This document shows, in pieces, positions 1 through 64,000 of a stretch of DNA of 64,000 nucleotides. This stretch comes from Candidatus Egerieimonas intestinavium (lineage in GTDB: Bacteria; Bacillota; Clostridia; Lachnospirales; Lachnospiraceae): contig DVHU01000099.1 of the NCBI GenBank assembly GCA_018711815.1, forward strand, positions 1 through 64,000. The letters run 5' to 3'. Positions within the stretch are counted from its first letter, which is position 1. Each line of letters starts with the position of its first letter. The notes under the pieces are model-generated. The model was not told the DNA's origin, ran no database searches, and saw only the letters and a program-made list of their open reading frames with translations. A program made the translations under genes and the position numbers.

Positions 1-1
1 G

Positions 2-907
2 GATAGTGCAAAAGCGGAAGGGGAGCCGGAAAAGTATCAGCTGGGTTTGGTGGCAAAAAATCAAACGGATCAGTTTACCGCATGGCAGGCAAATGAAGTG
101 GTTGCCGCCTGCGAGGATGAATACAGTGATAAGTTCGATATTGAAGTGATTGATGGTTCAGGCGATAACGCCAAATTAATTTCCGGAATGGAGACGTTTA
201 TCTCTAAGGGCGTGGATGTGATTTTGGTTCAGCCAAACGATATTGAGTCACTGATTCCCACGATTCAGCAGGCATACAAAGAGGGAATCCCTGTAATTAC
301 TTTGAGTGAGAAGGTGGACGATGGGCAGAGCACGTCTATTTTATCCAGCGAAAAAGACATGGGATATTTGTTGGGAGAAAAAGCAGCGGAGGTTCTCCCG
401 GAAAATGCCAATATTGTTATTATTGAAGGTATGGCGGGACTGACTGCAGTAATTGAGAGAACGGAAGGGATTAAGGAGGCCTTGGCAGAGAGGGAAGACG
501 TTAATATCTTAGTGGTGCAAAATGCAAACTGGGAAAGGGATAAAGCCATGAATTATATGGAGGATTGGCTGACGGCTTATGATAAAATCGACGGCGTGCT
601 GTCTCATGACGATGTAATGCTGTTGGGAGCGGTAAAGGCAATCGAGAACGCTGGAAGATTGGATGAATTTAGCTTCCTGGGCGGAATTGACGGACTCCCG
701 GAAGGCTGCGAGGCGGTAAAGTCTGGTTTAACAACTTGCTCTGTAGCGCAAAATGCGCCCGAACAGGCCAAGGCGGCATTAGATATGGCGTTACAGACCT
801 TAGAAGGGGGAGAGCAGGAGGACGTAGTAGTAGACACAGAATTGATTACAAAGGACAATGTAGATAAGTGGCTGGAAATCCATGAAAAATCAGGCAACAT
901 TGAATAA
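2..907 (+). CDS. Sugar ABC transporter substrate-binding protein (partial, 5' end missing)
   Basis: The frame is open from base 2 and ends at TAA 905-907, so the signal peptide and lipobox lie left of the window; 301 residues are visible. The fold is that of a type 1 periplasmic binding protein of the ribose/galactose class: an acidic linker (EGEPEK), a first strand YQLGLVAKNQTDQF, the lobe motif GVDVILVQPNDIESL typical of the family, and a second-lobe segment IDGVLSHDDVMLLGAVKAIENAG followed by GGIDGLPEG. It should act outside the membrane as the sugar receptor of an ABC importer. The NagB-like gene that follows after 24 bases suggests an amino-sugar or sugar-phosphate route, but the ligand cannot be read from the sequence. 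Confidence 0.88.
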   Translation, partial: DSAKAEGEPEKYQLGLVAKNQTDQFTAWQANEVVAACEDEYSDKFDIEVIDGSGDNAKLISGMETFISKGVDVILVQPNDIESLIPTIQQAYKEGIPVITLSEKVDDGQSTSILSSEKDMGYLLGEKAAEVLPENANIVIIEGMAGLTAVIERTEGIKEALAEREDVNILVVQNANWERDKAMNYMEDWLTAYDKIDGVLSHDDVMLLGAVKAIENAGRLDEFSFLGGIDGLPEGCEAVKSGLTTCSVAQNAPEQAKAALDMALQTLEGGEQEDVVVDTELITKDNVDKWLEIHEKSGNIE

Positions 908-931
908 AAAATTCAGGGGAGGACAGAAAAA

Positions 932-1885
932 ATGGATATGATCAGTACAATAAAGGGAAGTATGTTTGAAAATTTATATCCTGAAGGATGGGATCTGGAA
1001 AGGCTGAAATACTGCGTGACAAGCAATCCAGCTACTATTTGTGAAAAACAGGAGTTTTGGAGTGAGGATTTCCATGCGATTCCTGTGGAGAGCTTAAATG
1101 ATATAGCAGTACAGTTTGGACATGAAATAGCAATGCAGATTCGTAAAGCTAGGGAGGAAAACAGAGAGCTTGTCCTGATTCTTCCAGTGGGCCCCATGGA
1201 GATGTACCGCTGGACAGTATATTTTTTGAAGGAATGGAATGTTCCCTGTGATCATGTGCACGGATTTAATATGGATGAGTGGGCGGACAGGGAAGGAAAT
1301 ACACCTGCTTCAGATGATCCTGTAAGCTTTCAGTATGCTATGAATGAGGCCTTTTACAAACCATTGGGAGAAATGGGGGTCCCGGAAAAGCAAAGACATT
1401 TTGCCACTAGGACAGAGCTTCCCCTTTACGAGGAAAAGATAGGAGAGTTAAGATCAAGGGGAGCGAAGCAAGTGATGATTTATGGAATTGGAAGAGCCTG
1501 TCACGTGGCATTTTGGGACCCCCATTTTGCCAAAGATTACGCTTGCGAAGAAGATTGGCTGAAGGCAACACATCGATTGGGGGCAGTTCTTCATCCTTTG
1601 ACCATCGAGCAAAATGCCTATTTAACCTTTCATGGAAATTATGTGCCCATGACCTGTTATGCAAATACCATTGGACCGGGAATCATGTTCCAATCAGATT
1701 TCTCAATCGGATGCTGTGACGGAGCTCTGGGAAGGGGGATGAGCTGGCAGGGGCAGTCTTTGTGGATGACCCTGCGGTATGGGAAAAATCCCTGGATTAC
1801 TTCAAGCTATATTCCCACGATTCCTGGGAAATTACTATTTTTGAAAGAGCTGGCAGAGAGCTGTAATAAGATTAATCCTCATTAA
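932..1885 (+). CDS. NagB-like sugar-phosphate isomerase/deaminase (divergent paralogue)
   Basis: This 317-residue protein belongs to the glucosamine-6-phosphate isomerase/deaminase superfamily: it has the substrate-loop motif FNMDEW and the catalytic-loop motif GIGRACHVAFWDP. Compared with NagB (GIGxNGHIGFNEP, as in the second copy at 16555) the NG before the histidine is AC and NEP is WDP, so the chemistry or substrate may differ from GlcN6P deamination. It is also longer than canonical NagB (about 240-265 residues). It follows the sugar-binding protein gene in the same direction, has a GGGGAGG ribosome site just upstream, and ends in a strong terminator, so it is probably the last gene of an ABC sugar-uptake operon. 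Confidence 0.75.
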   Translation: MDMISTIKGSMFENLYPEGWDLERLKYCVTSNPATICEKQEFWSEDFHAIPVESLNDIAVQFGHEIAMQIRKAREENRELVLILPVGPMEMYRWTVYFLKEWNVPCDHVHGFNMDEWADREGNTPASDDPVSFQYAMNEAFYKPLGEMGVPEKQRHFATRTELPLYEEKIGELRSRGAKQVMIYGIGRACHVAFWDPHFAKDYACEEDWLKATHRLGAVLHPLTIEQNAYLTFHGNYVPMTCYANTIGPGIMFQSDFSIGCCDGALGRGMSWQGQSLWMTLRYGKNPWITSSYIPTIPGKLLFLKELAESCNKINPH

Positions 1886-1902
1886 CCAATTTTGATACAA
1901 GA

Positions 1903-1969
1903 TATCCCAAAAGTAAAAGCTTCTATAACAATTACGAGGAAGCTAATACTTTTGGGATGTCTTTTTTCT
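1903..1969 (+). terminator. Rho-independent terminator after the NagB-like gene
   Basis: A long stem is formed by ATCCCAAAAGTA with its partner TACTTTTGGGAT, extended inward by AAGCTTC/GAAGCT, and followed by CTTTTTTC. Confidence 0.85.
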
Positions 1970-1980
1970 CGTCCATGTCT

Positions 1981-2008
1981 ATATTCCGCGCAGCGGATAT
2001 GGTATAAT
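1981..2008 (+). promoter_or_regulatory. Probable extended -10 promoter with an inverted repeat, upstream of the DUF5058 gene
   Basis: TATAAT at 2003-2008 is preceded by TGG, giving an extended -10 (TGnTATAAT); no good -35 is seen. Directly upstream, 1981-2000 is a near-palindrome (ATATTCCGC / GCGGATAT around GCA) in a position where a regulator could act. Confidence 0.5.
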
Positions 2009-2045
2009 AGCCGAACAATTATTAATTAATGAGGAGGAGATTTCT

Positions 2046-2768
2046 ATGAATTTTGACCCGAACAGCGGCTTTCTCTTTGCGGTGGCCGCCATTGTGATTC
2101 TGTTTATTATTGCCCAGTCTGTATTTTTTCTGGTGCGGGCAATCCGGCAGGCCAAGGTGCTGAAGATGGACATGCGGCAGGTTAGAAGAACCATCGTGTC
2201 CACGGCTATCTTTACCATAGCGCCGGCCATTTCTATTTTACTGGGGGTGATTACCCTGGCGAAGTTTTTGGGACTGCCCCTGCCCTGGATTCGGCTGAGC
2301 GTTATCGGCGCCATCACCTATGAGCTGCCGGCGGCCACATCCACGGCCACGGCCCTGCAGGTATCCCTGTCGGAGACCATCCGGGATCCCCAGGTTTACA
2401 CGGCCATTGCCTGGGTGATGACTCTGGGAATTTTCCCGGGGCTGGTGCTGGTGCCTCTGTTTCTGAAGAAAATCCAGAAGGGGCTGATGACCCTAAAATC
2501 CAAGGACAGCAAGTGGGGAGATATCTTTATGACCGCCCTGTTTTTGGGAATGATCTCTGCATTCCTGGGAATGGTTTTTGCGGATATCCGCACAGGGCTG
2601 GCGGGATGGATTCCCATCTTTGTCCTGCTGTTTTCTGCCCTGATCATGGGCGTCTGCGGAATTTTGATTAAGAAATGCAACATGAAGTGGCTGGAAACCT
2701 ACGCCTTGCCGGTGAGTATGCTGGGAGCTATGGTCTTTGCCTGCGTGATTACGCCCATGATTGTTTAG
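2046..2768 (+). CDS. DUF5058-type integral membrane protein
   Basis: The product is 240 residues, almost entirely hydrophobic, with about six or seven membrane segments (roughly residues 9-31, 49-75, 80-105, 117-140, 158-180, 186-208, 218-239). I recognise it only as DUF5058-like; the helix-breaking segment YELPAATSTATA in the middle is the most distinctive part. The strong GAGGAGG ribosome site ends six bases before the ATG. It sits 12 bases before a second membrane-protein gene and then an M20 peptidase gene, so the three look like one operon; a transporter working with a peptidase is a reasonable guess, but substrate and mechanism are unknown. Confidence 0.7.
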   Translation: MNFDPNSGFLFAVAAIVILFIIAQSVFFLVRAIRQAKVLKMDMRQVRRTIVSTAIFTIAPAISILLGVITLAKFLGLPLPWIRLSVIGAITYELPAATSTATALQVSLSETIRDPQVYTAIAWVMTLGIFPGLVLVPLFLKKIQKGLMTLKSKDSKWGDIFMTALFLGMISAFLGMVFADIRTGLAGWIPIFVLLFSALIMGVCGILIKKCNMKWLETYALPVSMLGAMVFACVITPMIV

Positions 2769-2780
2769 GAGGAATGGAAA

Positions 2781-3437
2781 ATGAAGAGAAGTTATGATGA
2801 TATGACCCATATTTACGGCAGAATCTGGATTTTGACCGCTCTGGTTGTGGTTTTTATGGTGCCTATTTCTGCCTGTGTGTACTATGACGCCTGGCCGGGA
2901 ATCACCCCGGTGCTCAAGGGACTCCTGGGAGTGGCGCCTATTTTCTGGACAGTGGCTGTGATAGAGGTGGTCACCTACTGCCCCATGCTGGGAAGCGCCG
3001 GCTCCTATCTGGGATTTGTCACTGGAAATCTGACTAACCTGAAGGTTCCGGCGGCGCTGACAGCCATGGAAAATGCCAAGGTAAAGCCGGGAACTGAGGA
3101 GGGAGAGGTGATTTCTACGATCGCCATTGCCACATCCTCCATTGTGACTACGGTGATTATCGCCCTGGGAGTTCTGATGCTGGCTCAGCTGACGCCTATC
3201 TTAAATTCTCCCCAGTTAAAGCCCGCCTTTGACAATATTCTTCCGGCCCTCTTCGGCGGTCTGGCTGTGGTGTATGTGAGCAAGAACTGGAAAATTGCCA
3301 TGGCGCCCCTGATCTTTATGGTGGCTCTTTTCCTGGCGGTTCCGGCCCTGTCCAGCTCTGTGGGGGTTCTGGTGCCGGTGGGCGCTGCCATCGCTCTTTT
3401 GGCTGCCCGGATTATGTATAAGAAGAATTTGCTGTAA
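2781..3437 (+). CDS. Integral membrane protein, partner of the DUF5058 protein
   Basis: The 218-residue protein has five or six predicted membrane segments (about 16-36, 43-70, 106-135, 150-165, 170-190, 193-212). The segment VVTYCPMLGSAGSYLGF recalls the TYELPAATSTATA segment of the preceding protein in position and small-residue content, so the two could be two halves of one membrane complex. The ATG at 2781 follows an AGGAGG site. I do not recognise a named family. Operon position, after the DUF5058 gene and 12 bases before the M20 peptidase gene, suggests a joint role, perhaps peptide or amino-acid movement. Confidence 0.6.
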   Translation: MKRSYDDMTHIYGRIWILTALVVVFMVPISACVYYDAWPGITPVLKGLLGVAPIFWTVAVIEVVTYCPMLGSAGSYLGFVTGNLTNLKVPAALTAMENAKVKPGTEEGEVISTIAIATSSIVTTVIIALGVLMLAQLTPILNSPQLKPAFDNILPALFGGLAVVYVSKNWKIAMAPLIFMVALFLAVPALSSSVGVLVPVGAAIALLAARIMYKKNLL

Positions 3438-3449
3438 GGAGGCGGTTTT

Positions 3450-4889
3450 ATGTGGTATATTCTTGGGGCTCTGGCAGCGGCTGTGTTCCTTTTTCTGGCG
3501 GTGATCCTCATACGCGGAGCAATGTTCAGGCCTCTGCCGGAGGAAAAGCCCCAGGCCGGGGATGTGATGCTGGATGAGGATAAAATTGTGGGCCATATGG
3601 TGGAGCTGCTGCGGTGCAAAACCATTTCCTACAATGATGACAGCCTCATCGACAAAGGGGAATTTGAAAAATTCCGGGAACTTCTTCCGAAGCTGTATCC
3701 CCAGGTACACAAGATTTGTACCAGAGAATTCATCGGAAATACCGGGATACTCTATCGCTGGAAGGGGAAAACCCCGGAAAATCCCGTGGTGCTCATGTCC
3801 CACTACGATGTGGTTCCCGTGGAGGAGGATCGGTGGGAGAAGCCGGCCTTTGCGGGAATTGTGGAAAACGGGGTGATCTGGGGCCGGGGAACTCTGGATA
3901 CCAAGGGAACCCTCTGCGGTGTTATGGAGGCGGCGGAATCCCTGCTGGAGCAGGGCTATGTGCCGGAACATGACATTTATTTTTCCTTCGGCGGAGACGA
4001 AGAGATCAACGGCCCCACAGTTCCGGCTATTGTGGCGGAGCTTGAGCGAAGGGGAATCCGCCCTGCCATGGTGGTGGACGAGGGAGGCGCCGTGGTGGAA
4101 AATGTATTTCCCGGCGTGAAGGGCGAGTGCGCCCTCATCGGAATTGCGGAGAAAGGGCTGACAAACATGCGCTTTACCGCCTCAAGCCGGGGCGGCCACG
4201 CCTCCATGCCGCCGGCTCACACTATTGTGGGAGAGCTGTCAAAGGCCGTGGTGGACGTGGAAAATCATCCCTTCCCCATGCAGTTTACCAAACCGGTGGC
4301 GGAAATGTTTGACCGGCTGGGCAGGTACTCTACCTTCGGCTACCGGGTCTTATTTGCCAACATGTGGTGCTTTAAGCCGCTGCTGGACAAGATCTGCCGG
4401 ATGTCCGGCGGAGAGCTCAACGCGCTGATGCGGACCACCTGCGCCATGACGAAGATGAGCGGCAGCAAGGCCTACAACGTAATCCCGCCCAAGGCGGAGG
4501 TGGGCATGAACCTGCGGCTTCTGGGGCAGGACACGGTGGAGTCTGCCAAGGCATACCTGGAGAAGGTGATTCATAACCCCAACATTCAGGTGGAATGTGT
4601 GGAGGGATGGAATCCCTCCCCGGACAGCGACACCAGCTGCCAGGAGTGGAAGAGGCTCTGCAGGGCTGTGGGTGAGACCTGGACGGAGGCGCTGGTATCT
4701 CCATATCTGATGATGGCCTGCAGCGACTCCCGGCATTTCTGCAAGATCACCGACCGGGTATACAAGTTTTCCGCCATGAAGCTCTCCAAGGAGGAGAGGG
4801 GGATGATTCACGGAAATAACGAGAGAGTTCCCGTGGAGACTCTGGTAAAGACGGTGGAGTTTTATGTGCGCCTGATGCGCTACTGCTAA
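3450..4889 (+). CDS. Membrane-anchored M20-family zinc metallopeptidase
   Basis: The 479-residue protein starts with one hydrophobic anchor (about residues 2-24) and then carries the M20/ArgE-DapE hydrolase fold. Zinc-site motifs are in the expected order: MSHYDVVPV (metal His), GRGTLDTKG (bridging Asp), FGGDEEING (catalytic Glu and metal ligand) and VVDEGG, with a C-terminal His in MIHGNNE. A dimerisation insert follows SSRGGHASMPP. Such enzymes remove single residues from small peptides or acyl amino acids at neutral pH. It is the third gene of the operon with the two membrane proteins; the N-terminal anchor would keep the catalytic domain next to that membrane complex. The exact substrate is not readable. 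Confidence 0.85.
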   Translation: MWYILGALAAAVFLFLAVILIRGAMFRPLPEEKPQAGDVMLDEDKIVGHMVELLRCKTISYNDDSLIDKGEFEKFRELLPKLYPQVHKICTREFIGNTGILYRWKGKTPENPVVLMSHYDVVPVEEDRWEKPAFAGIVENGVIWGRGTLDTKGTLCGVMEAAESLLEQGYVPEHDIYFSFGGDEEINGPTVPAIVAELERRGIRPAMVVDEGGAVVENVFPGVKGECALIGIAEKGLTNMRFTASSRGGHASMPPAHTIVGELSKAVVDVENHPFPMQFTKPVAEMFDRLGRYSTFGYRVLFANMWCFKPLLDKICRMSGGELNALMRTTCAMTKMSGSKAYNVIPPKAEVGMNLRLLGQDTVESAKAYLEKVIHNPNIQVECVEGWNPSPDSDTSCQEWKRLCRAVGETWTEALVSPYLMMACSDSRHFCKITDRVYKFSAMKLSKEERGMIHGNNERVPVETLVKTVEFYVRLMRYC

Positions 4890-4954
4890 GGGGGAAGCCT
4901 GCCATACCGAAAAAGAATGGCAAGATATTTCTTTCAGGCATTTGTATTTCCCCC
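4890..4954 (+). terminator. Nested hairpin after the M20 peptidase gene
   Basis: GGGGGAA pairs with TTTCCCCC, GCCTG with CAGGC and GCCAT with ATGGC, one inside the other, starting at the stop codon. No clear run of T follows, so it may be a weak terminator or an mRNA-protecting structure. Confidence 0.4.
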
Positions 4955-4970
4955 GGATAGGGATTAAAAT
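4942..4970 (+). promoter_or_regulatory. Promoter of the aldo/keto reductase gene
   Basis: TTGTAT (4942-4947), a 17-base spacer and TAAAAT (4965-4970) match a sigma-A promoter; the downstream ATG is at 5023 with an AGAGGTG ribosome site. Confidence 0.5.
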
Positions 4971-5022
4971 ATAAGAGGAATAGTTTATCTTAGAAATGAA
5001 ACGTTAAGAAAGAGGTGAAGGT

Positions 5023-6156
5023 ATGATCTACAAGGATTTTCAAGATCTGAAGCTGTCCGCCCTAGGTATGGGCTGTATGCGTCTGCCGCTGATGGCCGGG
5101 GGTTCCGGAGAGGTAGATCAAGAGGCAGTCAATGAGATGGTGGATTACGCCATGGAACAGGGCGTAAATTACTATGACACTGCCTGGGGGTATCACGAGG
5201 GACAGTCGGAGACGGTGATGGGAAAAGCTCTGGGGAGATATCCCCGGGAGAAGTATTATCTGACCACCAAGTTTCCCGGTTATGATCTGAGCAATATGGA
5301 CAAGGTGAAGGAAATCTTCCCGGCCCAGCTGAAAAAATGCGGGGTGGACTATTTTGATTTCTATCTGTTCCACAATGTCTGTGAGATGAATATTGATCAC
5401 TATCTGGATCCCAAGTATGGGATTTATGATTATTTGCTGGAGCAGAAGAAACAGGGCCGCATCCGCCATCTGGGCTTCTCCGCCCACGGAAGTTATGAGG
5501 TGATGAAGAGATTCCTGGAGGCCTACGGCAAAGATATGGAGTTCTGCCAGATTCAGCTGAATTATCTGGATTGGACCTTCCAGGGGGCCAAGGAAAAGGT
5601 GGAGCTGCTGAAGGAGTACGGAATTCCCGTGTGGGTGATGGAGCCTCTGCGGGGAGGAAAGCTGGCTTCCCTGGCTGAGGAGGACAAGAAAAAGCTTGAA
5701 GCGCTGCGCCCCCAGGAGGGAATCCCGGCCTGGGCCTTCCGGTTCCTGCAGTCGGTGCCCGGAGTGACTATGGTGCTCTCGGGTATGTCCAACATGGAGC
5801 AGCTGAAGGACAACATACATACCTATGAGGAAGAGAAGCCTTTAAATGAGCAGGAGATGGACACTCTGCTGGACATTGCCAAGGGCATGGTAGAAAAGAT
5901 CGCTGTTCCCTGTACGGCCTGCCGCTACTGTACCAGCCAGTGTCCCCAGGAACTGGATATTCCTTCCCTGCTGGCCCTCTACAATGAACACAGCTTTACC
6001 GGCGGAGGTTTCCTGGCGCCTATGGTGGTATCCACCTTGCCTGAGGAAAAACGCCCCTCTGCCTGTGTGGGATGCGGAAGCTGTGCGGCCGTCTGTCCTC
6101 AGCAGATTGATATTCCGCAGGCCATGGCCGATTTCGCCAAGAAGCTGGAAGGATAA
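5023..6156 (+). CDS. Aldo/keto reductase with C-terminal two-cluster ferredoxin domain
   Basis: Residues 1 to about 280 form an aldo/keto reductase barrel: the opening GMGCMRLPL, then YDTAWGYHEGQSE with the catalytic Tyr, then TTKFPG (Lys). The last 90 residues are a bacterial ferredoxin-like module with two cysteine sets, CTACRYCTSQCP and CVGCGSCAAVCP, each able to bind a 4Fe-4S cluster. This architecture is common in anaerobic Clostridia; the substrate is generally unknown and electron transfer through the clusters is likely. It stands alone between its own promoter and a terminator. Confidence 0.9.
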   Translation: MIYKDFQDLKLSALGMGCMRLPLMAGGSGEVDQEAVNEMVDYAMEQGVNYYDTAWGYHEGQSETVMGKALGRYPREKYYLTTKFPGYDLSNMDKVKEIFPAQLKKCGVDYFDFYLFHNVCEMNIDHYLDPKYGIYDYLLEQKKQGRIRHLGFSAHGSYEVMKRFLEAYGKDMEFCQIQLNYLDWTFQGAKEKVELLKEYGIPVWVMEPLRGGKLASLAEEDKKKLEALRPQEGIPAWAFRFLQSVPGVTMVLSGMSNMEQLKDNIHTYEEEKPLNEQEMDTLLDIAKGMVEKIAVPCTACRYCTSQCPQELDIPSLLALYNEHSFTGGGFLAPMVVSTLPEEKRPSACVGCGSCAAVCPQQIDIPQAMADFAKKLEG

Positions 6157-6176
6157 AATAGGAAATATTAGATTAG

Positions 6177-6213
6177 TGAGGACGCCTCAAAGTCAACCTT
6201 TGGGGCGTCCTCA
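6177..6213 (+). terminator. Terminator-like hairpin after the aldo/keto reductase gene
   Basis: TGAGGACGCC pairs perfectly with GGCGTCCTCA; the tail TTATTTG is only moderately T-rich. Confidence 0.65.
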
Positions 6214-6254
6214 TTATTTGCAGGATTTTTTTGAAAAGAAACTGAAAAAATATC

Positions 6255-6295
6255 TTGACAATCAAAATATTTTTATATATACTTTGAGCATCAAA
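6255..6295 (+). promoter_or_regulatory. Fatty-acid operon promoter with two FabT-like operators
   Basis: TTGACA (6255-6260), exactly 17 bases, then TATACT (6278-6283) is a strong promoter. Two palindromes lie on it: TTGACAATCAA (6255-6265), covering the -35, and TTTGAGCATCAAA (6283-6295), starting at the end of the -10. Both fit the TTTGAnnnTCAAA operator of FabT, the MarR-family fatty-acid repressor of streptococci and relatives. No fabT gene is in the window, so the regulator would have to be encoded elsewhere. Confidence 0.75.
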
Positions 6296-6330
6296 ATAAA
6301 AAAACAAGGAATCAATAAGGAGAAATAGAC

Positions 6331-6564
6331 ATGTTAGAGGAAATGAAGAGTATCATTGCGGAGCAGCTGAATTGTTCTGAGGACCAGATTACCGAGGAGA
6401 CCTCTTTTAAGGAGGATCTGGGAGCAGACTCCCTGGATCTGTTTGAGCTGGTAATGGCTCTGGAGGAGAAATACGAGATTGAGATTCCCGCTGAGGATCT
6501 GACTGATCTGACCACCGTGGGAAGCGTTATGGAGTACATCAAAGGAAAAGGCGCAGAGGCGTAA
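6331..6564 (+). CDS. acpP: Acyl carrier protein
   Basis: The 77-residue acidic protein carries the phosphopantetheine attachment motif GADSLDLFEL with Ser34, and the usual four-helix pattern (SIIAEQL, EDLGADSLD, EEKYEIEIP, TVGSVMEYI). It shuttles growing acyl chains between the Fab enzymes encoded downstream. The ATG follows AAGGAG at good spacing. It is the first gene of the operon, directly under the FabT-like promoter. A GC-rich hairpin lies between it and fabK, so acpP mRNA could be made in excess over the rest, as is usual for this abundant protein. Confidence 0.95.
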   Translation: MLEEMKSIIAEQLNCSEDQITEETSFKEDLGADSLDLFELVMALEEKYEIEIPAEDLTDLTTVGSVMEYIKGKGAEA

Positions 6565-6579
6565 GCGTGTTGCCGGATG

Positions 6580-6605
6580 AGGGCTGTCGTACGGCAGCCC
6601 TTTCC
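6580..6605 (+). terminator. Possible attenuating hairpin between acpP and fabK
   Basis: AGGGCTG and CAGCCCT form a stem with an eight-base loop, followed by TTTCCCTTT. The tail is broken by C, so partial read-through is likely. Confidence 0.45.
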
Positions 6606-6650
6606 CTTTGCCGTTTTATTGTATAAGAAAGATCTAGGAGGTTCAGATAG

Positions 6651-7577
6651 ATGAATACAAGAGTTACAGAGCTTCTGGGAATTCAGTACCCGATTATCCA
6701 GGGAGGAATGGCCTGGGTGGCAGAGCATCACCTGGCGGCGGCCGTGTCTGAGGCCGGCGGTTTCGGACTGCTGGGAGCTGCCAGCGCCCCGGCGGATGTG
6801 ATTCGCCAGGAAATCCGTAAGGTGAAGGAGCTGACCGATAAGCCCTTCGGCGTCAATGTGATGCTGTTAAGCCCCTACGCGGAGGAAGTGGCCCACGTGG
6901 TGGCGGAGGAAGGCGTTAAGGCGGTGACCACCGGAGCCGGAAACCCGGAGAAATACATGGAGATGTGGAAAAATGCGGGAATTAAGGTGATTCCCGTGGT
7001 GGCCTCTGTGGCTCTGGCCAAGAGAATGGAGCGCTGCGGGGCAGACGCCGTGGTGGCTGAGGGAATGGAGTCCGGCGGACATATCGGCTCCCTGACCACC
7101 ATGGCTCTGGTTCCTCAGGTGGTGGACGCGGTGGATATCCCGGTGATCGCAGCGGGCGGTATCGGCGACGGAAGAGGATTCGCGGCGGCCATGATGCTGG
7201 GCGCCGAGGCGGTTCAGATGGGAACTCGCTTTGTGGCGGCAGAGGAATCTATCGTTCATCAGAATTATAAGGATCGGATTATCAAGGCCAAGGATATTGA
7301 CAGCCAGGTGACCGGCATGAGCACCGGACATCCGGTACGTTCTCTGAGAAATCAGATGACCCGGGAGTACTTAAGACTGGAGAAGGAGGGAGCTCCCTTC
7401 GAGGAGCTGGAGATGCTGACGCTGGGCTCCTTAAGAAAGGCCGTGCAGGAGGGCGACGTGGTAAACGGAACCGTCATGGCCGGACAGATTGCGGGTCTGG
7501 TGAAAAAGCAACAGAGCTGCCGGGCAATTATCGAAGAGATTATGGAAGAAGCGGATAAGCTTCTGGGCAGACGCTAG
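6651..7577 (+). CDS. fabK: Enoyl-ACP reductase II (FMN-dependent)
   Basis: The 308-residue TIM-barrel flavoprotein of the nitronate monooxygenase/FabK family opens with MNTRVTELLGIQYPIIQGGM, then has the FMN-binding glycine strings GMESGGHIG and AAGGIGDGRGFAAAMMLGAEAVQMGTRF. It performs the last reduction of each elongation cycle. Its place directly between acpP and fabD in a fab operon favours FabK over a stand-alone nitronate monooxygenase. No fabI-type enoyl reductase is present in the window. Confidence 0.93.
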   Translation: MNTRVTELLGIQYPIIQGGMAWVAEHHLAAAVSEAGGFGLLGAASAPADVIRQEIRKVKELTDKPFGVNVMLLSPYAEEVAHVVAEEGVKAVTTGAGNPEKYMEMWKNAGIKVIPVVASVALAKRMERCGADAVVAEGMESGGHIGSLTTMALVPQVVDAVDIPVIAAGGIGDGRGFAAAMMLGAEAVQMGTRFVAAEESIVHQNYKDRIIKAKDIDSQVTGMSTGHPVRSLRNQMTREYLRLEKEGAPFEELEMLTLGSLRKAVQEGDVVNGTVMAGQIAGLVKKQQSCRAIIEEIMEEADKLLGRR

Positions 7578-7590
7578 GAGGAAGGAAGCC

Positions 7591-8520
7591 ATGGGCAAAA
7601 CAGCCATTGTATTTCCCGGACAGGGAGCCCAGTACGTGGGCATGGGAAAGGAATTTTATGAGAAATATCCCGTATGCCGGGAGGTGATGCAGCGGGCGTC
7701 ACAGGTGACGGGACTGGATATCCCCAAGCTTTGCTTTGAGGAAAATCAGGAGCTGAATATCACCGAGTATACCCAGATCGCCATGGTGGCTGTGGAGGCT
7801 GCCATGCTGAAAGCCGCCCAGGAGGAAGGCCTTCAGGCGGATGTGTACGCGGGCTTAAGCCTGGGAGAGTACACGGCCCTCATCGGAGCCGGAGTTTTAA
7901 GCCTGGACGACGCCTTTGCGGTGGTGCGCCAGAGAGGAATTTTCATGCAGGAGGCAGTTCCCCAGGGGGGAGCCATGACCGCAGTGCTGGGCCTGGCCGG
8001 AGAAATGATTGAGTCCGTCTGCCAGGGAGTCCCGGGACCGGTGTGGGTGGCCAATTACAACTGCCCCGGACAGGTGGTGATCACCGGCATGGAGGAAGCG
8101 GTAAAGGAGGCGGAAAGCAAGCTTAAGGAAGCGGGCGCCAGAAGATGCCTGCCCTTAAAGGTCAGCGGACCCTTCCACTCGCCCCTCCTTCAGCCGGCGG
8201 CGGAAAAGCTCAAGGGAGTGCTGAATGAGATCTTTGTGGGACAGATTCAGGTGCCCTATGTGACTAACGTTACCGGAGATTATGTGGAGGACAGCAGTCA
8301 GGTAAAGGAGCTTCTGGCCAAGCAGGTGGCCTCCTCCGTCAGATGGCAGCAGGGCGTGGAGGCCATGGCTGCCCAGGGGGTGGATACCTTCATTGAAATC
8401 GGGCCGGGTAAAACTCTCAGCGGCTTTTTAAGAAAGATTGACAAGTCCTTGAAGGGCTATCATATAGAGACTCCTCAGGATCTGGAGCAGGTGCTGGCGG
8501 AGCTTAAGGGAGAAAATTAA
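7591..8520 (+). CDS. fabD: Malonyl-CoA:ACP transacylase
   Basis: The 309-residue enzyme transfers malonyl units from CoA to ACP. It shows the N-terminal [15 protein letters not shown] motif, the nucleophile elbow [10 protein letters not shown] with its active-site Ser, a following His in [10 protein letters not shown], and the C-terminal [13 protein letters not shown]. It starts 13 bases after fabK with a GGAGGAAGGA ribosome site and is followed after one base by fabG. Confidence 0.97.
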
Positions 8521-8521
8521 G

Positions 8522-9268
8522 ATGGAAGAGATGAATCGGCGGGTGGCGCTGGTGACAGGCGCCAGCCGGGGAATTGGAAGGGCCATCGCCAAGCGGCTGG
8601 CCCAGGATGGAATCTTTGTAATTGTTAATTACTGCGGATCTAAGGAGAAGGCTGAGGCTGTCCTGGAGGAGATCAAGGCCCAGGGAGGGGACGGAGTCTG
8701 CGCTCAGGCGGATGTCTCTGATTTTGCCGCGGCGGAGACCCTGATGAAGGAGCTGGTGAAGGAGTACGGCCGGATCGATATTCTGGTGAACAATGCGGGA
8801 ATCACCCGGGACGGACTGCTCATGAAGATGAGCGAGGAGGACTTTGACCGGGTGCTGGATGTGAATCTGAAGGGCTGCTTCAACACTATCCGCCATCTTA
8901 GCCGCCAGTTTTTAAAGCAGCGCTATGGCCGGATCATCAATATTGCCTCCGTGGTGGGTGTGATTGGAAATGCAGGCCAGGCCAACTACAGCGCCTCTAA
9001 GGCGGGAATTATTGGCCTGACAAAGAGCGTAGCCCGGGAGCTGGCCAGCCGGGGAGTGACCGCCAACGCGGTGGCTCCGGGATTTATCGAGACAGAGATG
9101 ACGGCGGTGCTTCCGGATAAGATAAAGGAGCAGATGGCGGGCCAGATTCCCCTGGGAACCTTCGGCAAGCCGGAGGATGTGGCGGAAGCGGTGGCTTTTC
9201 TGGCGTCAGATAGCGCCAGATATATTACAGGACAGGTGCTGAACGTAAATGGCGGCATGGCAATGTAG
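8522..9268 (+). CDS. fabG: 3-oxoacyl-ACP reductase
   Basis: The 248-residue short-chain dehydrogenase has [16 protein letters not shown] (NADPH loop), NNAG, the catalytic Ser, YSASK (Tyr and Lys) and the C-terminal [12 protein letters not shown] typical of FabG. It reduces beta-ketoacyl-ACP in each cycle. The ATG at 8522 lies one base after the fabD stop; an in-frame ATG nine bases further (MNRRVALVT) is an alternative start. Confidence 0.96.
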
Positions 9269-9278
9269 GAGGAAGAAC

Positions 9279-10511
9279 ATGAGAAGAGTAGTTGTGACAG
9301 GTATGGGAGCCGTTACTCCGGCGGGACTTTCTGTGGAGGAGTTCTGGAAATCCGTGAAGGAAGGAAAACATGGATTTGCGCCCATCACTCATTTTGATAC
9401 GGAGAAATATAAGGTAAAGCTGGCGGCGGAGCTTAAGGGCTTTGACCCCAAAAACTACATGGATTTCAAGTCTGCCAAGAGAATGGAGGCTTTCTGCCAG
9501 TATGCGGTGGCAGCGGCCAAGGAGGCCTTTGAGCAGGCAGGCTTTGACATGGAAAAAGAGGACGCCTGCCGGATGGGCTGTTCTGTGGGCTGCGGAATCG
9601 GAAGCCTGCAGATCGTGGAAAATGCCGTGCGCACCATTGACAATCGGGGAATCGGCCGGGTAAATCCGCTGATGGTGCCCCTGATGATTTCCAATATGGC
9701 TGCGGGAAATGTTTCCATCCAGCTGGGATTAAAGGGCAAGAGTTTAAATGTGGTGACTGCCTGCGCCACCGGAAGCCATTCCATCGGAGAGGCTTACCGC
9801 AGTATCCAGTACGGGGATGCGGACGTGATGCTGGCAGGGGGAACCGAGAGCTCCATCTGCGAGACGGGAATCGGCGGTTTCCAGGCTCTGACTACCCTGT
9901 CTACCTCCACGAATCCCGATCGCTGCTCTATCCCCTTTGACAAGGAGAGAGGCGGCTTCGTCATGGGCGAGGGCGCGGGAGTGGTTGTTCTGGAAGAGCT
10001 GGAGCATGCCCGGAAGCGCGGGGCTAAGATTTACGCGGAGCTCGTCGGCTACGGAGCCACCAGCGACGCCCACCACATCACTGCCCCGGCGGACGACGGA
10101 GAGGGAGCTGCCCGGGCCATGGGCATGGCCCTTCAGGAGGGCGGAGTTGCCAAGGAGGAGCTGACTTATATCAACGCCCACGGCACCAGCACCCACCACA
10201 ACGATCTCTTTGAGACCAGAGCCATCAAGAAGCTCTTCGGAGAGCACGCCTATAACCTGAAGATCAATTCCACCAAGTCCATCGTGGGCCATATGCTGGG
10301 CGCAGCGGGAGCTGTGGAGTTTATCGCCTGCATCAAGCAGCTGCAGGAGGGATATATCCATCCCACCCTGGGCTATCGGGAGAGAGACGAGGAGCTGGAT
10401 TTGAACTATGTTCCCCAGGGAGTACGGGAGGAGATTCCCTATGCCCTGAGCAATTCCCTGGGCTTCGGCGGACACAACGCCAGCCTGCTGCTGAAGAAAT
10501 GGGAGGAGTAA
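9279..10511 (+). CDS. fabF: 3-oxoacyl-ACP synthase II
   Basis: The start is set at ATG 9279 (MRRVVVTGMGAVTPAG), seven bases after an AGGAGG site that overlaps the fabG stop; a longer frame begins upstream but has no ribosome site. The 410-residue condensing enzyme has the Cys-His-His triad in TACATGSHS, HGTSTHHND and KSIVGHMLGAAGAVE. It condenses malonyl-ACP with acyl-ACP. No fabH (initiating synthase) is found in this operon, so chain initiation must depend on a gene elsewhere or on FabF itself. Confidence 0.96.
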   Translation: MRRVVVTGMGAVTPAGLSVEEFWKSVKEGKHGFAPITHFDTEKYKVKLAAELKGFDPKNYMDFKSAKRMEAFCQYAVAAAKEAFEQAGFDMEKEDACRMGCSVGCGIGSLQIVENAVRTIDNRGIGRVNPLMVPLMISNMAAGNVSIQLGLKGKSLNVVTACATGSHSIGEAYRSIQYGDADVMLAGGTESSICETGIGGFQALTTLSTSTNPDRCSIPFDKERGGFVMGEGAGVVVLEELEHARKRGAKIYAELVGYGATSDAHHITAPADDGEGAARAMGMALQEGGVAKEELTYINAHGTSTHHNDLFETRAIKKLFGEHAYNLKINSTKSIVGHMLGAAGAVEFIACIKQLQEGYIHPTLGYRERDEELDLNYVPQGVREEIPYALSNSLGFGGHNASLLLKKWEE

Positions 10512-10512
10512 G

Positions 10513-10941
10513 ATGGAATTAGAGCAGATTTTAAAGCTGATTAACGCGGTTTCCCAGTCGGAGGTGGAGCACTTCCGCATGGAGGAGGGAAACCTGAAGC
10601 TGGATATTAAGAAGGCCAAGAAGAAAAAGGCAGTTCAGATGGCTGCGGAGCCCGTGGCTGCTATGACTGTTCCTGCGGCTGCGTCCATCGAGGAAGCGGA
10701 GCCCCAGGGCAATAAGGTGAAGGCGCCTCTGGTGGGTACCTTCTACAACGCGCCCTCCCCGGAGGAAGCCCCCTTCGTCCAGGTGGGCGACCGGGTGGAG
10801 AAGGGCCAGACCCTGGGAATTATCGAGGCCATGAAGCTGATGAATGAGATCCAGAGCGATTATGCCGGCGTTGTCACTGCCATTCTGGTGGAGAATGAGC
10901 AGATGGTGGAGTACGGCCAGCCGCTGTTTGTGATTCAGTAG
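10513..10941 (+). CDS. accB: Biotin carboxyl carrier protein of acetyl-CoA carboxylase
   Basis: The 142-residue protein has an N-terminal helix region, a flexible Ala/Pro/Val-rich linker (about residues 45-70) and a C-terminal biotinyl domain with the biotinylation motif IEAMKLMNEI (Lys in EAMKLM). It carries CO2 from AccC to the carboxyltransferase AccDA. It starts two bases after fabF and is followed by fabZ. Confidence 0.96.
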   Translation: MELEQILKLINAVSQSEVEHFRMEEGNLKLDIKKAKKKKAVQMAAEPVAAMTVPAAASIEEAEPQGNKVKAPLVGTFYNAPSPEEAPFVQVGDRVEKGQTLGIIEAMKLMNEIQSDYAGVVTAILVENEQMVEYGQPLFVIQ

Positions 10942-10950
10942 GAGGAAAAT

Positions 10951-11379
10951 ATGTCTGTACTTACAACCAAGGAAATTATGGAGATTATCCCCCACAGACA
11001 ACCCTTTTTGCTGGTGGACACCATCGAGGAGCTGGAGCCCGGCCGCCGGGCGGTGGGGAAGAAATGCGTGACCTACAATGAGCCCTATTTTGCCGGCCAT
11101 TTTCCCCAGGAGCCCATTATGCCCGGAGTGCTGATCATCGAGGCCCTGGCCCAGGTGGGGGCAGTGATTTCCCTGTCCATGCCGGAGAATAAGGGAAAGC
11201 TGGCTATCTTTGGAGGAATTGACAAGGCGCGCTTCCGCCGGAAGGTGGTGCCCGGAGATGTGCTGACTCTGGAGGTGGAGCTGATCCGTCAAAAGGGCCC
11301 CATGGCCATCGCTAAGGCTGTGGCCTCTGTGGACGGAAAGGTGGCCGCGTCGGCGGAGCTGACGGTAGCTATCGGATAG
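10951..11379 (+). CDS. fabZ: 3-hydroxyacyl-ACP dehydratase
   Basis: The 142-residue hot-dog-fold enzyme has the catalytic motifs [14 protein letters not shown] (His in the PHRxPF region) and [20 protein letters not shown] (Glu). It dehydrates 3-hydroxyacyl-ACP to enoyl-ACP for FabK. The GGAGGAAA ribosome site overlaps the accB stop. Confidence 0.96.
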
Positions 11380-11391
11380 GAATGATGAAGA

Positions 11392-12735
11392 ATGTTTGAG
11401 AAGATTTTAATTGCCAACCGCGGCGAGATCGCCGTGCGGATTATAAGAGCCTGCCGGGAGATGGGGATTAAGACTGTGGCAGTTTACTCGGAGGCGGACA
11501 GGGAAGCCCTGCATACTCAGCTGGCAGACGAGGCGGTCTGCATCGGCCCGGCTGCGGCGGCGGAGAGTTATCTGTCCGCGGAGAGGATCTTAAGCGCCTG
11601 CATGGCCACGGGAGCCCAGGCCATTCACCCGGGCTTTGGATTCCTCTCGGAGAACAGCCGCTTTGCGGAGATGTGCGGAAAATGCAATATTACCTTTATC
11701 GGTCCCTCCCCGGAGGTGATGGATAAGATGGGAAATAAATCCCAGGCCCGTCGAACCATGATGGAGGCCAAGGTTCCGGTGGTCCCCGGAACCAAGGAGG
11801 CGGTTTATGAGGCTGCCGAGGGAGAGCGCCAGGCGGAGAAAATCGGGTATCCGGTGATGATTAAGGCCTCCTCCGGCGGCGGAGGCAAGGGTATGCGGGT
11901 GGCCAAAAGCCGGGAGGAATTCCAGGAGGCTTTTCAGCTGGCCCAGATGGAGTCCCAGAGGGCCTTTGGCGACCGCACCATGTATATTGAGAAATTTGTG
12001 GAGGAGCCCCGCCATGTGGAGATCCAGATTCTGGCGGATAAGTACGGACACGTGGTACAGCTGGGCGAGCGGGACTGCTCTATTCAGCGGCATCACCAGA
12101 AGGTGCTGGAGGAATCTCCCTGCTGCGCCCTGACCCCTAAGCTTCGCAAGAAAATGGGTGAGGCGGCTGTCCGGGCGGTGAAGGCTGTGGGCTATGAGAG
12201 CGCGGGAACCATAGAGTTTCTGCTGGATAAGCACGGGAATTTTTATTTTATGGAGATGAATACCCGAATTCAGGTGGAGCATCCGGTGACGGAGATGGTC
12301 TCCGGAGTAGATTTGATCCGGGAGCAGATCTGCATTGCCGCCGGGGAACCCCTGTCGGTGAAGCAGGAGGATATTACCCTCACGGGACATGCCATCGAGT
12401 GCCGGATTAACGCGGAGGATCCCAGAAATCATTTCCGCCCCTGTCCGGGAACTGTGGAGGATCTGCATTTTCCCGGGGGCTGCGGCGTCCGCATGGATAC
12501 GGCGGTCTACAGCGGATATGAGATTCCCCCTTACTACGACTCCATGATTGCCAAAGTGATCGTCCATGACCGCACCCGCCAGGAGGCCATTGCCAAAATG
12601 CGCAGCACCCTGGGAGAGCTGGTGATCACTGGGGTGACCACCAACGTGGATTTCCTGTATGACATACTCTATCAGGAGGATTTCTGCAGCGGCCGGATTA
12701 CCACGGATTTTATTGAGAAGCATTTCGCTGGGTAG
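11392..12735 (+). CDS. accC: Biotin carboxylase subunit of acetyl-CoA carboxylase
   Basis: The 447-residue ATP-grasp enzyme opens with [20 protein letters not shown], then has the glycine-rich ATP lid [27 protein letters not shown] and [17 protein letters not shown]. It carboxylates the biotin on AccB with ATP and bicarbonate. Length and motif order are normal. It lies 12 bases after fabZ and 11 bases before accDA. Confidence 0.97.
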
Positions 12736-12746
12736 GAAGGAATACT

Positions 12747-14462
12747 ATGGTTAAGTTAAAGGATATGTTTCGGAAAACAGCAGACTTATCCCCCAGGGGA
12801 GAGAAGAAAAAGGGGGAAAAAGCCCCGGAGGTTCCCCAGGGCTTGTGGATAAAATGTCCCAAGTGCGGGGAGATGCTGTACAAGGAGGACGTGGTGAAAA
12901 ATTCCTACGTCTGTCCCAAATGTTCCGGGTATTTCCGGATGAAAACAAAAACCAGAATACGGATGATGGCTGACCCGGGAACTTTCCAGGAATGGGAGGA
13001 AGCGGTGGTGGGGGAAAATCCCCTGGACTATCCCGGATATGAGGAGAAGCTCTCTCAGGTGAGGGAGAAGACTCACCTGAAGGAGGCCGTCACTGTGGGC
13101 AGCTGTACCATCGGAGGCGTGAAAACCGTGCTGGGCGTCTGCGACGCCAGATTTTTCATGGGAAGCATGGGCTACGCCGTGGGCGAGCGCATCGCCAGAG
13201 CCTTTGAGCGGGCGGTTCAGGAGAAGCTGCCGGTGGTGCTGTTCTGCTGCTCCGGCGGAGCCAGAATGCAGGAGGGAATTATCTCCCTGATGCAGATGGC
13301 AAAGACCTCTGCCGCAGTGAAAAAGCATTCGGACGCCGGGCTTTTCTACCTGCCGATTCTCACGGACCCCACCACCGGAGGAGTGACTGCCAGCTTTGCC
13401 ATGCTGGGAGATATCATCCTGGCGGAGCCCGGAGCTCTCATCGGCTTTGCCGGTCCCCGGGTTATCGCCCAGACCATCGGCCAGAAGCTGCCCGAGGGCT
13501 TCCAGAGAGCGGAATTTCTGGTGGAGAAGGGGATCATCGACGGGGTTCTGGAGCGAAAGGAGATGAAGGCCACGGTGGCCCGTCTCCTGGAGACCCACAG
13601 CGCCGAGCGGGATTACCGGAAATATACGCTGCCCAAGGAGTACCAGGCCCAGGAGACTGCCGCTTCCCAGGAGAGGGGAGAGCTGGACGCCTGGGGAAGG
13701 GTTCTTCTCTCCAGAAGTACGGACAGGCCTGTGTGCGGGGATTATATCCGGGAAATTTTCGACGATTTCCTGGAGCTGCACGGGGACCGGGCTTTCCGGG
13801 ACGACGGTGCCATCCTGGCGGGAATCGCCTGGCTGAACGGTCAGCCGGTGACGGTCATCGGCCAGCAAAAGGGACGGGACGTGAAGGAGAATGTACACCG
13901 AAACTTTGGCATGGCATCCCCGGAGGGCTACCGAAAGGCCCTGCGTCTGATGAAGCAGGCGGAGAAATTCCACAGGCCCATCATCACCTTTGTGGATACC
14001 CCCGGAGCCGCCTGCGGTATCGAGGCGGAGGAGAGAGGCCAGGGGGAGGCCATCGCCCGGAATCTACTGGAGATGATCGCCCTGAAAACTCCTGTGCTGT
14101 CCATCCTCATCGGGGAGGGCGGCAGCGGCGGAGCCCTGGGCCTGGCCGTGGCCAACGAGGTCTGGATGATGGAAAACGCCACCTACTCTATTCTCTCCCC
14201 GGAGGGCTTTGCCTCCATTCTCTGGAAGGACGGCAAGCGGGCCCAGGAGGCCGCGGGAATCATGAAGATCACCGCCCGGGATCTGCAGGAGAAAAAGATT
14301 GTGGACTGGGTAATTCCCGAGGAGGAGCCTGCGGATGCCCAGCAGCTGCCCAAGATCGCAGAGCAGATGAGAGGACAGATTATCCGCTTCCTGGCAGAGC
14401 AGAAAAAGGTAAGCCCCACCAGACTGGCGGAGAATCGGTATCAGAGATTCCGTGAATTTTAG
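12747..14462 (+). CDS. accDA: Acetyl-CoA carboxylase carboxyltransferase, AccD-AccA fusion
   Basis: One 571-residue frame contains both carboxyltransferase subunits. Residues about 30-290 are AccD: a Cys4 zinc ribbon (KCPKCGEM ... VCPKCSGYF), [26 protein letters not shown] and GFAGPRVI. Residues about 310-571 are Acc[60 protein letters not shown] and [15 protein letters not shown]. The enzyme moves the carboxyl group from biotin to acetyl-CoA, giving malonyl-CoA for FabD. In E. coli and B. subtilis these are two genes; here no stop or restart separates them. Last gene of the operon, followed by a strong terminator. Confidence 0.95.
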
Positions 14463-14471
14463 GAAGCTGCA

Positions 14472-14513
14472 TAAAAAAATCGCTGAGGTCGTGAGACTTC
14501 AGCGATTTTTTTA
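14472..14513. terminator. Bidirectional terminator between accDA and rubrerythrin
   Basis: AAAAAAATCGCTGA pairs with TCAGCGATTTTTTT, so a T-run follows the stem on both strands; it can end accDA on the plus strand and the rubrerythrin gene on the minus strand. Confidence 0.9.
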
Positions 14514-14527
14514 TGGCCTTTTTTATT

Positions 14528-15064
14528 TTAGTAGTTCTCTACCTTTCTCTCGAAGTATGCTCTGGGATGTGCGCATACCGGGCAAACCTCGGGAGCTTCC
14601 TCTGCCTCATGGATATAACCGCAGTTGCGGCACTTCCAGCCCAGGGGAGCGTCGCCCTTGAAGGTCTTGTCCGCCTGATAGGACTCCAGAAGCTTGCGGT
14701 AGCGTTTCTCATGAGCAGCCTCTACCCGGGCTACACCCTCGAATTTTGCAGCCAGCTCCGGGAAGCCTTCCTCTCTGGCCTCTCTGGCCATTCTGGCGTA
14801 CATATCGGTCCACTCATAATTCTCACCGGAAGCGGCATCCATCAGGTTGTCAGCGATCTCATGGATTCCATGGTACTCCTTGAACCACATTTTTGCGTGC
14901 TCTTTCTCCTGATCCGCGGTCTCCAGATACAGGGCAGCCAGCTGCTCGTAGCCGGCCTTCTTGGCTGCAGAAGCGTAGTAGGTATATTTATTGCGGGCCA
15001 TGGACTCTCCTGCGAAAGCGTCCATCAGATTCTTTTCGGTTTTCGTTCCTGCGTATTTGGACAT
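14528..15064 (-). CDS. rbr: Rubrerythrin
   Basis: The 178-residue protein has an N-terminal ferritin-like diiron domain ([29 protein letters not shown]) and a C-terminal rubredoxin domain with two CxxC pairs (CRNCGYIHE and [11 protein letters not shown]). Rubrerythrins reduce hydrogen peroxide in anaerobes with electrons from NAD(P)H via rubredoxin reductases. A strong GGAGG ribosome site precedes the ATG. It lies downstream of reverse rubrerythrin and perR on the same strand, so it is likely part of the same oxidative-stress group. Confidence 0.95.
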
Positions 15065-15096
15065 AGTAATTACCTCCTGGTTTGATTTATGATTGT

Positions 15097-15188
15097 AAAA
15101 AAGACTGCCGCAATAGCTTATACCTGGCCAAAGAGGCCTTTGCTGCGGGACATCCCCAAGGATATGCAGTTAGTCATTGCGACAGTCT
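15097..15188 (-). ncRNA. Branched hairpin/terminator between the two rubrerythrin genes
   Basis: Read on the minus strand, AGACTGTCGCAAT (15188 inward) pairs with ATTGCGGCAGTCT (ending at 15102) and is followed by TTTTTT, as in a terminator for reverse rubrerythrin. The roughly 60-base interior is not a plain loop: CTGC/GCAG enclosing ATCC/GGAT forms one inner hairpin (15143-15169) and GGCC/GGCC a second (15126-15138). The result is a three-way junction. No riboswitch class I know fits. Confidence 0.55.
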
Positions 15189-15214
15189 CATTTTCTTTTG
15201 TATATAATTAACTA

Positions 15215-15763
15215 TTAGCCAAAGTATCTCTTCAGCAGACCCTCAAATGCCTTGCCGTGACGAGCCTCGTCTCTTGCCATCTCATGTACGGTGTCATGGA
15301 TTGCATCCAGATTTGCAGCCTTAGCGCGCTTAGCCAGATCAAACTTGCCGGCGGTAGCACCGTTCTCAGCGGCAACACGCATCTCCAGGTTCTTCTTGGT
15401 GCTGTCGGTTACAACCTCGCCCAGCAGCTCTGCAAATTTTGCAGCGTGCTCAGCCTCCTCGTAAGCTGCCTTCTCCCAGTACAGGCCGATCTCCGGATAG
15501 CCCTCTCTGTGAGCAACGCGAGCCATAGCCAGGTACATACCAACCTCGGAGCACTCTCCCTCGAAGTTAGCTCTTAAGTCAGCCAGGATATCCTCGCTTA
15601 CGCCCTGAGCAACGCCAACCACGTGCTCCGCAGCCCAGGTCAGACCCTCAGCCTGCTCCTGGAACTTGGAAGCCGGAGCCTTACATACAGGACAGACAAA
15701 ATCTGCCGGCAGGGCCTCTCCCTCGTAAACATAACCGCAAACACCACATACAAATTTCTTCAT
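15215..15763 (-). CDS. Reverse rubrerythrin (N-terminal rubredoxin, C-terminal diiron domain)
   Basis: The 182-residue protein has the domain order opposite to classical rubrerythrin: a rubredoxin-like module first ([11 protein letters not shown] ... [10 protein letters not shown]), then a ferritin-like diiron domain ([40 protein letters not shown]). In Clostridium acetobutylicum proteins of this order are peroxide and oxygen reductases that are strongly PerR-repressed. It has its own promoter and PerR-like operator upstream. Confidence 0.92.
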
Positions 15764-15803
15764 AGTTGTATCTCCTTTTCTTTAATTATATTTAAATTAA
15801 TAA

Positions 15804-15852
15804 TAGTAATTGTTACTGATATCAATCTACCACAGTTTCTTTTGCTTGTCAA
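15804..15852 (-). promoter_or_regulatory. Reverse-rubrerythrin promoter with PerR-like operator
   Basis: On the minus strand TTGACA (15852-15847), 17 bases, TAGATT (15829-15824). Just downstream of the -10 lies TAGTAATTGTTACTG (15804-15818), a 7-1-7 repeat with two mismatches that resembles the perfect repeat in front of perR; binding there would block transcription. Confidence 0.7.
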
Positions 15853-15859
15853 GGGATTC

Positions 15860-16249
15860 TCAGGAATTTTCTAAACATTTTTTGCAGATACCGTAAAAGT
15901 TTGTGACATAACTGTCAATTCGGCCGCCAAAATTTTTAGAAGCCGTATCTTTGATGAAATCAATATTTTCCATGTCCAAATCCATAACGCAGTGACATTT
16001 TTGGCAGATAAAATGATTGTGGGGATGTACCTGCCCGTCATAGTGATCTGCGCCGTCCCCGGTGCTCACCTTGGTGATTTCCCCGATGCTGTTGAGCAGG
16101 GCTAAATTTCGGTAAACGGTTCCCAGACTAATATTGGGATACTGCAGGCGGATATTTTCGTATATTACATCTGCTGTCGGGTGATCTGTCCGCTTTACCA
16201 GAAATTCTTTGATGGATTCTCTCTGGCGGCTGTACTTCAGCGTTCTCAC
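15860..16249 (-). CDS. perR: PerR-type Fur-family peroxide regulator
   Basis: The 129-residue regulator starts at GTG 16249 with GAGGAGG about eight bases before. It has a winged-helix domain (TADVIYENIRLQYPNISLGTVYRNLALL, the recognition helix of Fur proteins) and a metal/dimer domain with HPHNHFICQKCHCVMDL and the second Cys pair CKKC near the C-terminus. Fur, PerR and Zur cannot be separated by motif alone; PerR is chosen because matched operators lie in front of itself and of reverse rubrerythrin. Confidence 0.85.
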   Translation of the reverse strand: MRTLKYSRQRESIKEFLVKRTDHPTADVIYENIRLQYPNISLGTVYRNLALLNSIGEITKVSTGDGADHYDGQVHPHNHFICQKCHCVMDLDMENIDFIKDTASKNFGGRIDSYVTNFYGICKKCLENS

Positions 16250-16270
16250 AGCTCATCCTCCTCTCAATAA

Positions 16271-16320
16271 TAGTAATGATTACTAAATTTAATATAGCAG
16301 AGAGAAAACAGAGCTGTCAA
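16271..16320 (-). promoter_or_regulatory. perR promoter with perfect 15-bp PerR-like operator
   Basis: On the minus strand TTGACA (16320-16315), 18 bases, TATATT (16296-16291), then the perfect palindrome TAGTAATGATTACTA (16271-16285). This points to autorepression. Confidence 0.72.
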
Positions 16321-16490
16321 GCATTATTTGCTGGAAAAAAATAAGTATGCACTCATATTTTACCAATTTCCGTATAACTGTATTTTAACATAAAAGAGGA
16401 AAATTATACACAAAATATTTTAAGAAAGCTTCTAAAAGTTTCATAATAGTTTTTTATATGAGGAAAGTAGTTTTTAATAGCTGGTATTGG

Positions 16491-16519
16491 TTGAAATTAG
16501 GGGAGTGCCGCCGTATAAT
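16491..16519 (+). promoter_or_regulatory. nagBA promoter
   Basis: TTGAAA (16491-16496), 17 bases, TATAAT (16514-16519). The AT-rich stretch between perR and here (about 16325-16490) holds no gene that I can see. Confidence 0.7.
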
Positions 16520-16554
16520 GAAAATACATTAAGACTAGGGAGGAAAAGGGAACC

Positions 16555-17298
16555 ATGAGGATTATTGAAGCAAAAAATTATGAGGATATGAGCAAAAAAG
16601 CGGCGGAGATCATCGCTGCGCAGATCCTGCTGAAGCCGGACGCCGTGCTGGGTCTGGCAACTGGCTCCACTCCGGTGGGAACCTATCAGAATCTGATCAA
16701 GAAATATGAAGCCGGCGAGCTGGATTTTTCTCAGGTATCCTCTGTGAACCTGGACGAGTACAAGGGACTGTCCGGGGATCATGACCAGAGCTACCGCTAC
16801 TTTATGAATGAAAATCTTTTTAACCACGTAAATATTGACAAGAGCCGGACCTCCGTTCCCAACGGATTGGAGGAGGATGCAGCCAAGGCCTGCGCGGACT
16901 ATGACGCAGTAATCGCCGCCGCCGGCGGGGTAGATCTGCAGCTGCTGGGAATCGGCGGAAACGGACATATCGGATTTAATGAGCCGGCGGAGGAGTTCAA
17001 GGTGGGAACCCACTGCGTGAAGCTGACGGAGAGCACCATTGAGGCCAACGCTAGATTCTTTGCCTCCATCGATGATGTTCCCAAGTACGCCTACACCATG
17101 GGAATCGGAAACATTATGGCGGCAAAGACTGTACTGCTGGTGGCTTCCGGCAAGAACAAAGCCCAGGCCGTTTATGATTCTTTCTTCGGCCCGGTAACCC
17201 CCCATGTACAGGCATCCATCCTGCAGCTGCACAAGGACGCTATCGTGATTGCAGATGAGGACGCCCTGTCTCTGGCCAGAGAAAAAGGAGTATATTAA
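16555..17298 (+). CDS. nagB: Glucosamine-6-phosphate deaminase
   Basis: The 247-residue enzyme converts glucosamine-6-phosphate to fructose-6-phosphate and ammonia. Motifs: GLATGSTPVGTYQNLIK (phosphate loop), NLDEYKGLSGDHDQSYRYFM (ring-opening Asp) and LLGIGGNGHIGFNEP (catalytic His/Glu loop), ending with VQASILQLHKDAIVIADEDAL. Length and motifs are canonical, in contrast to the divergent paralogue at 932. Its stop codon touches the ATG of nagA. Confidence 0.96.
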   Translation: MRIIEAKNYEDMSKKAAEIIAAQILLKPDAVLGLATGSTPVGTYQNLIKKYEAGELDFSQVSSVNLDEYKGLSGDHDQSYRYFMNENLFNHVNIDKSRTSVPNGLEEDAAKACADYDAVIAAAGGVDLQLLGIGGNGHIGFNEPAEEFKVGTHCVKLTESTIEANARFFASIDDVPKYAYTMGIGNIMAAKTVLLVASGKNKAQAVYDSFFGPVTPHVQASILQLHKDAIVIADEDALSLAREKGVY

Positions 17299-18399
17299 AT
17301 GATTATCAAAAACGGACTGGTTTTCCAGGCGGACGGCAGTTTCCGCAAGATGGATCTTTTCGTGAAGGATCACAAGCTGGTGGCCTCCCAGGAGGAGGTA
17401 ACCGATCAGCGGGTGGTGGACGCGGAAGGTTTGAAGGTGATTCCGGGGTTGGTGGATATCCACAGCCACGGGGCCTTTGGCCATGATTTCTCGGACGCGG
17501 ACGCCCAGGGCCTTAAGGTGGTATTAAAATACGAAAAAGCTCATGGAATTACTTCCTACTGTCCCACCTCCATGACTTTGCCTCTGGAGGAGCTGGAAAA
17601 GATCTTCCAGACGGCCCACGAGGCTGGGGAGGATGAGGAGCAGGCCAGAATCGTGGGGATTAATATGGAAGGACCGTTTCTGGACGCGCCGAAAAAGGGA
17701 GCTCATGTGGAGGCCTATATCCGCAGACCCCAGGGAGAATTTTTTGAGGACTGCCAGAAGGCGGCTAAGGGGCTGATTAAGCTGGTGACTCTGGCTCCCA
17801 ACGTAGAAGGGGCCAGGGAATTTATCCGGGAATATCAGGACAAGGTGGCTATCTCCCTGGGCCATACGGCCGCAGACTATGACTGTGCCAGGGAGGCCAT
17901 GGAGGCGGGTGCTCATCATGTGACCCACCTCTACAACGCCATGCAGCCTCTGTCGCACCGGGAGCCCGGGATGATCGGCGCCGCCATCGACGACAAGGAG
18001 TGTGTGGTGGAGCTCATCAGCGATGGGATTCATATCCATCCCTGTGTGGTTCGGGCCACCTTCCAGCTGTTCCCCGGCAGAGTGGCGCTTATCAGCGACT
18101 CTATGATGGCCACGGGAATGGAAAATGGAACGTATCAGCTGGGCGGCCAGGAGGTCACCGTGAAGGATGGCAAGGCTACGCTGACCAACGGCACCATCGC
18201 CGGCTCCGCCACAAACCTGTATGACTGTATGCGCAGGGCTATTTCCTTCGGTGTGCCGGAGGGTGAGGCAATTTTGGCGGCCACGGCTGTGCCGGCCAAG
18301 AGCATTGGCGTCTTTGACCGGGTGGGCTCCATTGAGCCGGGCAAAGAGGCGGATCTCCTTTTGGTAACGGATGATCTTGAGCTGAAGCAAGTGTTATAA
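17299..18399 (+). CDS. nagA: N-acetylglucosamine-6-phosphate deacetylase
   Basis: The 366-residue amidohydrolase has the metal motif GLVDIHSHGAFGHDF, EGPFLDAPKKGAH, SLGHTAADYD, HVTHLYNAMQPLSHREPG, ISDGIHIHP and the catalytic Asp in LISDSMMATG. It deacetylates GlcNAc-6-P, producing the substrate of NagB. The start codon directly follows the nagB stop, with AAAGGAG inside the end of nagB. Confidence 0.96.
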   Translation: MIIKNGLVFQADGSFRKMDLFVKDHKLVASQEEVTDQRVVDAEGLKVIPGLVDIHSHGAFGHDFSDADAQGLKVVLKYEKAHGITSYCPTSMTLPLEELEKIFQTAHEAGEDEEQARIVGINMEGPFLDAPKKGAHVEAYIRRPQGEFFEDCQKAAKGLIKLVTLAPNVEGAREFIREYQDKVAISLGHTAADYDCAREAMEAGAHHVTHLYNAMQPLSHREPGMIGAAIDDKECVVELISDGIHIHPCVVRATFQLFPGRVALISDSMMATGMENGTYQLGGQEVTVKDGKATLTNGTIAGSATNLYDCMRRAISFGVPEGEAILAATAVPAKSIGVFDRVGSIEPGKEADLLLVTDDLELKQVL

Positions 18400-18417
18400 A
18401 ACGGAGGAAAAGCGGAA

Positions 18418-18852
18418 ATGTCTTTTTTTGACAAACTTGGGGAGCGGCTGTCGGAGACGGGCAGCGATATCGGACGGATTGTCTCAGACACCACTCAGAG
18501 AGCGAAGGAGAGCAGCCGGGCAGTGAGCCTGAAAAAGCAGATTCGGGATGAGGAGGAGAAGATTAACCAAATGTGCCTCTACATTATGCGCCTGTATCTG
18601 CGGGACGCCAAGGAGGAGGAATTTCCTTACCCGGATATGCTCAGGCTGGTGAGAGAGTCCGAGCAGAGGATAGCCAATTACTATCACGAGATAGAGATTC
18701 TGCAGATGGAGCGCCCGGTGATGCAGCCCCAGGGCCAGGAGAATCCCGGACAGGATTGTCAGGAAGGGACCCAGAAGGCTTGCCCGGCCTGCGGTTGTCC
18801 GGTATCGGACAGCAGCGTCTTCTGCGCCAACTGCGGAGCGAAGCTTCAATAA
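18418..18852 (+). CDS. Zinc-ribbon protein with N-terminal coiled coil
   Basis: The 144-residue soluble protein begins with a helical, charged region (residues about 1-95, likely coiled coil: KKQIRDEEEKINQMCLYIMRLYLRD), then a Gln/Pro-rich linker and a C-terminal zinc ribbon with CPACGCPVSDSSVFCANCGAKLQ-type CxxC pairs. Similar proteins are common in Clostridia and have no assigned role. It follows nagA by 18 bases and may be co-transcribed; a terminator follows. Confidence 0.7.
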   Translation: MSFFDKLGERLSETGSDIGRIVSDTTQRAKESSRAVSLKKQIRDEEEKINQMCLYIMRLYLRDAKEEEFPYPDMLRLVRESEQRIANYYHEIEILQMERPVMQPQGQENPGQDCQEGTQKACPACGCPVSDSSVFCANCGAKLQ

Positions 18853-18873
18853 ATAAGAGAGAATAAGTGCGGG

Positions 18874-18912
18874 AAATCCTCACAGCATTTTCAGGGCTGT
18901 GAGGATTTTTTT
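18874..18912 (+). terminator. Rho-independent terminator
   Basis: AAATCCTCACAGC pairs with GCTGTGAGGATTT, followed by TTTT. Confidence 0.9.
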
Positions 18913-18975
18913 GCCTGCGCCGGGGGATGATAAGGATATCCGGGGCAAAGAGTTTCCGGGAATGGAGAAAGCGAC

Positions 18976-19629
18976 ATGGAAAAAGATAAGTATCTGAAGG
19001 TTAAGCGATTTCTGGATATTGTACTCTCCCTGAGCGGCCTTATCGTATTGGCGCCGGTCTTTCTGGTGTTGATTGCGGCCATCAAAGCCGACTCGCCGGG
19101 GGCGGCCATGTTTACCCAGCGCAGGATAGGGATGGGGGGAAGAGAGTTTTTGATTTTAAAGTTTCGGACCATGCGGCAGGAGGCTCCCAATTACACGCCT
19201 ACCCATATGCTGGAAAATCCGGAGCGGCACATCACCCGGGTGGGAAGATTTCTACGAAAGACCTCCCTGGATGAGCTGCCTCAGCTGATCAACATTTTGA
19301 AGGGCGATATGGCGGTGGTGGGGCCCAGGCCGGTCATGTGGAATGAGACGGAGCTCATCGAGGCCAGACAGCGGTGCGGGGCTAACGATGTGCCGCCGGG
19401 GATCACCGGCTGGGCCCAGGTCAATGGCAGGGACCAGCTGACCCTGGAGGAGAAGGTGCGGCTGGACGGCTACTATGTGAGGCATCTGGGCTTTTGGATG
19501 GATGTTAAATGCCTGGCTCGGACGGTTATCCCTGTGCTGACCGGGAAAGGAGTGGTGGAGGGAAAGGCTGTTTTTAACAAAATCCAAAGGACAGGGACAA
19601 AAAATAAGAAAAATTTAAGAAAAAATTGA
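18976..19629 (+). CDS. Undecaprenyl-phosphate sugar phosphotransferase (bacterial sugar transferase)
   Basis: The 217-residue protein has one N-terminal membrane helix (about residues 13-36, FLDIVLSLSGLIVLAPVFLVL) and the catalytic domain of initiating sugar-1-phosphate transferases: FTQRRIGMGGREFLILKFRTM, RVGRFLRKTSLDELPQLINILKGDMAVVGPRP and PGITGWAQVNGRD. It would load the first sugar-phosphate onto undecaprenyl phosphate for capsule, exopolysaccharide or glycan synthesis. No polysaccharide cluster surrounds it, which is unusual. Confidence 0.9.
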   Translation: MEKDKYLKVKRFLDIVLSLSGLIVLAPVFLVLIAAIKADSPGAAMFTQRRIGMGGREFLILKFRTMRQEAPNYTPTHMLENPERHITRVGRFLRKTSLDELPQLINILKGDMAVVGPRPVMWNETELIEARQRCGANDVPPGITGWAQVNGRDQLTLEEKVRLDGYYVRHLGFWMDVKCLARTVIPVLTGKGVVEGKAVFNKIQRTGTKNKKNLRKN

Positions 19630-19670
19630 TTGGCGTAAGCTGCCCATGTGGTATATAATTAGGCCTAATT
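19630..19670 (+). promoter_or_regulatory. Probable promoter of the VanZ-like gene with palindrome
   Basis: TTGGCG (19630-19635), 18 bases, TATAAT (19654-19659). A perfect 14-bp palindrome, AATTAGGCCTAATT (19657-19670), overlaps the end of the -10. Confidence 0.45.
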
Positions 19671-19712
19671 TAAAATCCCCAATCTTTGTTATCAGGAAAG
19701 GGAGTGATAAGA

Positions 19713-20294
19713 TTGGATTTTATTTTCTATGAACAGAAGGATTATCTGAAACAGATGTTTCAATTTAATTGGAAATGGGTATGCCTGGTGATGGCGGCTG
19801 CAGCGGTGGCTTTCTTTCTGGTGTATGTGGTTACCGGATGGAGACATGTGGCCTTCAGTGGATTTCTGCTGTGTATCCTCATCGGCATTTATATGGGCTG
19901 TGTGGCGGGGCTTACCCTCTTTAACCGGGAGCCTACCGGAACCGCCAGAATGAATCTGGATTTATTCTGGTCTTATCGGGCGGTGCTGGAGACCCACAGC
20001 AGTAAGCGGCTGGTGGAGATCATCTGCAACATTGCCATGTGTGTTCCCTTCGGAATCATGATTCCTCTGCTTCTTAGGTGGACCAGAAACTTTTTCGTCT
20101 TTCTGCTGTGCGACGTGGCCTTTACGGTATTCATTGAGTCCGTTCAGTACATCACCACCCGGGGGCTCTTCGAGCTGGATGATATTTTCAATAACGCCCT
20201 GGGAGGAATTATCGGGTATCTGGTCTTTTATCTGTGTTACAAGCTGGCGGAGGGAATTCGGGATATGATGGCCGAGATCTTTCGGCCGGCGTAA
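19713..20294 (+). CDS. VanZ-like membrane protein
   Basis: The start is placed at TTG 19713, eight bases after a GGAAAGGGAG site; a frame from 19686 is longer but poorly placed. The product (193 residues) has about five membrane segments and the VanZ-family signature: NIAMCVPFGIMIPLL, then FTVFIESVQYITTRGLFELDDIFNNALGGIIGYLV, in which FELDDIxNNxLGGxxGY is diagnostic. VanZ proteins are linked to teicoplanin resistance in enterococci, but most chromosomal homologues are of unknown function. Confidence 0.88.
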   Translation: MDFIFYEQKDYLKQMFQFNWKWVCLVMAAAAVAFFLVYVVTGWRHVAFSGFLLCILIGIYMGCVAGLTLFNREPTGTARMNLDLFWSYRAVLETHSSKRLVEIICNIAMCVPFGIMIPLLLRWTRNFFVFLLCDVAFTVFIESVQYITTRGLFELDDIFNNALGGIIGYLVFYLCYKLAEGIRDMMAEIFRPA

Positions 20295-20328
20295 ATGAAA
20301 AAATCTTCACGGAAACCGGCAATCCGCC

Positions 20329-20357
20329 TTTACAAAAGGTCTGAATTGTGCTAGTCT
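20329..20357 (+). promoter_or_regulatory. Promoter of the metG T-box leader
   Basis: TTTACA (20329-20334), 17 bases, TAGTCT (20352-20357), with TGC just before the -10 (extended type). Confidence 0.5.
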
Positions 20358-20370
20358 AAAAATCAGTAAA

Positions 20371-20655
20371 ACACAGTGACGGAGAGAGTAACTGCAGCTT
20401 TAGGATACAGAGAATCCCGGCAGCTGAGAAGGGATACCGGCGAGAGGCAGTGAAGATGGCTCCTGAGAGGCGCGGGTGAACCGGGCGGATACGCCGGGCA
20501 AGTCTGCGACAGGTCCGCCTGTTACAGCGGTAGGGTATGCAGCATAGCTTAAGTACCCGTTGAGGTCTGCGGCCGCGAGGCGCAGATGAATGGAAGTGGT
20601 AACACGGTTTATATATCCGTCTTCCCCGATAGCAGGGGAAGGCGGTTTTTCTGTT
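20371..20655 (+). promoter_or_regulatory. T-box leader (tRNA-Met responsive) controlling metG
   Basis: The 285-base untranslated leader has T-box landmarks: the AGAGA-type motif near the 5' base of stem I, the 3' side of the specifier loop reading GTGAAG-ATG-G with AUG (Met) at 20456-20458, and the T-box proper AATGGAAGTGGTAACACGG at 20588-20606, whose TGGT bulge can pair with the tRNA end ACCA. It ends in a terminator. Uncharged tRNA-Met should stabilise the antiterminator and switch metG on. Confidence 0.85.
20616..20651 (+). terminator. T-box terminator hairpin
   Basis: CCGTCTTCCCC pairs with GGGGAAGGCGG around GATAGCA, followed by TTTTT. Confidence 0.88.
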
Positions 20656-20720
20656 ATGGGGAAGTCATTGGGGCTGTCCCGTGACAGAGAACAATCTGTG
20701 CAGAAGTTAAGGAGGAAAAA

Positions 20721-22676
20721 ATGGAAAAGAAAAAATTTTACATGACAACAGCCATCGCCTACACATCCGGAAAGCCTCACATCGGAAATACCTATGAGAT
20801 CGTGCTGGCGGACAGCATTGCCCGCTTCCGCAGACAGCAGGGCTACGATGTGTTTTTCCAGACAGGAACCGATGAGCATGGCCAGAAGATTGAGCTCAAG
20901 GCCGCTGAGGCGGGAATCACCCCCAAGGAATTTGTGGACAATGTAGCCGGGGAGATCAAGCGGATCTGGGATCTGATGAATACCTCCTACGACAAATTTA
21001 TCCGCACCACCGACGAGGATCATGAGAAGCAGGTGCAGAAGATTTTCAAAAAGCTCTACGATCAGGGAGATATTTACAAGGGCTACTATGAGGGAATGTA
21101 CTGCACGCCCTGCGAGTCCTTCTTCACCGAGTCCCAGCTGGTGGACGGAAAATGTCCCGACTGCGGACGTCCCTGCACCCCGGCCAAGGAGGAGGCTTAC
21201 TTCTTCCGGATGAGCAAGTATGCGGACCGGCTGATCGAGCATATCAATACGCATCCTGAGTTCATCCAGCCGGTGTCCCGGAAGAATGAGATGATGAATA
21301 ACTTCCTGCTGCCGGGACTGCAGGATCTGTGCGTGTCCAGAACTTCCTTTAAATGGGGAATACCGGTGGATTTTGATCCCAAGCATGTGACCTATGTGTG
21401 GCTGGACGCTCTGACCAACTATATCACGGGAATTGGCTACGACTGCGATGGAAACAGCAGCGATCTCTTTAAGAAGAACTGGCCGGCGGATCTGCATCTG
21501 ATCGGAAAGGACATTATCCGTTTCCACACCATTTACTGGCCGATCTTCCTGATGGCTCTGGATCTGCCTCTGCCCAAGCAGGTATTTGGCCATCCCTGGC
21601 TGCTGCAGGGGGACGGCAAGATGAGCAAGTCCAAGGGAAATGTGCTCTACGCCGACGAGCTGGTGGATTTCTTCGGCGTGGACGCCGTGCGCTATTTCGT
21701 GCTGCACGAGATGCCCTTTGAAAATGACGGTGTCATCACCTGGGAGCTGATGGTGGAGCGGCTGAACTCTGACCTGGCCAACACCTTGGGCAACCTGGTG
21801 AACCGTACCATCTCCATGTCCAACAAATACTTTGGCGGCCAGGTGAGAAGCACCGGGGCTGCGGAGGAAGTGGATGCGGACTTAAAGGCAGTGGTGCTGG
21901 GAACTAAGGCCAAGGTGGAGGCCAAGATGGAGGAGCTGCGGGTGGCGGACGCCATCACGGAAATCTTCAGTCTGTTCAAGCGCTGCAACAAATATATTGA
22001 CGAGACCATGCCCTGGGCTTTGGCCAAGGATGAGGCCAAGAAGGACCGTCTGGCAGAGGTGCTCTACAATCTGGTGGAGGGAATCTGTATGGGCGCCACC
22101 CTGCTGGAGTCCTTCATGCCTGAGACCAGCCAGAAAATCCTGGATCAGCTCCACGCCCGGAAGCGTTCTTACGAGGAATTAGAAACCTTCGGGCTGTACG
22201 AGTCCGGCGCCTGCGTCACCGATAAGCCGGAGATTCTCTTCGCCCGGCTGGATGTGAAGGAAGTGCTGGAGAAGGTGGAGGCAAAAAAGGCCGCGGAACA
22301 GACTGGTGAGGCGCAGCCGGAGGAGCCGGTGATTGACATTGAGCCCAAGGAGGAGATCACCTTCGAGGAATTCGGGAAAATGCAGTTCCAGGTGGGAGAG
22401 ATCATCTCCTGCGAGGCGGTGAAGAAATCCAAGAAGCTTCTTTGCTCTCAGGTTCGGGTGGGAAGCCAGGTGAAGCAGATTGTCTCCGGAATCAAGGGTC
22501 ACTATACCCCGGAGGAGATGGTAGGCAAGAAGGTTATGGTCCTGGTAAATCTAAAGCCCGCCAAACTGGCCGGAGTGCTCTCTGAGGGAATGCTGCTGTG
22601 CGCCGAGGACGCCGACGGAAATCTGGCGCTGATGACCCCGGAGAAGCCCATGCCTGCGGGAGCGGAAATCTGCTGA
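20721..22676 (+). CDS. metG: Methionyl-tRNA synthetase
   Basis: The 651-residue class I synthetase has the HIGH-equivalent SGKPHIGNTYE, a zinc knuckle CTPCESFF ... CPDCGRP, and KMSKSKGNVL. An anticodon-binding domain follows (about residues 380-500), then an Ala/Glu-rich linker, then a C-terminal EMAP-like tRNA-binding domain (FGKMQFQVGEIISCEAVKKS ... SGIKGHYTPEEMVGK). AAGGAGG precedes the ATG. It charges tRNA-Met and initiator tRNA, and is governed by the T-box in front. Confidence 0.98.
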   Translation: MEKKKFYMTTAIAYTSGKPHIGNTYEIVLADSIARFRRQQGYDVFFQTGTDEHGQKIELKAAEAGITPKEFVDNVAGEIKRIWDLMNTSYDKFIRTTDEDHEKQVQKIFKKLYDQGDIYKGYYEGMYCTPCESFFTESQLVDGKCPDCGRPCTPAKEEAYFFRMSKYADRLIEHINTHPEFIQPVSRKNEMMNNFLLPGLQDLCVSRTSFKWGIPVDFDPKHVTYVWLDALTNYITGIGYDCDGNSSDLFKKNWPADLHLIGKDIIRFHTIYWPIFLMALDLPLPKQVFGHPWLLQGDGKMSKSKGNVLYADELVDFFGVDAVRYFVLHEMPFENDGVITWELMVERLNSDLANTLGNLVNRTISMSNKYFGGQVRSTGAAEEVDADLKAVVLGTKAKVEAKMEELRVADAITEIFSLFKRCNKYIDETMPWALAKDEAKKDRLAEVLYNLVEGICMGATLLESFMPETSQKILDQLHARKRSYEELETFGLYESGACVTDKPEILFARLDVKEVLEKVEAKKAAEQTGEAQPEEPVIDIEPKEEITFEEFGKMQFQVGEIISCEAVKKSKKLLCSQVRVGSQVKQIVSGIKGHYTPEEMVGKKVMVLVNLKPAKLAGVLSEGMLLCAEDADGNLALMTPEKPMPAGAEIC

Positions 22677-22712
22677 TGCCAGTTAAATAACGGAAAATTT
22701 TTCCGGAAGGAC

Positions 22713-22742
22713 TTGACAGGCCGCAAGAAGGACGAGTATACT
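22713..22742 (+). promoter_or_regulatory. Promoter of the riboswitch-ATPase transcript
   Basis: TTGACA (22713-22718), 18 bases, TATACT (22737-22742). Confidence 0.75.
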
Positions 22743-22751
22743 CTCCTTAAA

Positions 22752-22850
22752 TAAAAGGGAGTAGCTGGCGCATGGAAATGCGTTTGCGATGTCGTCAATC
22801 TCGATGGAGAAGTCCATCCGTATCGCGATGAAATAGCGAGACTTTTATTG
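22752..22850 (+). promoter_or_regulatory. yybP-ykoY (manganese) riboswitch
   Basis: The leader has the class signature: AAAGGGAGTAGC near the 5' side, GTCGTCAATC in the middle, and the closing GCGAGACTTTT at the 3' side that can pair with AAAAGGGAGT. Members sense Mn2+ and typically control P-type ATPases or other Mn exporters, which matches the gene here. The closing strand is also the first half of the terminator, so ligand binding should release terminator formation and turn the gene on. Confidence 0.85.
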
Positions 22851-22884
22851 CATAGACGCTGTGCAATAAAAGTCTCGTTTTTTT
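22836..22884 (+). terminator. Riboswitch expression-platform terminator
   Basis: CGAGACTTTTATTGCA pairs perfectly with TGCAATAAAAGTCTCG, followed by TTTTTTT. Confidence 0.92.
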
Positions 22885-22967
22885 GTACGGCTGCCATTTT
22901 AACGGCTAACCGCATAAAAAAGTACTCCGCTCTTAAAGGGCTTCTCCCGGCAGGATAAACCTTTCGC

Positions 22968-23009
22968 TTAGTATTTTCCGAAAGGGGAATACTAACCGCA
23001 TGGATGCGG
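22968..23009 (+). other. Two leader hairpins just upstream of the ATPase ribosome site
   Basis: TTAGTATTTTCC (22968-22979) and GGGGAATACTAA (22984-22995) form a 12-pair stem (two G-T pairs) closed by a GAAA tetraloop; immediately after, CCGCA (22996-23000) and TGCGG (23005-23009) form a second short hairpin. Neither has a T-run, so a role in translation or mRNA stability is more likely than termination. Confidence 0.5.
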
Positions 23010-23044
23010 CAGCAGGGCGAAAACGGATGAAAGGAGAATTATAC

Positions 23045-25639
23045 ATGAGTGAATATTATCAGATGGAGGAACAGGAGGTTCGTTCGGCCCTCCATTCCCA
23101 GGAAGGCCTGACATCCCAGGAGGCAGCCGCCAGACAGGAGAAATACGGCTGGAACGAGCTGGTGGAGGGAAAGAAAAAAAGCGTTCCGCAGATTTTTCTG
23201 GAGCAGTTTGCGGATTTTCTGGTGATTATTCTGATCATCTCCGCTCTGGTGTCAGGTATACTGGGAGATTGGGAGTGCGCCGCTGTTATTCTGGTGGTGA
23301 TCACCATGAACGCAATTTTGGGGACAGTGCAGACGGTGAAGGCAGAGCATTCCTTAAACAGCCTAAAGGAGCTGTCCGCGCCCATGGCTAAGGTGCTGCG
23401 GGACGGCTGCGTCCGGGAAATCCCCGGCCGGGAGGTCACTGTGGGGGATGAGATTCTTCTGGACGCAGGAGATTTTGTCCCTGCCGACGGGCGGCTGGTG
23501 GAGAGCGCCAGCCTGAAGGTGGACGAGAGCGCCCTCACCGGCGAGAGTGTCAGCGTGGAGAAGGATACGGAGATTATCTCCGGTCAGGTGCCCCTGGGAG
23601 ATCGGAAAAACATGGTATTTTCCGGCAGCTTTGTCACCTACGGCCGGGGACGGTTCCTGGTGACGGGTATCGGCATGGAGACAGAGGTGGGCAAGATTGC
23701 CGGGCTTCTGAAAAATGCCTCTGAGAAAAAGACTCCCCTGCAGGTAAATCTGGATCAGTTTGGAAAGAAGCTTTCCATTCTTATCCTGGTATTCTGCGGA
23801 ATCCTCTTTGGGGTCAATGTATTCCGGGGAGGCAGCATCCAGGAGTCCTTCCTCTTCGCCGTGGCCTTGGCCGTGGCGGCTATCCCGGAGGCTTTGAGCT
23901 CCATTGTGACCATCGTGCTGTCCTTCGGCACCCAGAAAATGGCCCGGGAGGGAGCCATTGTGCGCAAGCTGCAGGCCGTGGAAGGGCTGGGAAGCGTATC
24001 GGTTATCTGTTCTGACAAAACCGGAACCCTGACCCAGAATAAGATGACTGTGGAATATTATTATATGGACGGCCGGCGGATTCCGGCAGATGCCATCAGC
24101 CTGGAGGCGCCGGAGCAGCGGATGCTCACCGAGTACAGCATGCTCTGCAACGATTCCCGGGTAAATGAGGACGGAGAAATCGGGGATCCCACCGAGACCG
24201 CCATGGTGCGGTTGGGCGAGCAGCTGGGAATCTCCGAGGATGAGCTGAGAGAAAAATATCCCCGGCTGTACGAGCTGCCCTTTGACAGCGACAGAAAGCG
24301 TATGTCTACCCTGCATCAGATGGGGGAGCGGCGGGTGCTGGTGTCCAAGGGAGCGGCCGACGGTCTTCTGCCCCTGTCCTGCCGAATCTGGCAGAAGGGG
24401 GAGCTGGTTCCCATGACAGAGGTCTGTCGCAGGCAGGTGCTGCAGGCGGTGGATGAGTTTTCCCGGGAGGGATTGAGAGTTCTGGGAGTGGCCTACCGGC
24501 AGCTGCAGGATGAACAGGAGTCTCCCGAACTGGAGCAGGAGCTTTGCTTCCTGGGCCTTATTGCCATGATGGATCCGCCCCGGGTGGAGTCTGCCCAGGC
24601 TGTGGCCAGCTGTAAGGAGGCGGGTATCCGTCCGGTGATGATTACCGGAGATCACAAGGTGACAGCGGCAGCCATCGCCAAGAGGATCGGGATTCTGGAA
24701 AAGGAGAGCGAGGCCTGCGAGGGCGCGGTGCTGGACACCATGGACGATGAGCAGCTGAAGGATTTTGTGGAGGGCATTTCTGTGTATGCCCGGGTGTCTC
24801 CGGAGCATAAGATACGGATTGTGCGAGCCTGGCAGGAGAAGGGAAATGTGGTCTCCATGACCGGGGACGGGGTCAACGATGCTCCGGCTCTAAAGCAGGC
24901 GGATATCGGCGTGGCTATGGGAATCACCGGCAGCGAGGTCTCCAAGGACGCGGCGGCCATGGTGCTGACGGACGACAACTTTGCCACCATCGTCAAGGCG
25001 GTGGAGAATGGCCGGAACATCTATGCCAACATCAAGCGGTCCATTCAGTTTCTCCTCTCCGGAAATTTCGGAGCGATCTTGGCGGTGCTGTACGCCTCTG
25101 TGCTGGCCCTGCCCCTGCCCTTCGCCCCGGTGCATCTGCTGTTTATCAACCTGCTGACGGACAGCCTGCCGGCCATTGCCCTGGGTCTGGAACCCCACAA
25201 TCATGAGGTTATGCGCCAGAAGCCCCGTCCCGCAGGAGAGAATATTTTAACCAGATCCTTCCTGCTTTCCATCGGAACAGAGGGACTGTCCATTGCCGTT
25301 ACCACCATGATTGCCTTTTATCTGGGGCTGAATCAGGGAGGCGCCCTGCTGGCCAGCACCATGGCCTTCGGAACTCTCTGCACCGCCCGGTTGGTTCACG
25401 GTTATAATTGTAAAGCAGAGCGTCCGGTGATCTTCACCCGCCGATTCTTCGACAACTGGTACCTGCAGGGGGCATTCCTGGCAGGTCTGCTGCTGATCAC
25501 CGCTGTGCTGACGGTTCCGGCCCTCCACAAAATATTCCAGGTGCAGACGCTGGCGCTGCCCCAGCTCTTTACCGTGTACGGCCTGGCGCTGGCGAACCTG
25601 CCGGTGATTCAGCTGCTGAAGAAGCTTCGGGCAAAGTAG
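23045..25639 (+). CDS. P-type cation-transporting ATPase (probable Mn2+/Ca2+ exporter)
   Basis: Start at ATG 23045 (MSEYYQMEEQEV) after AAAGGAG; a frame from 23000 lacks a ribosome site. The 864-residue P2-type pump has the actuator motif ALTGES, membrane motif AIPEALSSIVTIVLSFG, phosphorylation site SDKTGTLTQNKM, MMDPPR, TGDGVNDAPALKQADIG and a C-terminal group of membrane helices. Calcium pumps of the SERCA/PMR1 type usually have PEGLP in helix 4; PEALS here fits bacterial Mn-linked members better, and the Mn riboswitch in front supports Mn2+ efflux. Substrate remains an inference. Confidence 0.9.
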   Translation: MSEYYQMEEQEVRSALHSQEGLTSQEAAARQEKYGWNELVEGKKKSVPQIFLEQFADFLVIILIISALVSGILGDWECAAVILVVITMNAILGTVQTVKAEHSLNSLKELSAPMAKVLRDGCVREIPGREVTVGDEILLDAGDFVPADGRLVESASLKVDESALTGESVSVEKDTEIISGQVPLGDRKNMVFSGSFVTYGRGRFLVTGIGMETEVGKIAGLLKNASEKKTPLQVNLDQFGKKLSILILVFCGILFGVNVFRGGSIQESFLFAVALAVAAIPEALSSIVTIVLSFGTQKMAREGAIVRKLQAVEGLGSVSVICSDKTGTLTQNKMTVEYYYMDGRRIPADAISLEAPEQRMLTEYSMLCNDSRVNEDGEIGDPTETAMVRLGEQLGISEDELREKYPRLYELPFDSDRKRMSTLHQMGERRVLVSKGAADGLLPLSCRIWQKGELVPMTEVCRRQVLQAVDEFSREGLRVLGVAYRQLQDEQESPELEQELCFLGLIAMMDPPRVESAQAVASCKEAGIRPVMITGDHKVTAAAIAKRIGILEKESEACEGAVLDTMDDEQLKDFVEGISVYARVSPEHKIRIVRAWQEKGNVVSMTGDGVNDAPALKQADIGVAMGITGSEVSKDAAAMVLTDDNFATIVKAVENGRNIYANIKRSIQFLLSGNFGAILAVLYASVLALPLPFAPVHLLFINLLTDSLPAIALGLEPHNHEVMRQKPRPAGENILTRSFLLSIGTEGLSIAVTTMIAFYLGLNQGGALLASTMAFGTLCTARLVHGYNCKAERPVIFTRRFFDNWYLQGAFLAGLLLITAVLTVPALHKIFQVQTLALPQLFTVYGLALANLPVIQLLKKLRAK

Positions 25640-25671
25640 GCGGCGGACGATAGAGAAAAGAGGAAATAGAA

Positions 25672-26454
25672 ATGATTTTTGAGAGCCATGCACATTACGA
25701 CGATGAGGCTTTTGACGGGGACAGGGAGGAGCTTTTGCATAGCCTCTCTGCCCAGGGGGTGGGAACCGTGATCAATGTGGCGGCCAGCGTGGACGGCATA
25801 GAGAGCACCGTGAGACTGGCCGAAGAATACCCCTTTGTCTATGCCGCCGTGGGCGTGCATCCGGACGAGGTGGGGGAGATGGATCAGGGAACCCTGGAGC
25901 GGATGCGCCGGCTGGCCCGGGAGGATAAGGTGGTGGCCATCGGAGAGATAGGCCTGGACTACTACTGGGATAAGGAAAAGCATGAGCTGCAGAAGGAATG
26001 GTTTCGCCGGCAGCTGGATGTGGCCCGGCAGGAGAAGCTGCCCTTTATCATCCACAGCCGGGAGGCGGCGGCGGACACCCTGCAGGTGGCCCGGGAGGAG
26101 AGAGTCGGGGAAATCGGCGGAGTGGTACACTGCTTCTCCTACGGCGTGGAGCTGGCCCGGGAATATCTGAATATGGGGCTGTATCTGGGCATTGGAGGCG
26201 TGGTCACCTTCAAGAACGCCCGGAAATTAAAGGAAGTGGCGGAGTACGCTCCCCTTTCCGCCCTGCTGCTGGAGACGGACAGCCCGTATCTGGCTCCGGT
26301 GCCCCATCGGGGCAAGAGAAATGATTCCGGCAACCTTCCCCTGGTGGCACAGGCCATCGGGGAAATCAAAGGAATTTCGCCGGAGGAGGTCATCCGGGTC
26401 ACAGAGGAAAATGGCCGGAGGCTGTTTTACAAAATAGATAAAAACGGAAAGTAA
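25672..26454 (+). CDS. tatD: TatD-family metal-dependent DNase
   Basis: The 260-residue TIM-barrel hydrolase has metal ligands in ESHAHYDDEAF (HxH), the Glu in AIGEIGLDYYWD, His in IIHSREA and HCFSYG, and Asp in LLLETDSPYLAPVPHRG. TatD enzymes are 3'-5' exonucleases tied to DNA repair. In many Firmicutes tatD lies near metG, as here, with the ATPase gene in between. Ribosome site GAGGAAA precedes the ATG. Confidence 0.95.
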   Translation: MIFESHAHYDDEAFDGDREELLHSLSAQGVGTVINVAASVDGIESTVRLAEEYPFVYAAVGVHPDEVGEMDQGTLERMRRLAREDKVVAIGEIGLDYYWDKEKHELQKEWFRRQLDVARQEKLPFIIHSREAAADTLQVAREERVGEIGGVVHCFSYGVELAREYLNMGLYLGIGGVVTFKNARKLKEVAEYAPLSALLLETDSPYLAPVPHRGKRNDSGNLPLVAQAIGEIKGISPEEVIRVTEENGRRLFYKIDKNGK

Positions 26455-26462
26455 GAGCTTCA

Positions 26463-26491
26463 TTGACATCTTGTATACCGATTGGTATAAT
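26463..26491 (+). promoter_or_regulatory. TetR-gene promoter with overlapping palindromic operator
   Basis: TTGACA (26463-26468), 17 bases, TATAAT (26486-26491). The perfect palindrome TATACCGATTGGTATA (26474-26489) fills the spacer and overlaps the -10, so the downstream TetR protein very probably represses itself. Confidence 0.82.
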
Positions 26492-26511
26492 AGAGCAAAG
26501 GAGTGAATGCC

Positions 26512-27087
26512 ATGGACAACAGGGAAGCAATTTTAAATCAGGCCCTTCATCTGTTCTACGCCCGGGGCTACGACGCTGTGGGAGTTCAGGAGATCGTGGA
26601 CGCCGCAGGAGTCACCAAGCCCACCTTATACTACTATTTCGGCAGTAAGCGGGGACTTCTGGAGACGCTGCTCAAGGGCCGGTGCGAGAAGCTGGAGGAG
26701 GAGATGCGGCAGGTGGTATTTGCCGAGGAAGAGCTTCCCCGGGTACTTTACCAGGTGGCCCGCCATTATCTGGACTTTGCCTGCAGAAATATGGAATTTT
26801 ATCTGCTGCTGCTGGGACTTTTCTATTCCGGACGGCAGAGCGACGGCTACCAGGCGGTAAGCCCCCTCATCGAGCGGTTTCATCAACAGATCGTGGGAAT
26901 ATTTGAGCGGTTTTCCCGGCAGCTGGGAAATATGCGCGGCCGCCAGCGGGAGTTTGCGGTGGGCTTTCTCGGGGTGATGGACCACCATTTTCTGATGGTA
27001 AGTCACAGCAGCCAGGGGGAGGTTCAGATTTCTGACAGCCAGGTGTATGAGATTGTTCATCAGTTCATGTACGGCATTTACACCTAA
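26512..27087 (+). CDS. TetR/AcrR-family transcriptional regulator
   Basis: Start at ATG 26512, eight bases after AAAGGAG; GTG 26503 is inside the ribosome site. The 191-residue protein has the TetR DNA-binding domain at its N-terminus (AILNQALHLFYARGYDAVGVQEIVDAAGVTKPTLYYYFGSK in outline, residues 5-48) and a helical ligand domain. Effector unknown. It heads a same-strand run with a GH13 enzyme gene, glgB and a hydrolase gene, which it may co-regulate. Confidence 0.92.
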   Translation: MDNREAILNQALHLFYARGYDAVGVQEIVDAAGVTKPTLYYYFGSKRGLLETLLKGRCEKLEEEMRQVVFAEEELPRVLYQVARHYLDFACRNMEFYLLLLGLFYSGRQSDGYQAVSPLIERFHQQIVGIFERFSRQLGNMRGRQREFAVGFLGVMDHHFLMVSHSSQGEVQISDSQVYEIVHQFMYGIYT

Positions 27088-27110
27088 GCAGAATAATGGA
27101 GGAAGCTTTT

Positions 27111-28493
27111 ATGGGAAAATGGTATGAGGAGGCGGTGTTTTATCACATGTATCCCCTGGGGATGACGGGGGCGCCTTTTGAAAATAGACAGGAGCAGGTG
27201 ACGCACCGGTTTGCGGAGCTCATGGACTGGCTGCCCCACGTGGCAGATCTGGGCTGTACGGCCATCTACATCGGCCCCCTGTTTGAGTCCAGCACCCACG
27301 GCTATGACACCAGGGACTACAAGCTGGTGGACCGCCGCCTGGGAGACAACGAGGATTTCAAAGCTTTTGTTAAAAAGGCCCATGACTTAGGCATACGGAT
27401 TGTGGTGGACGGGGTGTTTAACCACACGGGCCGTGAATTTTTCGCCTTTCGGGATATTCAGCAAAATCGGGAGGGCTCTCCCTACTGCGGCTGGTACAAG
27501 GGGCTTTGGTTCGGGGGAAATAATTGCTACAACGACGGATTTTCTTACGAGGCCTGGAGGGGCTGCAATGAGCTGGTGAAGCTGAATCTCTGGGAGTCGG
27601 CGGTGCAGGAATATCTCTTTGGCGTCATTGATTTCTGGGTGCAGGAATTTGACATCGACGGAATCCGTCTGGACTGCGCCGATCAGCTGGAGTTCTTCTT
27701 CATGGAGGAGCTGCGCAGAAGAGCCCCGGGCTGGAAGGAGGACTTCTGGCTAATGGGCGAGGTAATCCACGGGGATTACAGCCGCTGGTGCAATGATAAG
27801 ATGCTCCACTCGGTGACTAACTATGAGCTGTGGAAGGGCTTGTACTCTGGGCATAACACCCACAATTATTTTGAGATTGCCCACACTATCCGCCGCCAGT
27901 TCGGGGATCCCTGGGGCAATCGGGGAATTTACGAGGGCTGCAGGCTGTATACCTTCTCGGAGAACCACGATGTGAACCGCCTGGCCAGCGAGCTTACGGT
28001 TTTCGCCCACACGCTGCCTGTGTATACGCTGGTGTATTTTCTGCCGGGAATTCCTTCCCTGTACTACGGCTCGGAATTTGGGCTGGAGGGAAAGAAAAAC
28101 GGACCGGACGACAGTCCCATGCGTCCCCGGATTGAGATTTCCAGGATGCTTGAGGAAAATCCGCATCCGGAGCTCACAGACTGGATCCGGCAGCTGGGAA
28201 AAATTCACCGGGAGCATCCGGCGGCTGCCTATGGAACTTACAAAGAGCTGGTGCTGACTAACTGCCAGTACGCCTTCGCCAGAACCCTGGAGGAGGACGG
28301 CCTGGTGGTGGCGGTCAACTGCGATGAGAACAGCGGGGCGGCCATTGAGGTGCCCGTGCCCTCCCAGAACCTGTGTTACCGGGACGCGCTGACCGGGGAG
28401 GAGTGTTCCCAGGAGAACGGGAAGCTGTTGGTGGAGCTTCCGGCAGCGGGATGCCGGATATTGGAAGGGATAGCAAAAGGAGAAGCGTTATGA
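27111..28493 (+). CDS. GH13 alpha-amylase-family glycoside hydrolase
   Basis: Start at ATG 27111 after GGAGGAAGC; an upstream in-frame ATG overlaps that site. The 460-residue enzyme shows the four conserved GH13 regions: VVDGVFNHTG, GIRLDCADQL (nucleophile Asp), LMGEVIHGDY (acid/base Glu) and FSENHDVNR. No signal peptide, so it acts in the cytoplasm, on maltodextrins or glycogen pieces most likely. Its stop overlaps the glgB start by four bases (ATGA). Confidence 0.92.
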   Translation: MGKWYEEAVFYHMYPLGMTGAPFENRQEQVTHRFAELMDWLPHVADLGCTAIYIGPLFESSTHGYDTRDYKLVDRRLGDNEDFKAFVKKAHDLGIRIVVDGVFNHTGREFFAFRDIQQNREGSPYCGWYKGLWFGGNNCYNDGFSYEAWRGCNELVKLNLWESAVQEYLFGVIDFWVQEFDIDGIRLDCADQLEFFFMEELRRRAPGWKEDFWLMGEVIHGDYSRWCNDKMLHSVTNYELWKGLYSGHNTHNYFEIAHTIRRQFGDPWGNRGIYEGCRLYTFSENHDVNRLASELTVFAHTLPVYTLVYFLPGIPSLYYGSEFGLEGKKNGPDDSPMRPRIEISRMLEENPHPELTDWIRQLGKIHREHPAAAYGTYKELVLTNCQYAFARTLEEDGLVVAVNCDENSGAAIEVPVPSQNLCYRDALTGEECSQENGKLLVELPAAGCRILEGIAKGEAL

Positions 28494-30394
28494 AGAAAAA
28501 ATATGTATTCGGGGATTTAGATCAATATCTGTTTGGACAGGGAACCCACTACGATATCTATAAAAAGCTGGGCGCCCATGTGATGACCAAGGGAAAGAAA
28601 AAGGGCGTATATTTTGCCGTCTGGGCTCCCAATGCGGAGGCGGTGTCCGTGGTGGGCGAGTTCAACGATTGGGAGGAGGAAGCCAATCCCCTGGATAAGG
28701 TGGGGCCCATCGGCGTGTACGAAACATTTGTGCCGGGAGCCAAGCTGGGGCAGCTGTATAAATTTTGCATCACTGCCCGGGACGGCAGAAAGCTCTACAA
28801 AGCAGATCCCTATGCCACCAGCGGAGAGATGAGGCCCGGGACCGCCTCGAAAATCGCGGATATTTCTAAGTTTAAGTGGAGCGACGGCAAGTGGCTGGAG
28901 GCCCGGGCGGCCTGGGATCATAAGGAGCAGCCCATGTCCATCTATGAGGTTCACATGGGCTCCTGGATGAAGCATCCCGCCAACGACGAAGATCCTGACG
29001 GCTTCTACAGCTACCGGGAGTTCGCCCATGCCATCGCGGAGTATGTAAAGCGCATGGGATACACTCACGTGGAGCTCATGGGCATTGCGGAGCATCCCTT
29101 TGACGGCTCCTGGGGCTATCAGGTGACCGGCTACTACGCTCCCACCTCCCGGTACGGAAAACCGGAGGATTTCAAATATTTGGTAAACTACCTGCACCGG
29201 AATAAGATCGGTGTGATCCTGGACTGGGTGCCGGCCCATTTTCCCAAGGACGCCCACGGGCTGGCGGAGTTTGACGGGACTTGCATTTACGAGCATCAGG
29301 ATCCCCGCCAGGGGGAGCATCCCGACTGGGGAACGAAAATTTTCAATTACGGAAAGCCGGAGGTAAAGAACTTCCTGCTGGCCAACGCCCTCTACTGGGT
29401 GGAGGAGTTCCATGTGGACGGCCTGCGGGTGGATGCGGTGGCGTCCATGCTGTACCTGGATTACGGAAAGCAGGACGGCCAGTGGGTGGCCAACAAGTAC
29501 GGCGGAAATCAGAATCTGGAGGCCATCGAGTTCTTCAAGCACTTAAATTCCTGCCTGCTGGGAAGAAATCCCGGGGCGGTGATGATTGCGGAGGAGTCCA
29601 CAGCCTGGCCCAAGGTGACGGGAAAGGTGGAGGATGACGGCCTGGGATTCTCCCTGAAGTGGAACATGGGATGGATGCACGACTTCCTGGAGTACATGAA
29701 GCTAGATCCCTATTTCCGCAAGTACAATCATAACAAGATGACCTTCTCCATGACCTACGCCTACAGCGAGAATTATATTCTGGTGCTGTCCCACGACGAA
29801 GTGGTGCATCTGAAGTGCTCGATGATCAACAAGATGCCCGGCTACCTGGATGATAAATTTGAAAACCTTAAGACCGGGTACGGCTACATGGCCGGCCATC
29901 CCGGCAAGAAGCTGCTGTTCATGGGTCAGGAATTCGGCCAGCTCCAGGAGTGGAGCGAGGCCCGGGAGCTGGACTGGTATCTGCTCAAGGAGGAGAAACA
30001 TCAGCTGCTGCAGGACTTTGTCCGGGATATGCTGCACCTGTACAAAAAATATCCGGCTCTCTACGCCGGGGATCACGATCCCCAGTCCTTCCAGTGGATT
30101 AATGCCAACGACGGGGACAGAAGCATCTACAGCTTTGTGCGGATGTCGCCCACGGGCAGGAATAACCTGCTCTTCGTGTGCAATTTTACCCCGGTGGAGC
30201 GCAGCGATTACCGGGTGGGCGTGCCCAGGAGGAAACAGTACCAGCTGATTATGAACAGCGCGGATCCGGTCTACGGCGGAAAATATGCCCGGGAACAGGT
30301 GATTTATAAGGCGGAGAAAAAGGAGTGCGACGGAAAAACCTACTCCATCGGCTACGATCTGCCGCCTCTGTCGGTGGCTGTGTTTAAGTTCTAA
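28490..30394 (+). CDS. glgB: 1,4-alpha-glucan branching enzyme
   Basis: Start at ATG 28490 (MKKKYVFGDLDQYLFGQGTHYDIYKKLGAH), after AAAAGGAGAAG; the frame extends further upstream only inside the previous gene. The 634-residue protein has an N-terminal CBM48 (VYFAVWAPNAEAVSVVGEFNDW), the GH13 catalytic domain with GLRVDAVASMLYLDYG (nucleophile), AEESTAWP (acid/base) and LSHDEVVH, and a C-terminal beta domain. It makes the alpha-1,6 branches of glycogen. The other glycogen genes (glgC, glgA, glgP) are not in the window. Confidence 0.95.
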   Translation: MKKKYVFGDLDQYLFGQGTHYDIYKKLGAHVMTKGKKKGVYFAVWAPNAEAVSVVGEFNDWEEEANPLDKVGPIGVYETFVPGAKLGQLYKFCITARDGRKLYKADPYATSGEMRPGTASKIADISKFKWSDGKWLEARAAWDHKEQPMSIYEVHMGSWMKHPANDEDPDGFYSYREFAHAIAEYVKRMGYTHVELMGIAEHPFDGSWGYQVTGYYAPTSRYGKPEDFKYLVNYLHRNKIGVILDWVPAHFPKDAHGLAEFDGTCIYEHQDPRQGEHPDWGTKIFNYGKPEVKNFLLANALYWVEEFHVDGLRVDAVASMLYLDYGKQDGQWVANKYGGNQNLEAIEFFKHLNSCLLGRNPGAVMIAEESTAWPKVTGKVEDDGLGFSLKWNMGWMHDFLEYMKLDPYFRKYNHNKMTFSMTYAYSENYILVLSHDEVVHLKCSMINKMPGYLDDKFENLKTGYGYMAGHPGKKLLFMGQEFGQLQEWSEARELDWYLLKEEKHQLLQDFVRDMLHLYKKYPALYAGDHDPQSFQWINANDGDRSIYSFVRMSPTGRNNLLFVCNFTPVERSDYRVGVPRRKQYQLIMNSADPVYGGKYAREQVIYKAEKKECDGKTYSIGYDLPPLSVAVFKF

Positions 30395-30406
30395 GAGGAG
30401 CTTGTC

Positions 30407-31255
30407 ATGGAAAAATATAGGGCGGCCCTGCTGCAGATGGATTCCGGGCCTGACATGGAGAAGAATAAAGAACAGGTCGAAAGGCTTATAACCGAGGCGG
30501 CCCAGAGGGGAGCAACTCTGGCGCTGCTGCCAGAGACCTGGGACTATATTGGCCGGGATATGGCCGGACACGGGCAGCCCATCCCTGGATCCGCCAGCGA
30601 ATTTTTGCGGGGGCAGGCCCAAAAACACGGGATTTATCTTCTGGGAGGCAGCTGCAGTGAGGCGGCTGAGGACGGGAAGATCTACAATACCTCCTTATTT
30701 TATTCTCCCCAGGGAGAACTTTTGGGGAAATATCAAAAAACCCATCTCTTTGACGTGGATATCTCCGGGGAAAATGGGGAAGTGGGCTATCAGGAGTCGG
30801 CGGAGGTGCTTCCGGGCCGGGAGCTGGTGACTGTGGATACGGAGCTTGGAAGTGTAGGCATGTCTGTCTGCTACGATCTGCGTTTCCCGGAGCTGTACCG
30901 GCTTCAGACCCTGGCCGGGGCTAAGATCCTGGCGGTGGCGGCCAATTTTACCCACGCCACCGGGGAGGCCCACTGGGAGCTGCTGCTGCGGGCCAGGGCT
31001 GTGGAGAATTCCTGCTACGTGCTGGCCTGCAACCAGTGCGGACAGAAGGCCGCCTTCAGAAGCTATGGAAATTCCATGGTTATCTCCCCCTGGGGAGAGA
31101 TTCTGGCCCGGGCGGGGGAAAGTCCCTGCTGTCTGACGGCGGAGATTGATCTGGAGCAGGTAGCCCGGGTGCGCCGGGAGCTGCCGTCCCTGAAGAACCG
31201 GAGGGAGGATTTGTACCGGCTGACGCTTCGGCGTGCGGGGACAGAAAATAGATGA
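30407..31255 (+). CDS. Carbon-nitrogen hydrolase (nitrilase superfamily)
   Basis: The 282-residue protein has the Glu-Lys-Cys triad of the superfamily in LALLPETWDY, YQKTHLFDVD and GMSVCYDLRFPELYR. The Nit2/omega-amidase-like branch fits best by motif (KTHLFDVD, CYDLRFPE), which would mean deamidation of alpha-keto acid amides or deaminated glutathione repair, but substrate is not certain. It follows glgB by 12 bases. Confidence 0.88.
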   Translation: MEKYRAALLQMDSGPDMEKNKEQVERLITEAAQRGATLALLPETWDYIGRDMAGHGQPIPGSASEFLRGQAQKHGIYLLGGSCSEAAEDGKIYNTSLFYSPQGELLGKYQKTHLFDVDISGENGEVGYQESAEVLPGRELVTVDTELGSVGMSVCYDLRFPELYRLQTLAGAKILAVAANFTHATGEAHWELLLRARAVENSCYVLACNQCGQKAAFRSYGNSMVISPWGEILARAGESPCCLTAEIDLEQVARVRRELPSLKNRREDLYRLTLRRAGTENR

Positions 31256-31303
31256 TAGTTTGAAGTTTCTTATGCCATAGGAAAAAGGCTGGAGGGGTGC
31301 AAA

Positions 31304-32158
31304 ATGAGCAAAAATTATCGCGCGGAGCTGGTTGGAGCATTTGGGAATCCCATTGATGAAAATCCCACAGGCGTTATGGAGGAGGCTGCTTTTGCGGCGA
31401 AGGGACTGAATTTCAGATATTTGACCGTGAAGGTAGAGAAGGATGATTTGGAAGCCGCCATGAATGGGGTTAAGGCATTTCAAATGAAAGGCATTAATTT
31501 GACGATTCCGCATAAAGTCAATGTCCTTAAGTATCTGGATGAACTCTCGGAGGCCGCGCAGATCATCGGCGCCGTGAATATGGTTGTGAACAGGGACGGA
31601 AAGCTTTGGGGAGAAAATACGGATGGAAAAGGATTTTTAATTTCCCTGAAGAATGAAGGCGTGTCTGTGGAAGATAAGCGGATTGTGATTTTGGGAGCAG
31701 GCGGAGCAGCCAAAGCGATTGGCGTGGAATGTGCGCTGGCGGGGGCGAAGAAAATTACAATCGTTAATAGAAATAAAGAGCGCGGAGAAGCTTTGGCAAA
31801 TCTGATTGCAGAGAAAACAAAGGCTGCTTCTGCGTATGTGGGATGGGATTCTGCTTATCAGGTTGAGCCGGGGACGGATATTTTTATTAATGCCACCTGT
31901 ATCGGATTGTATCCGGATGTCAATAGCAAGCCGGATGTGGATTACAATACGGTGACTCCGTCCATGGTGGTCAGCGACGTCGTGTTTAATGACCCGAATA
32001 CGCTGTTTTTGCAGGAGGCGAAAAAGCGGGGCGCTCATACGATTAATGGATTGGGTATGTTAGTAAACCAGGGAGCTTTGAATTTTACGCTGTGGACAGG
32101 CGTAGAAGCGCCCGTTGAAGTGATGGTGGATACGCTGAAAAAAGAATTTGGCCTGTAG
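31304..32158 (+). CDS. Shikimate/quinate dehydrogenase-like protein (AroE family, atypical substrate site)
   Basis: The 284-residue protein has the AroE fold: substrate-loop Lys in LTIPHKVNVLKYL, Asp in ENTDGKGF, and the nucleotide motif ILGAGGAAKAIGVECALAGAKKITIVNRN. The serines that bind shikimate in true AroE (GxPIxxSxSP near the N-terminus) are replaced by GNPIDENPT, so it may act on another polyol acid. Codon use is visibly more AT-rich than in the neighbours (many GAAAA, TTTAA, GGAAAA codons), hinting at a different origin. No aro genes are adjacent. Confidence 0.85.
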   Translation: MSKNYRAELVGAFGNPIDENPTGVMEEAAFAAKGLNFRYLTVKVEKDDLEAAMNGVKAFQMKGINLTIPHKVNVLKYLDELSEAAQIIGAVNMVVNRDGKLWGENTDGKGFLISLKNEGVSVEDKRIVILGAGGAAKAIGVECALAGAKKITIVNRNKERGEALANLIAEKTKAASAYVGWDSAYQVEPGTDIFINATCIGLYPDVNSKPDVDYNTVTPSMVVSDVVFNDPNTLFLQEAKKRGAHTINGLGMLVNQGALNFTLWTGVEAPVEVMVDTLKKEFGL

Positions 32159-32233
32159 TGGCCTGATATCCGATGACCATCCTGCCTATACACTAAAAAA
32201 TAATTCATATTTTGGAAAATTTTCTGTTACCCC

Positions 32234-32262
32234 TTGACGTGAGCGGGAAAAAAGGGTATTGT
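32234..32262 (+). promoter_or_regulatory. Promoter of the SAM riboswitch-metK transcript
   Basis: TTGACG (32234-32239), 17 bases, TATTGT (32257-32262). Confidence 0.65.
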
Positions 32263-32290
32263 TGTGCGTAGCAATAGAATAGCCAGTTTC

Positions 32291-32388
32291 TCTTATTCAG
32301 AGTGGTGGAGGTACATAGGACCTGTGAAGCCACGGCAACCCCGTGAAACGGAAGGTGCCAACCTGAGCGAGCGTATCGAACAATAAGG
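32291..32388 (+). promoter_or_regulatory. SAM-I (S-box) riboswitch
   Basis: Strongly recognisable: CTTATTCAGAGTGGTGGAGG at the 5' end, GTGAAGCCACGGCAACC in the core, CGGAAGGTGCCAACCTG, and the closing GAACAATAAG pairing with CTTATT. High S-adenosylmethionine should stop transcription before metK, giving product feedback. Confidence 0.95.
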
Positions 32389-32414
32389 GGATTTGATAGA
32401 AGTAGATTTATTAA

Positions 32415-32444
32415 GTCCGCCTTATGAAGAGGCGGGCTTTTCTG
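32415..32444 (+). terminator. SAM riboswitch terminator
   Basis: GTCCGCCT pairs with AGGCGGGC (one G-T pair) and is followed by TTTTCT. It lies between the aptamer and metK. Confidence 0.8.
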
Positions 32445-32470
32445 TTAAGCAAATTGCAAAGGAGAAAAGT

Positions 32471-33661
32471 ATGGAAAAATTATTATTTACCTCTGAATCA
32501 GTAACTGAAGGTCATCCGGACAAAATCTGCGACGCCATTTCCGACGCGGTTCTGGACGCTCTGATGGAGCAGGATCCCATGAGCCGCGTGGCCTGCGAGA
32601 CAGCTATCACCACCGGCCTGGTGCTGGTGATGGGGGAGATTACCACCAGCGCTTACGTGGATATCCAGAAGATTGTCCGGGATACGGTGCGGGAAATCGG
32701 CTACACCCGGGGAAAATTTGGCTTCGACGCTGACAACTGCGGCGTGATCACCGCCATTGACGAGCAGTCCGCGGACATCGCCATGGGCGTGGATAAGGCC
32801 CTGGAGGCTAAGGAGCACACCATGAGCGATGAGGAGCTGGGAGCCATCGGAGCCGGAGACCAGGGAATGATGTTCGGCTACGCCACCAACGAGACCGAGG
32901 AGTACATGCCCTATCCCATCGCCCTGGCCCACAAGCTGGCCCGCCGGCTGACTGAGGTGAGAAAGAACGGAACTCTGCCCTATCTGCGCCCGGACGGCAA
33001 GAGCCAGGTGACTGTGGAGTACAATGAGGAGGGCAAGCCTGTGCGCCTGGACGCAGTGGTGCTGTCCACCCAGCACGACCCGGAGGTGAGCCAGGAGCAG
33101 ATTCACGCGGATGTGAAAAAACATATTTTTGACCAGGTGCTGCCCGCGGATCTGGTGGATGGGGAGACGAAGTTCTTTATTAACCCCACCGGCCGTTTCG
33201 TGATCGGAGGCCCCCACGGGGACAGCGGTTTGACCGGAAGAAAGATCATCGTGGACACCTACGGCGGAATGGCGCGCCACGGCGGCGGAGCCTTCTCCGG
33301 CAAGGACTGCACTAAGGTAGACCGCTCCGCGGCTTACGCGGCCCGCTATGCGGCCAAAAATATCGTGGCTGCCGGACTGGCAGACAAGTGCGAGATTCAG
33401 CTCTCCTACGCCATCGGTGTGGCAAATCCCACCTCTGTGCGGGTGGAGACCTTTGGAACCGGAAAGCTGCCGGATGTGAAGCTGGTGGAGATTGTGCGCA
33501 AGAACTTTGACCTGCGCCCGGCGGGATTCATCAAGATGCTGGATCTGCGCCGCCCCATCTATAAGCAGACCGCGGCTTACGGCCATTTCGGAAGAAACGA
33601 CCTGGACCTGCCCTGGGAGAAGCTGGATAAGGCGGAGGACTTAAAGAAATACTTGGCATAA
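32471..33661 (+). CDS. metK: S-adenosylmethionine synthetase
   Basis: Start at ATG 32471 ([19 protein letters not shown]) after AAAGGAG; the longer frame runs back through the riboswitch terminator. The 396-residue enzyme has [49 protein letters not shown] and the P-loop-like [16 protein letters not shown]. It forms SAM from methionine and ATP. Confidence 0.98.
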
Positions 33662-33708
33662 GTTAAGAATGAAAATGCCATCGGTGTGTTATGAACAAGA
33701 CAAAGATG

Positions 33709-33717
33709 TGCTATACT
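33709..33717 (+). promoter_or_regulatory. Extended -10 promoter of the small hydrophobic peptide mRNA
   Basis: TGCTATACT is an extended -10; the -35 is poor (TTATGA at 17 bases). Transcription would start near 33724, exactly at the left arm of the inverted repeat. Confidence 0.55.
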
Positions 33718-33752
33718 CTCTCTAAGGAAACCAGAGAGCCAAAGGCGGCTTA

Positions 33753-33804
33753 CCCTCCTGCTTTAGGGAGGGGCTAACCCTCCAGACCAAAGCGGAAAGG
33801 AGGG
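33753..33804 (+). promoter_or_regulatory. Ribosome-site-masking hairpins of the small-peptide mRNA
   Basis: CCCTCC (33753-33758) pairs with GGGAGG (33766-33771), and a second CCCTCC (33778-33783) pairs with the Shine-Dalgarno GGAGGG (33799-33804). Translation of the peptide should be off unless this second hairpin opens. Confidence 0.6.
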
Positions 33805-33812
33805 CGTTGTCA

Positions 33813-33908
33813 ATGAATATTACATATCCTGACTTAATTCAGTTTTGTGTGTTTGTTGTCGCCCTTGTAAGTCTGTGCTATCAGATTTTCAAGGATAAAA
33901 GAAAGTAG
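33813..33908 (+). CDS. 31-residue hydrophobic peptide, probable type I toxin (holin-like)
   Basis: The gene encodes a short acidic/polar start (MNITYPDLIQ), one membrane helix (FCVFVVALVSLCYQIF, about residues 11-26) and a basic tail (KDKRK). This is the layout of type I toxins of the TxpA/BsrG/Fst and putative holin-like-toxin kind, which insert in the membrane. It is too short for most gene callers. A full AAGGAGG site sits nine bases before the ATG but is masked by a hairpin. A probable antisense RNA converges on its 3' end. Function is inferred from layout; I know of no experiment on this sequence. Confidence 0.7.
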   Translation: MNITYPDLIQFCVFVVALVSLCYQIFKDKRK

Positions 33909-33994
33909 CCGCCACTACTGCAATAGTGACGGCCGACGCTGAAAAGCGTTATCCAAACTATCGAGGGTAGGCCGCTTCTCTGGTTTCCCCTTCT
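33900..33994 (-). ncRNA. Probable antisense RNA (antitoxin) of the small-peptide locus
   Basis: A minus-strand promoter lies at 34029-34001 and would start RNA near 33994. The RNA runs through the right inverted-repeat arm, then a small GAAA-type stem (CGCTTTTCAGCG), then the hairpin GCCGTCACTATTGCAGTAGTGGCGGC (described as stem arms at 33910-33935), whose minus-strand exit CTACTTTCTTTT is T-rich enough for termination. Length about 90-95 bases. It would overlap the 3' part of the toxin mRNA and carries a CCCTC able to pair with the toxin ribosome site. Confidence 0.55.
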
Positions 33995-34000
33995 ATTGTT

Positions 34001-34029
34001 AATATATCACATTTGCCAGTAAGATGCAA
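34001..34029 (-). promoter_or_regulatory. Antisense promoter of the small-peptide locus
   Basis: On the minus strand TTGCAT (34029-34024), 17 bases, TATATT (34006-34001): a better promoter than that of the toxin, as is usual for type I antitoxins. Confidence 0.65.
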
Positions 34030-34102
34030 GCACCACTGTGCATTTGCAAAAACAAAGAAATATTTGACGTAAGTTGAGAGAAAAGAAAAGCGGGGAAAGG
34101 GC

Positions 34103-34777
34103 ATGCAGGAAAATCGGGTATTATTGGTGGAGGATGATCGGGCCATTGTGGAAAATCTCACGGAATTTTTAAAGGGAGAGGGTTTCCGGGTGGCGGCGGT
34201 GGACGGACAGAAAAAAGCCCTGGAGCTTCTGGAGAGGGAGAGCTTTGACCTGGCGCTCCTGGATGTATCCCTGGGGGAGGGCAATGGATATGCCCTCTGT
34301 GCGGCCATCAAGGCAGAGCAGGATCTGCCGGTGATCTTTCTCACCGCCTCCGGGGATGAGTACAGCGTCATCACAGGGCTGAATATGGGAGCCGACGATT
34401 ACGTGAGCAAGCCCTTCCGGCCCCGGGAGCTGGCGGCCCGAATGCGCATGGTGATGCGGCGGTGCGGAAGGATTCAGCCGGTGCTGGAGGCCGGAGGCCT
34501 GTCCGTGGACACCGCCAAGGGCACGGTGACCCGCCGGGGGCAGGAGATTTACCTGTCGGCCCTGGAGTATCGGCTTCTGCTGGTGTTTCTGAACCACCGG
34601 GGACAGCTGCTGACCAGATCCGCGCTCCTGGAGGAAATCTGGGACGCCGCCGGGGAGTATGTTAACGACAATACCCTGACCGTGTATATCAAAAGGCTCC
34701 GGGAAAAGATCGAGGAGGATCCACAGAATCCGCAGCTGATTCATACTGTGCGGGGAATGGGGTATAAGCTGGAATGA
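34103..34777 (+). CDS. OmpR/PhoB-family response regulator (BceR-like)
   Basis: The 224-residue protein has a receiver domain (VLLVEDD, phospho-acceptor Asp54 in LALLDVSLGEGNGY, Thr in FLTASG, Lys in YVSKPF) and a C-terminal winged-helix domain (LSALEYRLLLVFLNHRGQLLTRSALLEEIW in outline, ending HTVRGMGYKLE). Its stop overlaps the sensor kinase start by four bases. With the following kinase and ABC genes it forms a typical antimicrobial-peptide sensing module. Confidence 0.93.
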   Translation: MQENRVLLVEDDRAIVENLTEFLKGEGFRVAAVDGQKKALELLERESFDLALLDVSLGEGNGYALCAAIKAEQDLPVIFLTASGDEYSVITGLNMGADDYVSKPFRPRELAARMRMVMRRCGRIQPVLEAGGLSVDTAKGTVTRRGQEIYLSALEYRLLLVFLNHRGQLLTRSALLEEIWDAAGEYVNDNTLTVYIKRLREKIEEDPQNPQLIHTVRGMGYKLE

Positions 34778-35784
34778 GTCAAATATGGAGAAATGGGGAA
34801 ATTAAATACCAGACCCTGATTTATCTGCTCATAACCGCGGTGGCTGCGGCCCTGGGGTTTTGGATGGAGCCCAGGGTTGGGGCGCTGATCCTGGCGGTCT
34901 GCGGGGCTTTCGGTTTGTTTTTCGGCGCAGTCAGTCTCAGGCGCTATGGGGAAATCCAAAGGCTCAGTCAAGAGCTGGACCGGATTCTTCACGGGGAGGA
35001 GAGGCTGGAGCTGGAGAGCTGCCGGGAGGGAGATCTGGCCGTCCTGCGGGATGAAATCTACAAAATGACTGTGCGCCTGCGGGAGCAGAGCAGCAGGCTT
35101 CTGGGGGAGAAGCAATATCTGGCAGATTCCCTGGCGGATATTTCTCACCAGATACGCACGCCGCTGACCTCCCTGAATCTGACGGTCAGTATGCTGCAGC
35201 AGCCCCAGATGGAGGAGGGGCGCCGCAGAGAGCTGCTGCTGGAGATGAAGCGGCTTTTGAGCCGGGTGGAGTGGCTGGTAGAAAGTCTGCTGAAGCTGTC
35301 CAAGCTGGATGCCGGAAGTATATCCTTCTGTATGGAGAAAATAGATTTGCAGGAATTCCTGCGTCAGGCGGCGGAGCCGCTGGCCATTCCCCTGGAAATC
35401 CGGGGACAGGGATTGGAAATTTCTGCGGCCCCCGAAAGCTGCCTGACGGCGGACCGGGCCTGGACCCTGGAGGCAGTGACGAACGTGCTGAAAAATTGTA
35501 TGGAATATAACCCGGAGGGGGAGACGCTGCGGATAAAAGGATTGGAAAATCCTCTCTACACAGAGATCACCGTGGAAGACCGGGGGCCTGGCATCAGCCC
35601 GGAGGATCTGCCCCACCTGTTTGAGCGGTTTTACCGGGGAAAGCAGGCGGGAAAGAACAGTTTTGGCATCGGACTGGCTCTGTCCCGGGCCATTTTAGCC
35701 CGGGAAAACGGAACCATCCAGGCGGAAAACCGGCCTGGCGGCGGCAGCCGTTTTGTCATACGGCTATACAAGGGGACCGTTTAG
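34774..35784 (+). CDS. Sensor histidine kinase, intramembrane-sensing type (BceS-like)
   Basis: The 336-residue kinase has two membrane helices close together (about 13-30 and 36-54) with only some five residues outside, so it has no extracellular sensor domain and probably senses through a transporter. The phospho-acceptor is His125 in SHQIRTPLTSL; ATPase motifs are NVLKNCMEYN, EDRGPGISPEDLPHLFERFYRGK and GIGLALSRAI. The adjacent FtsX-type ABC transporter is the obvious partner. Confidence 0.92.
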   Translation: MSQIWRNGEIKYQTLIYLLITAVAAALGFWMEPRVGALILAVCGAFGLFFGAVSLRRYGEIQRLSQELDRILHGEERLELESCREGDLAVLRDEIYKMTVRLREQSSRLLGEKQYLADSLADISHQIRTPLTSLNLTVSMLQQPQMEEGRRRELLLEMKRLLSRVEWLVESLLKLSKLDAGSISFCMEKIDLQEFLRQAAEPLAIPLEIRGQGLEISAAPESCLTADRAWTLEAVTNVLKNCMEYNPEGETLRIKGLENPLYTEITVEDRGPGISPEDLPHLFERFYRGKQAGKNSFGIGLALSRAILARENGTIQAENRPGGGSRFVIRLYKGTV

Positions 35785-35894
35785 GGGGCGGTTCTGCTTA
35801 GGCAAAGAGGAAGACAATGACCTCCTCGTGTTCTGTAAATTTCCCTTTATTATAACCCTGGGCAGCAGCTTTGTCATGTCTCCGGGAGGCAAAG

Positions 35895-35947
35895 TGACAG
35901 ATCTGTCATAGAAAAGTCATGGGAGAGTCATTCTGGGGTGATAAGAT
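35895..35947 (+). promoter_or_regulatory. Likely response-regulator binding region upstream of the ABC genes
   Basis: GTCAT occurs three times at an exact 11-base period (35905, 35916, 35927), the spacing used by OmpR-family regulators, ending just before a possible -10 (TAAGAT 35942-35947). The first copy lies in a perfect palindrome TGACAGATCTGTCA (35895-35908). The sites overlap the place of a -35, as in activator-dependent promoters. Confidence 0.6.
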
Positions 35948-35985
35948 TTCCATATCACAGGAAAGCTATGGATAAGGAGGCCAAT

Positions 35986-36669
35986 ATGGAAATTTTAAAG
36001 GTAGAGGATCTGTGCAGGACTTACGGCCAGGGGGAGAATCAGGTAAAGGCTCTGGATCACGTTTCGTTTTCTATAGAGAAGGGGGAGTTCGCCGCCATTG
36101 TGGGGGCGTCGGGCTCCGGGAAATCCACGCTGCTGCATCTGATCGGCGGGGTGGACCGGCCCACCTCCGGGAAAATATATGTGGACGGCAAGGATGTGTA
36201 CGCCCAGAACGAGGAGGAGCTGGCCATCTTCCGGCGCCGTCAGGTGGGATTGATCTATCAGTTTTATAATCTGATTCCGGTGCTCAATGTCCGGGAAAAT
36301 ATCACGCTGCCGGTGCTGATGGACGGCAGAAAGGTAAACGAAAAGCGGGTGAAGGAGCTCCTGGATATCCTGAAGCTGAAGAACCGGGAAAACCATCTGC
36401 CCAATCAGCTCTCCGGGGGCCAGCAGCAGCGGGTTTCCATCGGCCGGGCCCTGATCAACAGCCCGGCTCTGGTGCTGGCGGATGAGCCCACGGGAAACTT
36501 GGATTCCAAAAACAGTCAGGAGATCTTACAGCTCCTGCGGCTGTCCCATGAAAAGTACCGCCAGACTCTGGTGGTCATCACACACGATGAGAATATCGCC
36601 CTGCAGGCGGACCACATCCTGGCCCTGGAAGATGGGAGGATTGTACGGGATGAGGTGATCCGCAGATGA
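35986..36669 (+). CDS. ABC transporter ATP-binding protein
   Basis: Start at ATG 35986 after AAGGAGG. The 227-residue ATPase has Walker [10 protein letters not shown], the Q-loop, signature [15 protein letters not shown], Walker [16 protein letters not shown] and the H-loop VVITHD. It belongs to the LolD/MacB/BceA class that drives FtsX-type permeases. Stop overlaps the permease start by four bases (ATGA). Confidence 0.94.
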
Positions 36670-39296
36670 ATATATTTTCCAAAATTACCAAGAGAACAAT
36701 GCTTCAAAATAAATCCCGGACCCTGGTTACCCTGATCGGCGTGGTGCTGTCCACGGCCATGATCACGGCGGTGACCTCCTTCGGGGCCAGTCTCCAGAAA
36801 TTTCTGGTGGACAGCAGCATCAGTCAGGAGGGGGACTGGCACGGGATGGCGGCGTATATCGATCAGCAGGAGAAGGAACAGCTGGAAGGGGATGAGCGGA
36901 TTTCCCAGTCCGCAGCCATCGGGGAAATCGGCTACGGGCTCTGGGAGGAGATGGGAGAGACTTACTGTACGCCCTATCTGTACCTGGAAAGCTTTTCTGA
37001 GGAAGCCTTTCAGATGATCCCTATCGATGTCTACGAGGGGCGGCTTCCGGAAAATGACCGGGAAATTTTGATCCCCTCCCTGCTGAGCCAGGGCAGGGCG
37101 GAAGGGATGGAGCTCCGGGTGGGCGATACCCTCTCCCTGACCCTGGGGAAACGGCTCTTAGGGGGAGAGACCCTCACCCAGAGAGATCTCTGGGCCAACG
37201 CGGAGAACAGATATCTGGAGCCGGGAGATCTGGAGCTTATGGGAGGAGAGGAGACCTTCCAGCCGGAGGAGCAGGAGACCTTCACCGTGGTGGGATTTTA
37301 CAGCGGCCTTCCCTGGAGCGGCTACGGGGAGGCGGGCTACAGCGTGATCGCCGGCCCGGGAGTTCAGGAGGCGGACAGCTGGCGCGTGCTGCTGCGGCTG
37401 GACCGCATGGGGGAAATCTATTCCCTGCGGCAGGAGCTGAAGGAGAGCTGCCCGGAGGCGGAATTTGAAATTCACGACGATTTGCTCCAGTGGTACGGTG
37501 TGGGCGACAATAGAAACTTGGCTCTGGTGATGATGAGCCTCATGGCCATTGTCATCGGTCTGATTATGGTGGGCGGAATTTCTTTGATTTACAACGCCTT
37601 CTCCATTTCCCTGCGGGAGAGAACCCGGCAGTTTGGACTTCTGAGCTCTGTGGGGGCCACCAAAAAGCAGCTGAAAAAGGCCTTGAATTATGAGGCCGCC
37701 AGCGTCTGCCTGTTGGGAATCCCCCTGGGCCTCCTTGGCGGACTAATCGGCATCGGCATCACCCTGCAGTTTATCGGTCCGCTGATGGCCAACTGGATTC
37801 ACGGGGTGGATCAGGGAATCCCCCTGAAGGTCTCCTGGATTGCCCTGGCTATAGCCGTGCTCTTTGCCCTGATCACGGTGAGGATTTCCGTGTGGATTCC
37901 GGCCAGGAGACTTAAGCATCTCTCGGCCATGGAGGCCATCCGCTCCAGTCAGGACGTGAAGATCAGCAGCCGGAAGGTACGCTCCGTCGGGCTTGGCGGA
38001 AAGCTCTTTGGTCTGGAGGGGATGCTGGCCTCCAAAAACTACCGGAGAGATAAGCGGAAATATCGGACCACTGTGGTGTCCCTGACCTTGAGCATCGTGC
38101 TTTTTGTCACCGCGGGAGCCTTCGTCAAATATCTGAACCAGGCGGGCCAGGACGTGTTTGCCAACTCCGAGATGGATCTGTATGTGGATTTGACGGGGGT
38201 GGAGGAGCTGGATGCTGCCCTCTTGGAGCTGCAGCAGACGGAAGGGGTGGAAGAAGTTTCCTTCTGTCGGCAGCTGAACGTGGATTGGATAGTCAAAGAG
38301 GAGCTGTTAACTGAGGAGGGAAAGCTCCACGGCTGGGAGAGGGCTGATGGCGGGAAGATTCTGGACTACAGCCTGGTTATCCTGCCTGACGAGCAGTTTG
38401 CAGCCTATGCCCAGGCCCAGGGAATAGATCCCGAGGAATTCCTGGGGCAGGAGAAACTCAAGGGAATCTATGTGGATCGGGTGAGAAGCTTAGATCCGGA
38501 AACCCAGCAGTATCAAAACCGCAGCCTGCTGAACCTGCAGGGTCCCACGGAGGTGGAGCTTGGCCGGGAGCAGTACGACGGTGAGAACAATGAGACCAGC
38601 GCCTTTGAAGCCTTCTTTTCTCTGGAGCTGACGGCCCGGGCGGAGGAGTTCCCCAGGGAGACCATGGCCAGCTATTTCTCGGATACCATCCTGGTGACGC
38701 TGCCGGAGAGCTCCTTTGGGGCCTATGAGGAGCAGCTGAAGGATATCCTTCAGCAGGAGGCCTATTTGAAGGCGCCGGAGCACCGGGAGGTGGCCCAGCA
38801 GCTGATCGATAAGGCTCAGGACAGGAATTCTGCTCTTTACCAGCATAATCTCTACGACATGAGGGAGAACACGGAGCGGGATCAGAATATTCTCCTGGTG
38901 ATCCGGGTACTTACCGGAGGCTTTGTGGGCTTAATGTCCCTGGTGGCGGTGGCCAATATTTTCAACACCATTTCCACTAACCTGTTCCTCAGGAGAAGAG
39001 AGTTCGCCGTGCTGCGCTCCATCGGCATGACCCAGAGGGGCTTCCGGCGGATGATGGGCTGTGAATGTCTCATCTACGGCCTGCGCTCCATCTTCTACGG
39101 AGTGCTGATTTCCGTGGGAACCAGCTACCTGGTATACCGGGGGACCAGCTTCGGCGTCCGCTATGACTACAGCCTGCCCTGGATTTACTGGGGAATCTCC
39201 GTGGCGGCGGTGCTGCTGGTGGTGGGCATCACCATGATTTACAGCATGAGGAAGATGAGAGGAGACAATATCATCGACGAGCTGAAGCAGGAGTAG
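36666..39296 (+). CDS. FtsX-type ABC transporter permease
   Basis: The 876-residue protein is a duplicated FtsX permease: helix 1 (about 18-38), a large outer domain (about 40-275), three helices (277-410), then a second set with a helix near 455-480, a second large outer domain (485-735) and three final helices containing FLRRREFAVLRSIGMTQRGFRRM, the typical coupling segment (compare LRERTRQFGLLSSVGATKKQLKKAL in the first half). It does not have the ten-helix single-domain layout of BceB, so it is a two-domain relative. Probable role: sensing and/or removal of cell-envelope antibiotics with the two-component system. Confidence 0.9.
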   Translation: MNIFSKITKRTMLQNKSRTLVTLIGVVLSTAMITAVTSFGASLQKFLVDSSISQEGDWHGMAAYIDQQEKEQLEGDERISQSAAIGEIGYGLWEEMGETYCTPYLYLESFSEEAFQMIPIDVYEGRLPENDREILIPSLLSQGRAEGMELRVGDTLSLTLGKRLLGGETLTQRDLWANAENRYLEPGDLELMGGEETFQPEEQETFTVVGFYSGLPWSGYGEAGYSVIAGPGVQEADSWRVLLRLDRMGEIYSLRQELKESCPEAEFEIHDDLLQWYGVGDNRNLALVMMSLMAIVIGLIMVGGISLIYNAFSISLRERTRQFGLLSSVGATKKQLKKALNYEAASVCLLGIPLGLLGGLIGIGITLQFIGPLMANWIHGVDQGIPLKVSWIALAIAVLFALITVRISVWIPARRLKHLSAMEAIRSSQDVKISSRKVRSVGLGGKLFGLEGMLASKNYRRDKRKYRTTVVSLTLSIVLFVTAGAFVKYLNQAGQDVFANSEMDLYVDLTGVEELDAALLELQQTEGVEEVSFCRQLNVDWIVKEELLTEEGKLHGWERADGGKILDYSLVILPDEQFAAYAQAQGIDPEEFLGQEKLKGIYVDRVRSLDPETQQYQNRSLLNLQGPTEVELGREQYDGENNETSAFEAFFSLELTARAEEFPRETMASYFSDTILVTLPESSFGAYEEQLKDILQQEAYLKAPEHREVAQQLIDKAQDRNSALYQHNLYDMRENTERDQNILLVIRVLTGGFVGLMSLVAVANIFNTISTNLFLRRREFAVLRSIGMTQRGFRRMMGCECLIYGLRSIFYGVLISVGTSYLVYRGTSFGVRYDYSLPWIYWGISVAAVLLVVGITMIYSMRKMRGDNIIDELKQE

Positions 39297-39311
39297 CGAG
39301 TGTATACGAAA

Positions 39312-39346
39312 AGACGCAGCTGTCCACGGACGGCTGCGTCTTTTTT
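39312..39346 (+). terminator. Rho-independent terminator after the ABC permease gene
   Basis: AGACGCAGC pairs with GCTGCGTCT, followed by TTTTTT. Confidence 0.92.
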
Positions 39347-39371
39347 GTACGCGGCAGGGCAGGCTGCCTCT

Positions 39372-39439
39372 GTTTTTAGAAAGTTTTTAGAAATGTCTTT
39401 CTTTGTTTATACCAAAAAGTAACCTTACTATGCTATAAT
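39372..39439 (+). promoter_or_regulatory. Promoter of the second two-component operon with tandem 11-bp direct repeat
   Basis: GTTTTTAGAAA occurs twice back to back (39372-39382 and 39383-39393), an 11-base period that fits two monomers of an OmpR-family regulator. An extended -10, TGCTATAAT (39431-39439), follows 37 bases later without a good -35, as expected for an activated, autoregulated promoter. Confidence 0.65.
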
Positions 39440-39472
39440 GGTACGTAGCAAAAGCAGGAAGAGGACATTTCT

Positions 39473-40963
39473 ATGAAGCTGAAAACCCGAATTATCGTAT
39501 CGTTTTTCGCCATTATTTTCGTTCCCCTTCTGCTCTCGGCAGTTTCTTTGGCGGCCTTCACGCAGCACCAGCTGAACAGTCTGGAGGAGCAGTATGGAAT
39601 TGAGGATGCCACCTACGACATTCTCAACAGCTCCGCGCTGCTCAGCAAAATGACTAAGGGAACCTTTGAGTGGCTTCAGGAGGCGGCCCAGGAAGAACCC
39701 GAGAAGCTGGAGGATAAGGAAAAGCTGGCGGAGATTGATGAACGTCTCAATAAACAAAATTCCTATCTCCTGGTGCGCAAGAACAGGGAGATTTATTACT
39801 GCGGAGCCCTGGATGAGGGCTCCGCCCTTCTGGCGGAGCTGCCCAAGTATGGGGATTTTCTGGCGGGCTCAGACAAGGGCCTTTACATTGGGGGCGACGA
39901 CCAGGCATTGGTAAAGCAGGTGGACTTCACCTTTTCCGATGACTCCCAGGGCAGCGTGTTTATCGTCACCCGGGCGGACGCAGTTATTCCCCAGGTTAAG
40001 AGCCTGACGGCCAACATGCTCTTTGTGGTGATTCTGATTTTGATCATCACCAGTTTATCCTTAAGTTTCTGGACCTACCGGGGCGTGATCGCGCCGCTGA
40101 ACCTTCTGAAAAAAGCCACCAACAACATCAAGGAGGGCAATCTGGACTTCGTGGTGGAGGGCTGCGACGTGGTGGAGATCAATGATCTGTGCCAGGATTT
40201 TGAGGAGATGCGTCAGCGGCTGAAGGCTTCCACCGAGGAGAAGGTCAAGTTCGACAAGGAAAATAAAGAGCTCATCAGCAACATCGCCCATGACCTGAAG
40301 ACGCCCATCACGGCGGTGAAAGGCTATGCGGAGGGACTCATGGATGGGGTGGCCAACACCCCGGAGAAGCAGGAGAGGTACATCAAGACCATTTACAACA
40401 AGGCCACGGAGATGGACCGGCTGATCAATGAGCTTACGGTGTATTCCAAGATCGACACCAACCGAATCCCCTACACCTTCAGCAAGGTGACGGTGACCGA
40501 GTACTTCAACGACTGCGCTGAGGATTTGGCCATGGAGCTGGAGGCCAAGGGGGTAGAGCTCAATTACCTGAATTATGTGGCTGACGACGTGAAGGTCATC
40601 GCAGATGTGGAGCAGATCACCCGGGTGATCAACAACATTGTCAGCAATTCCCTGAAATACATGAACAAGCCCAAGGGCGTCATCAACCTCCGGGTCCGGG
40701 ATGTGGGAGACTTCATCCAGGTGGAGATCGAGGACAACGGTAAGGGTATTGCCCAGAAGGATCTGGTGAATATCTTTGAGCGGTTCTACAGGACGGATGC
40801 TTCCAGAAATTCCAGCAAGGGAGGCAGCGGCATCGGCCTGTCCATCGTAAAGAAGATCATGGAGGATCACGGGGGCAAGGTTTGGGCCACCAGCAAGGAA
40901 AACATCGGCACAGTGATGTATTTTGTGCTTAGAAAATATCAGGAGGTACCGGTAAATGAGTAG
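39473..40963 (+). CDS. Sensor histidine kinase with extracellular domain and HAMP
   Basis: The 496-residue kinase has helix 1 (about 9-29), an outer sensor region (30-180), helix 2 (about 184-205), a HAMP linker (205-258), His273 in SNIAHDLKTPITAVKGY, and ATPase motifs NNIVSNSLKYM, EDNGKGIAQKDLVNIFERFYR and GGSGIGLSIVKKI. Ligand unknown. It overlaps the response regulator gene by eight bases. Confidence 0.93.
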   Translation: MKLKTRIIVSFFAIIFVPLLLSAVSLAAFTQHQLNSLEEQYGIEDATYDILNSSALLSKMTKGTFEWLQEAAQEEPEKLEDKEKLAEIDERLNKQNSYLLVRKNREIYYCGALDEGSALLAELPKYGDFLAGSDKGLYIGGDDQALVKQVDFTFSDDSQGSVFIVTRADAVIPQVKSLTANMLFVVILILIITSLSLSFWTYRGVIAPLNLLKKATNNIKEGNLDFVVEGCDVVEINDLCQDFEEMRQRLKASTEEKVKFDKENKELISNIAHDLKTPITAVKGYAEGLMDGVANTPEKQERYIKTIYNKATEMDRLINELTVYSKIDTNRIPYTFSKVTVTEYFNDCAEDLAMELEAKGVELNYLNYVADDVKVIADVEQITRVINNIVSNSLKYMNKPKGVINLRVRDVGDFIQVEIEDNGKGIAQKDLVNIFERFYRTDASRNSSKGGSGIGLSIVKKIMEDHGGKVWATSKENIGTVMYFVLRKYQEVPVNE

Positions 40964-41645
40964 GATTTTGATTATTGAGGATGAGACAGAAATTGCAGAC
41001 CTGGAGCGGGACTACCTGGAGCTTTCAGGCTTCGAGGTGGAAATTGAGCACCAGGGGGACGTAGGCCTAAAGAGGGCCCTCACGGAGGACTACGATTTGT
41101 TTATCCTGGACTTAATGCTTCCGGGCATGGACGGCTTTGAGATCTGCCGGGAGATCCGCAGGAGCAAGAACACACCGGTACTGATGGTATCCGCCAAGAA
41201 GGACGACATTGACAAGATCCGGGGGCTGGGTCTGGGGGCTGACGACTATATCACAAAGCCCTTCTCCCCCAGCGAGCTGGTGGCCCGGGTGAAGGCCCAT
41301 CTGGCCCGGTACGAGCGGCTGATCGGCAGCGGAATTCAGGAGAACGATGTCATTGAGATTCGAGGGCTTAAGATCGACAAGACGGCCCGGAGAGTCTGGG
41401 TAAACGGAGAGGAAAAGAATTTTACCACCAAGGAGTTCGACCTTCTGACCTTCCTGGCGCAAAATCCCAACCGGGTATTTACCAAGGACGAACTTTTCAA
41501 GGAAATCTGGGATATGGAGTCCATCGGGGATATCGCCACGGTGACGGTGCATATCAAGAAGATCCGGGAAAAAATTGAATTTAATACGGCCAAGCCCCAG
41601 TATATAGAGACTATCTGGGGAGTGGGATACCGCTTTAAGGTGTAA
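40956..41645 (+). CDS. OmpR/PhoB-family response regulator
   Basis: The 229-residue regulator has acidic pocket IIEDETE, phospho-acceptor Asp52 in LFILDLMLPGMDGFE, Lys in YITKPFSPSEL and a winged-helix output domain ending IETIWGVGYRFKV. The AGGAGG site lies inside the end of the kinase gene. The tandem GTTTTTAGAAA repeat upstream of the operon is the candidate binding site. Confidence 0.94.
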   Translation: MSRILIIEDETEIADLERDYLELSGFEVEIEHQGDVGLKRALTEDYDLFILDLMLPGMDGFEICREIRRSKNTPVLMVSAKKDDIDKIRGLGLGADDYITKPFSPSELVARVKAHLARYERLIGSGIQENDVIEIRGLKIDKTARRVWVNGEEKNFTTKEFDLLTFLAQNPNRVFTKDELFKEIWDMESIGDIATVTVHIKKIREKIEFNTAKPQYIETIWGVGYRFKV

Positions 41646-41654
41646 GGAGAGGCC

Positions 41655-42245
41655 ATGAACCACATTTTCTATATCATGGGAAAGAGCGCTTCCGGTAAAG
41701 ACAGCATTTACCGGGAGCTTTTGCGCGGATTCGCGGGAAAATTAGAGAAGATTGTCCTGTACACCACCCGGCCCATGCGGGAGGGGGAGCAGGAGGGAAG
41801 AGAATACTTTTTCGTGGACGAGAGCAGGTTTCAGCAGTTCGCCGCGGAGGGAAAGCTGATGGAGGAGCGGGCCTACTCCACCATCCATGGGATCTGGCGG
41901 TATTTCACTGCGGACGACGGGCAGATCGACCTGAGGGAGCACTCCTATCTGGGCATCGGGACCCTGGAATCCTACCTGCAGCTGAAAAAGTATTTCCCCC
42001 AGGGAGTTCTGTGCCCCATCTATGTGCAGGTGGAGGACGGAGAGCGCCTAAGCCGTGCCCTGGCCCGGGAGCGGGAACAGGCATCTCCTAAATATGCGGA
42101 GCTGTGCCGGCGGTTCCTGGCGGACTGCGAGGACTTTTCCGAGGAGAAGATCGCCGAGGCCGGGATAGAGCGGCGCTTCGATAATGGGAATTTTCAGATT
42201 TGTCTGGCAGAGATTGAAACTTATATTAAAACTGTGTTATACTAA
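41655..42245 (+). CDS. Guanylate-kinase-like P-loop protein
   Basis: The 196-residue protein has a variant P-loop, FYIMGKSASGKDSIYREL, followed by the GMP-site segment YTTRPMREGEQEGREYFFVDE, as in guanylate kinases (usual loop GPSGxGKxT). The middle part (YSTIHGIWRYFTADDGQI ... LGIGTLESYLQL) departs from the classical enzyme, and the protein could be a paralogue with other specificity. It stands where many Firmicutes have tmk (thymidylate kinase), next to holB. Confidence 0.75.
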   Translation: MNHIFYIMGKSASGKDSIYRELLRGFAGKLEKIVLYTTRPMREGEQEGREYFFVDESRFQQFAAEGKLMEERAYSTIHGIWRYFTADDGQIDLREHSYLGIGTLESYLQLKKYFPQGVLCPIYVQVEDGERLSRALAREREQASPKYAELCRRFLADCEDFSEEKIAEAGIERRFDNGNFQICLAEIETYIKTVLY

Positions 42246-42278
42246 ATTAGGAATTCTATTCAGTGAAGGAGAGGCCGG

Positions 42279-43268
42279 ATGCGGACATTTGACAGTGTGA
42301 TCGGACATAAGGAAATCATCAGCCACCTTCGCAGCGCAATTTCTATGGGCAAGGTCTCCCACGCTTACCTGTTCTGCGGGGAGGAGGGAGCCGGAAAGAA
42401 CCTGCTGGCAACGATCTTCGCCCAGGCCCTGCAGTGCGAAAAGAGAGGGACGGATCCCTGCGGCGTCTGCAGCTCCTGCAAAAAGGCGGAGGGAGGGAAT
42501 CATCCGGATATCATCCGGGTGACCCACGAGAAGCCTGCCTCCATCGGAATCGAGGAGATTCGGAGCCAGTTGGTGGAGGATGTGGGAATTAAGCCCTACA
42601 CCGGCCCGTATAAGATATACATTGTAGATGAAGCGGAGAAGCTGACGGTTCAGGCGCAGAACGCCATATTAAAGACCATAGAGGAGCCGCCGGCCTACGC
42701 GGTTATTTTGCTTTTGACCAGCAATGCGGAAGCGTTGCTTCCTACCATCAGCTCACGCTGCGTGAAGCTGAAGCTAAAGGCGGTGAGTGACACCATGATT
42801 AAAAATTATTTGATTGACGCCTGCCGGCTGCCGGATTACCAGGCGGAGATGGACGCGGCTTTTGCCCAGGGAAATGTGGGAAAGGCCCAGAAGATAGCCA
42901 CGTCGGAGGAGTTTTCCCAGATTCGGGACTATGCCCTGCGGATCTTAAAGTATTCCAAGGACATGCCCATGCAGGAGCTGGTGGAGACCATGAAGCGGCT
43001 GGCCCAGGAGAAGGAGACTATCTATGATTACTTAGATCTGTTCCTCCTGTGGTTTCGGGATGTGCTGCTTTTTAAAGCCACGTGGGAGGTAGACAACCTG
43101 GTCTTTAAACAGGAAATCAACGCAATACGGGAACGGGCCCGGAGCAGCTCATATGAGGGGCTGGAGTCGATTATCAACGCCATTGATAAGGCCAAGAGCA
43201 GACTCCACGCCAACGTAAATTTTGAGCTGACTATGGAGCTTCTGTTCCTGACAATTCGGGAGAACTGA
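42279..43268 (+). CDS. holB: DNA polymerase III subunit delta'
   Basis: The 329-residue AAA+ clamp-loader subunit has HAYLFCGEEGAGKNLLATIFAQAL, zinc cysteines in CGVCSSCKK, IYIVDEAEKLTVQAQNAILKTIEEPP and LLPTISSRCVKLKL (SRC motif). The following ricT, trmN6 and rsmI genes are its usual neighbours in Firmicutes. Confidence 0.94.
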   Translation: MRTFDSVIGHKEIISHLRSAISMGKVSHAYLFCGEEGAGKNLLATIFAQALQCEKRGTDPCGVCSSCKKAEGGNHPDIIRVTHEKPASIGIEEIRSQLVEDVGIKPYTGPYKIYIVDEAEKLTVQAQNAILKTIEEPPAYAVILLLTSNAEALLPTISSRCVKLKLKAVSDTMIKNYLIDACRLPDYQAEMDAAFAQGNVGKAQKIATSEEFSQIRDYALRILKYSKDMPMQELVETMKRLAQEKETIYDYLDLFLLWFRDVLLFKATWEVDNLVFKQEINAIRERARSSSYEGLESIINAIDKAKSRLHANVNFELTMELLFLTIREN

Positions 43269-43269
43269 G

Positions 43270-44157
43270 ATGATTAAAATTATTGGAGTTCGGTTCCGCA
43301 ATGTGGGCAAGGTTTACTACTTTAATCCCAAGGAGCTGAAAATAAAGGCGGGAGACCACGTGATTGTGGAGACGGCCCGGGGCGTGGAGTACGGGACGGT
43401 GGTTCTGGGCCCCAAGGAGGTGGAGGACAGCAAGGTGGTGCAGCCCCTGAAGGATGTGATCCGCCTGGCCACCCAGAAGGACGATAACCGGGAGGAGAAC
43501 AACCGCCGCAAGGAGAGGGAGGCCTTCCAGATCTGTCAGCAGAAGATCAAGGCCCATAACCTGGAAATGAAGCTTATCGAGGCGGAATACACCTTTGACA
43601 ACAATAAGGTGCTTTTCTATTTTACCGCTGACGGACGGATTGATTTCCGGGAGCTGGTGAAGGATCTGGCCTCCGTGTTCAAGACGAGGATCGAGCTGCG
43701 CCAGATCGGTGTCAGGGATGAGACGAAGATTCTGGGAGGAATCGGGATCTGCGGCCGGCCCCTGTGCTGCCACACTTACCTGTCAGAGTTTGCCCCGGTA
43801 TCTATCAAGATGGCCAAGGAGCAGAATCTGTCCCTGAATCCCACCAAGATCTCCGGGGTTTGCGGACGGCTCATGTGCTGTCTGAAAAATGAGCAGGAAA
43901 CCTACGAGTATCTGAACAAGAAGCTGCCCAATGTGGGCGATACGGTGACTACGCCGGAGGGAATCCGGGGGGAGGTTACCAGCGTTAATGTGCTGCGCCA
44001 GCTGGTGAAGGTGGTTGTGGACGTCAATGACGAGAAGGAAATCCAGGAGTACAAGGTGGAGGAGCTAAAGTTTAAGCCCCGCCACGGAAAGAAGGACAAG
44101 CAAAAGATCTCCAAGGAGGAGATGAAGGCCCTGGAAGCCCTGGAAAAGGAAAAATAG
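43270..44157 (+). CDS. ricT: PSP1-domain protein, RicT (YaaT) homologue
   Basis: The 295-residue protein shows the PSP1 core with the two cysteine motifs GICGRPLCCHTYL and SGVCGRLMCCLKNEQETYEY, plus the N-terminal VRFRNVGKVYYFNP. In Bacillus RicT forms the RicAFT complex, which binds Fe-S clusters, works with RNase Y in mRNA maturation and influences sporulation phosphorelay. It begins one base after the holB stop. Confidence 0.92.
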   Translation: MIKIIGVRFRNVGKVYYFNPKELKIKAGDHVIVETARGVEYGTVVLGPKEVEDSKVVQPLKDVIRLATQKDDNREENNRRKEREAFQICQQKIKAHNLEMKLIEAEYTFDNNKVLFYFTADGRIDFRELVKDLASVFKTRIELRQIGVRDETKILGGIGICGRPLCCHTYLSEFAPVSIKMAKEQNLSLNPTKISGVCGRLMCCLKNEQETYEYLNKKLPNVGDTVTTPEGIRGEVTSVNVLRQLVKVVVDVNDEKEIQEYKVEELKFKPRHGKKDKQKISKEEMKALEALEKEK

Positions 44158-44175
44158 AGAGGATTGGAAAGCCCA

Positions 44176-44928
44176 ATGACAGTGGAATTGTTGGAGGGGG
44201 AGCGGCTGGACGACCTGCAGAATGGTTACCGGCTGATACAGGATCCCCGGGATTTCTGCTACGGCATAGACGCCGTGCTTCTGGCCTGGTTTGCCCGGGT
44301 GAAGCCGGGGGAGCAGGTGCTGGATTTGGGAACCGGCTCCGGGGTGGTGCCTCTGCTTTTGAAGGGGCGGACTCAGGGAGGACATTTCACCGGACTGGAG
44401 ATTCAGGAGAAGAGCGCGGCCATGGCCCGCAGAAGCGTCGCCTGGAATCATCTGGAGCGGGAGGTGTCCATCGTAACCGGAGATATTAAGGAAGCCGCCG
44501 GCATTTTTGGCCCGGCTTCTTTTCATGTGGTGACCAGCAATCCGCCGTATATGACCGGAAACCATGGATTGGTGAATCCCCATCAGCCCAAGGCCATAGC
44601 CCGCCATGAGGTTCTCTGTACCCTGGAGGATGTGGTAAGCCAGGCGGCCAAGGTGCTGGTGAGCAACGGCAGATTTTACATGGTCCACCGGCCCTTCCGG
44701 CTGGCGGAGATCATGGGCGTGCTGATGAAATATAATCTGGAGCCCAAGAGGATGCAGCTGGTGCACCCCTATGTGGACAGGGAACCCAACATGGTGCTCA
44801 TCGAGGCTCTGCGGGGCGGCAGGCCCCGGATCACCGTGGAGAAGCCCCTGATCGTGTATCAGAGTCCAGGGGTCTACACCAGGGACATTGAGGAAATTTA
44901 TGCGCCGAGAGATGGCGCCGGGGATTAA
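44176..44928 (+). CDS. tRNA1(Val) A37 N6-methyltransferase (TrmN6/YabB family)
   Basis: The class I SAM-dependent methyltransferase (250 residues from ATG 44176; a TTG 12 bases upstream is possible) has VLDLGTGSGVVPLLL (motif I) and VTSNPPYMTGN (catalytic NPPY, for adenine N6). The family modifies A37 of tRNA-Val. Gene order holB-ricT-this-rsmI supports the yabB assignment. Confidence 0.9.
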   Translation: MTVELLEGERLDDLQNGYRLIQDPRDFCYGIDAVLLAWFARVKPGEQVLDLGTGSGVVPLLLKGRTQGGHFTGLEIQEKSAAMARRSVAWNHLEREVSIVTGDIKEAAGIFGPASFHVVTSNPPYMTGNHGLVNPHQPKAIARHEVLCTLEDVVSQAAKVLVSNGRFYMVHRPFRLAEIMGVLMKYNLEPKRMQLVHPYVDREPNMVLIEALRGGRPRITVEKPLIVYQSPGVYTRDIEEIYAPRDGAGD

Positions 44929-44948
44929 GAGAAGCAGGAGGAGAGGAT

Positions 44949-45788
44949 ATGGCAGGAACTCTGTATCTGTGCGCCACACCCATAGGAAATCTGGAGGATA
45001 TCACTCTGCGGGTGCTGCGTACCCTGCGGGAGGCGGATCTGATTGCCGCGGAGGATACCCGCAACAGCATTAAGCTTCTGAACCATTTTGAGATCAGGAC
45101 CCCCATGACCAGCTACCATGAATATAATAAGATAGAAAAGGGACGGGAGCTGGTGGATAAGCTTCTGGGGGGAGCCAATGTGGCTCTTATCACCGACGCC
45201 GGAACCCCGGGGATCTCAGATCCCGGGGAGGAGCTGGTGCGGATGTGCCACGAGGCGGGGGTGACGGTGACTTCCCTGCCGGGCCCCGCGGCCTGTATCA
45301 CAGCTTTGACCCTCTCGGGCCAGAGTACCAGAAGATTTGCCTTTGAGGCCTTTCTCCCCTCGGATAAGAAGGAGCGGAGGGCTATCCTGGAGGAGCTGAA
45401 GACCGAGACCCGAACCATCATCCTCTACGAGGCGCCCCACCGGCTTCTGCGCACCCTGCAGGAGCTTTTGGAGGTGCTGGGGGAGCGGAGAGTGACCGTC
45501 TGCCGGGAGCTCACCAAGAAGCATGAGACTGCATTTTTGACCACCCTCTCCGGGGCGGCGGCCCATTATCAGGAGCAGGAGCCCAAGGGGGAGTGCGTGC
45601 TGGTGCTGGAGGGAAGGAGCCGCCGGGAGATGGAGCGGGAGCGGCAGGAGAGCTGGCAGGAGCTCACCCTGGAGGAGCACATGGCCTTCTACCAGAATCA
45701 GGGGATGGATAAAAAGAGCGCCATGAAGCAGGTGGCAAAGGATCGGGGAGTGTCAAAGCGGGATATTTACCAGGAGCTGAACCGATAA
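44949..45788 (+). CDS. rsmI: 16S rRNA (cytidine1402-2'-O)-methyltransferase
   Basis: The 279-residue tetrapyrrole-methylase-fold enzyme opens with LYLCATPIGNLEDITLRVL and has AAEDTRNSIKLLNHF, ALITDAGTPGISDPG, SLPGPAACITALTLSG and EAPHRLLRTL. It 2'-O-methylates C1402 in the ribosomal P site. An AGGAGGAGAG site precedes the ATG. Confidence 0.96.
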   Translation: MAGTLYLCATPIGNLEDITLRVLRTLREADLIAAEDTRNSIKLLNHFEIRTPMTSYHEYNKIEKGRELVDKLLGGANVALITDAGTPGISDPGEELVRMCHEAGVTVTSLPGPAACITALTLSGQSTRRFAFEAFLPSDKKERRAILEELKTETRTIILYEAPHRLLRTLQELLEVLGERRVTVCRELTKKHETAFLTTLSGAAAHYQEQEPKGECVLVLEGRSRREMERERQESWQELTLEEHMAFYQNQGMDKKSAMKQVAKDRGVSKRDIYQELNR

Positions 45789-45824
45789 GCGGGGAATATT
45801 TTCCCTAAAAGCCGCAAGAAGTTC

Positions 45825-45854
45825 TTGACATTACCTGAGAGTTAGTTTAAACTA
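45825..45854 (+). promoter_or_regulatory. feoAB promoter with palindromic operator
   Basis: TTGACA (45825-45830), 17 bases, TAAACT (45848-45853). The perfect palindrome TAGTTTAAACTA (45843-45854) covers the -10. It does not look like a Fur box; a DtxR/IdeR- or MntR-type iron regulator is a possible user. Confidence 0.62.
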
Positions 45855-45922
45855 CTCATTAGTAAACGATGACTAACTGCGAGACGGATCGGCGCGGAGC
45901 CGGTCGGGAGGATTTAGATAAG

Positions 45923-46135
45923 ATGAATCTATTGGATGCCAAGGAAGGCGAAGAATATATGGTGAAGGGTATTGCCACAGAGGATGAGGAGCTGGAAGCA
46001 TTCCTGTTTTCTCTGGGCTGCTACAGCGGCGAGCCGATTACGGTGGTTTCCCATCTGAAGGGCGGCTGCGTGGTTTCCATCAAGGATGGAAGGTACAATA
46101 TAGATACTGATTTAGCGAGAGCTATTTCAATATAA
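45923..46135 (+). CDS. feoA: FeoA-family ferrous iron transport accessory protein
   Basis: Start at ATG 45923 (MNLLDAKEGEEYMVKGI); the frame runs further upstream but GGGAGG lies before this ATG. The 70-residue SH3-like protein has the FeoA pattern LFSLGCYSGEPITVVS ... VVSIKDGRYNIDTDLARAI. It is thought to regulate FeoB. Confidence 0.85.
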   Translation: MNLLDAKEGEEYMVKGIATEDEELEAFLFSLGCYSGEPITVVSHLKGGCVVSIKDGRYNIDTDLARAISI

Positions 46136-46223
46136 TAGCAGGGCGGCCGCTGAGCGCAGCGGTCAGGTGCCCACAGGGGTTAGTCTGTGCTAATTATTTT
46201 TTAATGAAGGAGGAGCTTGGGAT

Positions 46224-48224
46224 ATGAGAATCGCTTTTGCAGGAAACCCAAACAGCGGCAAAACGACCATGTATAACGCGCTGACAGGAAGAAACGAGCG
46301 TGTGGGAAACTGGGCCGGTGTTACGGTAGAGCGCAAGGAAAGCCTGATTAAAAAGGCTTACTATGACGGAGGGGAGGAGCTGGTGGCAGTGGATCTGCCG
46401 GGCGCTTACTCCATGTCTCCCTTTACTTCGGAGGAGAGCATCACCAGCAGCTACGTAAAAAATGAGAAGCCGGATGCGATCATCAATATCGTAGACGCCA
46501 CCAACTTAAGCCGAAGCCTGTTTTTCACCACACAGCTGCTGGAGCTGGGCGTTCCGGTGGTGGTGGCTCTGAATAAGAGCGATGTCACCCAGAAGAAACA
46601 GACGCAGATTGACGAGAAGCTTCTGTCCTCTAAGCTGGGATGCCCGGTGGTGAAGACGATCTCCACTTCCTCAGGCCATGAGGATCTCAAGGAGGTTGTA
46701 AACCAGGCGGCGGCCTTAAAAGGCCAGGGGCAGAAGGCTCCCTATGTGCAGGATGACATTGACCTTCATGACAAGGCGGCTGTGGAGGCTGCCGACAGAA
46801 AGCGTTTTGCATTTGTAAACGGCATTGTGAAGGATGTGGAGAAGAGAAAGGTCTTCACCAAGGATAAGAACTTCCAGGATAAGATTGACGCTGTCATCAC
46901 CCACAAAATCATCGGTATTCCCATCTTTGCGGCGGTGATGTTCCTGGTATTCTACATTTCCCAGTCAACCCTGGGAACCTGGATCGCAGATTGGCTGGTG
47001 GGCTGGATTGAGACCTTCCAGGGCTGGGTCGGCGGCCTTCTGGAAAATGCAAATCCCTTCCTGCAGGCCCTGCTGGTTGACGGTATCATCGGCGGCGTGG
47101 GCGCGGTAGTGGGCTTCCTGCCTCTGGTAATGGTGATGTATTTCCTCATCGCCCTTTTGGAGGACTGCGGATATATGGCCCGGGCCACGGTTGTGCTGGA
47201 TCCTATTTTCAAGAGAGTGGGCCTCTCCGGTAAATCCGTAATTCCCATGGTAATCGGTACCGGATGCGCCATCCCCGGCGTCATGGCCTGCCGTACTATC
47301 CGAAACGAGAGAGAGCGCAGAACCACCGCTATGCTGACGCCCTTTATGCCCTGCGGCGCTAAGCTTCCGGTAATCGCTCTGTTTGCCGGCGCCTTCTTCG
47401 GCGACGCTTCCTGGGTGGGCCCTGTGATGTATCTGGTGGGAATCCTGCTGATCCTTCTGGGCGCTCTGCTGGTAAAGAGAATCACCGGACAGAAGTTCCG
47501 CAAATCCTTCTTTATCATCGAGCTTCCTGAGTATAAAGTGCCCAGCCTCCTGAGAGCCTGCGTGTCCATGCTGGAGCGAGGAAAGGCATATATTATCAAG
47601 GCCGGTACTATTATTCTGGTCTGCAACACGGTGGTACAGATCATGCAGAGCTTCAACTGGCAGTTCCAGCTGGTGGAGGAAGGTGCGGAGAGCACTTCCA
47701 TCCTGGCTTCTATCGCCAGCCCCTTCTCTGTTCTGTTCATTCCTCTGGGCTTCGGTGTATGGCAGCTGGCAGCAGCGGCAATCACCGGCTTCATCGCCAA
47801 GGAGAATGTAGTTGGTACCCTGGCTGTGGTCTACGGCGTTACCAACCTGATTGATGTGGATGAGCTGGCCCTGATTGGAAATGGAGCGGATGTGGCTACC
47901 ATTATGGGGCTGACTAAGGTGGCCGCCCTGGCATACCTGATGTTTAATCTCTATACACCGCCCTGCTTCGCAGCCCTGGGAGCCATGAACTCCGAGATGA
48001 AGAGCGGGAAATGGCTCTTTGGCGGCATCTGCCTGCAGCTGGCAACCGGCTATACGGTGGCCTTCCTGGTATACCAGATCGGCACGCTGGCAACCACCGG
48101 TTCTCTGGGAACCGCCTTTGTTCCGGGCCTGATCGCGGTGCTGGTATTTGTAGCCATTGTTATCTGGAGAATCCGCAAGTCTGACCGGGAATTCTCCGCA
48201 GAGTACAGTTTACATACCAGCTAA
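46224..48224 (+). CDS. feoB: Ferrous iron transport protein B
   Basis: The 666-residue membrane protein has the N-terminal G domain (P-loop AGNPNSGKTTMYNALTG, G3 VDLPGAYS, G4 ALNKSD), a helical spacer, and the membrane part with the two Gate motifs (GCAIPGVMACRTIRNERERRTTAMLTPFMPCGAKLPV in outline, and IAKENVVGTLAVVYG). It imports Fe2+ under anaerobic conditions. GGAGGAG precedes the ATG. Confidence 0.97.
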   Translation: MRIAFAGNPNSGKTTMYNALTGRNERVGNWAGVTVERKESLIKKAYYDGGEELVAVDLPGAYSMSPFTSEESITSSYVKNEKPDAIINIVDATNLSRSLFFTTQLLELGVPVVVALNKSDVTQKKQTQIDEKLLSSKLGCPVVKTISTSSGHEDLKEVVNQAAALKGQGQKAPYVQDDIDLHDKAAVEAADRKRFAFVNGIVKDVEKRKVFTKDKNFQDKIDAVITHKIIGIPIFAAVMFLVFYISQSTLGTWIADWLVGWIETFQGWVGGLLENANPFLQALLVDGIIGGVGAVVGFLPLVMVMYFLIALLEDCGYMARATVVLDPIFKRVGLSGKSVIPMVIGTGCAIPGVMACRTIRNERERRTTAMLTPFMPCGAKLPVIALFAGAFFGDASWVGPVMYLVGILLILLGALLVKRITGQKFRKSFFIIELPEYKVPSLLRACVSMLERGKAYIIKAGTIILVCNTVVQIMQSFNWQFQLVEEGAESTSILASIASPFSVLFIPLGFGVWQLAAAAITGFIAKENVVGTLAVVYGVTNLIDVDELALIGNGADVATIMGLTKVAALAYLMFNLYTPPCFAALGAMNSEMKSGKWLFGGICLQLATGYTVAFLVYQIGTLATTGSLGTAFVPGLIAVLVFVAIVIWRIRKSDREFSAEYSLHTS

Positions 48225-48241
48225 AATAGGATAAACTGATA

Positions 48242-48303
48242 AGGGATTGCAGCAAAGAGGAACCGCAGAAATAGCGGGGGAATTGCCTTTTGCCGCAATC
48301 CCT
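48242..48303 (+). other. Hairpin between feoB and the FeoB-associated gene
   Basis: AGGGATTGC pairs with GCAATCCCT, with a further CAAA/TTTTG-like extension inside. There is no T-run, so it may tune the amount of downstream mRNA rather than stop it. Confidence 0.45.
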
Positions 48304-48335
48304 GTATGGCTTTATGAGAAGGAAGGTGCGTGAAG

Positions 48336-48710
48336 ATGGAAAATATCATTGTGCTGGTGATTTTGGCCCTGGTGGTGGGCGCGGCTGTGGCTTACCTGGT
48401 GAAGGCTAAGAGAAACGGCGCCAAATGTATTGGCTGCCCCTCTGGCGGCAACTGTCCCAGCAGCGGTAAGATAAAGAAAAAGAAGCTGGAGGGACGGGTG
48501 ATCGGAAGAAAGACCCTGAAAATTGCCGGAATGACCTGCAGTCACTGTGTCATGAGCGTGACCAAGAGGTTAAATCAGATTGACGGAGTCAGTGCCGAGG
48601 TAAAGCTTTCCAACGGAAGCGCAGTGGTTTCCTATGACCGGGAGATCGACGACAAAGTCCTGAAGGATGCCCTGGAGGCAATCGGCTACCGGGTTACCAG
48701 TATTTCTTAG
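48336..48710 (+). CDS. FeoB-associated Cys-rich membrane protein fused to a heavy-metal (HMA) domain
   Basis: The 124-residue protein starts with a membrane helix (MENIIVLVILALVVGAAVAY in outline) and the FeoB-associated pattern CIGCPSGGNC, then a Lys-rich linker, then a full HMA domain with the metal-binding GMTCSHCVMSV and a ferredoxin-like fold (VSAEVKLSNGSAVVSYD ... AIGYRVTSIS). FeoB-associated proteins normally stop after the Cys cluster, so the added HMA domain is unusual. It would place a soft-metal (Cu+/Fe) binding domain next to FeoB on the inner membrane face. Confidence 0.85.
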   Translation: MENIIVLVILALVVGAAVAYLVKAKRNGAKCIGCPSGGNCPSSGKIKKKKLEGRVIGRKTLKIAGMTCSHCVMSVTKRLNQIDGVSAEVKLSNGSAVVSYDREIDDKVLKDALEAIGYRVTSIS

Positions 48711-48743
48711 AATATAGCGGATAATAAAATAAGTAAATTCTTG

Positions 48744-48775
48744 AGGAGATGTTGCACTGGGCACATCTCCTTTTT
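48744..48775 (+). terminator. Rho-independent terminator of the feo operon
   Basis: AGGAGATGT pairs with ACATCTCCT around TGCACTGGGC, followed by TTTT. Confidence 0.9.
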
Positions 48776-48839
48776 GTTGTGAAAACATACAAAATATAGA
48801 GAGAATAATTATTAAAATCATAGAAAATCAATAAATTTA

Positions 48840-48897
48840 TTGAGTAAAATTAAGTGATATGCTAAACTAAGACTAGTTAAAAACTAAACATAACTAA
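48840..48897 (+). promoter_or_regulatory. dhaKL promoter region with ACTAA repeats
   Basis: TTGAGT (48840-48845), 17 bases, TAAACT (48863-48868). ACTAA-like units recur at 48866, 48872, 48883 and 48893 on the same strand, over and downstream of the -10, and may be a regulator site. Confidence 0.45.
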
Positions 48898-48945
48898 ATT
48901 GTATGAAAAAAATTTAGCGAAGGAAATGCGATGGGAGGAAAAAAG

Positions 48946-49956
48946 ATGAAAAAAATGATCAACAAACCGGAGAACTATGTGAAGGAGATGCTGGAGGGGA
49001 TTTACGCGGCCCATCCGGATCTGGTCACCTGCACCGGGGAGGACGTACACTGTCTGGTGACTGCCAGGAAGAAGGAGGGCAAGGTGGGAATCGCCACCGG
49101 AGGCGGATCCGGCCATCTGCCCCTGTTCCTGGGCTACGTGGGAGAGGGGATGCTGGACGGCTGCTCTGTGGGCGACGTGTTCCAGTCCCCCAGCGCGGAG
49201 CAGATGCTGGCGGTGACCAAATATATTGACTCCGGCGCCGGGGTACTCTACATCTACGGAAATTACAACGGGGATATTTTCAACTTTGACATGGCCGCGG
49301 AGATGGCCGATTTTGAGGAGGATATCCGCGTGGAGAGCGTGGTGGCCGGGGAGGATGTGGCCTCCGCGGGCCCTGCGGCTCCTGGAGAGAAAAATACCCG
49401 CCGGGGCGTGGCCGGGATTGTGTTTGTCTATAAGTGCGCCGGAGCCGCGGCGGCGGATATGCTGCCCCTGGAGGAGGTAAAGCGGGTGGCGGAGAAGGCC
49501 TGCGCCAACGTGCGCACCATGGGCGTGGCCCTGTCCCCCTGCACGGTTCCCCGGGTGGGGAAGCCCGGATTTGCCATCGGGGAGGATGAGATGGAGATCG
49601 GCATGGGTATCCACGGGGAGCCGGGAATCCGCCGGGGCAAACTGGAGCCGGCGGATCAGGTGGTGACGGAGATGATGGATCAGATTGTAGCGGATCTGCC
49701 CTACCAAAAGGGAGATCAGGTGGCTGTGCTGGTGAACGGCCTGGGAGCCACTCCCTTGGACGAACAGTATATTGTCACCAGGAAGATTGACGAGTATTTG
49801 AAGGAGAAGGGAATCAGCGTGCATCGCTACTACGTGGGGGAATTTGCCACGGCCATTGAGATGGCGGGATTTTCCATTTCCCTGCTGAAGCTGGACGAGG
49901 AGCTGAAAAAATATCTGGACGCGCCGGCCAGAACCCCGTTCTTTGTGCAGGTGTAG
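48946..49956 (+). CDS. dhaK: Dihydroxyacetone kinase, substrate-binding subunit
   Basis: Start at ATG 48946 after GGGAGG, 15 bases inside the longest frame. The 336-residue protein has GGGSGHLPLFLGYVGEGMLDG, ADFEEDIRVESVVAGEDV, VFVYKCAGAAA and GMGIHGEPG, whose His covalently holds dihydroxyacetone in DhaK. It pairs with DhaL encoded 15 bases downstream. Confidence 0.93.
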   Translation: MKKMINKPENYVKEMLEGIYAAHPDLVTCTGEDVHCLVTARKKEGKVGIATGGGSGHLPLFLGYVGEGMLDGCSVGDVFQSPSAEQMLAVTKYIDSGAGVLYIYGNYNGDIFNFDMAAEMADFEEDIRVESVVAGEDVASAGPAAPGEKNTRRGVAGIVFVYKCAGAAAADMLPLEEVKRVAEKACANVRTMGVALSPCTVPRVGKPGFAIGEDEMEIGMGIHGEPGIRRGKLEPADQVVTEMMDQIVADLPYQKGDQVAVLVNGLGATPLDEQYIVTRKIDEYLKEKGISVHRYYVGEFATAIEMAGFSISLLKLDEELKKYLDAPARTPFFVQV

Positions 49957-49971
49957 AGGAGGAGAGGCAAG

Positions 49972-50595
49972 ATGAATGCGGAATATTTAGTGAGTTTTTT
50001 GCGGGAAGCCAAAGATATTATGGCGGAGAATAGGGAATATCTGATCAATCTGGACAGCGTAGTGGGAGACGGAGATCTGGGACTCACCATGAGCGACGGA
50101 TTTCTGGCGGCCTATGAGGCTGTGACGGAGAAGGGGGAGACGGACGCGGGGCGGCTGCTTTACCAGGCGGGCAAGGCCATGTCCACGGCGGTGCCCTCCA
50201 CCATGGGAACATTGATGGCTTCCGGTCTGATGCAGGCGGGAAAGGCGCTGAAGGGAAATACAGAGCTCTCCCCCGGCCAGGTGGCGGAGCTCTTCCAGGC
50301 GTACCTGGAGGGCGTCGCCAACCGGGGAAAGGCAAAGATAGGGGATAAGACCTTCCTGGACGGCCTGGCCCCGGGGGTGGAGGCCCTTAAGGAGGCGGTG
50401 GAGGCCGGTGAAGACCTGCCGACGGCCTCCGCCAAGGCTGCGGCCGCGGCCCAGAAGGGCTTTGAGGCCACCGTGGGGATGCTGGCCGTCCACGGCAGAG
50501 CCGCCACCAGAGGCGAGGCTTCCAGAAAGCTTCAGGATCCGGGAGCAGCCGTGGCGGCCCTGCTGATGAAGGCCCTAGAAAAGGCAAGCCGCTAG
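49972..50595 (+). CDS. dhaL: Dihydroxyacetone kinase, nucleotide-binding subunit
   Basis: The 207-residue all-helical protein has the Mg-ADP-binding Asp motif DSVVGDGDLGLTMSDGF and TVPSTMGTLMASGLM-type residues (AVPSTMGTLM), then LPTASAKAAAAAQKGFEATVGM and HGRAATRGEAS. In the PTS-dependent system DhaL is rephosphorylated by DhaM; no dhaM is beside it here. Confidence 0.93.
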   Translation: MNAEYLVSFLREAKDIMAENREYLINLDSVVGDGDLGLTMSDGFLAAYEAVTEKGETDAGRLLYQAGKAMSTAVPSTMGTLMASGLMQAGKALKGNTELSPGQVAELFQAYLEGVANRGKAKIGDKTFLDGLAPGVEALKEAVEAGEDLPTASAKAAAAAQKGFEATVGMLAVHGRAATRGEASRKLQDPGAAVAALLMKALEKASR

Positions 50596-50641
50596 GCTAA
50601 GGGGAAAGTACCCGGGAGTGAGAGAGAAGGCGGATTTTCTC

Positions 50642-52867
50642 TCACTCCAGAATATAGAGCTTTGAATCAAAATCGCAGCTGGGCTCGGCGCCGTCCAGAG
50701 CTTCGCCGGAATTCTGGTCGCTGGTGACAAGGCCGGCGTACATGAGCTCGTCCCCGTAGAACTGTCCCAGCTGACGATCTCCCTCCCGGACAGTGTAGAG
50801 CCGGTCGGGATCAAGCCCTGCCAGCCGCAGCCGGGTGTAGGGCGGGTTCACGGTGTTGAGGATTCGGTACCAGCCCACGATGGCCTTTTCCCGGTCGGGG
50901 CTCACGGTCATCCAGGCGGCGGTGTTGCCCGCAAAGGGGCTCTGCAGCCGATAGAAGACGCCAAACTGCAGCAGCCATCTCCACTTTTTCATGAAGCTGG
51001 TCTGGCATTTGATCTCCTGCAGCTCCTCCGGGGACAGGCGGTTTAAATCCAGCTCATACCCAAAGGTGCCGAAGCAGGCCACGTTGGCCCTGGTGTGCAG
51101 AGGCGTGTCCCTCATCAGCTGATGATTGGGGGAGGCGGATACGTGGGCCCCCATGCTGCTGACGGGGTAGCAGTAGGAGGTTCCATACTGAATCTTCAGC
51201 CGTTCCACCGCATCCGTGTCGTCGCTGGTCCAGGCCTGGGGGGCGTAGTAGAGGAGGCCCGGGTCAAAGCGGCCGCCGCCGCTGGCGCAGGACTCGAAGA
51301 GCACCTGGGGGAAGGCATCGGTGAGACGCTGGTAAAGCCGGTATACCCCCAGAATATACCGATGGAACACCTCGCCCTGGCGGTCGGCGGGGAGGGCGGC
51401 GGACCAGCACTCGGTGATGCTGCGGTTCATGTCCCATTTCACGTAGGAGACGTAACCGCCCTCCAGAATGGCCGCCATCCGGTCATAGATATAGTCCACC
51501 ACTTCCGGCCGGGAGAAATCCAGCACATGCTGGTAGCGGCCCTGGGACTGGCGCCTGCCGGGAACGGCCAGGATCCAGTCCGGGTGAGCCCGGTACAAAT
51601 CTGAATTCTTATTTACCATCTCCGGCTCAAACCAGAGCCCGAATTTCATGCCCAGCTCATGGATCTTTTTGGCCAGACCGGGAATTCCCTGGGGGAGCCT
51701 GTCCCGGTTGGGCGTCCAGTCTCCCAGACCGGTCCGGTCGTTTTCCCGCTTTCCAAACCATCCGTCGTCCAGGACGAAGAGTTCGATTCCCGCCTTCTGG
51801 GCGGTTTTTGCCAGGTCCAGAAGCTCCTCCTGGGTGAAGGTAAAATATGTGGCTTCCCAGTTGTTTACCAGGATAGGCCGCTCCCGGTCCCGCCAGTAGC
51901 CTCTGGCCAGGCGCGTCCGGTAGAGCTCATGGAAGGTCTGGCTGAGGGCGTTCATGCCCTGGTCGGTGTAGACCATCACCGCCTCCGGGGTCTGGAAGGA
52001 CTCTCCCGGCTCCAGCTTCCAGTCAAACCATTCCGGGTGAATTCCCAGGAGCACCCGGGTGGTGTCGTGGGTGTCCACCTCCGCCTGGGCCAGGAAATTT
52101 CCGCTGTAGATGAGGCTGAAGCCCAGGGCCTCCCCCTGGAATTCGTCCGCCTGGGGGCGCTTCAGGATCAGGAAGGGATTGTGCTCGTGGGAGGAATTTC
52201 CCCGCATGCTCCCCACGGACTGGATTCCCTGCTCCAGACGGCGCACCCGGGGATGGCGCTCCCGGGCCCAGGCGCCGGAAAACTGAATCCACTCATAGTC
52301 GCAGTCCGGCAGATCCATGCAGAGGCTCATGGCCTTCAGCAGATGAACCGCCTCCGTGCCCTGGTTGGTGAAATGGGCGCTGCGGGCCAGGATTCCCCCC
52401 TGGGCGAAGATGGTATAGAGAAGGGAGAGCTCCACGCCGGTGAGGGCGTCCTTTAACACCAGAGTCAGGGTCATAGCTTCCTCCTCATCCTCCGTGTAGG
52501 TGGCGGGCAGGCCTGCTAAGGCCGGCTTCCCCTTGGTGATTTTGTGAGACTCATAGCAGAAGTCGGAAATTCGGCTGCCGTTGCCCTGGAGGATTTCCAC
52601 CGCCGGGATCCGGTAGTCTGAGGAACCGTACACCCCGTACTCCTGGCGCACATGCTCCAGTGATAATGTTCGTTCATGTTCAAACACATAAGAGCTCATG
52701 GACCGGGGAACCATCTCCAGCAGATGGGCGTAGTCCTCCCGGGGGCGCAGCTTTTTCCCAAAGTACAGCTGTCCCAGGTGGCCGTTGGGGAGAATGGTTA
52801 TAATATAACTGATATGCCGGTTGAAAAGGTGAAAGGTCCGGCTCGCTTCGTTGTACGTAATGTTCAT
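50642..52867 (-). CDS. GH36 alpha-galactosidase
   Basis: Start at ATG 52867 (MNITYNEASRTFHLF), seven bases after AAGGAGGT; the frame continues seven codons upstream. The 741-residue enzyme has an N-terminal beta-sandwich, the TIM barrel with LFVLDDGWFG, the nucleophile in YVKWDMNRSI, CASGGGRFDPG and the acid/base region WTSDDTDAVERLKIQYG, and a C-terminal beta domain. No signal peptide: it hydrolyses raffinose-type or melibiose sugars inside the cell. An AraC-type site lies just upstream. Confidence 0.94.
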   Translation of the reverse strand: MNITYNEASRTFHLFNRHISYIITILPNGHLGQLYFGKKLRPREDYAHLLEMVPRSMSSYVFEHERTLSLEHVRQEYGVYGSSDYRIPAVEILQGNGSRISDFCYESHKITKGKPALAGLPATYTEDEEEAMTLTLVLKDALTGVELSLLYTIFAQGGILARSAHFTNQGTEAVHLLKAMSLCMDLPDCDYEWIQFSGAWARERHPRVRRLEQGIQSVGSMRGNSSHEHNPFLILKRPQADEFQGEALGFSLIYSGNFLAQAEVDTHDTTRVLLGIHPEWFDWKLEPGESFQTPEAVMVYTDQGMNALSQTFHELYRTRLARGYWRDRERPILVNNWEATYFTFTQEELLDLAKTAQKAGIELFVLDDGWFGKRENDRTGLGDWTPNRDRLPQGIPGLAKKIHELGMKFGLWFEPEMVNKNSDLYRAHPDWILAVPGRRQSQGRYQHVLDFSRPEVVDYIYDRMAAILEGGYVSYVKWDMNRSITECWSAALPADRQGEVFHRYILGVYRLYQRLTDAFPQVLFESCASGGGRFDPGLLYYAPQAWTSDDTDAVERLKIQYGTSYCYPVSSMGAHVSASPNHQLMRDTPLHTRANVACFGTFGYELDLNRLSPEELQEIKCQTSFMKKWRWLLQFGVFYRLQSPFAGNTAAWMTVSPDREKAIVGWYRILNTVNPPYTRLRLAGLDPDRLYTVREGDRQLGQFYGDELMYAGLVTSDQNSGEALDGAEPSCDFDSKLYILE

Positions 52868-52903
52868 GGAAAATACCTCCTTGGGCAATGTCTGACAGTT
52901 ACC

Positions 52904-52964
52904 AGTATAGACGAAGCAGGTTTGCTAACCAGATAGAAATGTTGGGGAAATCAGTCAAAATGTT
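52904..52964 (-). promoter_or_regulatory. Alpha-galactosidase promoter with AraC-type direct repeats
   Basis: On the minus strand a -10 TATACT (52909-52904) has no good -35, but just upstream AAATGTT (as read on the plus strand) occurs at 52937-52943 and 52958-52964, exactly 21 bases apart: the two-turn direct-repeat spacing used by AraC proteins. Confidence 0.55.
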
Positions 52965-53799
52965 ATTTGCTGGGGGAAGCCTTGGCCTTCCGGTATTGGG
53001 TGGGCGTCAGGCCGTTCTTGGCCTTGAAGGCTTTGGAAAAGACCAGGGGATCCCCGTAGCCGCAGGAGAGGGCCACCCCCTCCACGGAGAGATCGGTGAT
53101 CAGCAGAAGCTCCGCGGCCCGGGTCAGCCGATAGTTGGATAGATACTCCTGGGGAGAGGTGTGCAGCTCCTTCTGGAACAGGGAGTACAGATAGCTGCGG
53201 TTGATGCAGACGTAGGCGGCAATGTCCGTGACCCGGATGGGACGGAAGTAATTATCCCGGATAAATTCCGTGGCCCGGCGGATGTACTGACTGCCGGCCA
53301 TGGCTCCGGGGGCCAGCAGCACGTCCAGATCCTCCGCCAGCAGACTGAAGAAGGTGTAAAGGAGGCTCTCCAGCATGAACTGATTGGAGGCGGCGCCGGT
53401 ATTGTGCTGAAGCATGGTCATCACGGTATTTTTCAGCTGCTCTCCCTGGCTGCTGCGGTAGGTGAGCCGGTTTTCCCCAAGGCCGATGCCCGACAGATAT
53501 CGGGACGCCTGGCTGCCGTCAAAGCCGATCCAGAGATAGGTCCAGGGATCTTCGGCGTCCGCCTGGTAGAAGGTCTGGGAGCCGGGGGTGATGAGAAAGC
53601 CCTGGCCGGCCTCCAGCTCATAGACTCTTCCCCCGGCCCGGTAGGTTCCTTTTCCCGACACAATGTAGTGGATAATATAGCAGGGCCGAACGGCGGGGCC
53701 AAAGCTGTGTCCGGGGCGGCACTCTTCATAGCCGCAGAAGTAGAGATACAGGTCCGAGAAAGGCCTCTCCCCGGAGGGCAGGATATAAGAATTTTCCAT
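52963..53799 (-). CDS. AraC-family transcriptional regulator (alpha-galactosidase-linked)
   Basis: The 278-residue protein has an N-terminal cupin sensor (HYIVSGKGTYRAGGRVYELEAGQGFLITPG in outline) and two C-terminal helix-turn-helix units (VTDIAAYVCINRSYLYSLFQKE and VEGVALSCGYGDPLVFSKAFKAKNGLTPTQYRK in outline). Its gene ends next to the direct-repeat site of the alpha-galactosidase promoter, so activation of that gene is likely. It begins three bases after the stop of a second AraC gene. Confidence 0.92.
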   Translation of the reverse strand: MENSYILPSGERPFSDLYLYFCGYEECRPGHSFGPAVRPCYIIHYIVSGKGTYRAGGRVYELEAGQGFLITPGSQTFYQADAEDPWTYLWIGFDGSQASRYLSGIGLGENRLTYRSSQGEQLKNTVMTMLQHNTGAASNQFMLESLLYTFFSLLAEDLDVLLAPGAMAGSQYIRRATEFIRDNYFRPIRVTDIAAYVCINRSYLYSLFQKELHTSPQEYLSNYRLTRAAELLLITDLSVEGVALSCGYGDPLVFSKAFKAKNGLTPTQYRKAKASPSK

Positions 53800-53802
53800 G
53801 GG

Positions 53803-54633
53803 CTATGCTCCTTTCGCCGCATTTTTCCGGTATTCCGTGGGGGTTGTGTTTTTCTTTTGCCGGAAGAGCCGGGAGAAATACAGGGCGTCGCTGTAGCCCA
53901 CGGAGCGGGCGATATCGTTGATGGGAAGAGAGGTTTCCTTCAGCAGCGTACAGGCTCTGCGGATGCGGTAATCCAGCAGGTATTCCTGGGGGGAGCTGCC
54001 GGTGATATCCTTAAAGAGCCGGTACAGGTAGGTGCGCTCAATATTCAGGTAGGAGGCGATCACCTGGATGTTTACCGTCTGGGCATAATTGCTCTCGATG
54101 TACCGGAGGGCTTCCTCCACGTAGGAGATTTTTTTCTCCTTGGTGGGAATAGATTTCCGGGGAAATTTGCTGGCCAGCAGGTAGAGGTACTCGTAGAGGA
54201 TGCTGTTCATCATCAGATCCCGGTTCTCCGGCAGATTGTAAGCCTCGAACATTTTCTCGTGGCACAGCCGGACCCGGTCGTCCTTCTCATAGTGGAAGCA
54301 GGGCTCCTCCAGCAGGGAGGTGCGCTTGAAATATTCCTCCATCTTGATCCCCTGAAAGCCGATCCAGGTGTAGGTCCAGGGATGATAGCGGTCCGCCTCG
54401 TAGTAGATGAGGGTGTTGGGGCGGATGAGAAACGCGTCCCCCTGGGACAGATGGTAGATGCGGCCGTCGGTCTTGTAGATGCCCTTTCCGGAGAGGATAT
54501 AGTGGATCAGATAGCCGCTGCGGACCACAGGCCCGTAGCTGTGGGAAGGGGCGCAGGTTTCATTGCCGCAGGTGTAGATCATGGCGTCCAGATTTCTGGA
54601 AAAATCATTGGAAAAAATGTAATCCTTCATCAT
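53803..54633 (-). CDS. AraC-family transcriptional regulator
   Basis: Start at ATG 54633 (MMKDYIFSNDF), nine bases after GGGAG; the frame stays open far upstream, across the promoter, but that extension lies over the divergent PTS gene and is not real. The 276-residue protein has the same cupin plus double-HTH layout as its neighbour (HYILSGKGIYKTDGRIYHLSQ; NIQVIASYLNIERTYLYRLFKD; INDIARSVGYSDALYFSRLFRQ). It is divergent from the sucrose PTS gene and could control either side. Confidence 0.92.
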   Translation of the reverse strand: MMKDYIFSNDFSRNLDAMIYTCGNETCAPSHSYGPVVRSGYLIHYILSGKGIYKTDGRIYHLSQGDAFLIRPNTLIYYEADRYHPWTYTWIGFQGIKMEEYFKRTSLLEEPCFHYEKDDRVRLCHEKMFEAYNLPENRDLMMNSILYEYLYLLASKFPRKSIPTKEKKISYVEEALRYIESNYAQTVNIQVIASYLNIERTYLYRLFKDITGSSPQEYLLDYRIRRACTLLKETSLPINDIARSVGYSDALYFSRLFRQKKNTTPTEYRKNAAKGA

Positions 54634-54690
54634 TTGCTCAATCTCCCAACAAAACTGTATAGTTAAGAAACATTTGTCTATATTACTTTT

Positions 54691-54719
54691 ATTATATCCC
54701 TGTATAATTATAATTACAA
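54691..54719 (-). promoter_or_regulatory. Promoter of the AraC gene pair
   Basis: On the minus strand TTGTAA (54719-54714), 17 bases, TATAAT (54696-54691). Confidence 0.7.
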
Positions 54720-54744
54720 GGACAAACAAGACAGCAGTTGTCCA

Positions 54745-54754
54745 TACCGCGGTA
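54745..54754 (+). promoter_or_regulatory. Small palindrome upstream of the PTS gene
   Basis: TACCGCGGTA is a perfect 10-bp palindrome with a central CG, as LacI-family operators have; it lies 48 bases before the PTS start codon. Weak evidence. Confidence 0.3.
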
Positions 54755-54801
54755 AATAGGCTGTACATAACTTTTTTAAATGAATATGGGAGGTATTGCA
54801 A

Positions 54802-56775
54802 ATGGATGCAGAAAAAAGAAAACGCTATGAAAAAATAGCGGCAGAAGTTGTGCGCCTTGCCGGCGGCAAGAGTAATATCCTGGGCGTTGCCCACTGCGCC
54901 ACCCGGCTTAGGCTGGTATTGGAGGACAATGACCGGGCGGACACCGGCGCTATTGAGCAGGTGGACCTGGTAAAAGGAGTATTCGTAGCTGGCGATCAGC
55001 TGCAGATTATCTTTGGCGCGGGCCTGGTAAATGACGTGTGCCAGGTGCTGGCGGATTCCATCCACATGGACAGCATGAGCCTGGGTGACCTGAAAACGAA
55101 GGCCAATAAGCGGATGAATCCCCTCCAGCGGGCGGTGAAGGCCCTCTCGGATGTGTTCATCGAGATCATGCCGGGAATTCTGGCGGCGGCCCTGCTCACC
55201 GGTCTGTCCAGCGTTCTGGGAAATCTGGAATTTGTGGAGAACAATGATACCCTGTACGCCATTTCCACCTTGATCAACATAGCGTCAGGAGCTATCTTCG
55301 GCTTCCTGCCCCTGTGTGTGGCCTACAGTACGGTGAAACGATTCGGCGGAAGGCCAATTATGGGACTGGTAATGGGCTGCATCATGCTTTCCGGCAGCCT
55401 CACTGACGCTTACGCGGCGGCCCAGGGAACGGCGGAGGTAACTACCCTGCACATTTTCGGCCTGCCGGTGGAGCTGGTAGGCTTCCAGGGCGGTATCATC
55501 GTAGCCCTGCTGATCGGTATCGTTACCGCCAAGCTGGATGTTTTCTTTGAGAAGAAGGTGCCGGAGGTAATCCGCTTGCTGGTATCCCCGCTTTTGACCA
55601 CCCTGGTCAGCTCCTTCCTGTTGTTTTTGATCATCGGACCGGTGGGAAGAGGACTGGCTTCCGGCATCACTGCGGGACTGGTATGGATGACCCAGAACCT
55701 GGGAGCCCTGGGCTTCGCGGTCTTCTCGGGAGTTCAGCAGCTGATTGTTATCACGGGTCTGCACCATGTGTTCGGAGCTATCGAGACCCAGCTGCTGGTG
55801 GATACCGGAAGGAACTTCTTAAATCCTCTGATGTCTGTGGCAATGATTGCCCAGGGTGGAGCAGTTCTGGGTTACCTGGCCAAGCACATCAAGAATGCCA
55901 GAGCCAAGGAGCTGTGTATCCCCAGCTTTGTGTCCATCCTCTTTGGAATCACTGAGCCGGCCCTCTTCGGTGTAAACCTGCGGTACCGTTATCCCCTCAT
56001 TGCCGGATGCCTGGGCGGAGCCATCGGCGGCGTGCTGGTGTATGTGACCAACCTGGCGGCTCTGGGCTTTGGAACCACGGTGGTACCGGGTATCGCCCTG
56101 GCAGACCCCGCAGGAAACGGCTATGTGAACTACATCATCGTCCATGTGGCAGCTCTGGCCGCAGGCTTTATCTTCACCTTGCTTCTGGGAATGGCTTTCG
56201 AGAAAAAGCAGGCAGTTCCGGCTCAGGCTTCCGGGGCAGCTCCCGCCAAGGCACCGGCGCAGCCGGCAGCTATTGAGGAGACCGCCGCTGAGCAGGAGAC
56301 CGCTGGCAAGGCAGAGGCGGCAGATGAGGAAATCGGCGCCTATGTGAAGGGACAGTTTACCGGCATTGAGAAGGTGAAGGATCCCACCTTTGCCCAGAAG
56401 ATCCTGGGAGAGGGAGCAGCCATTGTTCCCGAAGAAAATAAAATCTACGCTCCGGTGGACGCCGTGGTGGAGATGGTTACCGATACCAAGCACGCCGTGA
56501 CCCTGCGGACCAAGGGTGGCAGCGGCATCCTGCTCCACGTGGGTATTGACACGGTGCAGCTGGGCGGCAAGTATTTCACCCTTCATGTGAAGGAGGGACA
56601 GGCAGTGAAAAAGGGAGACTGCATCATGGAGGCTGACTTTAAGGGAATTGCCTCTGAGGGCTATGACACCACGGCCTGCCTGATCTTCGCGGAGCTGGAG
56701 GATGGTCTTCAGGTGAACCTGGAGGCAGAGAAGGCAGTGGCAGTGGGAGACAGAATTGCGGTAATCGGAAAATAA
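54802..56775 (+). CDS. scrA: PTS EIIBCA transporter, probably sucrose-specific
   Basis: Start at ATG 54802 after GGGAGG. The 657-residue protein has a IIB domain (phospho-Cys32 in AHCATRLRLVL), a IIC domain with about ten helices (LTGLSSVLGNL ... SILFGITEPALFGVNLRYRYP, a signature of glucoside/sucrose IIC), an Ala/Pro/Glu linker (about 470-510) and a IIA domain with phospho-His579 in ILLHVGIDTVQL. It imports and phosphorylates a disaccharide at the membrane. Sucrose is inferred from the sucrose-6-P hydrolase gene 12 bases downstream; the class also includes beta-glucoside and trehalose types. Confidence 0.88.
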   Translation: MDAEKRKRYEKIAAEVVRLAGGKSNILGVAHCATRLRLVLEDNDRADTGAIEQVDLVKGVFVAGDQLQIIFGAGLVNDVCQVLADSIHMDSMSLGDLKTKANKRMNPLQRAVKALSDVFIEIMPGILAAALLTGLSSVLGNLEFVENNDTLYAISTLINIASGAIFGFLPLCVAYSTVKRFGGRPIMGLVMGCIMLSGSLTDAYAAAQGTAEVTTLHIFGLPVELVGFQGGIIVALLIGIVTAKLDVFFEKKVPEVIRLLVSPLLTTLVSSFLLFLIIGPVGRGLASGITAGLVWMTQNLGALGFAVFSGVQQLIVITGLHHVFGAIETQLLVDTGRNFLNPLMSVAMIAQGGAVLGYLAKHIKNARAKELCIPSFVSILFGITEPALFGVNLRYRYPLIAGCLGGAIGGVLVYVTNLAALGFGTTVVPGIALADPAGNGYVNYIIVHVAALAAGFIFTLLLGMAFEKKQAVPAQASGAAPAKAPAQPAAIEETAAEQETAGKAEAADEEIGAYVKGQFTGIEKVKDPTFAQKILGEGAAIVPEENKIYAPVDAVVEMVTDTKHAVTLRTKGGSGILLHVGIDTVQLGGKYFTLHVKEGQAVKKGDCIMEADFKGIASEGYDTTACLIFAELEDGLQVNLEAEKAVAVGDRIAVIGK

Positions 56776-56787
56776 GAGGAAGACAGC

Positions 56788-58236
56788 ATGAAAGACGCAT
56801 TTCAGAGAGAAAAAGACGAAAGAGAAAGGATGGGAAGGACAGTGGAAAGCTGTCCTTTCCGGACAAACTATCACATTATGCCGCCGGTGGGCTGGATCAA
56901 CGATCCCAACGGGCTGTGCCAGTTCAAGGGGGAGTTCCACGCGTATTTTCAGTATTCGCCCCTGAGCGTTCACGGCGGCGGCGGATACTGGGGCCATTGT
57001 GTCAGCAAAGATCTGCTGAACTGGGATTACCGGGAACCGCCTCTGGCCTCAGATATTCCCGAGGACATAAACGGCGTTTACTCCGGGTCAGCCCTGGTGG
57101 AGGATGGCCGCATGTACCTGTTTTATACGGGAAATGTGAAGCTTCCCGGGGATTATGACTATATTGACGCGGGCCGGATTTCCACCCAGCTGCTGGTGGA
57201 GTCCCAGGACGGCCAGCAGATGTCCGCCAAGGAGAAGCTTCTGGGAATGGAGGATTATCCCCAGGACATCACCCAGCATGTGCGGGATCCCAAGGTCTGG
57301 AAGGAGGACGGGGTCTACCACATGGTTCTGGGAGCCCGGGCCCGGGCCTGGAAGGAGGACGGCAGCCGCCAGGATAAGGGAGGAATCCTGATCTACTCCT
57401 CCCCGGATAAGCGTCACTGGACGCTGGAGCGGGAGCTGGTGCCCCAGAAGGCCTTCGGCTACATGTGGGAGTGCCCGGATATCTTCCGGCTGGAGGGACA
57501 TCGGGTATTATCCTTCTGCCCCCAGGGGCTGGAAGCCCAGGAGGAAAAGTTCCAAAATATTTATCAGTCCGGGTATTCGCTCCTGGATGATAATGAAAAT
57601 CCCGAGGATACCTTCCGGGAGTGGGATATGGGCTTTGATTTCTACGCGCCTCAGACCTTTGAGACGGAGGACGGAAGACGGATCCTCATTGGCTGGGCCG
57701 GGGTGCCGGACACGGAGCGCACCCACCGGAATCTCACGGTGGAGAATGGCTGGCAGCATTGCCTGACCCTGCCCACGGAGCTGAGCTTCCGGGAAGGACA
57801 GATCTTCCGCATGCCGGTTCGGGAAATCCATGAGCTGGGCTGGGAGAAGGCGGAAACGAAGGACGGCGGCTATGACTGGAGGGATTGCACCCTTAAACTT
57901 CAGGTTAATGACCTGAAGGGAGAAGCCTTCCAGGTTCGCCTGGGAACAGAGGAAAATGCCATGACTATCCGGGCGGAGGGAAATAAGACAGAGATTTCTT
58001 TCCTGAACCCGGAGGGGGAGGCAGCGGCCTGCGGCGGCGGCCGGGGCAAAAGAATCGGCCGCGTCAGCGGCCGGATAGAAAGTCTTCTGGTGTTGGTAGA
58101 CAGCTCTATTGTGGAGGTGTTTGTCAACGGCGGAGAGCTGGTATTCACCTCCCGGATTTACCTGGAAAAGCCGGATAGAAAGCTTCAGATCCAGGGAGGA
58201 GGAAGCAGCAGCCTCGCGGTTATCAAAAAGGCTTAA
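56788..58236 (+). CDS. scrB: Sucrose-6-phosphate hydrolase (GH32)
   Basis: The 482-residue enzyme has the GH32 motifs GWINDPNGLCQFKGEFHAYFQ (nucleophile Asp, in outline), FYTGN, VRDPKVW (transition-state Asp) and GYMWECPDIF (acid/base Glu), then a C-terminal beta-sandwich. It splits intracellular sucrose-6-P into glucose-6-P and fructose. The gene follows scrA in the same operon and converges on the LacI-type regulator gene. Confidence 0.94.
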   Translation: MKDAFQREKDERERMGRTVESCPFRTNYHIMPPVGWINDPNGLCQFKGEFHAYFQYSPLSVHGGGGYWGHCVSKDLLNWDYREPPLASDIPEDINGVYSGSALVEDGRMYLFYTGNVKLPGDYDYIDAGRISTQLLVESQDGQQMSAKEKLLGMEDYPQDITQHVRDPKVWKEDGVYHMVLGARARAWKEDGSRQDKGGILIYSSPDKRHWTLERELVPQKAFGYMWECPDIFRLEGHRVLSFCPQGLEAQEEKFQNIYQSGYSLLDDNENPEDTFREWDMGFDFYAPQTFETEDGRRILIGWAGVPDTERTHRNLTVENGWQHCLTLPTELSFREGQIFRMPVREIHELGWEKAETKDGGYDWRDCTLKLQVNDLKGEAFQVRLGTEENAMTIRAEGNKTEISFLNPEGEAAACGGGRGKRIGRVSGRIESLLVLVDSSIVEVFVNGGELVFTSRIYLEKPDRKLQIQGGGSSSLAVIKKA

Positions 58237-58270
58237 AGGGCAGCCTTTAAACTAAAGAGTTAAAGCTGCC
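58227..58270. terminator. Hairpins at the scrB/regulator convergence
   Basis: AAAGGCT/AGCCTTT (58227-58248) and GGCAGC/GCTGCC (58239-58270) overlap both stop codons. The T-runs are short, so this is a modest bidirectional terminator. Confidence 0.5.
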
Positions 58271-59259
58271 GTACTGTGACGGGGGATCAGGACGCCGGAG
58301 ATCCGGGTTTTGACCCCCGTTATCTCTGGGGAGGCAATGCACAGCTGCAGATGCTCCAGGGCCACTGTCCCTATAACCTCCCGGGGAATGCGGATGGTAC
58401 TTAAGGTGGGGGAGTGGATGGAAGCATACTGGATATCGTCAAAGCCGATAACCGAGATGTCCTGGGGGATACGGATTCCATGCTTCTGCAGAGCCCTCAT
58501 GGCGCCGATGGCTATGGTATCATTGTCTGCGAAGGCGCAGGAGGGCAGGGAACTCCCTTGCTCCAAATAGGTCTCCATGCTGCCGCAGGCCCCCATCAGG
58601 GAGGGCTGAAGCTTAAATTCATGCTGGGGCAGACAAGTCATGCCCAGCTCCTGCACGGCCTGGTGAAAGGCCCGGCTGCGGTCGGCAAAATTCTGTATGG
58701 GCAGGGAGCTGGAAAAATAAGCGATCTCACGGTGCCCCAGAGCGGCCAGGTGGAATAGGGCCTCCCGGACTCCCCGGTCATTGTCCATGACCACGGAACA
58801 GCAGGGGCAGCTGGGCATCTCATTGTCCACCACCACGTGGGGCAGGGGAATCTTTTCCAGCAGCGGATAGTCTGAGGGCAGAAGCTCTGTGCCCAGCAAA
58901 ATCACACCCTGGTAGTTGGGGAAGTGGATGGCCTCCAGAGCCTCGGCCAAATTATTTTTCACAAAGCGGATGCTCAGCTGCAGTCCCTTCTTTAGGCAGC
59001 CGGCCTGGATGGAGTCGATGATGGCGCTGACAAAGCCGGCGTTTTCCTCCACCAGTATACCGTGGGTAGAATATTTAATCAGAAGAATACTGTCCGTGGA
59101 GGAAGGACTCTCCTCCTGGCTCACGGCGTATCCGTTTTCTTTTAAAAGTGCAAGAATCCTCCGGCGTTTCTCCTCTCCCACACCTTTTTTGTTGTTGAGT
59201 ACAAGAGAAACCGTTGCCGGCGAGACTCCGGCCAGGGCGGCCAGTTCCTTTTGGTTCAT
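58252..59259 (-). CDS. scrR: LacI-family regulator, probable sucrose operon repressor
   Basis: Start at ATG 59259 (MNQKELAALAGVSPATVSLVL), seven bases after GGGAG. The 335-residue protein has the LacI helix-turn-helix and hinge at its N-terminus and a sugar-binding core (VILLGTELLPSDYP, VVDNEMPS, CAFADNDTIAIGAMRAL, VIGFDDIQYASIHSPTLSTI). Its position after scrAB supports a role in sucrose control; the inducer is not shown. Confidence 0.88.
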   Translation of the reverse strand: MNQKELAALAGVSPATVSLVLNNKKGVGEEKRRRILALLKENGYAVSQEESPSSTDSILLIKYSTHGILVEENAGFVSAIIDSIQAGCLKKGLQLSIRFVKNNLAEALEAIHFPNYQGVILLGTELLPSDYPLLEKIPLPHVVVDNEMPSCPCCSVVMDNDRGVREALFHLAALGHREIAYFSSSLPIQNFADRSRAFHQAVQELGMTCLPQHEFKLQPSLMGACGSMETYLEQGSSLPSCAFADNDTIAIGAMRALQKHGIRIPQDISVIGFDDIQYASIHSPTLSTIRIPREVIGTVALEHLQLCIASPEITGVKTRISGVLIPRHSTAALTL

Positions 59260-59297
59260 ATACATTCTCCCTTCATCTTTCACGGTGAACCAGGTAA

Positions 59298-59326
59298 ATT
59301 ATATCATTTTATCGAAAGGCAGGCAA
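59298..59326 (-). promoter_or_regulatory. Promoter of the LacI-type gene
   Basis: On the minus strand TTGCCT (59326-59321), 17 bases, TATAAT (59303-59298). Confidence 0.65.
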
Positions 59327-59424
59327 CGAAAATCCGGGTGTACTGAATAAATGCACATGAAAAACCTGGAAAAACCTGGGGTTTTCGCAAAACTGCTGAT
59401 TTCTGGGGAAATGGCAAAAAGGAA

Positions 59425-59453
59425 TTGCATTTCTGAAAAAGGCACGTTATAAT
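59425..59453 (+). promoter_or_regulatory. Strong promoter of the 77-residue protein gene
   Basis: TTGCAT (59425-59430), 17 bases, TATAAT (59448-59453), about 60 bases before the ATG. Confidence 0.75.
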
Positions 59454-59512
59454 AATAACAAACTTAGAGGTAAGACAGAATTAACATATAGATTTTGAAA
59501 GGAGAATTAATC

Positions 59513-59746
59513 ATGAAAGTAACGAATATCAAAGATGTAGAGAAGTTTTTCCAGGTAGTAGATTCCTGCAAGGGTAAAGTAGAGCTGGTAACCGGCGAGG
59601 GCGACAGACTGAATCTGAAGTCTAAGCTGTCTCAGATCGTATCTCTGGCTAACGTATTCAGCAACGGTGAGATTCCTGAGCTGGAGCTGGTAGCTTACGA
59701 GAGAGAAGACATCGACAAGCTGATGAACTTCATGATCAACGGCTAA
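59513..59746 (+). CDS. Small conserved protein of unknown function, probably highly expressed
   Basis: Start at ATG 59513 after AAAGGAGAA. The 77-residue protein (MKVTNIKDVEKFFQVVDSCK at the start, EDIDKLMNFMING at the end) has no Cys pair, signal or membrane segment. I recall close relatives in Lachnospiraceae carrying the misleading label polyA polymerase, which nothing here supports. All nine valines use GTA, unlike the GTG-rich neighbours; with the strong promoter and ribosome site this suggests high expression. Function unknown. Confidence 0.8.
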   Translation: MKVTNIKDVEKFFQVVDSCKGKVELVTGEGDRLNLKSKLSQIVSLANVFSNGEIPELELVAYEREDIDKLMNFMING

Positions 59747-59834
59747 TCTACAGGATGAAATGAAAAAAGCGGGGAGCGGTTGTACAGACGGTACGGCGGC
59801 TCCCTCTTATGTTTCGCAAGAAAGGATGGTAGAG

Positions 59835-60929
59835 ATGACAAAGATTGACATTGTTTCCGGGTTCCTGGGGGCCGGAAAGACTACGCTGATTAAAAAGCTG
59901 CTGGCGGAGGCCTTCTGCGGGGAGCAGGTGGTGCTCATTGAGAACGAATTCGGTGAGATCGGGATCGACGGCGGTTTCCTGAAGGAGGCTGGGGTGGAGA
60001 TCCGGGAGATGAACTCCGGCTGCATCTGCTGCTCTCTGGTGGGAGACTTCGGAAAATCCCTGAAAGAGGTTATCGGAACCTATCATCCGGACCGGATCGT
60101 CATCGAGCCCTCCGGCGTGGGCAAGCTCTCCGATGTGATCAAGGCCGTGGAGGGCGTCAAGGAGCAGTGCCAGCTAAAGCTTAACAGCTTCACCACCGTG
60201 GCGGATGTGACCAAGTGTAAGATGTACCTGCGCAACTTCGGAGAGTTCTTTGAGAATCAGCTGGAGTACGCCAACACCATCATCCTCAGCCGGATGGACA
60301 AGGCTTCCCGGGAGAAGGTGGACAAGGCGGTGGAGCTGATCCGCGGAATCAACAGGGACGCCAGCCTCATCACCACCCCTATCACGGAGCTGGAGGGAAA
60401 GAAAATCCTGGAGGTGATGGAGAAGCGGGTGCAGTCCCTGGAGGACATGGATCTGCATGATCACGAGCATCATCACGAGCATGATCACGAGCACCACCAT
60501 CACGAGCACGGTGAGGAGTGCTGCTGCGGCCACGATCATCATCATGAGCATGATCACGAGCACCACCATCACGAGCACGGTGAGGAGTGCTGCTGCGGCC
60601 ATGATCATCATCATGAGCATGATCACGAGCACCACCATCATGCGGATGAGGTATTTACCAGCTGGGGCCGGGAGACCTTCAGGAAGTTTGAGAAAGAAGA
60701 GCTGGAGAAAATTCTGGCTGAGCTGGGCCGGGAGGAGGAGTACGGTATTGTCCTGCGGGCCAAGGGAATTGTGGCCGGCCAGGGCGGAGAGTGGTACTAC
60801 TTTGATATGGTGCCGGAGGAGACAGAGATTCGCACCGGGAAGGCAGATTACACGGGCCGCCTGTGCGTGATCGGCTCTAAACTGAAGGAGGAAGCTCTGG
60901 AGAAGCTCTTTGGACTCAAGGAGGCTTAA
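59835..60929 (+). CDS. CobW/COG0523-type metal-chaperone GTPase with His-rich repeats
   Basis: Start at ATG 59835 (MTKIDIVSGFLGAGKTTLI), nine bases after AAAGG. The 364-residue G3E GTPase has the Walker A GFLGAGKTT, the metal motif NSGCICCSLVG (CxCC) and a C-terminal CobW-like domain. Between them (about residues 211-270) lies a histidine-rich insert made of a 23-residue unit repeated twice plus a partial third copy, each full copy containing EECCCGHDHH. The family delivers Zn, Co or Fe-type metals to target enzymes; the insert probably stores metal. Partner unknown. Confidence 0.9.
   Translation: MTKIDIVSGFLGAGKTTLIKKLLAEAFCGEQVVLIENEFGEIGIDGGFLKEAGVEIREMNSGCICCSLVGDFGKSLKEVIGTYHPDRIVIEPSGVGKLSDVIKAVEGVKEQCQLKLNSFTTVADVTKCKMYLRNFGEFFENQLEYANTIILSRMDKASREKVDKAVELIRGINRDASLITTPITELEGKKILEVMEKRVQSLEDMDLHDHEHHHEHDHEHHHHEHGEECCCGHDHHHEHDHEHHHHEHGEECCCGHDHHHEHDHEHHHHADEVFTSWGRETFRKFEKEELEKILAELGREEEYGIVLRAKGIVAGQGGEWYYFDMVPEETEIRTGKADYTGRLCVIGSKLKEEALEKLFGLKEA
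60480..60640 (+). repeat. 69-bp in-frame tandem repeat (2.3 copies) coding a His/Cys-rich segment
   Basis: Copies at 60480-60548 and 60549-60617 are nearly identical, followed by about 23 bases of a third. Each unit codes 23 residues with 11 His and 3 Cys. The near identity implies recent duplication and likely copy-number variation between strains. Confidence 0.9.
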
Positions 60930-60946
60930 GTTTATATAAAGTCGAG

Positions 60947-61005
60947 AGGACGGGACCGCCGTAAGAGGACAGCTATGTCTGACTGCGGCGGCCCCGTCCT
61001 TTTTT
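60947..61005 (+). terminator. Rho-independent terminator after the CobW-type gene
   Basis: AGGACGGG and CCGCCG pair with CGGCGG and CCCGTCCT, followed by TTTTT. Confidence 0.88.
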
Positions 61006-61027
61006 GAGGGGGTGCGCTGCTCTTGGT

Positions 61028-61081
61028 TTTAATGATAATCATTAAATAATAATTGATTTTCATTAAACTATGTGATATGCT
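61028..61081 (+). promoter_or_regulatory. Fur-box promoter of the DUF2975 gene
   Basis: TTTAATGATAATCATTAAA (61028-61046) is a perfect 19-bp palindrome that fits the classical Fur box; a second, weaker one follows (about 61050-61068). The -35 TTGATT (61053-61058) and -10 TATGCT (61076-61081), 17 bases apart, lie in and after the second box. Confidence 0.75.
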
Positions 61082-61121
61082 CAGGGTAATAGGAAGACAG
61101 CTGTCAGATAGGAGGAAGCTT

Positions 61122-61604
61122 ATGGATAATAATTTTTCTGTGGATACCAGCCGACAGGTGAAGAAGGACTTTGTGAAAAAAATTTCAACCCCTCTGGGAA
61201 TTGCCCTGTGGCTGATGGCGTTTGAGCTGATCGGTATGACGGTGATTCTGGTGAGCGAAGGCTGGAGAGAAAACGGCCTTTTTGAATTTTCCGTCCAGTG
61301 TCTGCACTGGCTGACAATGTTTTGTATCCTTGTCTGCCTGATAAAGCTCATGTTTGACGCTAAGCCCTTCTCCCACTCCTTTACCCTCTGCGCCCGGCTC
61401 ATCGCTGTGCTGTATCTGTTGGCCTCCGTGATATTTCCCCGGCTGCCGGGATTTTCCACGAATTTCGGCATTTTCCAAAATGGCGCCGGGACCTTTACGC
61501 TGATTGACGCCCGCTATCTGATTCGGGGACTTCTGCTCTGGGTGTTCAGCGTAATCATTCAGGAGGGATTTTTGCTGCAAAAGGACATGGAAGAAACGAT
61601 ATAG
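61122..61604 (+). CDS. DUF2975-family membrane protein
   Basis: Start at ATG 61122 after AGGAGG. The 160-residue protein has four membrane segments (about 23-45, 62-82, 93-112 and 133-152) and charged ends, as in DUF2975 proteins, which often stand beside a small XRE regulator (YozG type) as here. Function unknown. The Fur box upstream suggests expression when iron (or another Fur-sensed metal) is low. Confidence 0.78.
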   Translation: MDNNFSVDTSRQVKKDFVKKISTPLGIALWLMAFELIGMTVILVSEGWRENGLFEFSVQCLHWLTMFCILVCLIKLMFDAKPFSHSFTLCARLIAVLYLLASVIFPRLPGFSTNFGIFQNGAGTFTLIDARYLIRGLLLWVFSVIIQEGFLLQKDMEETI

Positions 61605-61612
61605 AGGTGCTT

Positions 61613-61825
61613 ATGGCGATCATTTTACGACTGGATCGGGTGATGGCGGACAGAAAGATCACCCTCAATGAGTTGTCTGCCCGGGTGGGCATATCTACGG
61701 TGAATCTGTCCAATCTAAAAACCGGAAAGGTCAGGGCGATCCGCTTTTCCACCCTGGATGCCATCTGCCAGGTACTGGACTGTCAGCCGGGGGATATTTT
61801 GGAGTATCAGCGGACGGAGGATTAG
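61613..61825 (+). CDS. Small XRE-family (YozG-like) HTH regulator
   Basis: The 70-residue protein from ATG 61613 (GTG 61607 is in the ribosome site) is a single helix-turn-helix domain: LDRVMADRKITLNELSARVG, then ISTVNLSNLKTGKVRAIRFS, then LDAICQVLDCQPGDILEYQ. It resembles YozG-type repressors paired with DUF2975 proteins and is likely co-transcribed with the gene eight bases upstream. Confidence 0.88.
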   Translation: MAIILRLDRVMADRKITLNELSARVGISTVNLSNLKTGKVRAIRFSTLDAICQVLDCQPGDILEYQRTED

Positions 61826-61894
61826 GGGTGAAAATGCCGAAGACAGCCGTCGGATAACTGTGCTTAGAGTATAATTATCATTGGCAAAAATAAA

Positions 61895-61918
61895 GGGAAG
61901 AGATCGAAACCTCTTCCC
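61895..61918. other. Hairpin inside the left IS end
   Basis: GGGAAGAG and CTCTTCCC form a perfect 8-bp stem with an 8-base loop. It may block read-in transcription of the transposase. Confidence 0.5.
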
Positions 61919-61974
61919 AATCATACAGATTTATCTTATTGTTTAATTGTCGAGAAAAAACATAAGGAGTCTGT

Positions 61975-63405
61975 ATGATGAGTTTAATGATAAAGGAAAA
62001 CGGCGTAACATTCAAGGAGTTAGAGAAAAATATTTTTGCATGGGTCTGCCAGATCGGAAGAGAGTTCACAAAAGAATTCCTGGAGCGTTATGACCGGATG
62101 CTGATGGAGGGCAGAGATAAGAAGAAGTACCGGAATAAGGGCGCCAGACAGACAACCGTAAAAACCGTGTATGGCGAAGTGACCTATCAGAGAACGGTCT
62201 ATGAGGTGGCCGAGGAAGATGGAACTAAACGATTTGTATATCTGCTGGATGAAACACTGGAACTGGATCATGTAGGGCTGATTTCCACAAACATGGCGGA
62301 GCTGCTGGTAAAAGGGATCACGGAGCTGTCTTACCGGGAGTGCGCCGCGCAGGTCAGCGAGATGACGGGACAGAGCATCAGCCCGATGGGAGTATGGAAT
62401 GTCATCCAGGCATTAGGGGAAAAAGTCTGTGGGGAAGAAGCAGAGCTGACCGAAGCATATAAGAAAGGGCATTTAAAAGGGAAAAAAGAAGTACCTGTCC
62501 TGTTTGAAGAAGCGGATGGAGTTTATATCAAGCTGCAGGGCAAAGACAGAAAAAAGGAAAAGCAGGATAAGGCAGAGATTAAGATCGGAATCGCTTATGA
62601 TGGGTGGAAAAGGACTGGTCAGAACCGTTATGCCCTGGAAGATAAAGTGGTTGTTGCCGGATTTTCAAAAGCAAAAGAATTCCAGGAATACCGTGAGGCG
62701 GCGATTGCGCAGGAATTTAATCTGGATGAAGTAAGCCAGCGGATCTTAAATGCAGATGGGGCGTCATGGATCAAGAAAGTAAAAGATAAAAGCACATGTT
62801 TCCAGTTAGACCCATTCCACCGGAACAAAGCCGTAAAGGAAAAGATCCATGAAGAAGCTGCACGGGATACCATTTTAGAACTTCTGAGAGAAGAGGAGAT
62901 CGAAGAGGTATTCCGGTATCTGGAAATTTATCGGAACAGCCTGAGCGATGAGGATGAGATTGAAGATGCAGAAGAACTGATCCGATATTATGAGAACAAC
63001 CGGGAAGGACTCCTGCCGTACCAATCCCAAGGGCTTGAGCTTCCGGAACCGCCGGAAGGGCTGGAATACCGAAACATGGGGACAATGGAGAACCATGTGT
63101 GGAGTGTGATCGCAAAGCGGATGAAGCATGGGCATAGGAGCTGGAGCCGGCGGGGAGGAAATCACCTGGCAAAGATCCTGGCGAAAAAATGCAGCGGAAA
63201 GCTGTACGAAGTAACAGAACGTCTGAGAAGCCCTGTATTTGAAGAAGAGAAGGTAGAAGAGTTATACGGTGAGATCCTGATGGCGGCGAAAGCGCCAAAG
63301 AAAGAGGGAAAGGGATATGAGTATCCAGTGATGGGTCATGTGGTTGGACTGGATGGAAAGATACAGGGAGAGAGGAGACGGCTGCTGCATATGGCCGGAT
63401 ATTAG
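61975..63405 (+). CDS. ISLre2-family transposase
   Basis: The 476-residue protein (start ATG 61975 or the next ATG, after AAGGAG) matches the ISLre2 layout: N-terminal region with RNKGARQTTVKTVYGEVTYQ, then LDEVSQRILNADGASWIKKV and FQLDPFHRNKAVKEKI with acidic residues of the catalytic core, and ENHVWSVIAKRMKHGHRSWS near the end. The frame is full length with no internal stop, so the element could be active. Confidence 0.9.
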   Translation: MMSLMIKENGVTFKELEKNIFAWVCQIGREFTKEFLERYDRMLMEGRDKKKYRNKGARQTTVKTVYGEVTYQRTVYEVAEEDGTKRFVYLLDETLELDHVGLISTNMAELLVKGITELSYRECAAQVSEMTGQSISPMGVWNVIQALGEKVCGEEAELTEAYKKGHLKGKKEVPVLFEEADGVYIKLQGKDRKKEKQDKAEIKIGIAYDGWKRTGQNRYALEDKVVVAGFSKAKEFQEYREAAIAQEFNLDEVSQRILNADGASWIKKVKDKSTCFQLDPFHRNKAVKEKIHEEAARDTILELLREEEIEEVFRYLEIYRNSLSDEDEIEDAEELIRYYENNREGLLPYQSQGLELPEPPEGLEYRNMGTMENHVWSVIAKRMKHGHRSWSRRGGNHLAKILAKKCSGKLYEVTERLRSPVFEEEKVEELYGEILMAAKAPKKEGKGYEYPVMGHVVGLDGKIQGERRRLLHMAGY

Positions 63406-63516
63406 AGACCAGAGCAGAAACGATGCTAATACAGCAAAAAGATAAATCAGATCAGAAAGGGAGTTGCCAACGATTACTTGACAGTAACGTAACTGTGCAA
63501 ATACCATGAGGATTGC

Positions 63517-63545
63517 TTGACAAATCCATATTTATTTAGTAAAAT
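63517..63545 (+). promoter_or_regulatory. Promoter of the KDPG aldolase gene
   Basis: TTGACA (63517-63522), 17 bases, TAAAAT (63540-63545), just right of the IS end. Confidence 0.7.
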
Positions 63546-63580
63546 ATTCCAGAGAAATACGATAGGAAGGAGAAGAATCT

Positions 63581-64000
63581 ATGGGAAGAGGCAAAAGCGA
63601 AACCATCCTGCAGCTTAAGCAAAACTTCATCTTTGCGGTTATCCGGGCGGATAGCGAAGAGAGCGGGTATGAGATTTGCAAAAGTGTCTTCGAGGGCGGA
63701 ATCAAGAACATCGAAGTCACCTTCTCTACACCCGGGGCAGAACGGGTAATCAACCGCTTGGTCAAGGACTTTGCCGACACGGATATGCTGGTGGGAGCCG
63801 GCACAGTGATGGATGAGATCACGGCCAGGATCGCCGTGATGAACGGCGCGGATTTCCTCGTGAGTCCTCATTTTTCAGCGGACATCGCCGCGGTGTGCAA
63901 CCGCTACGCGATCCCCTACCTGCCGGGCTGCGGTTCAGTCACAGAGGTGGCTACGGCTCTGGAACACGGGTCGGAAATCTTGAAAATATTCCCCGGCGGC
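63581..64000 (+). CDS. eda: KDPG/KHG aldolase (partial, 3' end missing)
   Basis: The gene runs off the right edge; 140 residues are visible from ATG 63581 after AAGGAG. The class I aldolase shows FAVIRADS, the catalytic Glu in NIEVTFSTPGAERV, VGAGTV, FLVSPHFSADIAAVCNRY, YLPGCGSVTEV and the Schiff-base Lys in EILKIFPGG. It splits 2-keto-3-deoxy-6-phosphogluconate into pyruvate and glyceraldehyde-3-P, in Entner-Doudoroff or uronate breakdown. Uxu/uid-type genes may follow outside the window. Confidence 0.92.
   Translation, partial: MGRGKSETILQLKQNFIFAVIRADSEESGYEICKSVFEGGIKNIEVTFSTPGAERVINRLVKDFADTDMLVGAGTVMDEITARIAVMNGADFLVSPHFSADIAAVCNRYAIPYLPGCGSVTEVATALEHGSEILKIFPGG

Follow-up and report, generated by a model that had tools for sequence, protein, structure and literature searches.

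The window analysed here, a stretch of 64,000 nucleotides, carries a gene for a COG0523/CobW-family G3E GTPase in which a His/Cys-rich insert encoded by tandem DNA repeats lies between the two folded domains. The features of this locus, together with two rubrerythrin-like genes located elsewhere in the window, are the following:

14528-15064 and 15215-15763, minus strand: rubrerythrin-like genes, beside a Fur-family gene
59513-59746, plus strand: conserved 77-aa open reading frame directly upstream of the GTPase gene, also preceding the GTPase gene in L086, L156, L157 and L174
59771-59805, plus strand: GC-rich hairpin between the 77-aa open reading frame and the GTPase start (RNA fold z = -3.5)
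59835-60929, plus strand: COG0523/CobW-family G3E GTPase gene, 364 aa (PF02492, 4.2e-38; PF07683, 5.6e-8)
59850-60368, plus strand: GTPase domain, containing the P-loop GFLGAGKTT and, with its CICC at 60021-60032, the metal motif GCICC
60456-60641, plus strand: His/Cys-rich insert, aa 208-269, predicted to be disordered (composition, AlphaFold2)
60462-60530, plus strand: 69-bp repeat unit 1, HEHHHEHDHEHHHHEHGEECCCG
60531-60599, plus strand: 69-bp repeat unit 2, HDHHHEHDHEHHHHEHGEECCCG, identical to unit 1 at 67 of 69 bases (97%)
60600-60641, plus strand: partial repeat unit 3, HDHHHEHDHEHHHH, which leads into the conserved ADEVFTSWG
60657-60911, plus strand: CobW_C domain (PF07683, aa 275-359)

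The product of the GTPase gene, for which an alternative in-frame start exists at ATG 59826, shows the defining traits of COG0523/G3E proteins: a GxxGxGKT P-loop, a PF02492 domain, the GCxCC motif and a CobW_C domain, the last matched by PF07683 at 33.0 bits against a cut-off of 22. Both GFLGAGKTT and GCICC (G62, C63, I64, C65 and C66) are invariant in an alignment of 52 orthologs. By sequence, the closest PDB entry is E. coli YjiA (2e-19), and the best Foldseek match is Zn-bound YjiA (4ixm, 4.2e-14), with HypB and UreG structures also among the fold-search matches. The CobW-type identity assigned in the preliminary description is thus borne out by PF02492 and PF07683. AlphaFold2 modelling with the ortholog alignment yields confident predictions for both domains and pLDDT values below 50 for residues 207-268; since this low-confidence segment spans exactly the insert, between two folded domains, the insert is predicted to be disordered. 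The GTPase belongs to a known class of proteins, within which its metal-binding repeat linker stands out for its size and its rapid evolution.

The 62 residues of the insert comprise 33 His, 13 Glu, 6 Asp, 6 Cys and 4 Gly, with the six Cys forming two CCC runs, in agreement with the His/Cys-rich insert described beforehand; by its composition, the insert might be the metal store proposed there. Tandem Repeats Finder reports a period of 69 nt, with 2.6 copies and 97% matches, at 60462-60640, in frame within the GTPase gene. The near-identity of the 69-bp repeats noted previously was therefore recovered, with the correction that a start at 60480 cuts into unit 1, which begins at 60462. Units 1 and 2 differ at two of 69 bases, one of the differences being silent. 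Repeated protein sequence by itself entails some likeness at the DNA level, and synonymous codons were hence shuffled within the insert (1000 shuffles) and residues compared at a 23-aa offset. Codons are identical at 33 of the 36 matching residues, where 23.7 would be expected, and 0 of 1000 shuffles attained the observed figure, so that the DNA likeness of the copies exceeds that due to repeated protein sequence. The copies have thus been recently duplicated or homogenised, which upholds, in this form, the earlier claim of recent expansion. When the same test was applied to 106 sequences, 18 were significant at p<0.001 (two of them being this gene, which was entered as two loci) and 39 at p<0.05, indicating recent repeats in many orthologs and old ones in many others.

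Of 298 genomes of this family, 260 have an ortholog of the GTPase at E<=1e-70, and the best 80 orthologs in named genomes include those of Blautia, Mediterraneibacter, Hungatella, Hespellia and Flavonifractor, among others. The His/Cys insert is a clade-wide trait, not a peculiarity of this locus. In 157 non-redundant orthologs the insert ranges from 17 to 126 aa and contains 8 to 56 His (median 33); pooled, its residues are 49% His and 96% H/E/D/C/G, with Lys and Arg together accounting for 0.4%. The best repeat period, anywhere between 6 and 80 residues, is in most cases peculiar to a species. Although a single base change in a His codon can give Tyr, Asn, Gln, Arg, Leu or Pro, these residues are almost absent from the ortholog inserts, which points to purifying selection on insert composition. 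The insert is largely missing from some relatives, as exemplified by L077, where 21 aa with 6 His are left, so it is not essential everywhere.

The pace of change was assessed in two genera by comparing the insert with the rest of the gene (hereafter the core) in 120 ortholog pairs, pre-selected at roughly 80% core DNA identity or above. No core indels were found in the tallied pairs (>=80% core DNA identity), and insert length differs in all 11 pairs with 90-95% core identity. In L151 and L204 the core DNA is 99.3% identical and the inserts measure 58 and 75 aa; L183 and L177, with 95.2% core identity, have inserts of 88 and 52 aa; and in L193 and L195 (99.0%) the insert is of similar length with a rearranged interior. 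Some of the sister assemblies probably derive from metagenome binning, which is prone to misassembly of short repeats and may affect individual cases. The variability in repeat number suggested in the preliminary description is hence observed between sister species, and the outcome set beforehand as its refutation, a constant repeat number with diverged synonymous sites, is contradicted at that level by the length differences. The insert seems to be continually rebuilt while its make-up is kept.

The GTPase gene is usually one of a pair. In at least 63 of 80 loci, the next gene downstream on the same strand encodes a second COG0523-like GTPase. Its homolog in the present genome (L003:1069-2025 / L115, contig C20) carries a DUF1980_C domain, and DUF1980_C is present in 31 of 31 family genomes with the His-insert GTPase and absent from five of the six without it (Fisher p 1.4e-5). 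In this genome the partner gene lies on another contig, beside pth and the TRCF/Mfd helicase gene, a neighbourhood found downstream of the GTPase pair in several relatives; given that the partner occupies the usual surroundings of the pair, it has become detached from the His-insert GTPase gene in this genome. The two GTPases probably work together. An ISLre2-family transposase gene is located close downstream of the locus, at 61975-63405 of the window, and may have brought about the rearrangement by which the partner gene was split off.

The 77-aa open reading frame upstream of the GTPase gene has no match in Pfam, NCBIfam or PHROG families. A hairpin of the form AGGGGCGGAAG-N5-CTTTCGTCCCCTTTT lies upstream of the GTPase start codon in most members of the closest genus and, outside it, in a small number of genera: it is found in L196 (minus strand, ~2640-2675), L005, L008, L085, L151, L157 and L197-L212, with variants in L018 and L158. 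All 22 occurrences in 1.2 Mb of examined loci are at the GTPase gene, and in ten whole genomes the hairpin was found exactly once in five and not at all in the other five. It follows directly on a promoter-like TATACT or TATAAT in L196 and L005, and has no large co-directional gene just upstream in L008, which places it in the leader, rather than at the end of another gene, in these three loci. Across 14 leaders, partly chosen for fitting the hairpin, its ten base pairs are 98.6% kept, with four changed on both sides, and the pairing outperforms slid or shuffled controls. The hairpin has no Rfam match, and at its position some other orthologs have ordinary terminators of upstream genes. It is terminator-like and a candidate attenuator. 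The strong hairpin of the window is a different one, located where the hairpin of L157 and L174 lies, and its position alone makes it a possible counterpart.

His-rich sequences bind nickel, cobalt and copper as well as zinc, and the metal has to be argued from relatives and context. YjiA and YeiR, both related to the GTPase, prefer Zn(II) under calculated cell conditions (PMC7895991), and Zur regulation is common among COG0523 proteins (PMC2770081). The search for Zur regulation proposed in the preliminary description came out negative, in that matches to a Bacillus-type Zur box in 172 upstream regions did not exceed those in shuffles; a divergent box may have been missed. The link to zinc hence rests on family knowledge, by analogy with which zinc is most probably the metal. 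The GTPase scores 76.6 bits against the ZigA zinc metallochaperone model (NF038288; cut-off 600). The genome, which is 87.5% complete, yielded a single Fur-family gene, at 15860-16249 of the window, minus strand; as it sits beside the two rubrerythrin-like genes, it is probably PerR-like. A SAM riboswitch (RF00162, 75.5 bits) is present at 32290-32389, plus strand, distant from the GTPase gene. Elsewhere in the genome, a urease accessory gene cluster encodes, at L001:162-674, a UreE-like protein that bears a short His tail (GHSHHHGASPEEVGHS).

The reading we favour, and hold to be fairly probable as a whole, is that of a COG0523 metallochaperone GTPase with a disordered metal-loading linker, most probably for zinc, which is free to turn over, and with the second GTPase as its probable partner. 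The linker of His, Asp, Glu and Cys, predicted to be disordered, connects the GTPase and CobW_C domains, and would most likely collect and buffer several divalent ions, most probably zinc, near the CxCC site, which would hand one ion to a client protein upon GTP hydrolysis, probably in cooperation with the DUF1980_C GTPase. Because only its composition and rough length would matter, the linker DNA would be free to have in-frame units gained, lost and homogenised, presumably by slippage or unequal recombination, with the 2.6 near-identical 69-bp (23-codon) units as the putative outcome at this locus. Several points speak against this reading: the negative result for Zur boxes, the binding of nickel, cobalt and copper by His-rich sequences, the urease cluster with its His-tailed UreE in the same genome, a partner gene that is not adjacent in the window, the loss of most of the insert in relatives such as L077, and the probable metagenomic origin of some sister assemblies. 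A bolder version appears to us improbable. It takes the GTPases as clade-wide metallochaperones with a contingency-like hypervariable His/Cys repeat linker, in which in-frame gain and loss of units would retune metal capacity between strains under strict compositional selection, and adds a hitherto undescribed metal-responsive attenuator in the leader RNA.

The insert might serve nickel or cobalt instead, by storing nickel for a urease or a hydrogenase in the manner of HypB and UreE, or cobalt for corrinoid synthesis in the manner of true CobW. His stretches of HypB do bind many nickel ions (PMC2770081), CobW delivers Co(II) (PMC7895991), and this very genome encodes a urease with UreG besides UreE. 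Yet true urease matches occur in only four of 61 relatives, while the GTPase gene is present in 31 of 37 family members, and a urease or nickel link of the GTPase was rejected on these grounds. As for cobalt, the true CobW model (TIGR02475) scores the GTPase at 87.2 bits against a cut-off of 332.1, and CobN (PF02514), the usual neighbour of true cobW, has no match in the genome (87.5% complete), so that by context this is not a classical cobalt-delivering CobW; moreover, a cobalamin riboswitch is absent from the window, and the loci of 13 relatives show no credible match to Rfam riboswitches. Taken together, a nickel or cobalt role seems unlikely to us. A further reading, for which we see little probability, regards the array as neutral low-complexity DNA, with slippage-prone His codons tolerated in a linker of no dedicated metal function. 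Such DNA would fit the very high turnover, the species-specific units and the near-complete loss in a few relatives, but sits poorly with a make-up fixed over the 157 orthologs despite that turnover, with the near absence of one-base neighbours of His, with the placement of the insert between the same conserved edges, and with its retention across a family and beyond.

Similar repeats also occur in a P-type heavy-metal ATPase of the same genome (L114:4556-7207, contig C60), in which two HMA domains are accompanied by a His/Cys repeat loop, HHHEHGEECGCGH, made of a 72-bp tandem unit with HEHGEECGCGH repeats, much like the unit of the GTPase. Sequence could have been exchanged, as a shared His/Cys cassette, between the 69-bp GTPase units and the HEHGEEC-x-CGH units of the ATPase: the two inserts are 74% identical in DNA and have the core HHHEHGEEC in common, and among 172 GTPase inserts that of this genome ranks first against the ATPase insert. 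In four other genomes with His-rich ATPases, in contrast, the GTPase insert ranks 3, 33, 97 and 141 of 172, on account of which general exchange of units within genomes was rejected, and amino acids with two codons raise the chance likeness of such DNA. We consider a shared cassette very improbable.

His-rich tails of COG0523 GTPases have been known since 2009; the new part here is rapid repeat turnover under fixed composition. Neither this clade-wide turnover nor the GTPase pairing or the leader hairpin was found in the part of the literature searched. The 157 orthologs, including sister genes with near-identical folded parts and differing inserts, constitute a natural series in which metal capacity can be related to repeat number with little else changed. 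They also illustrate how very rapid turnover of low-complexity protein sequence can go together with a constant chemistry, in a protein encoded by most genomes of this family of gut bacteria.

The E. coli YjiA chain (318 aa) is not known to have a His/Cys tandem insert like this one between its domains. YjiA (PDB 1nij, 4ixm), the closest solved structure by both sequence and fold, binds Zn and has low overall identity to the GTPase. The nickel chaperones HypB and UreG/UreE resemble it in being G3E GTPases, or partners of these, with metal-storing His stretches; they differ in subfamily and in the terminal position of the stretch, which here lies between domains and is unaccompanied by urease linkage in relatives. 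The DUF1980_C GTPase (L003/L115) is co-inherited with the His-insert GTPase and adjacent to it in most relatives, but is devoid of a His insert and has DUF1980_C in place of CobW_C. With the His-rich COG0523 GTPases YciC/ZagA, ZigA, YeiR and CobW (PMC2770081), the GTPase shares the G3E fold, the GCxCC motif, the CobW_C domain and a His stretch towards the C-terminal half, and it departs from them in its fast unit turnover and in that a Zur box was not found. In the survey of Haas et al. 2009 (PMC2770081), stretches reach up to 29 His, with an average of 7 in CobW, whereas the insert described here holds 33 His and two CCC runs in tandem DNA repeats, with a maximum of 56 His among its orthologs.
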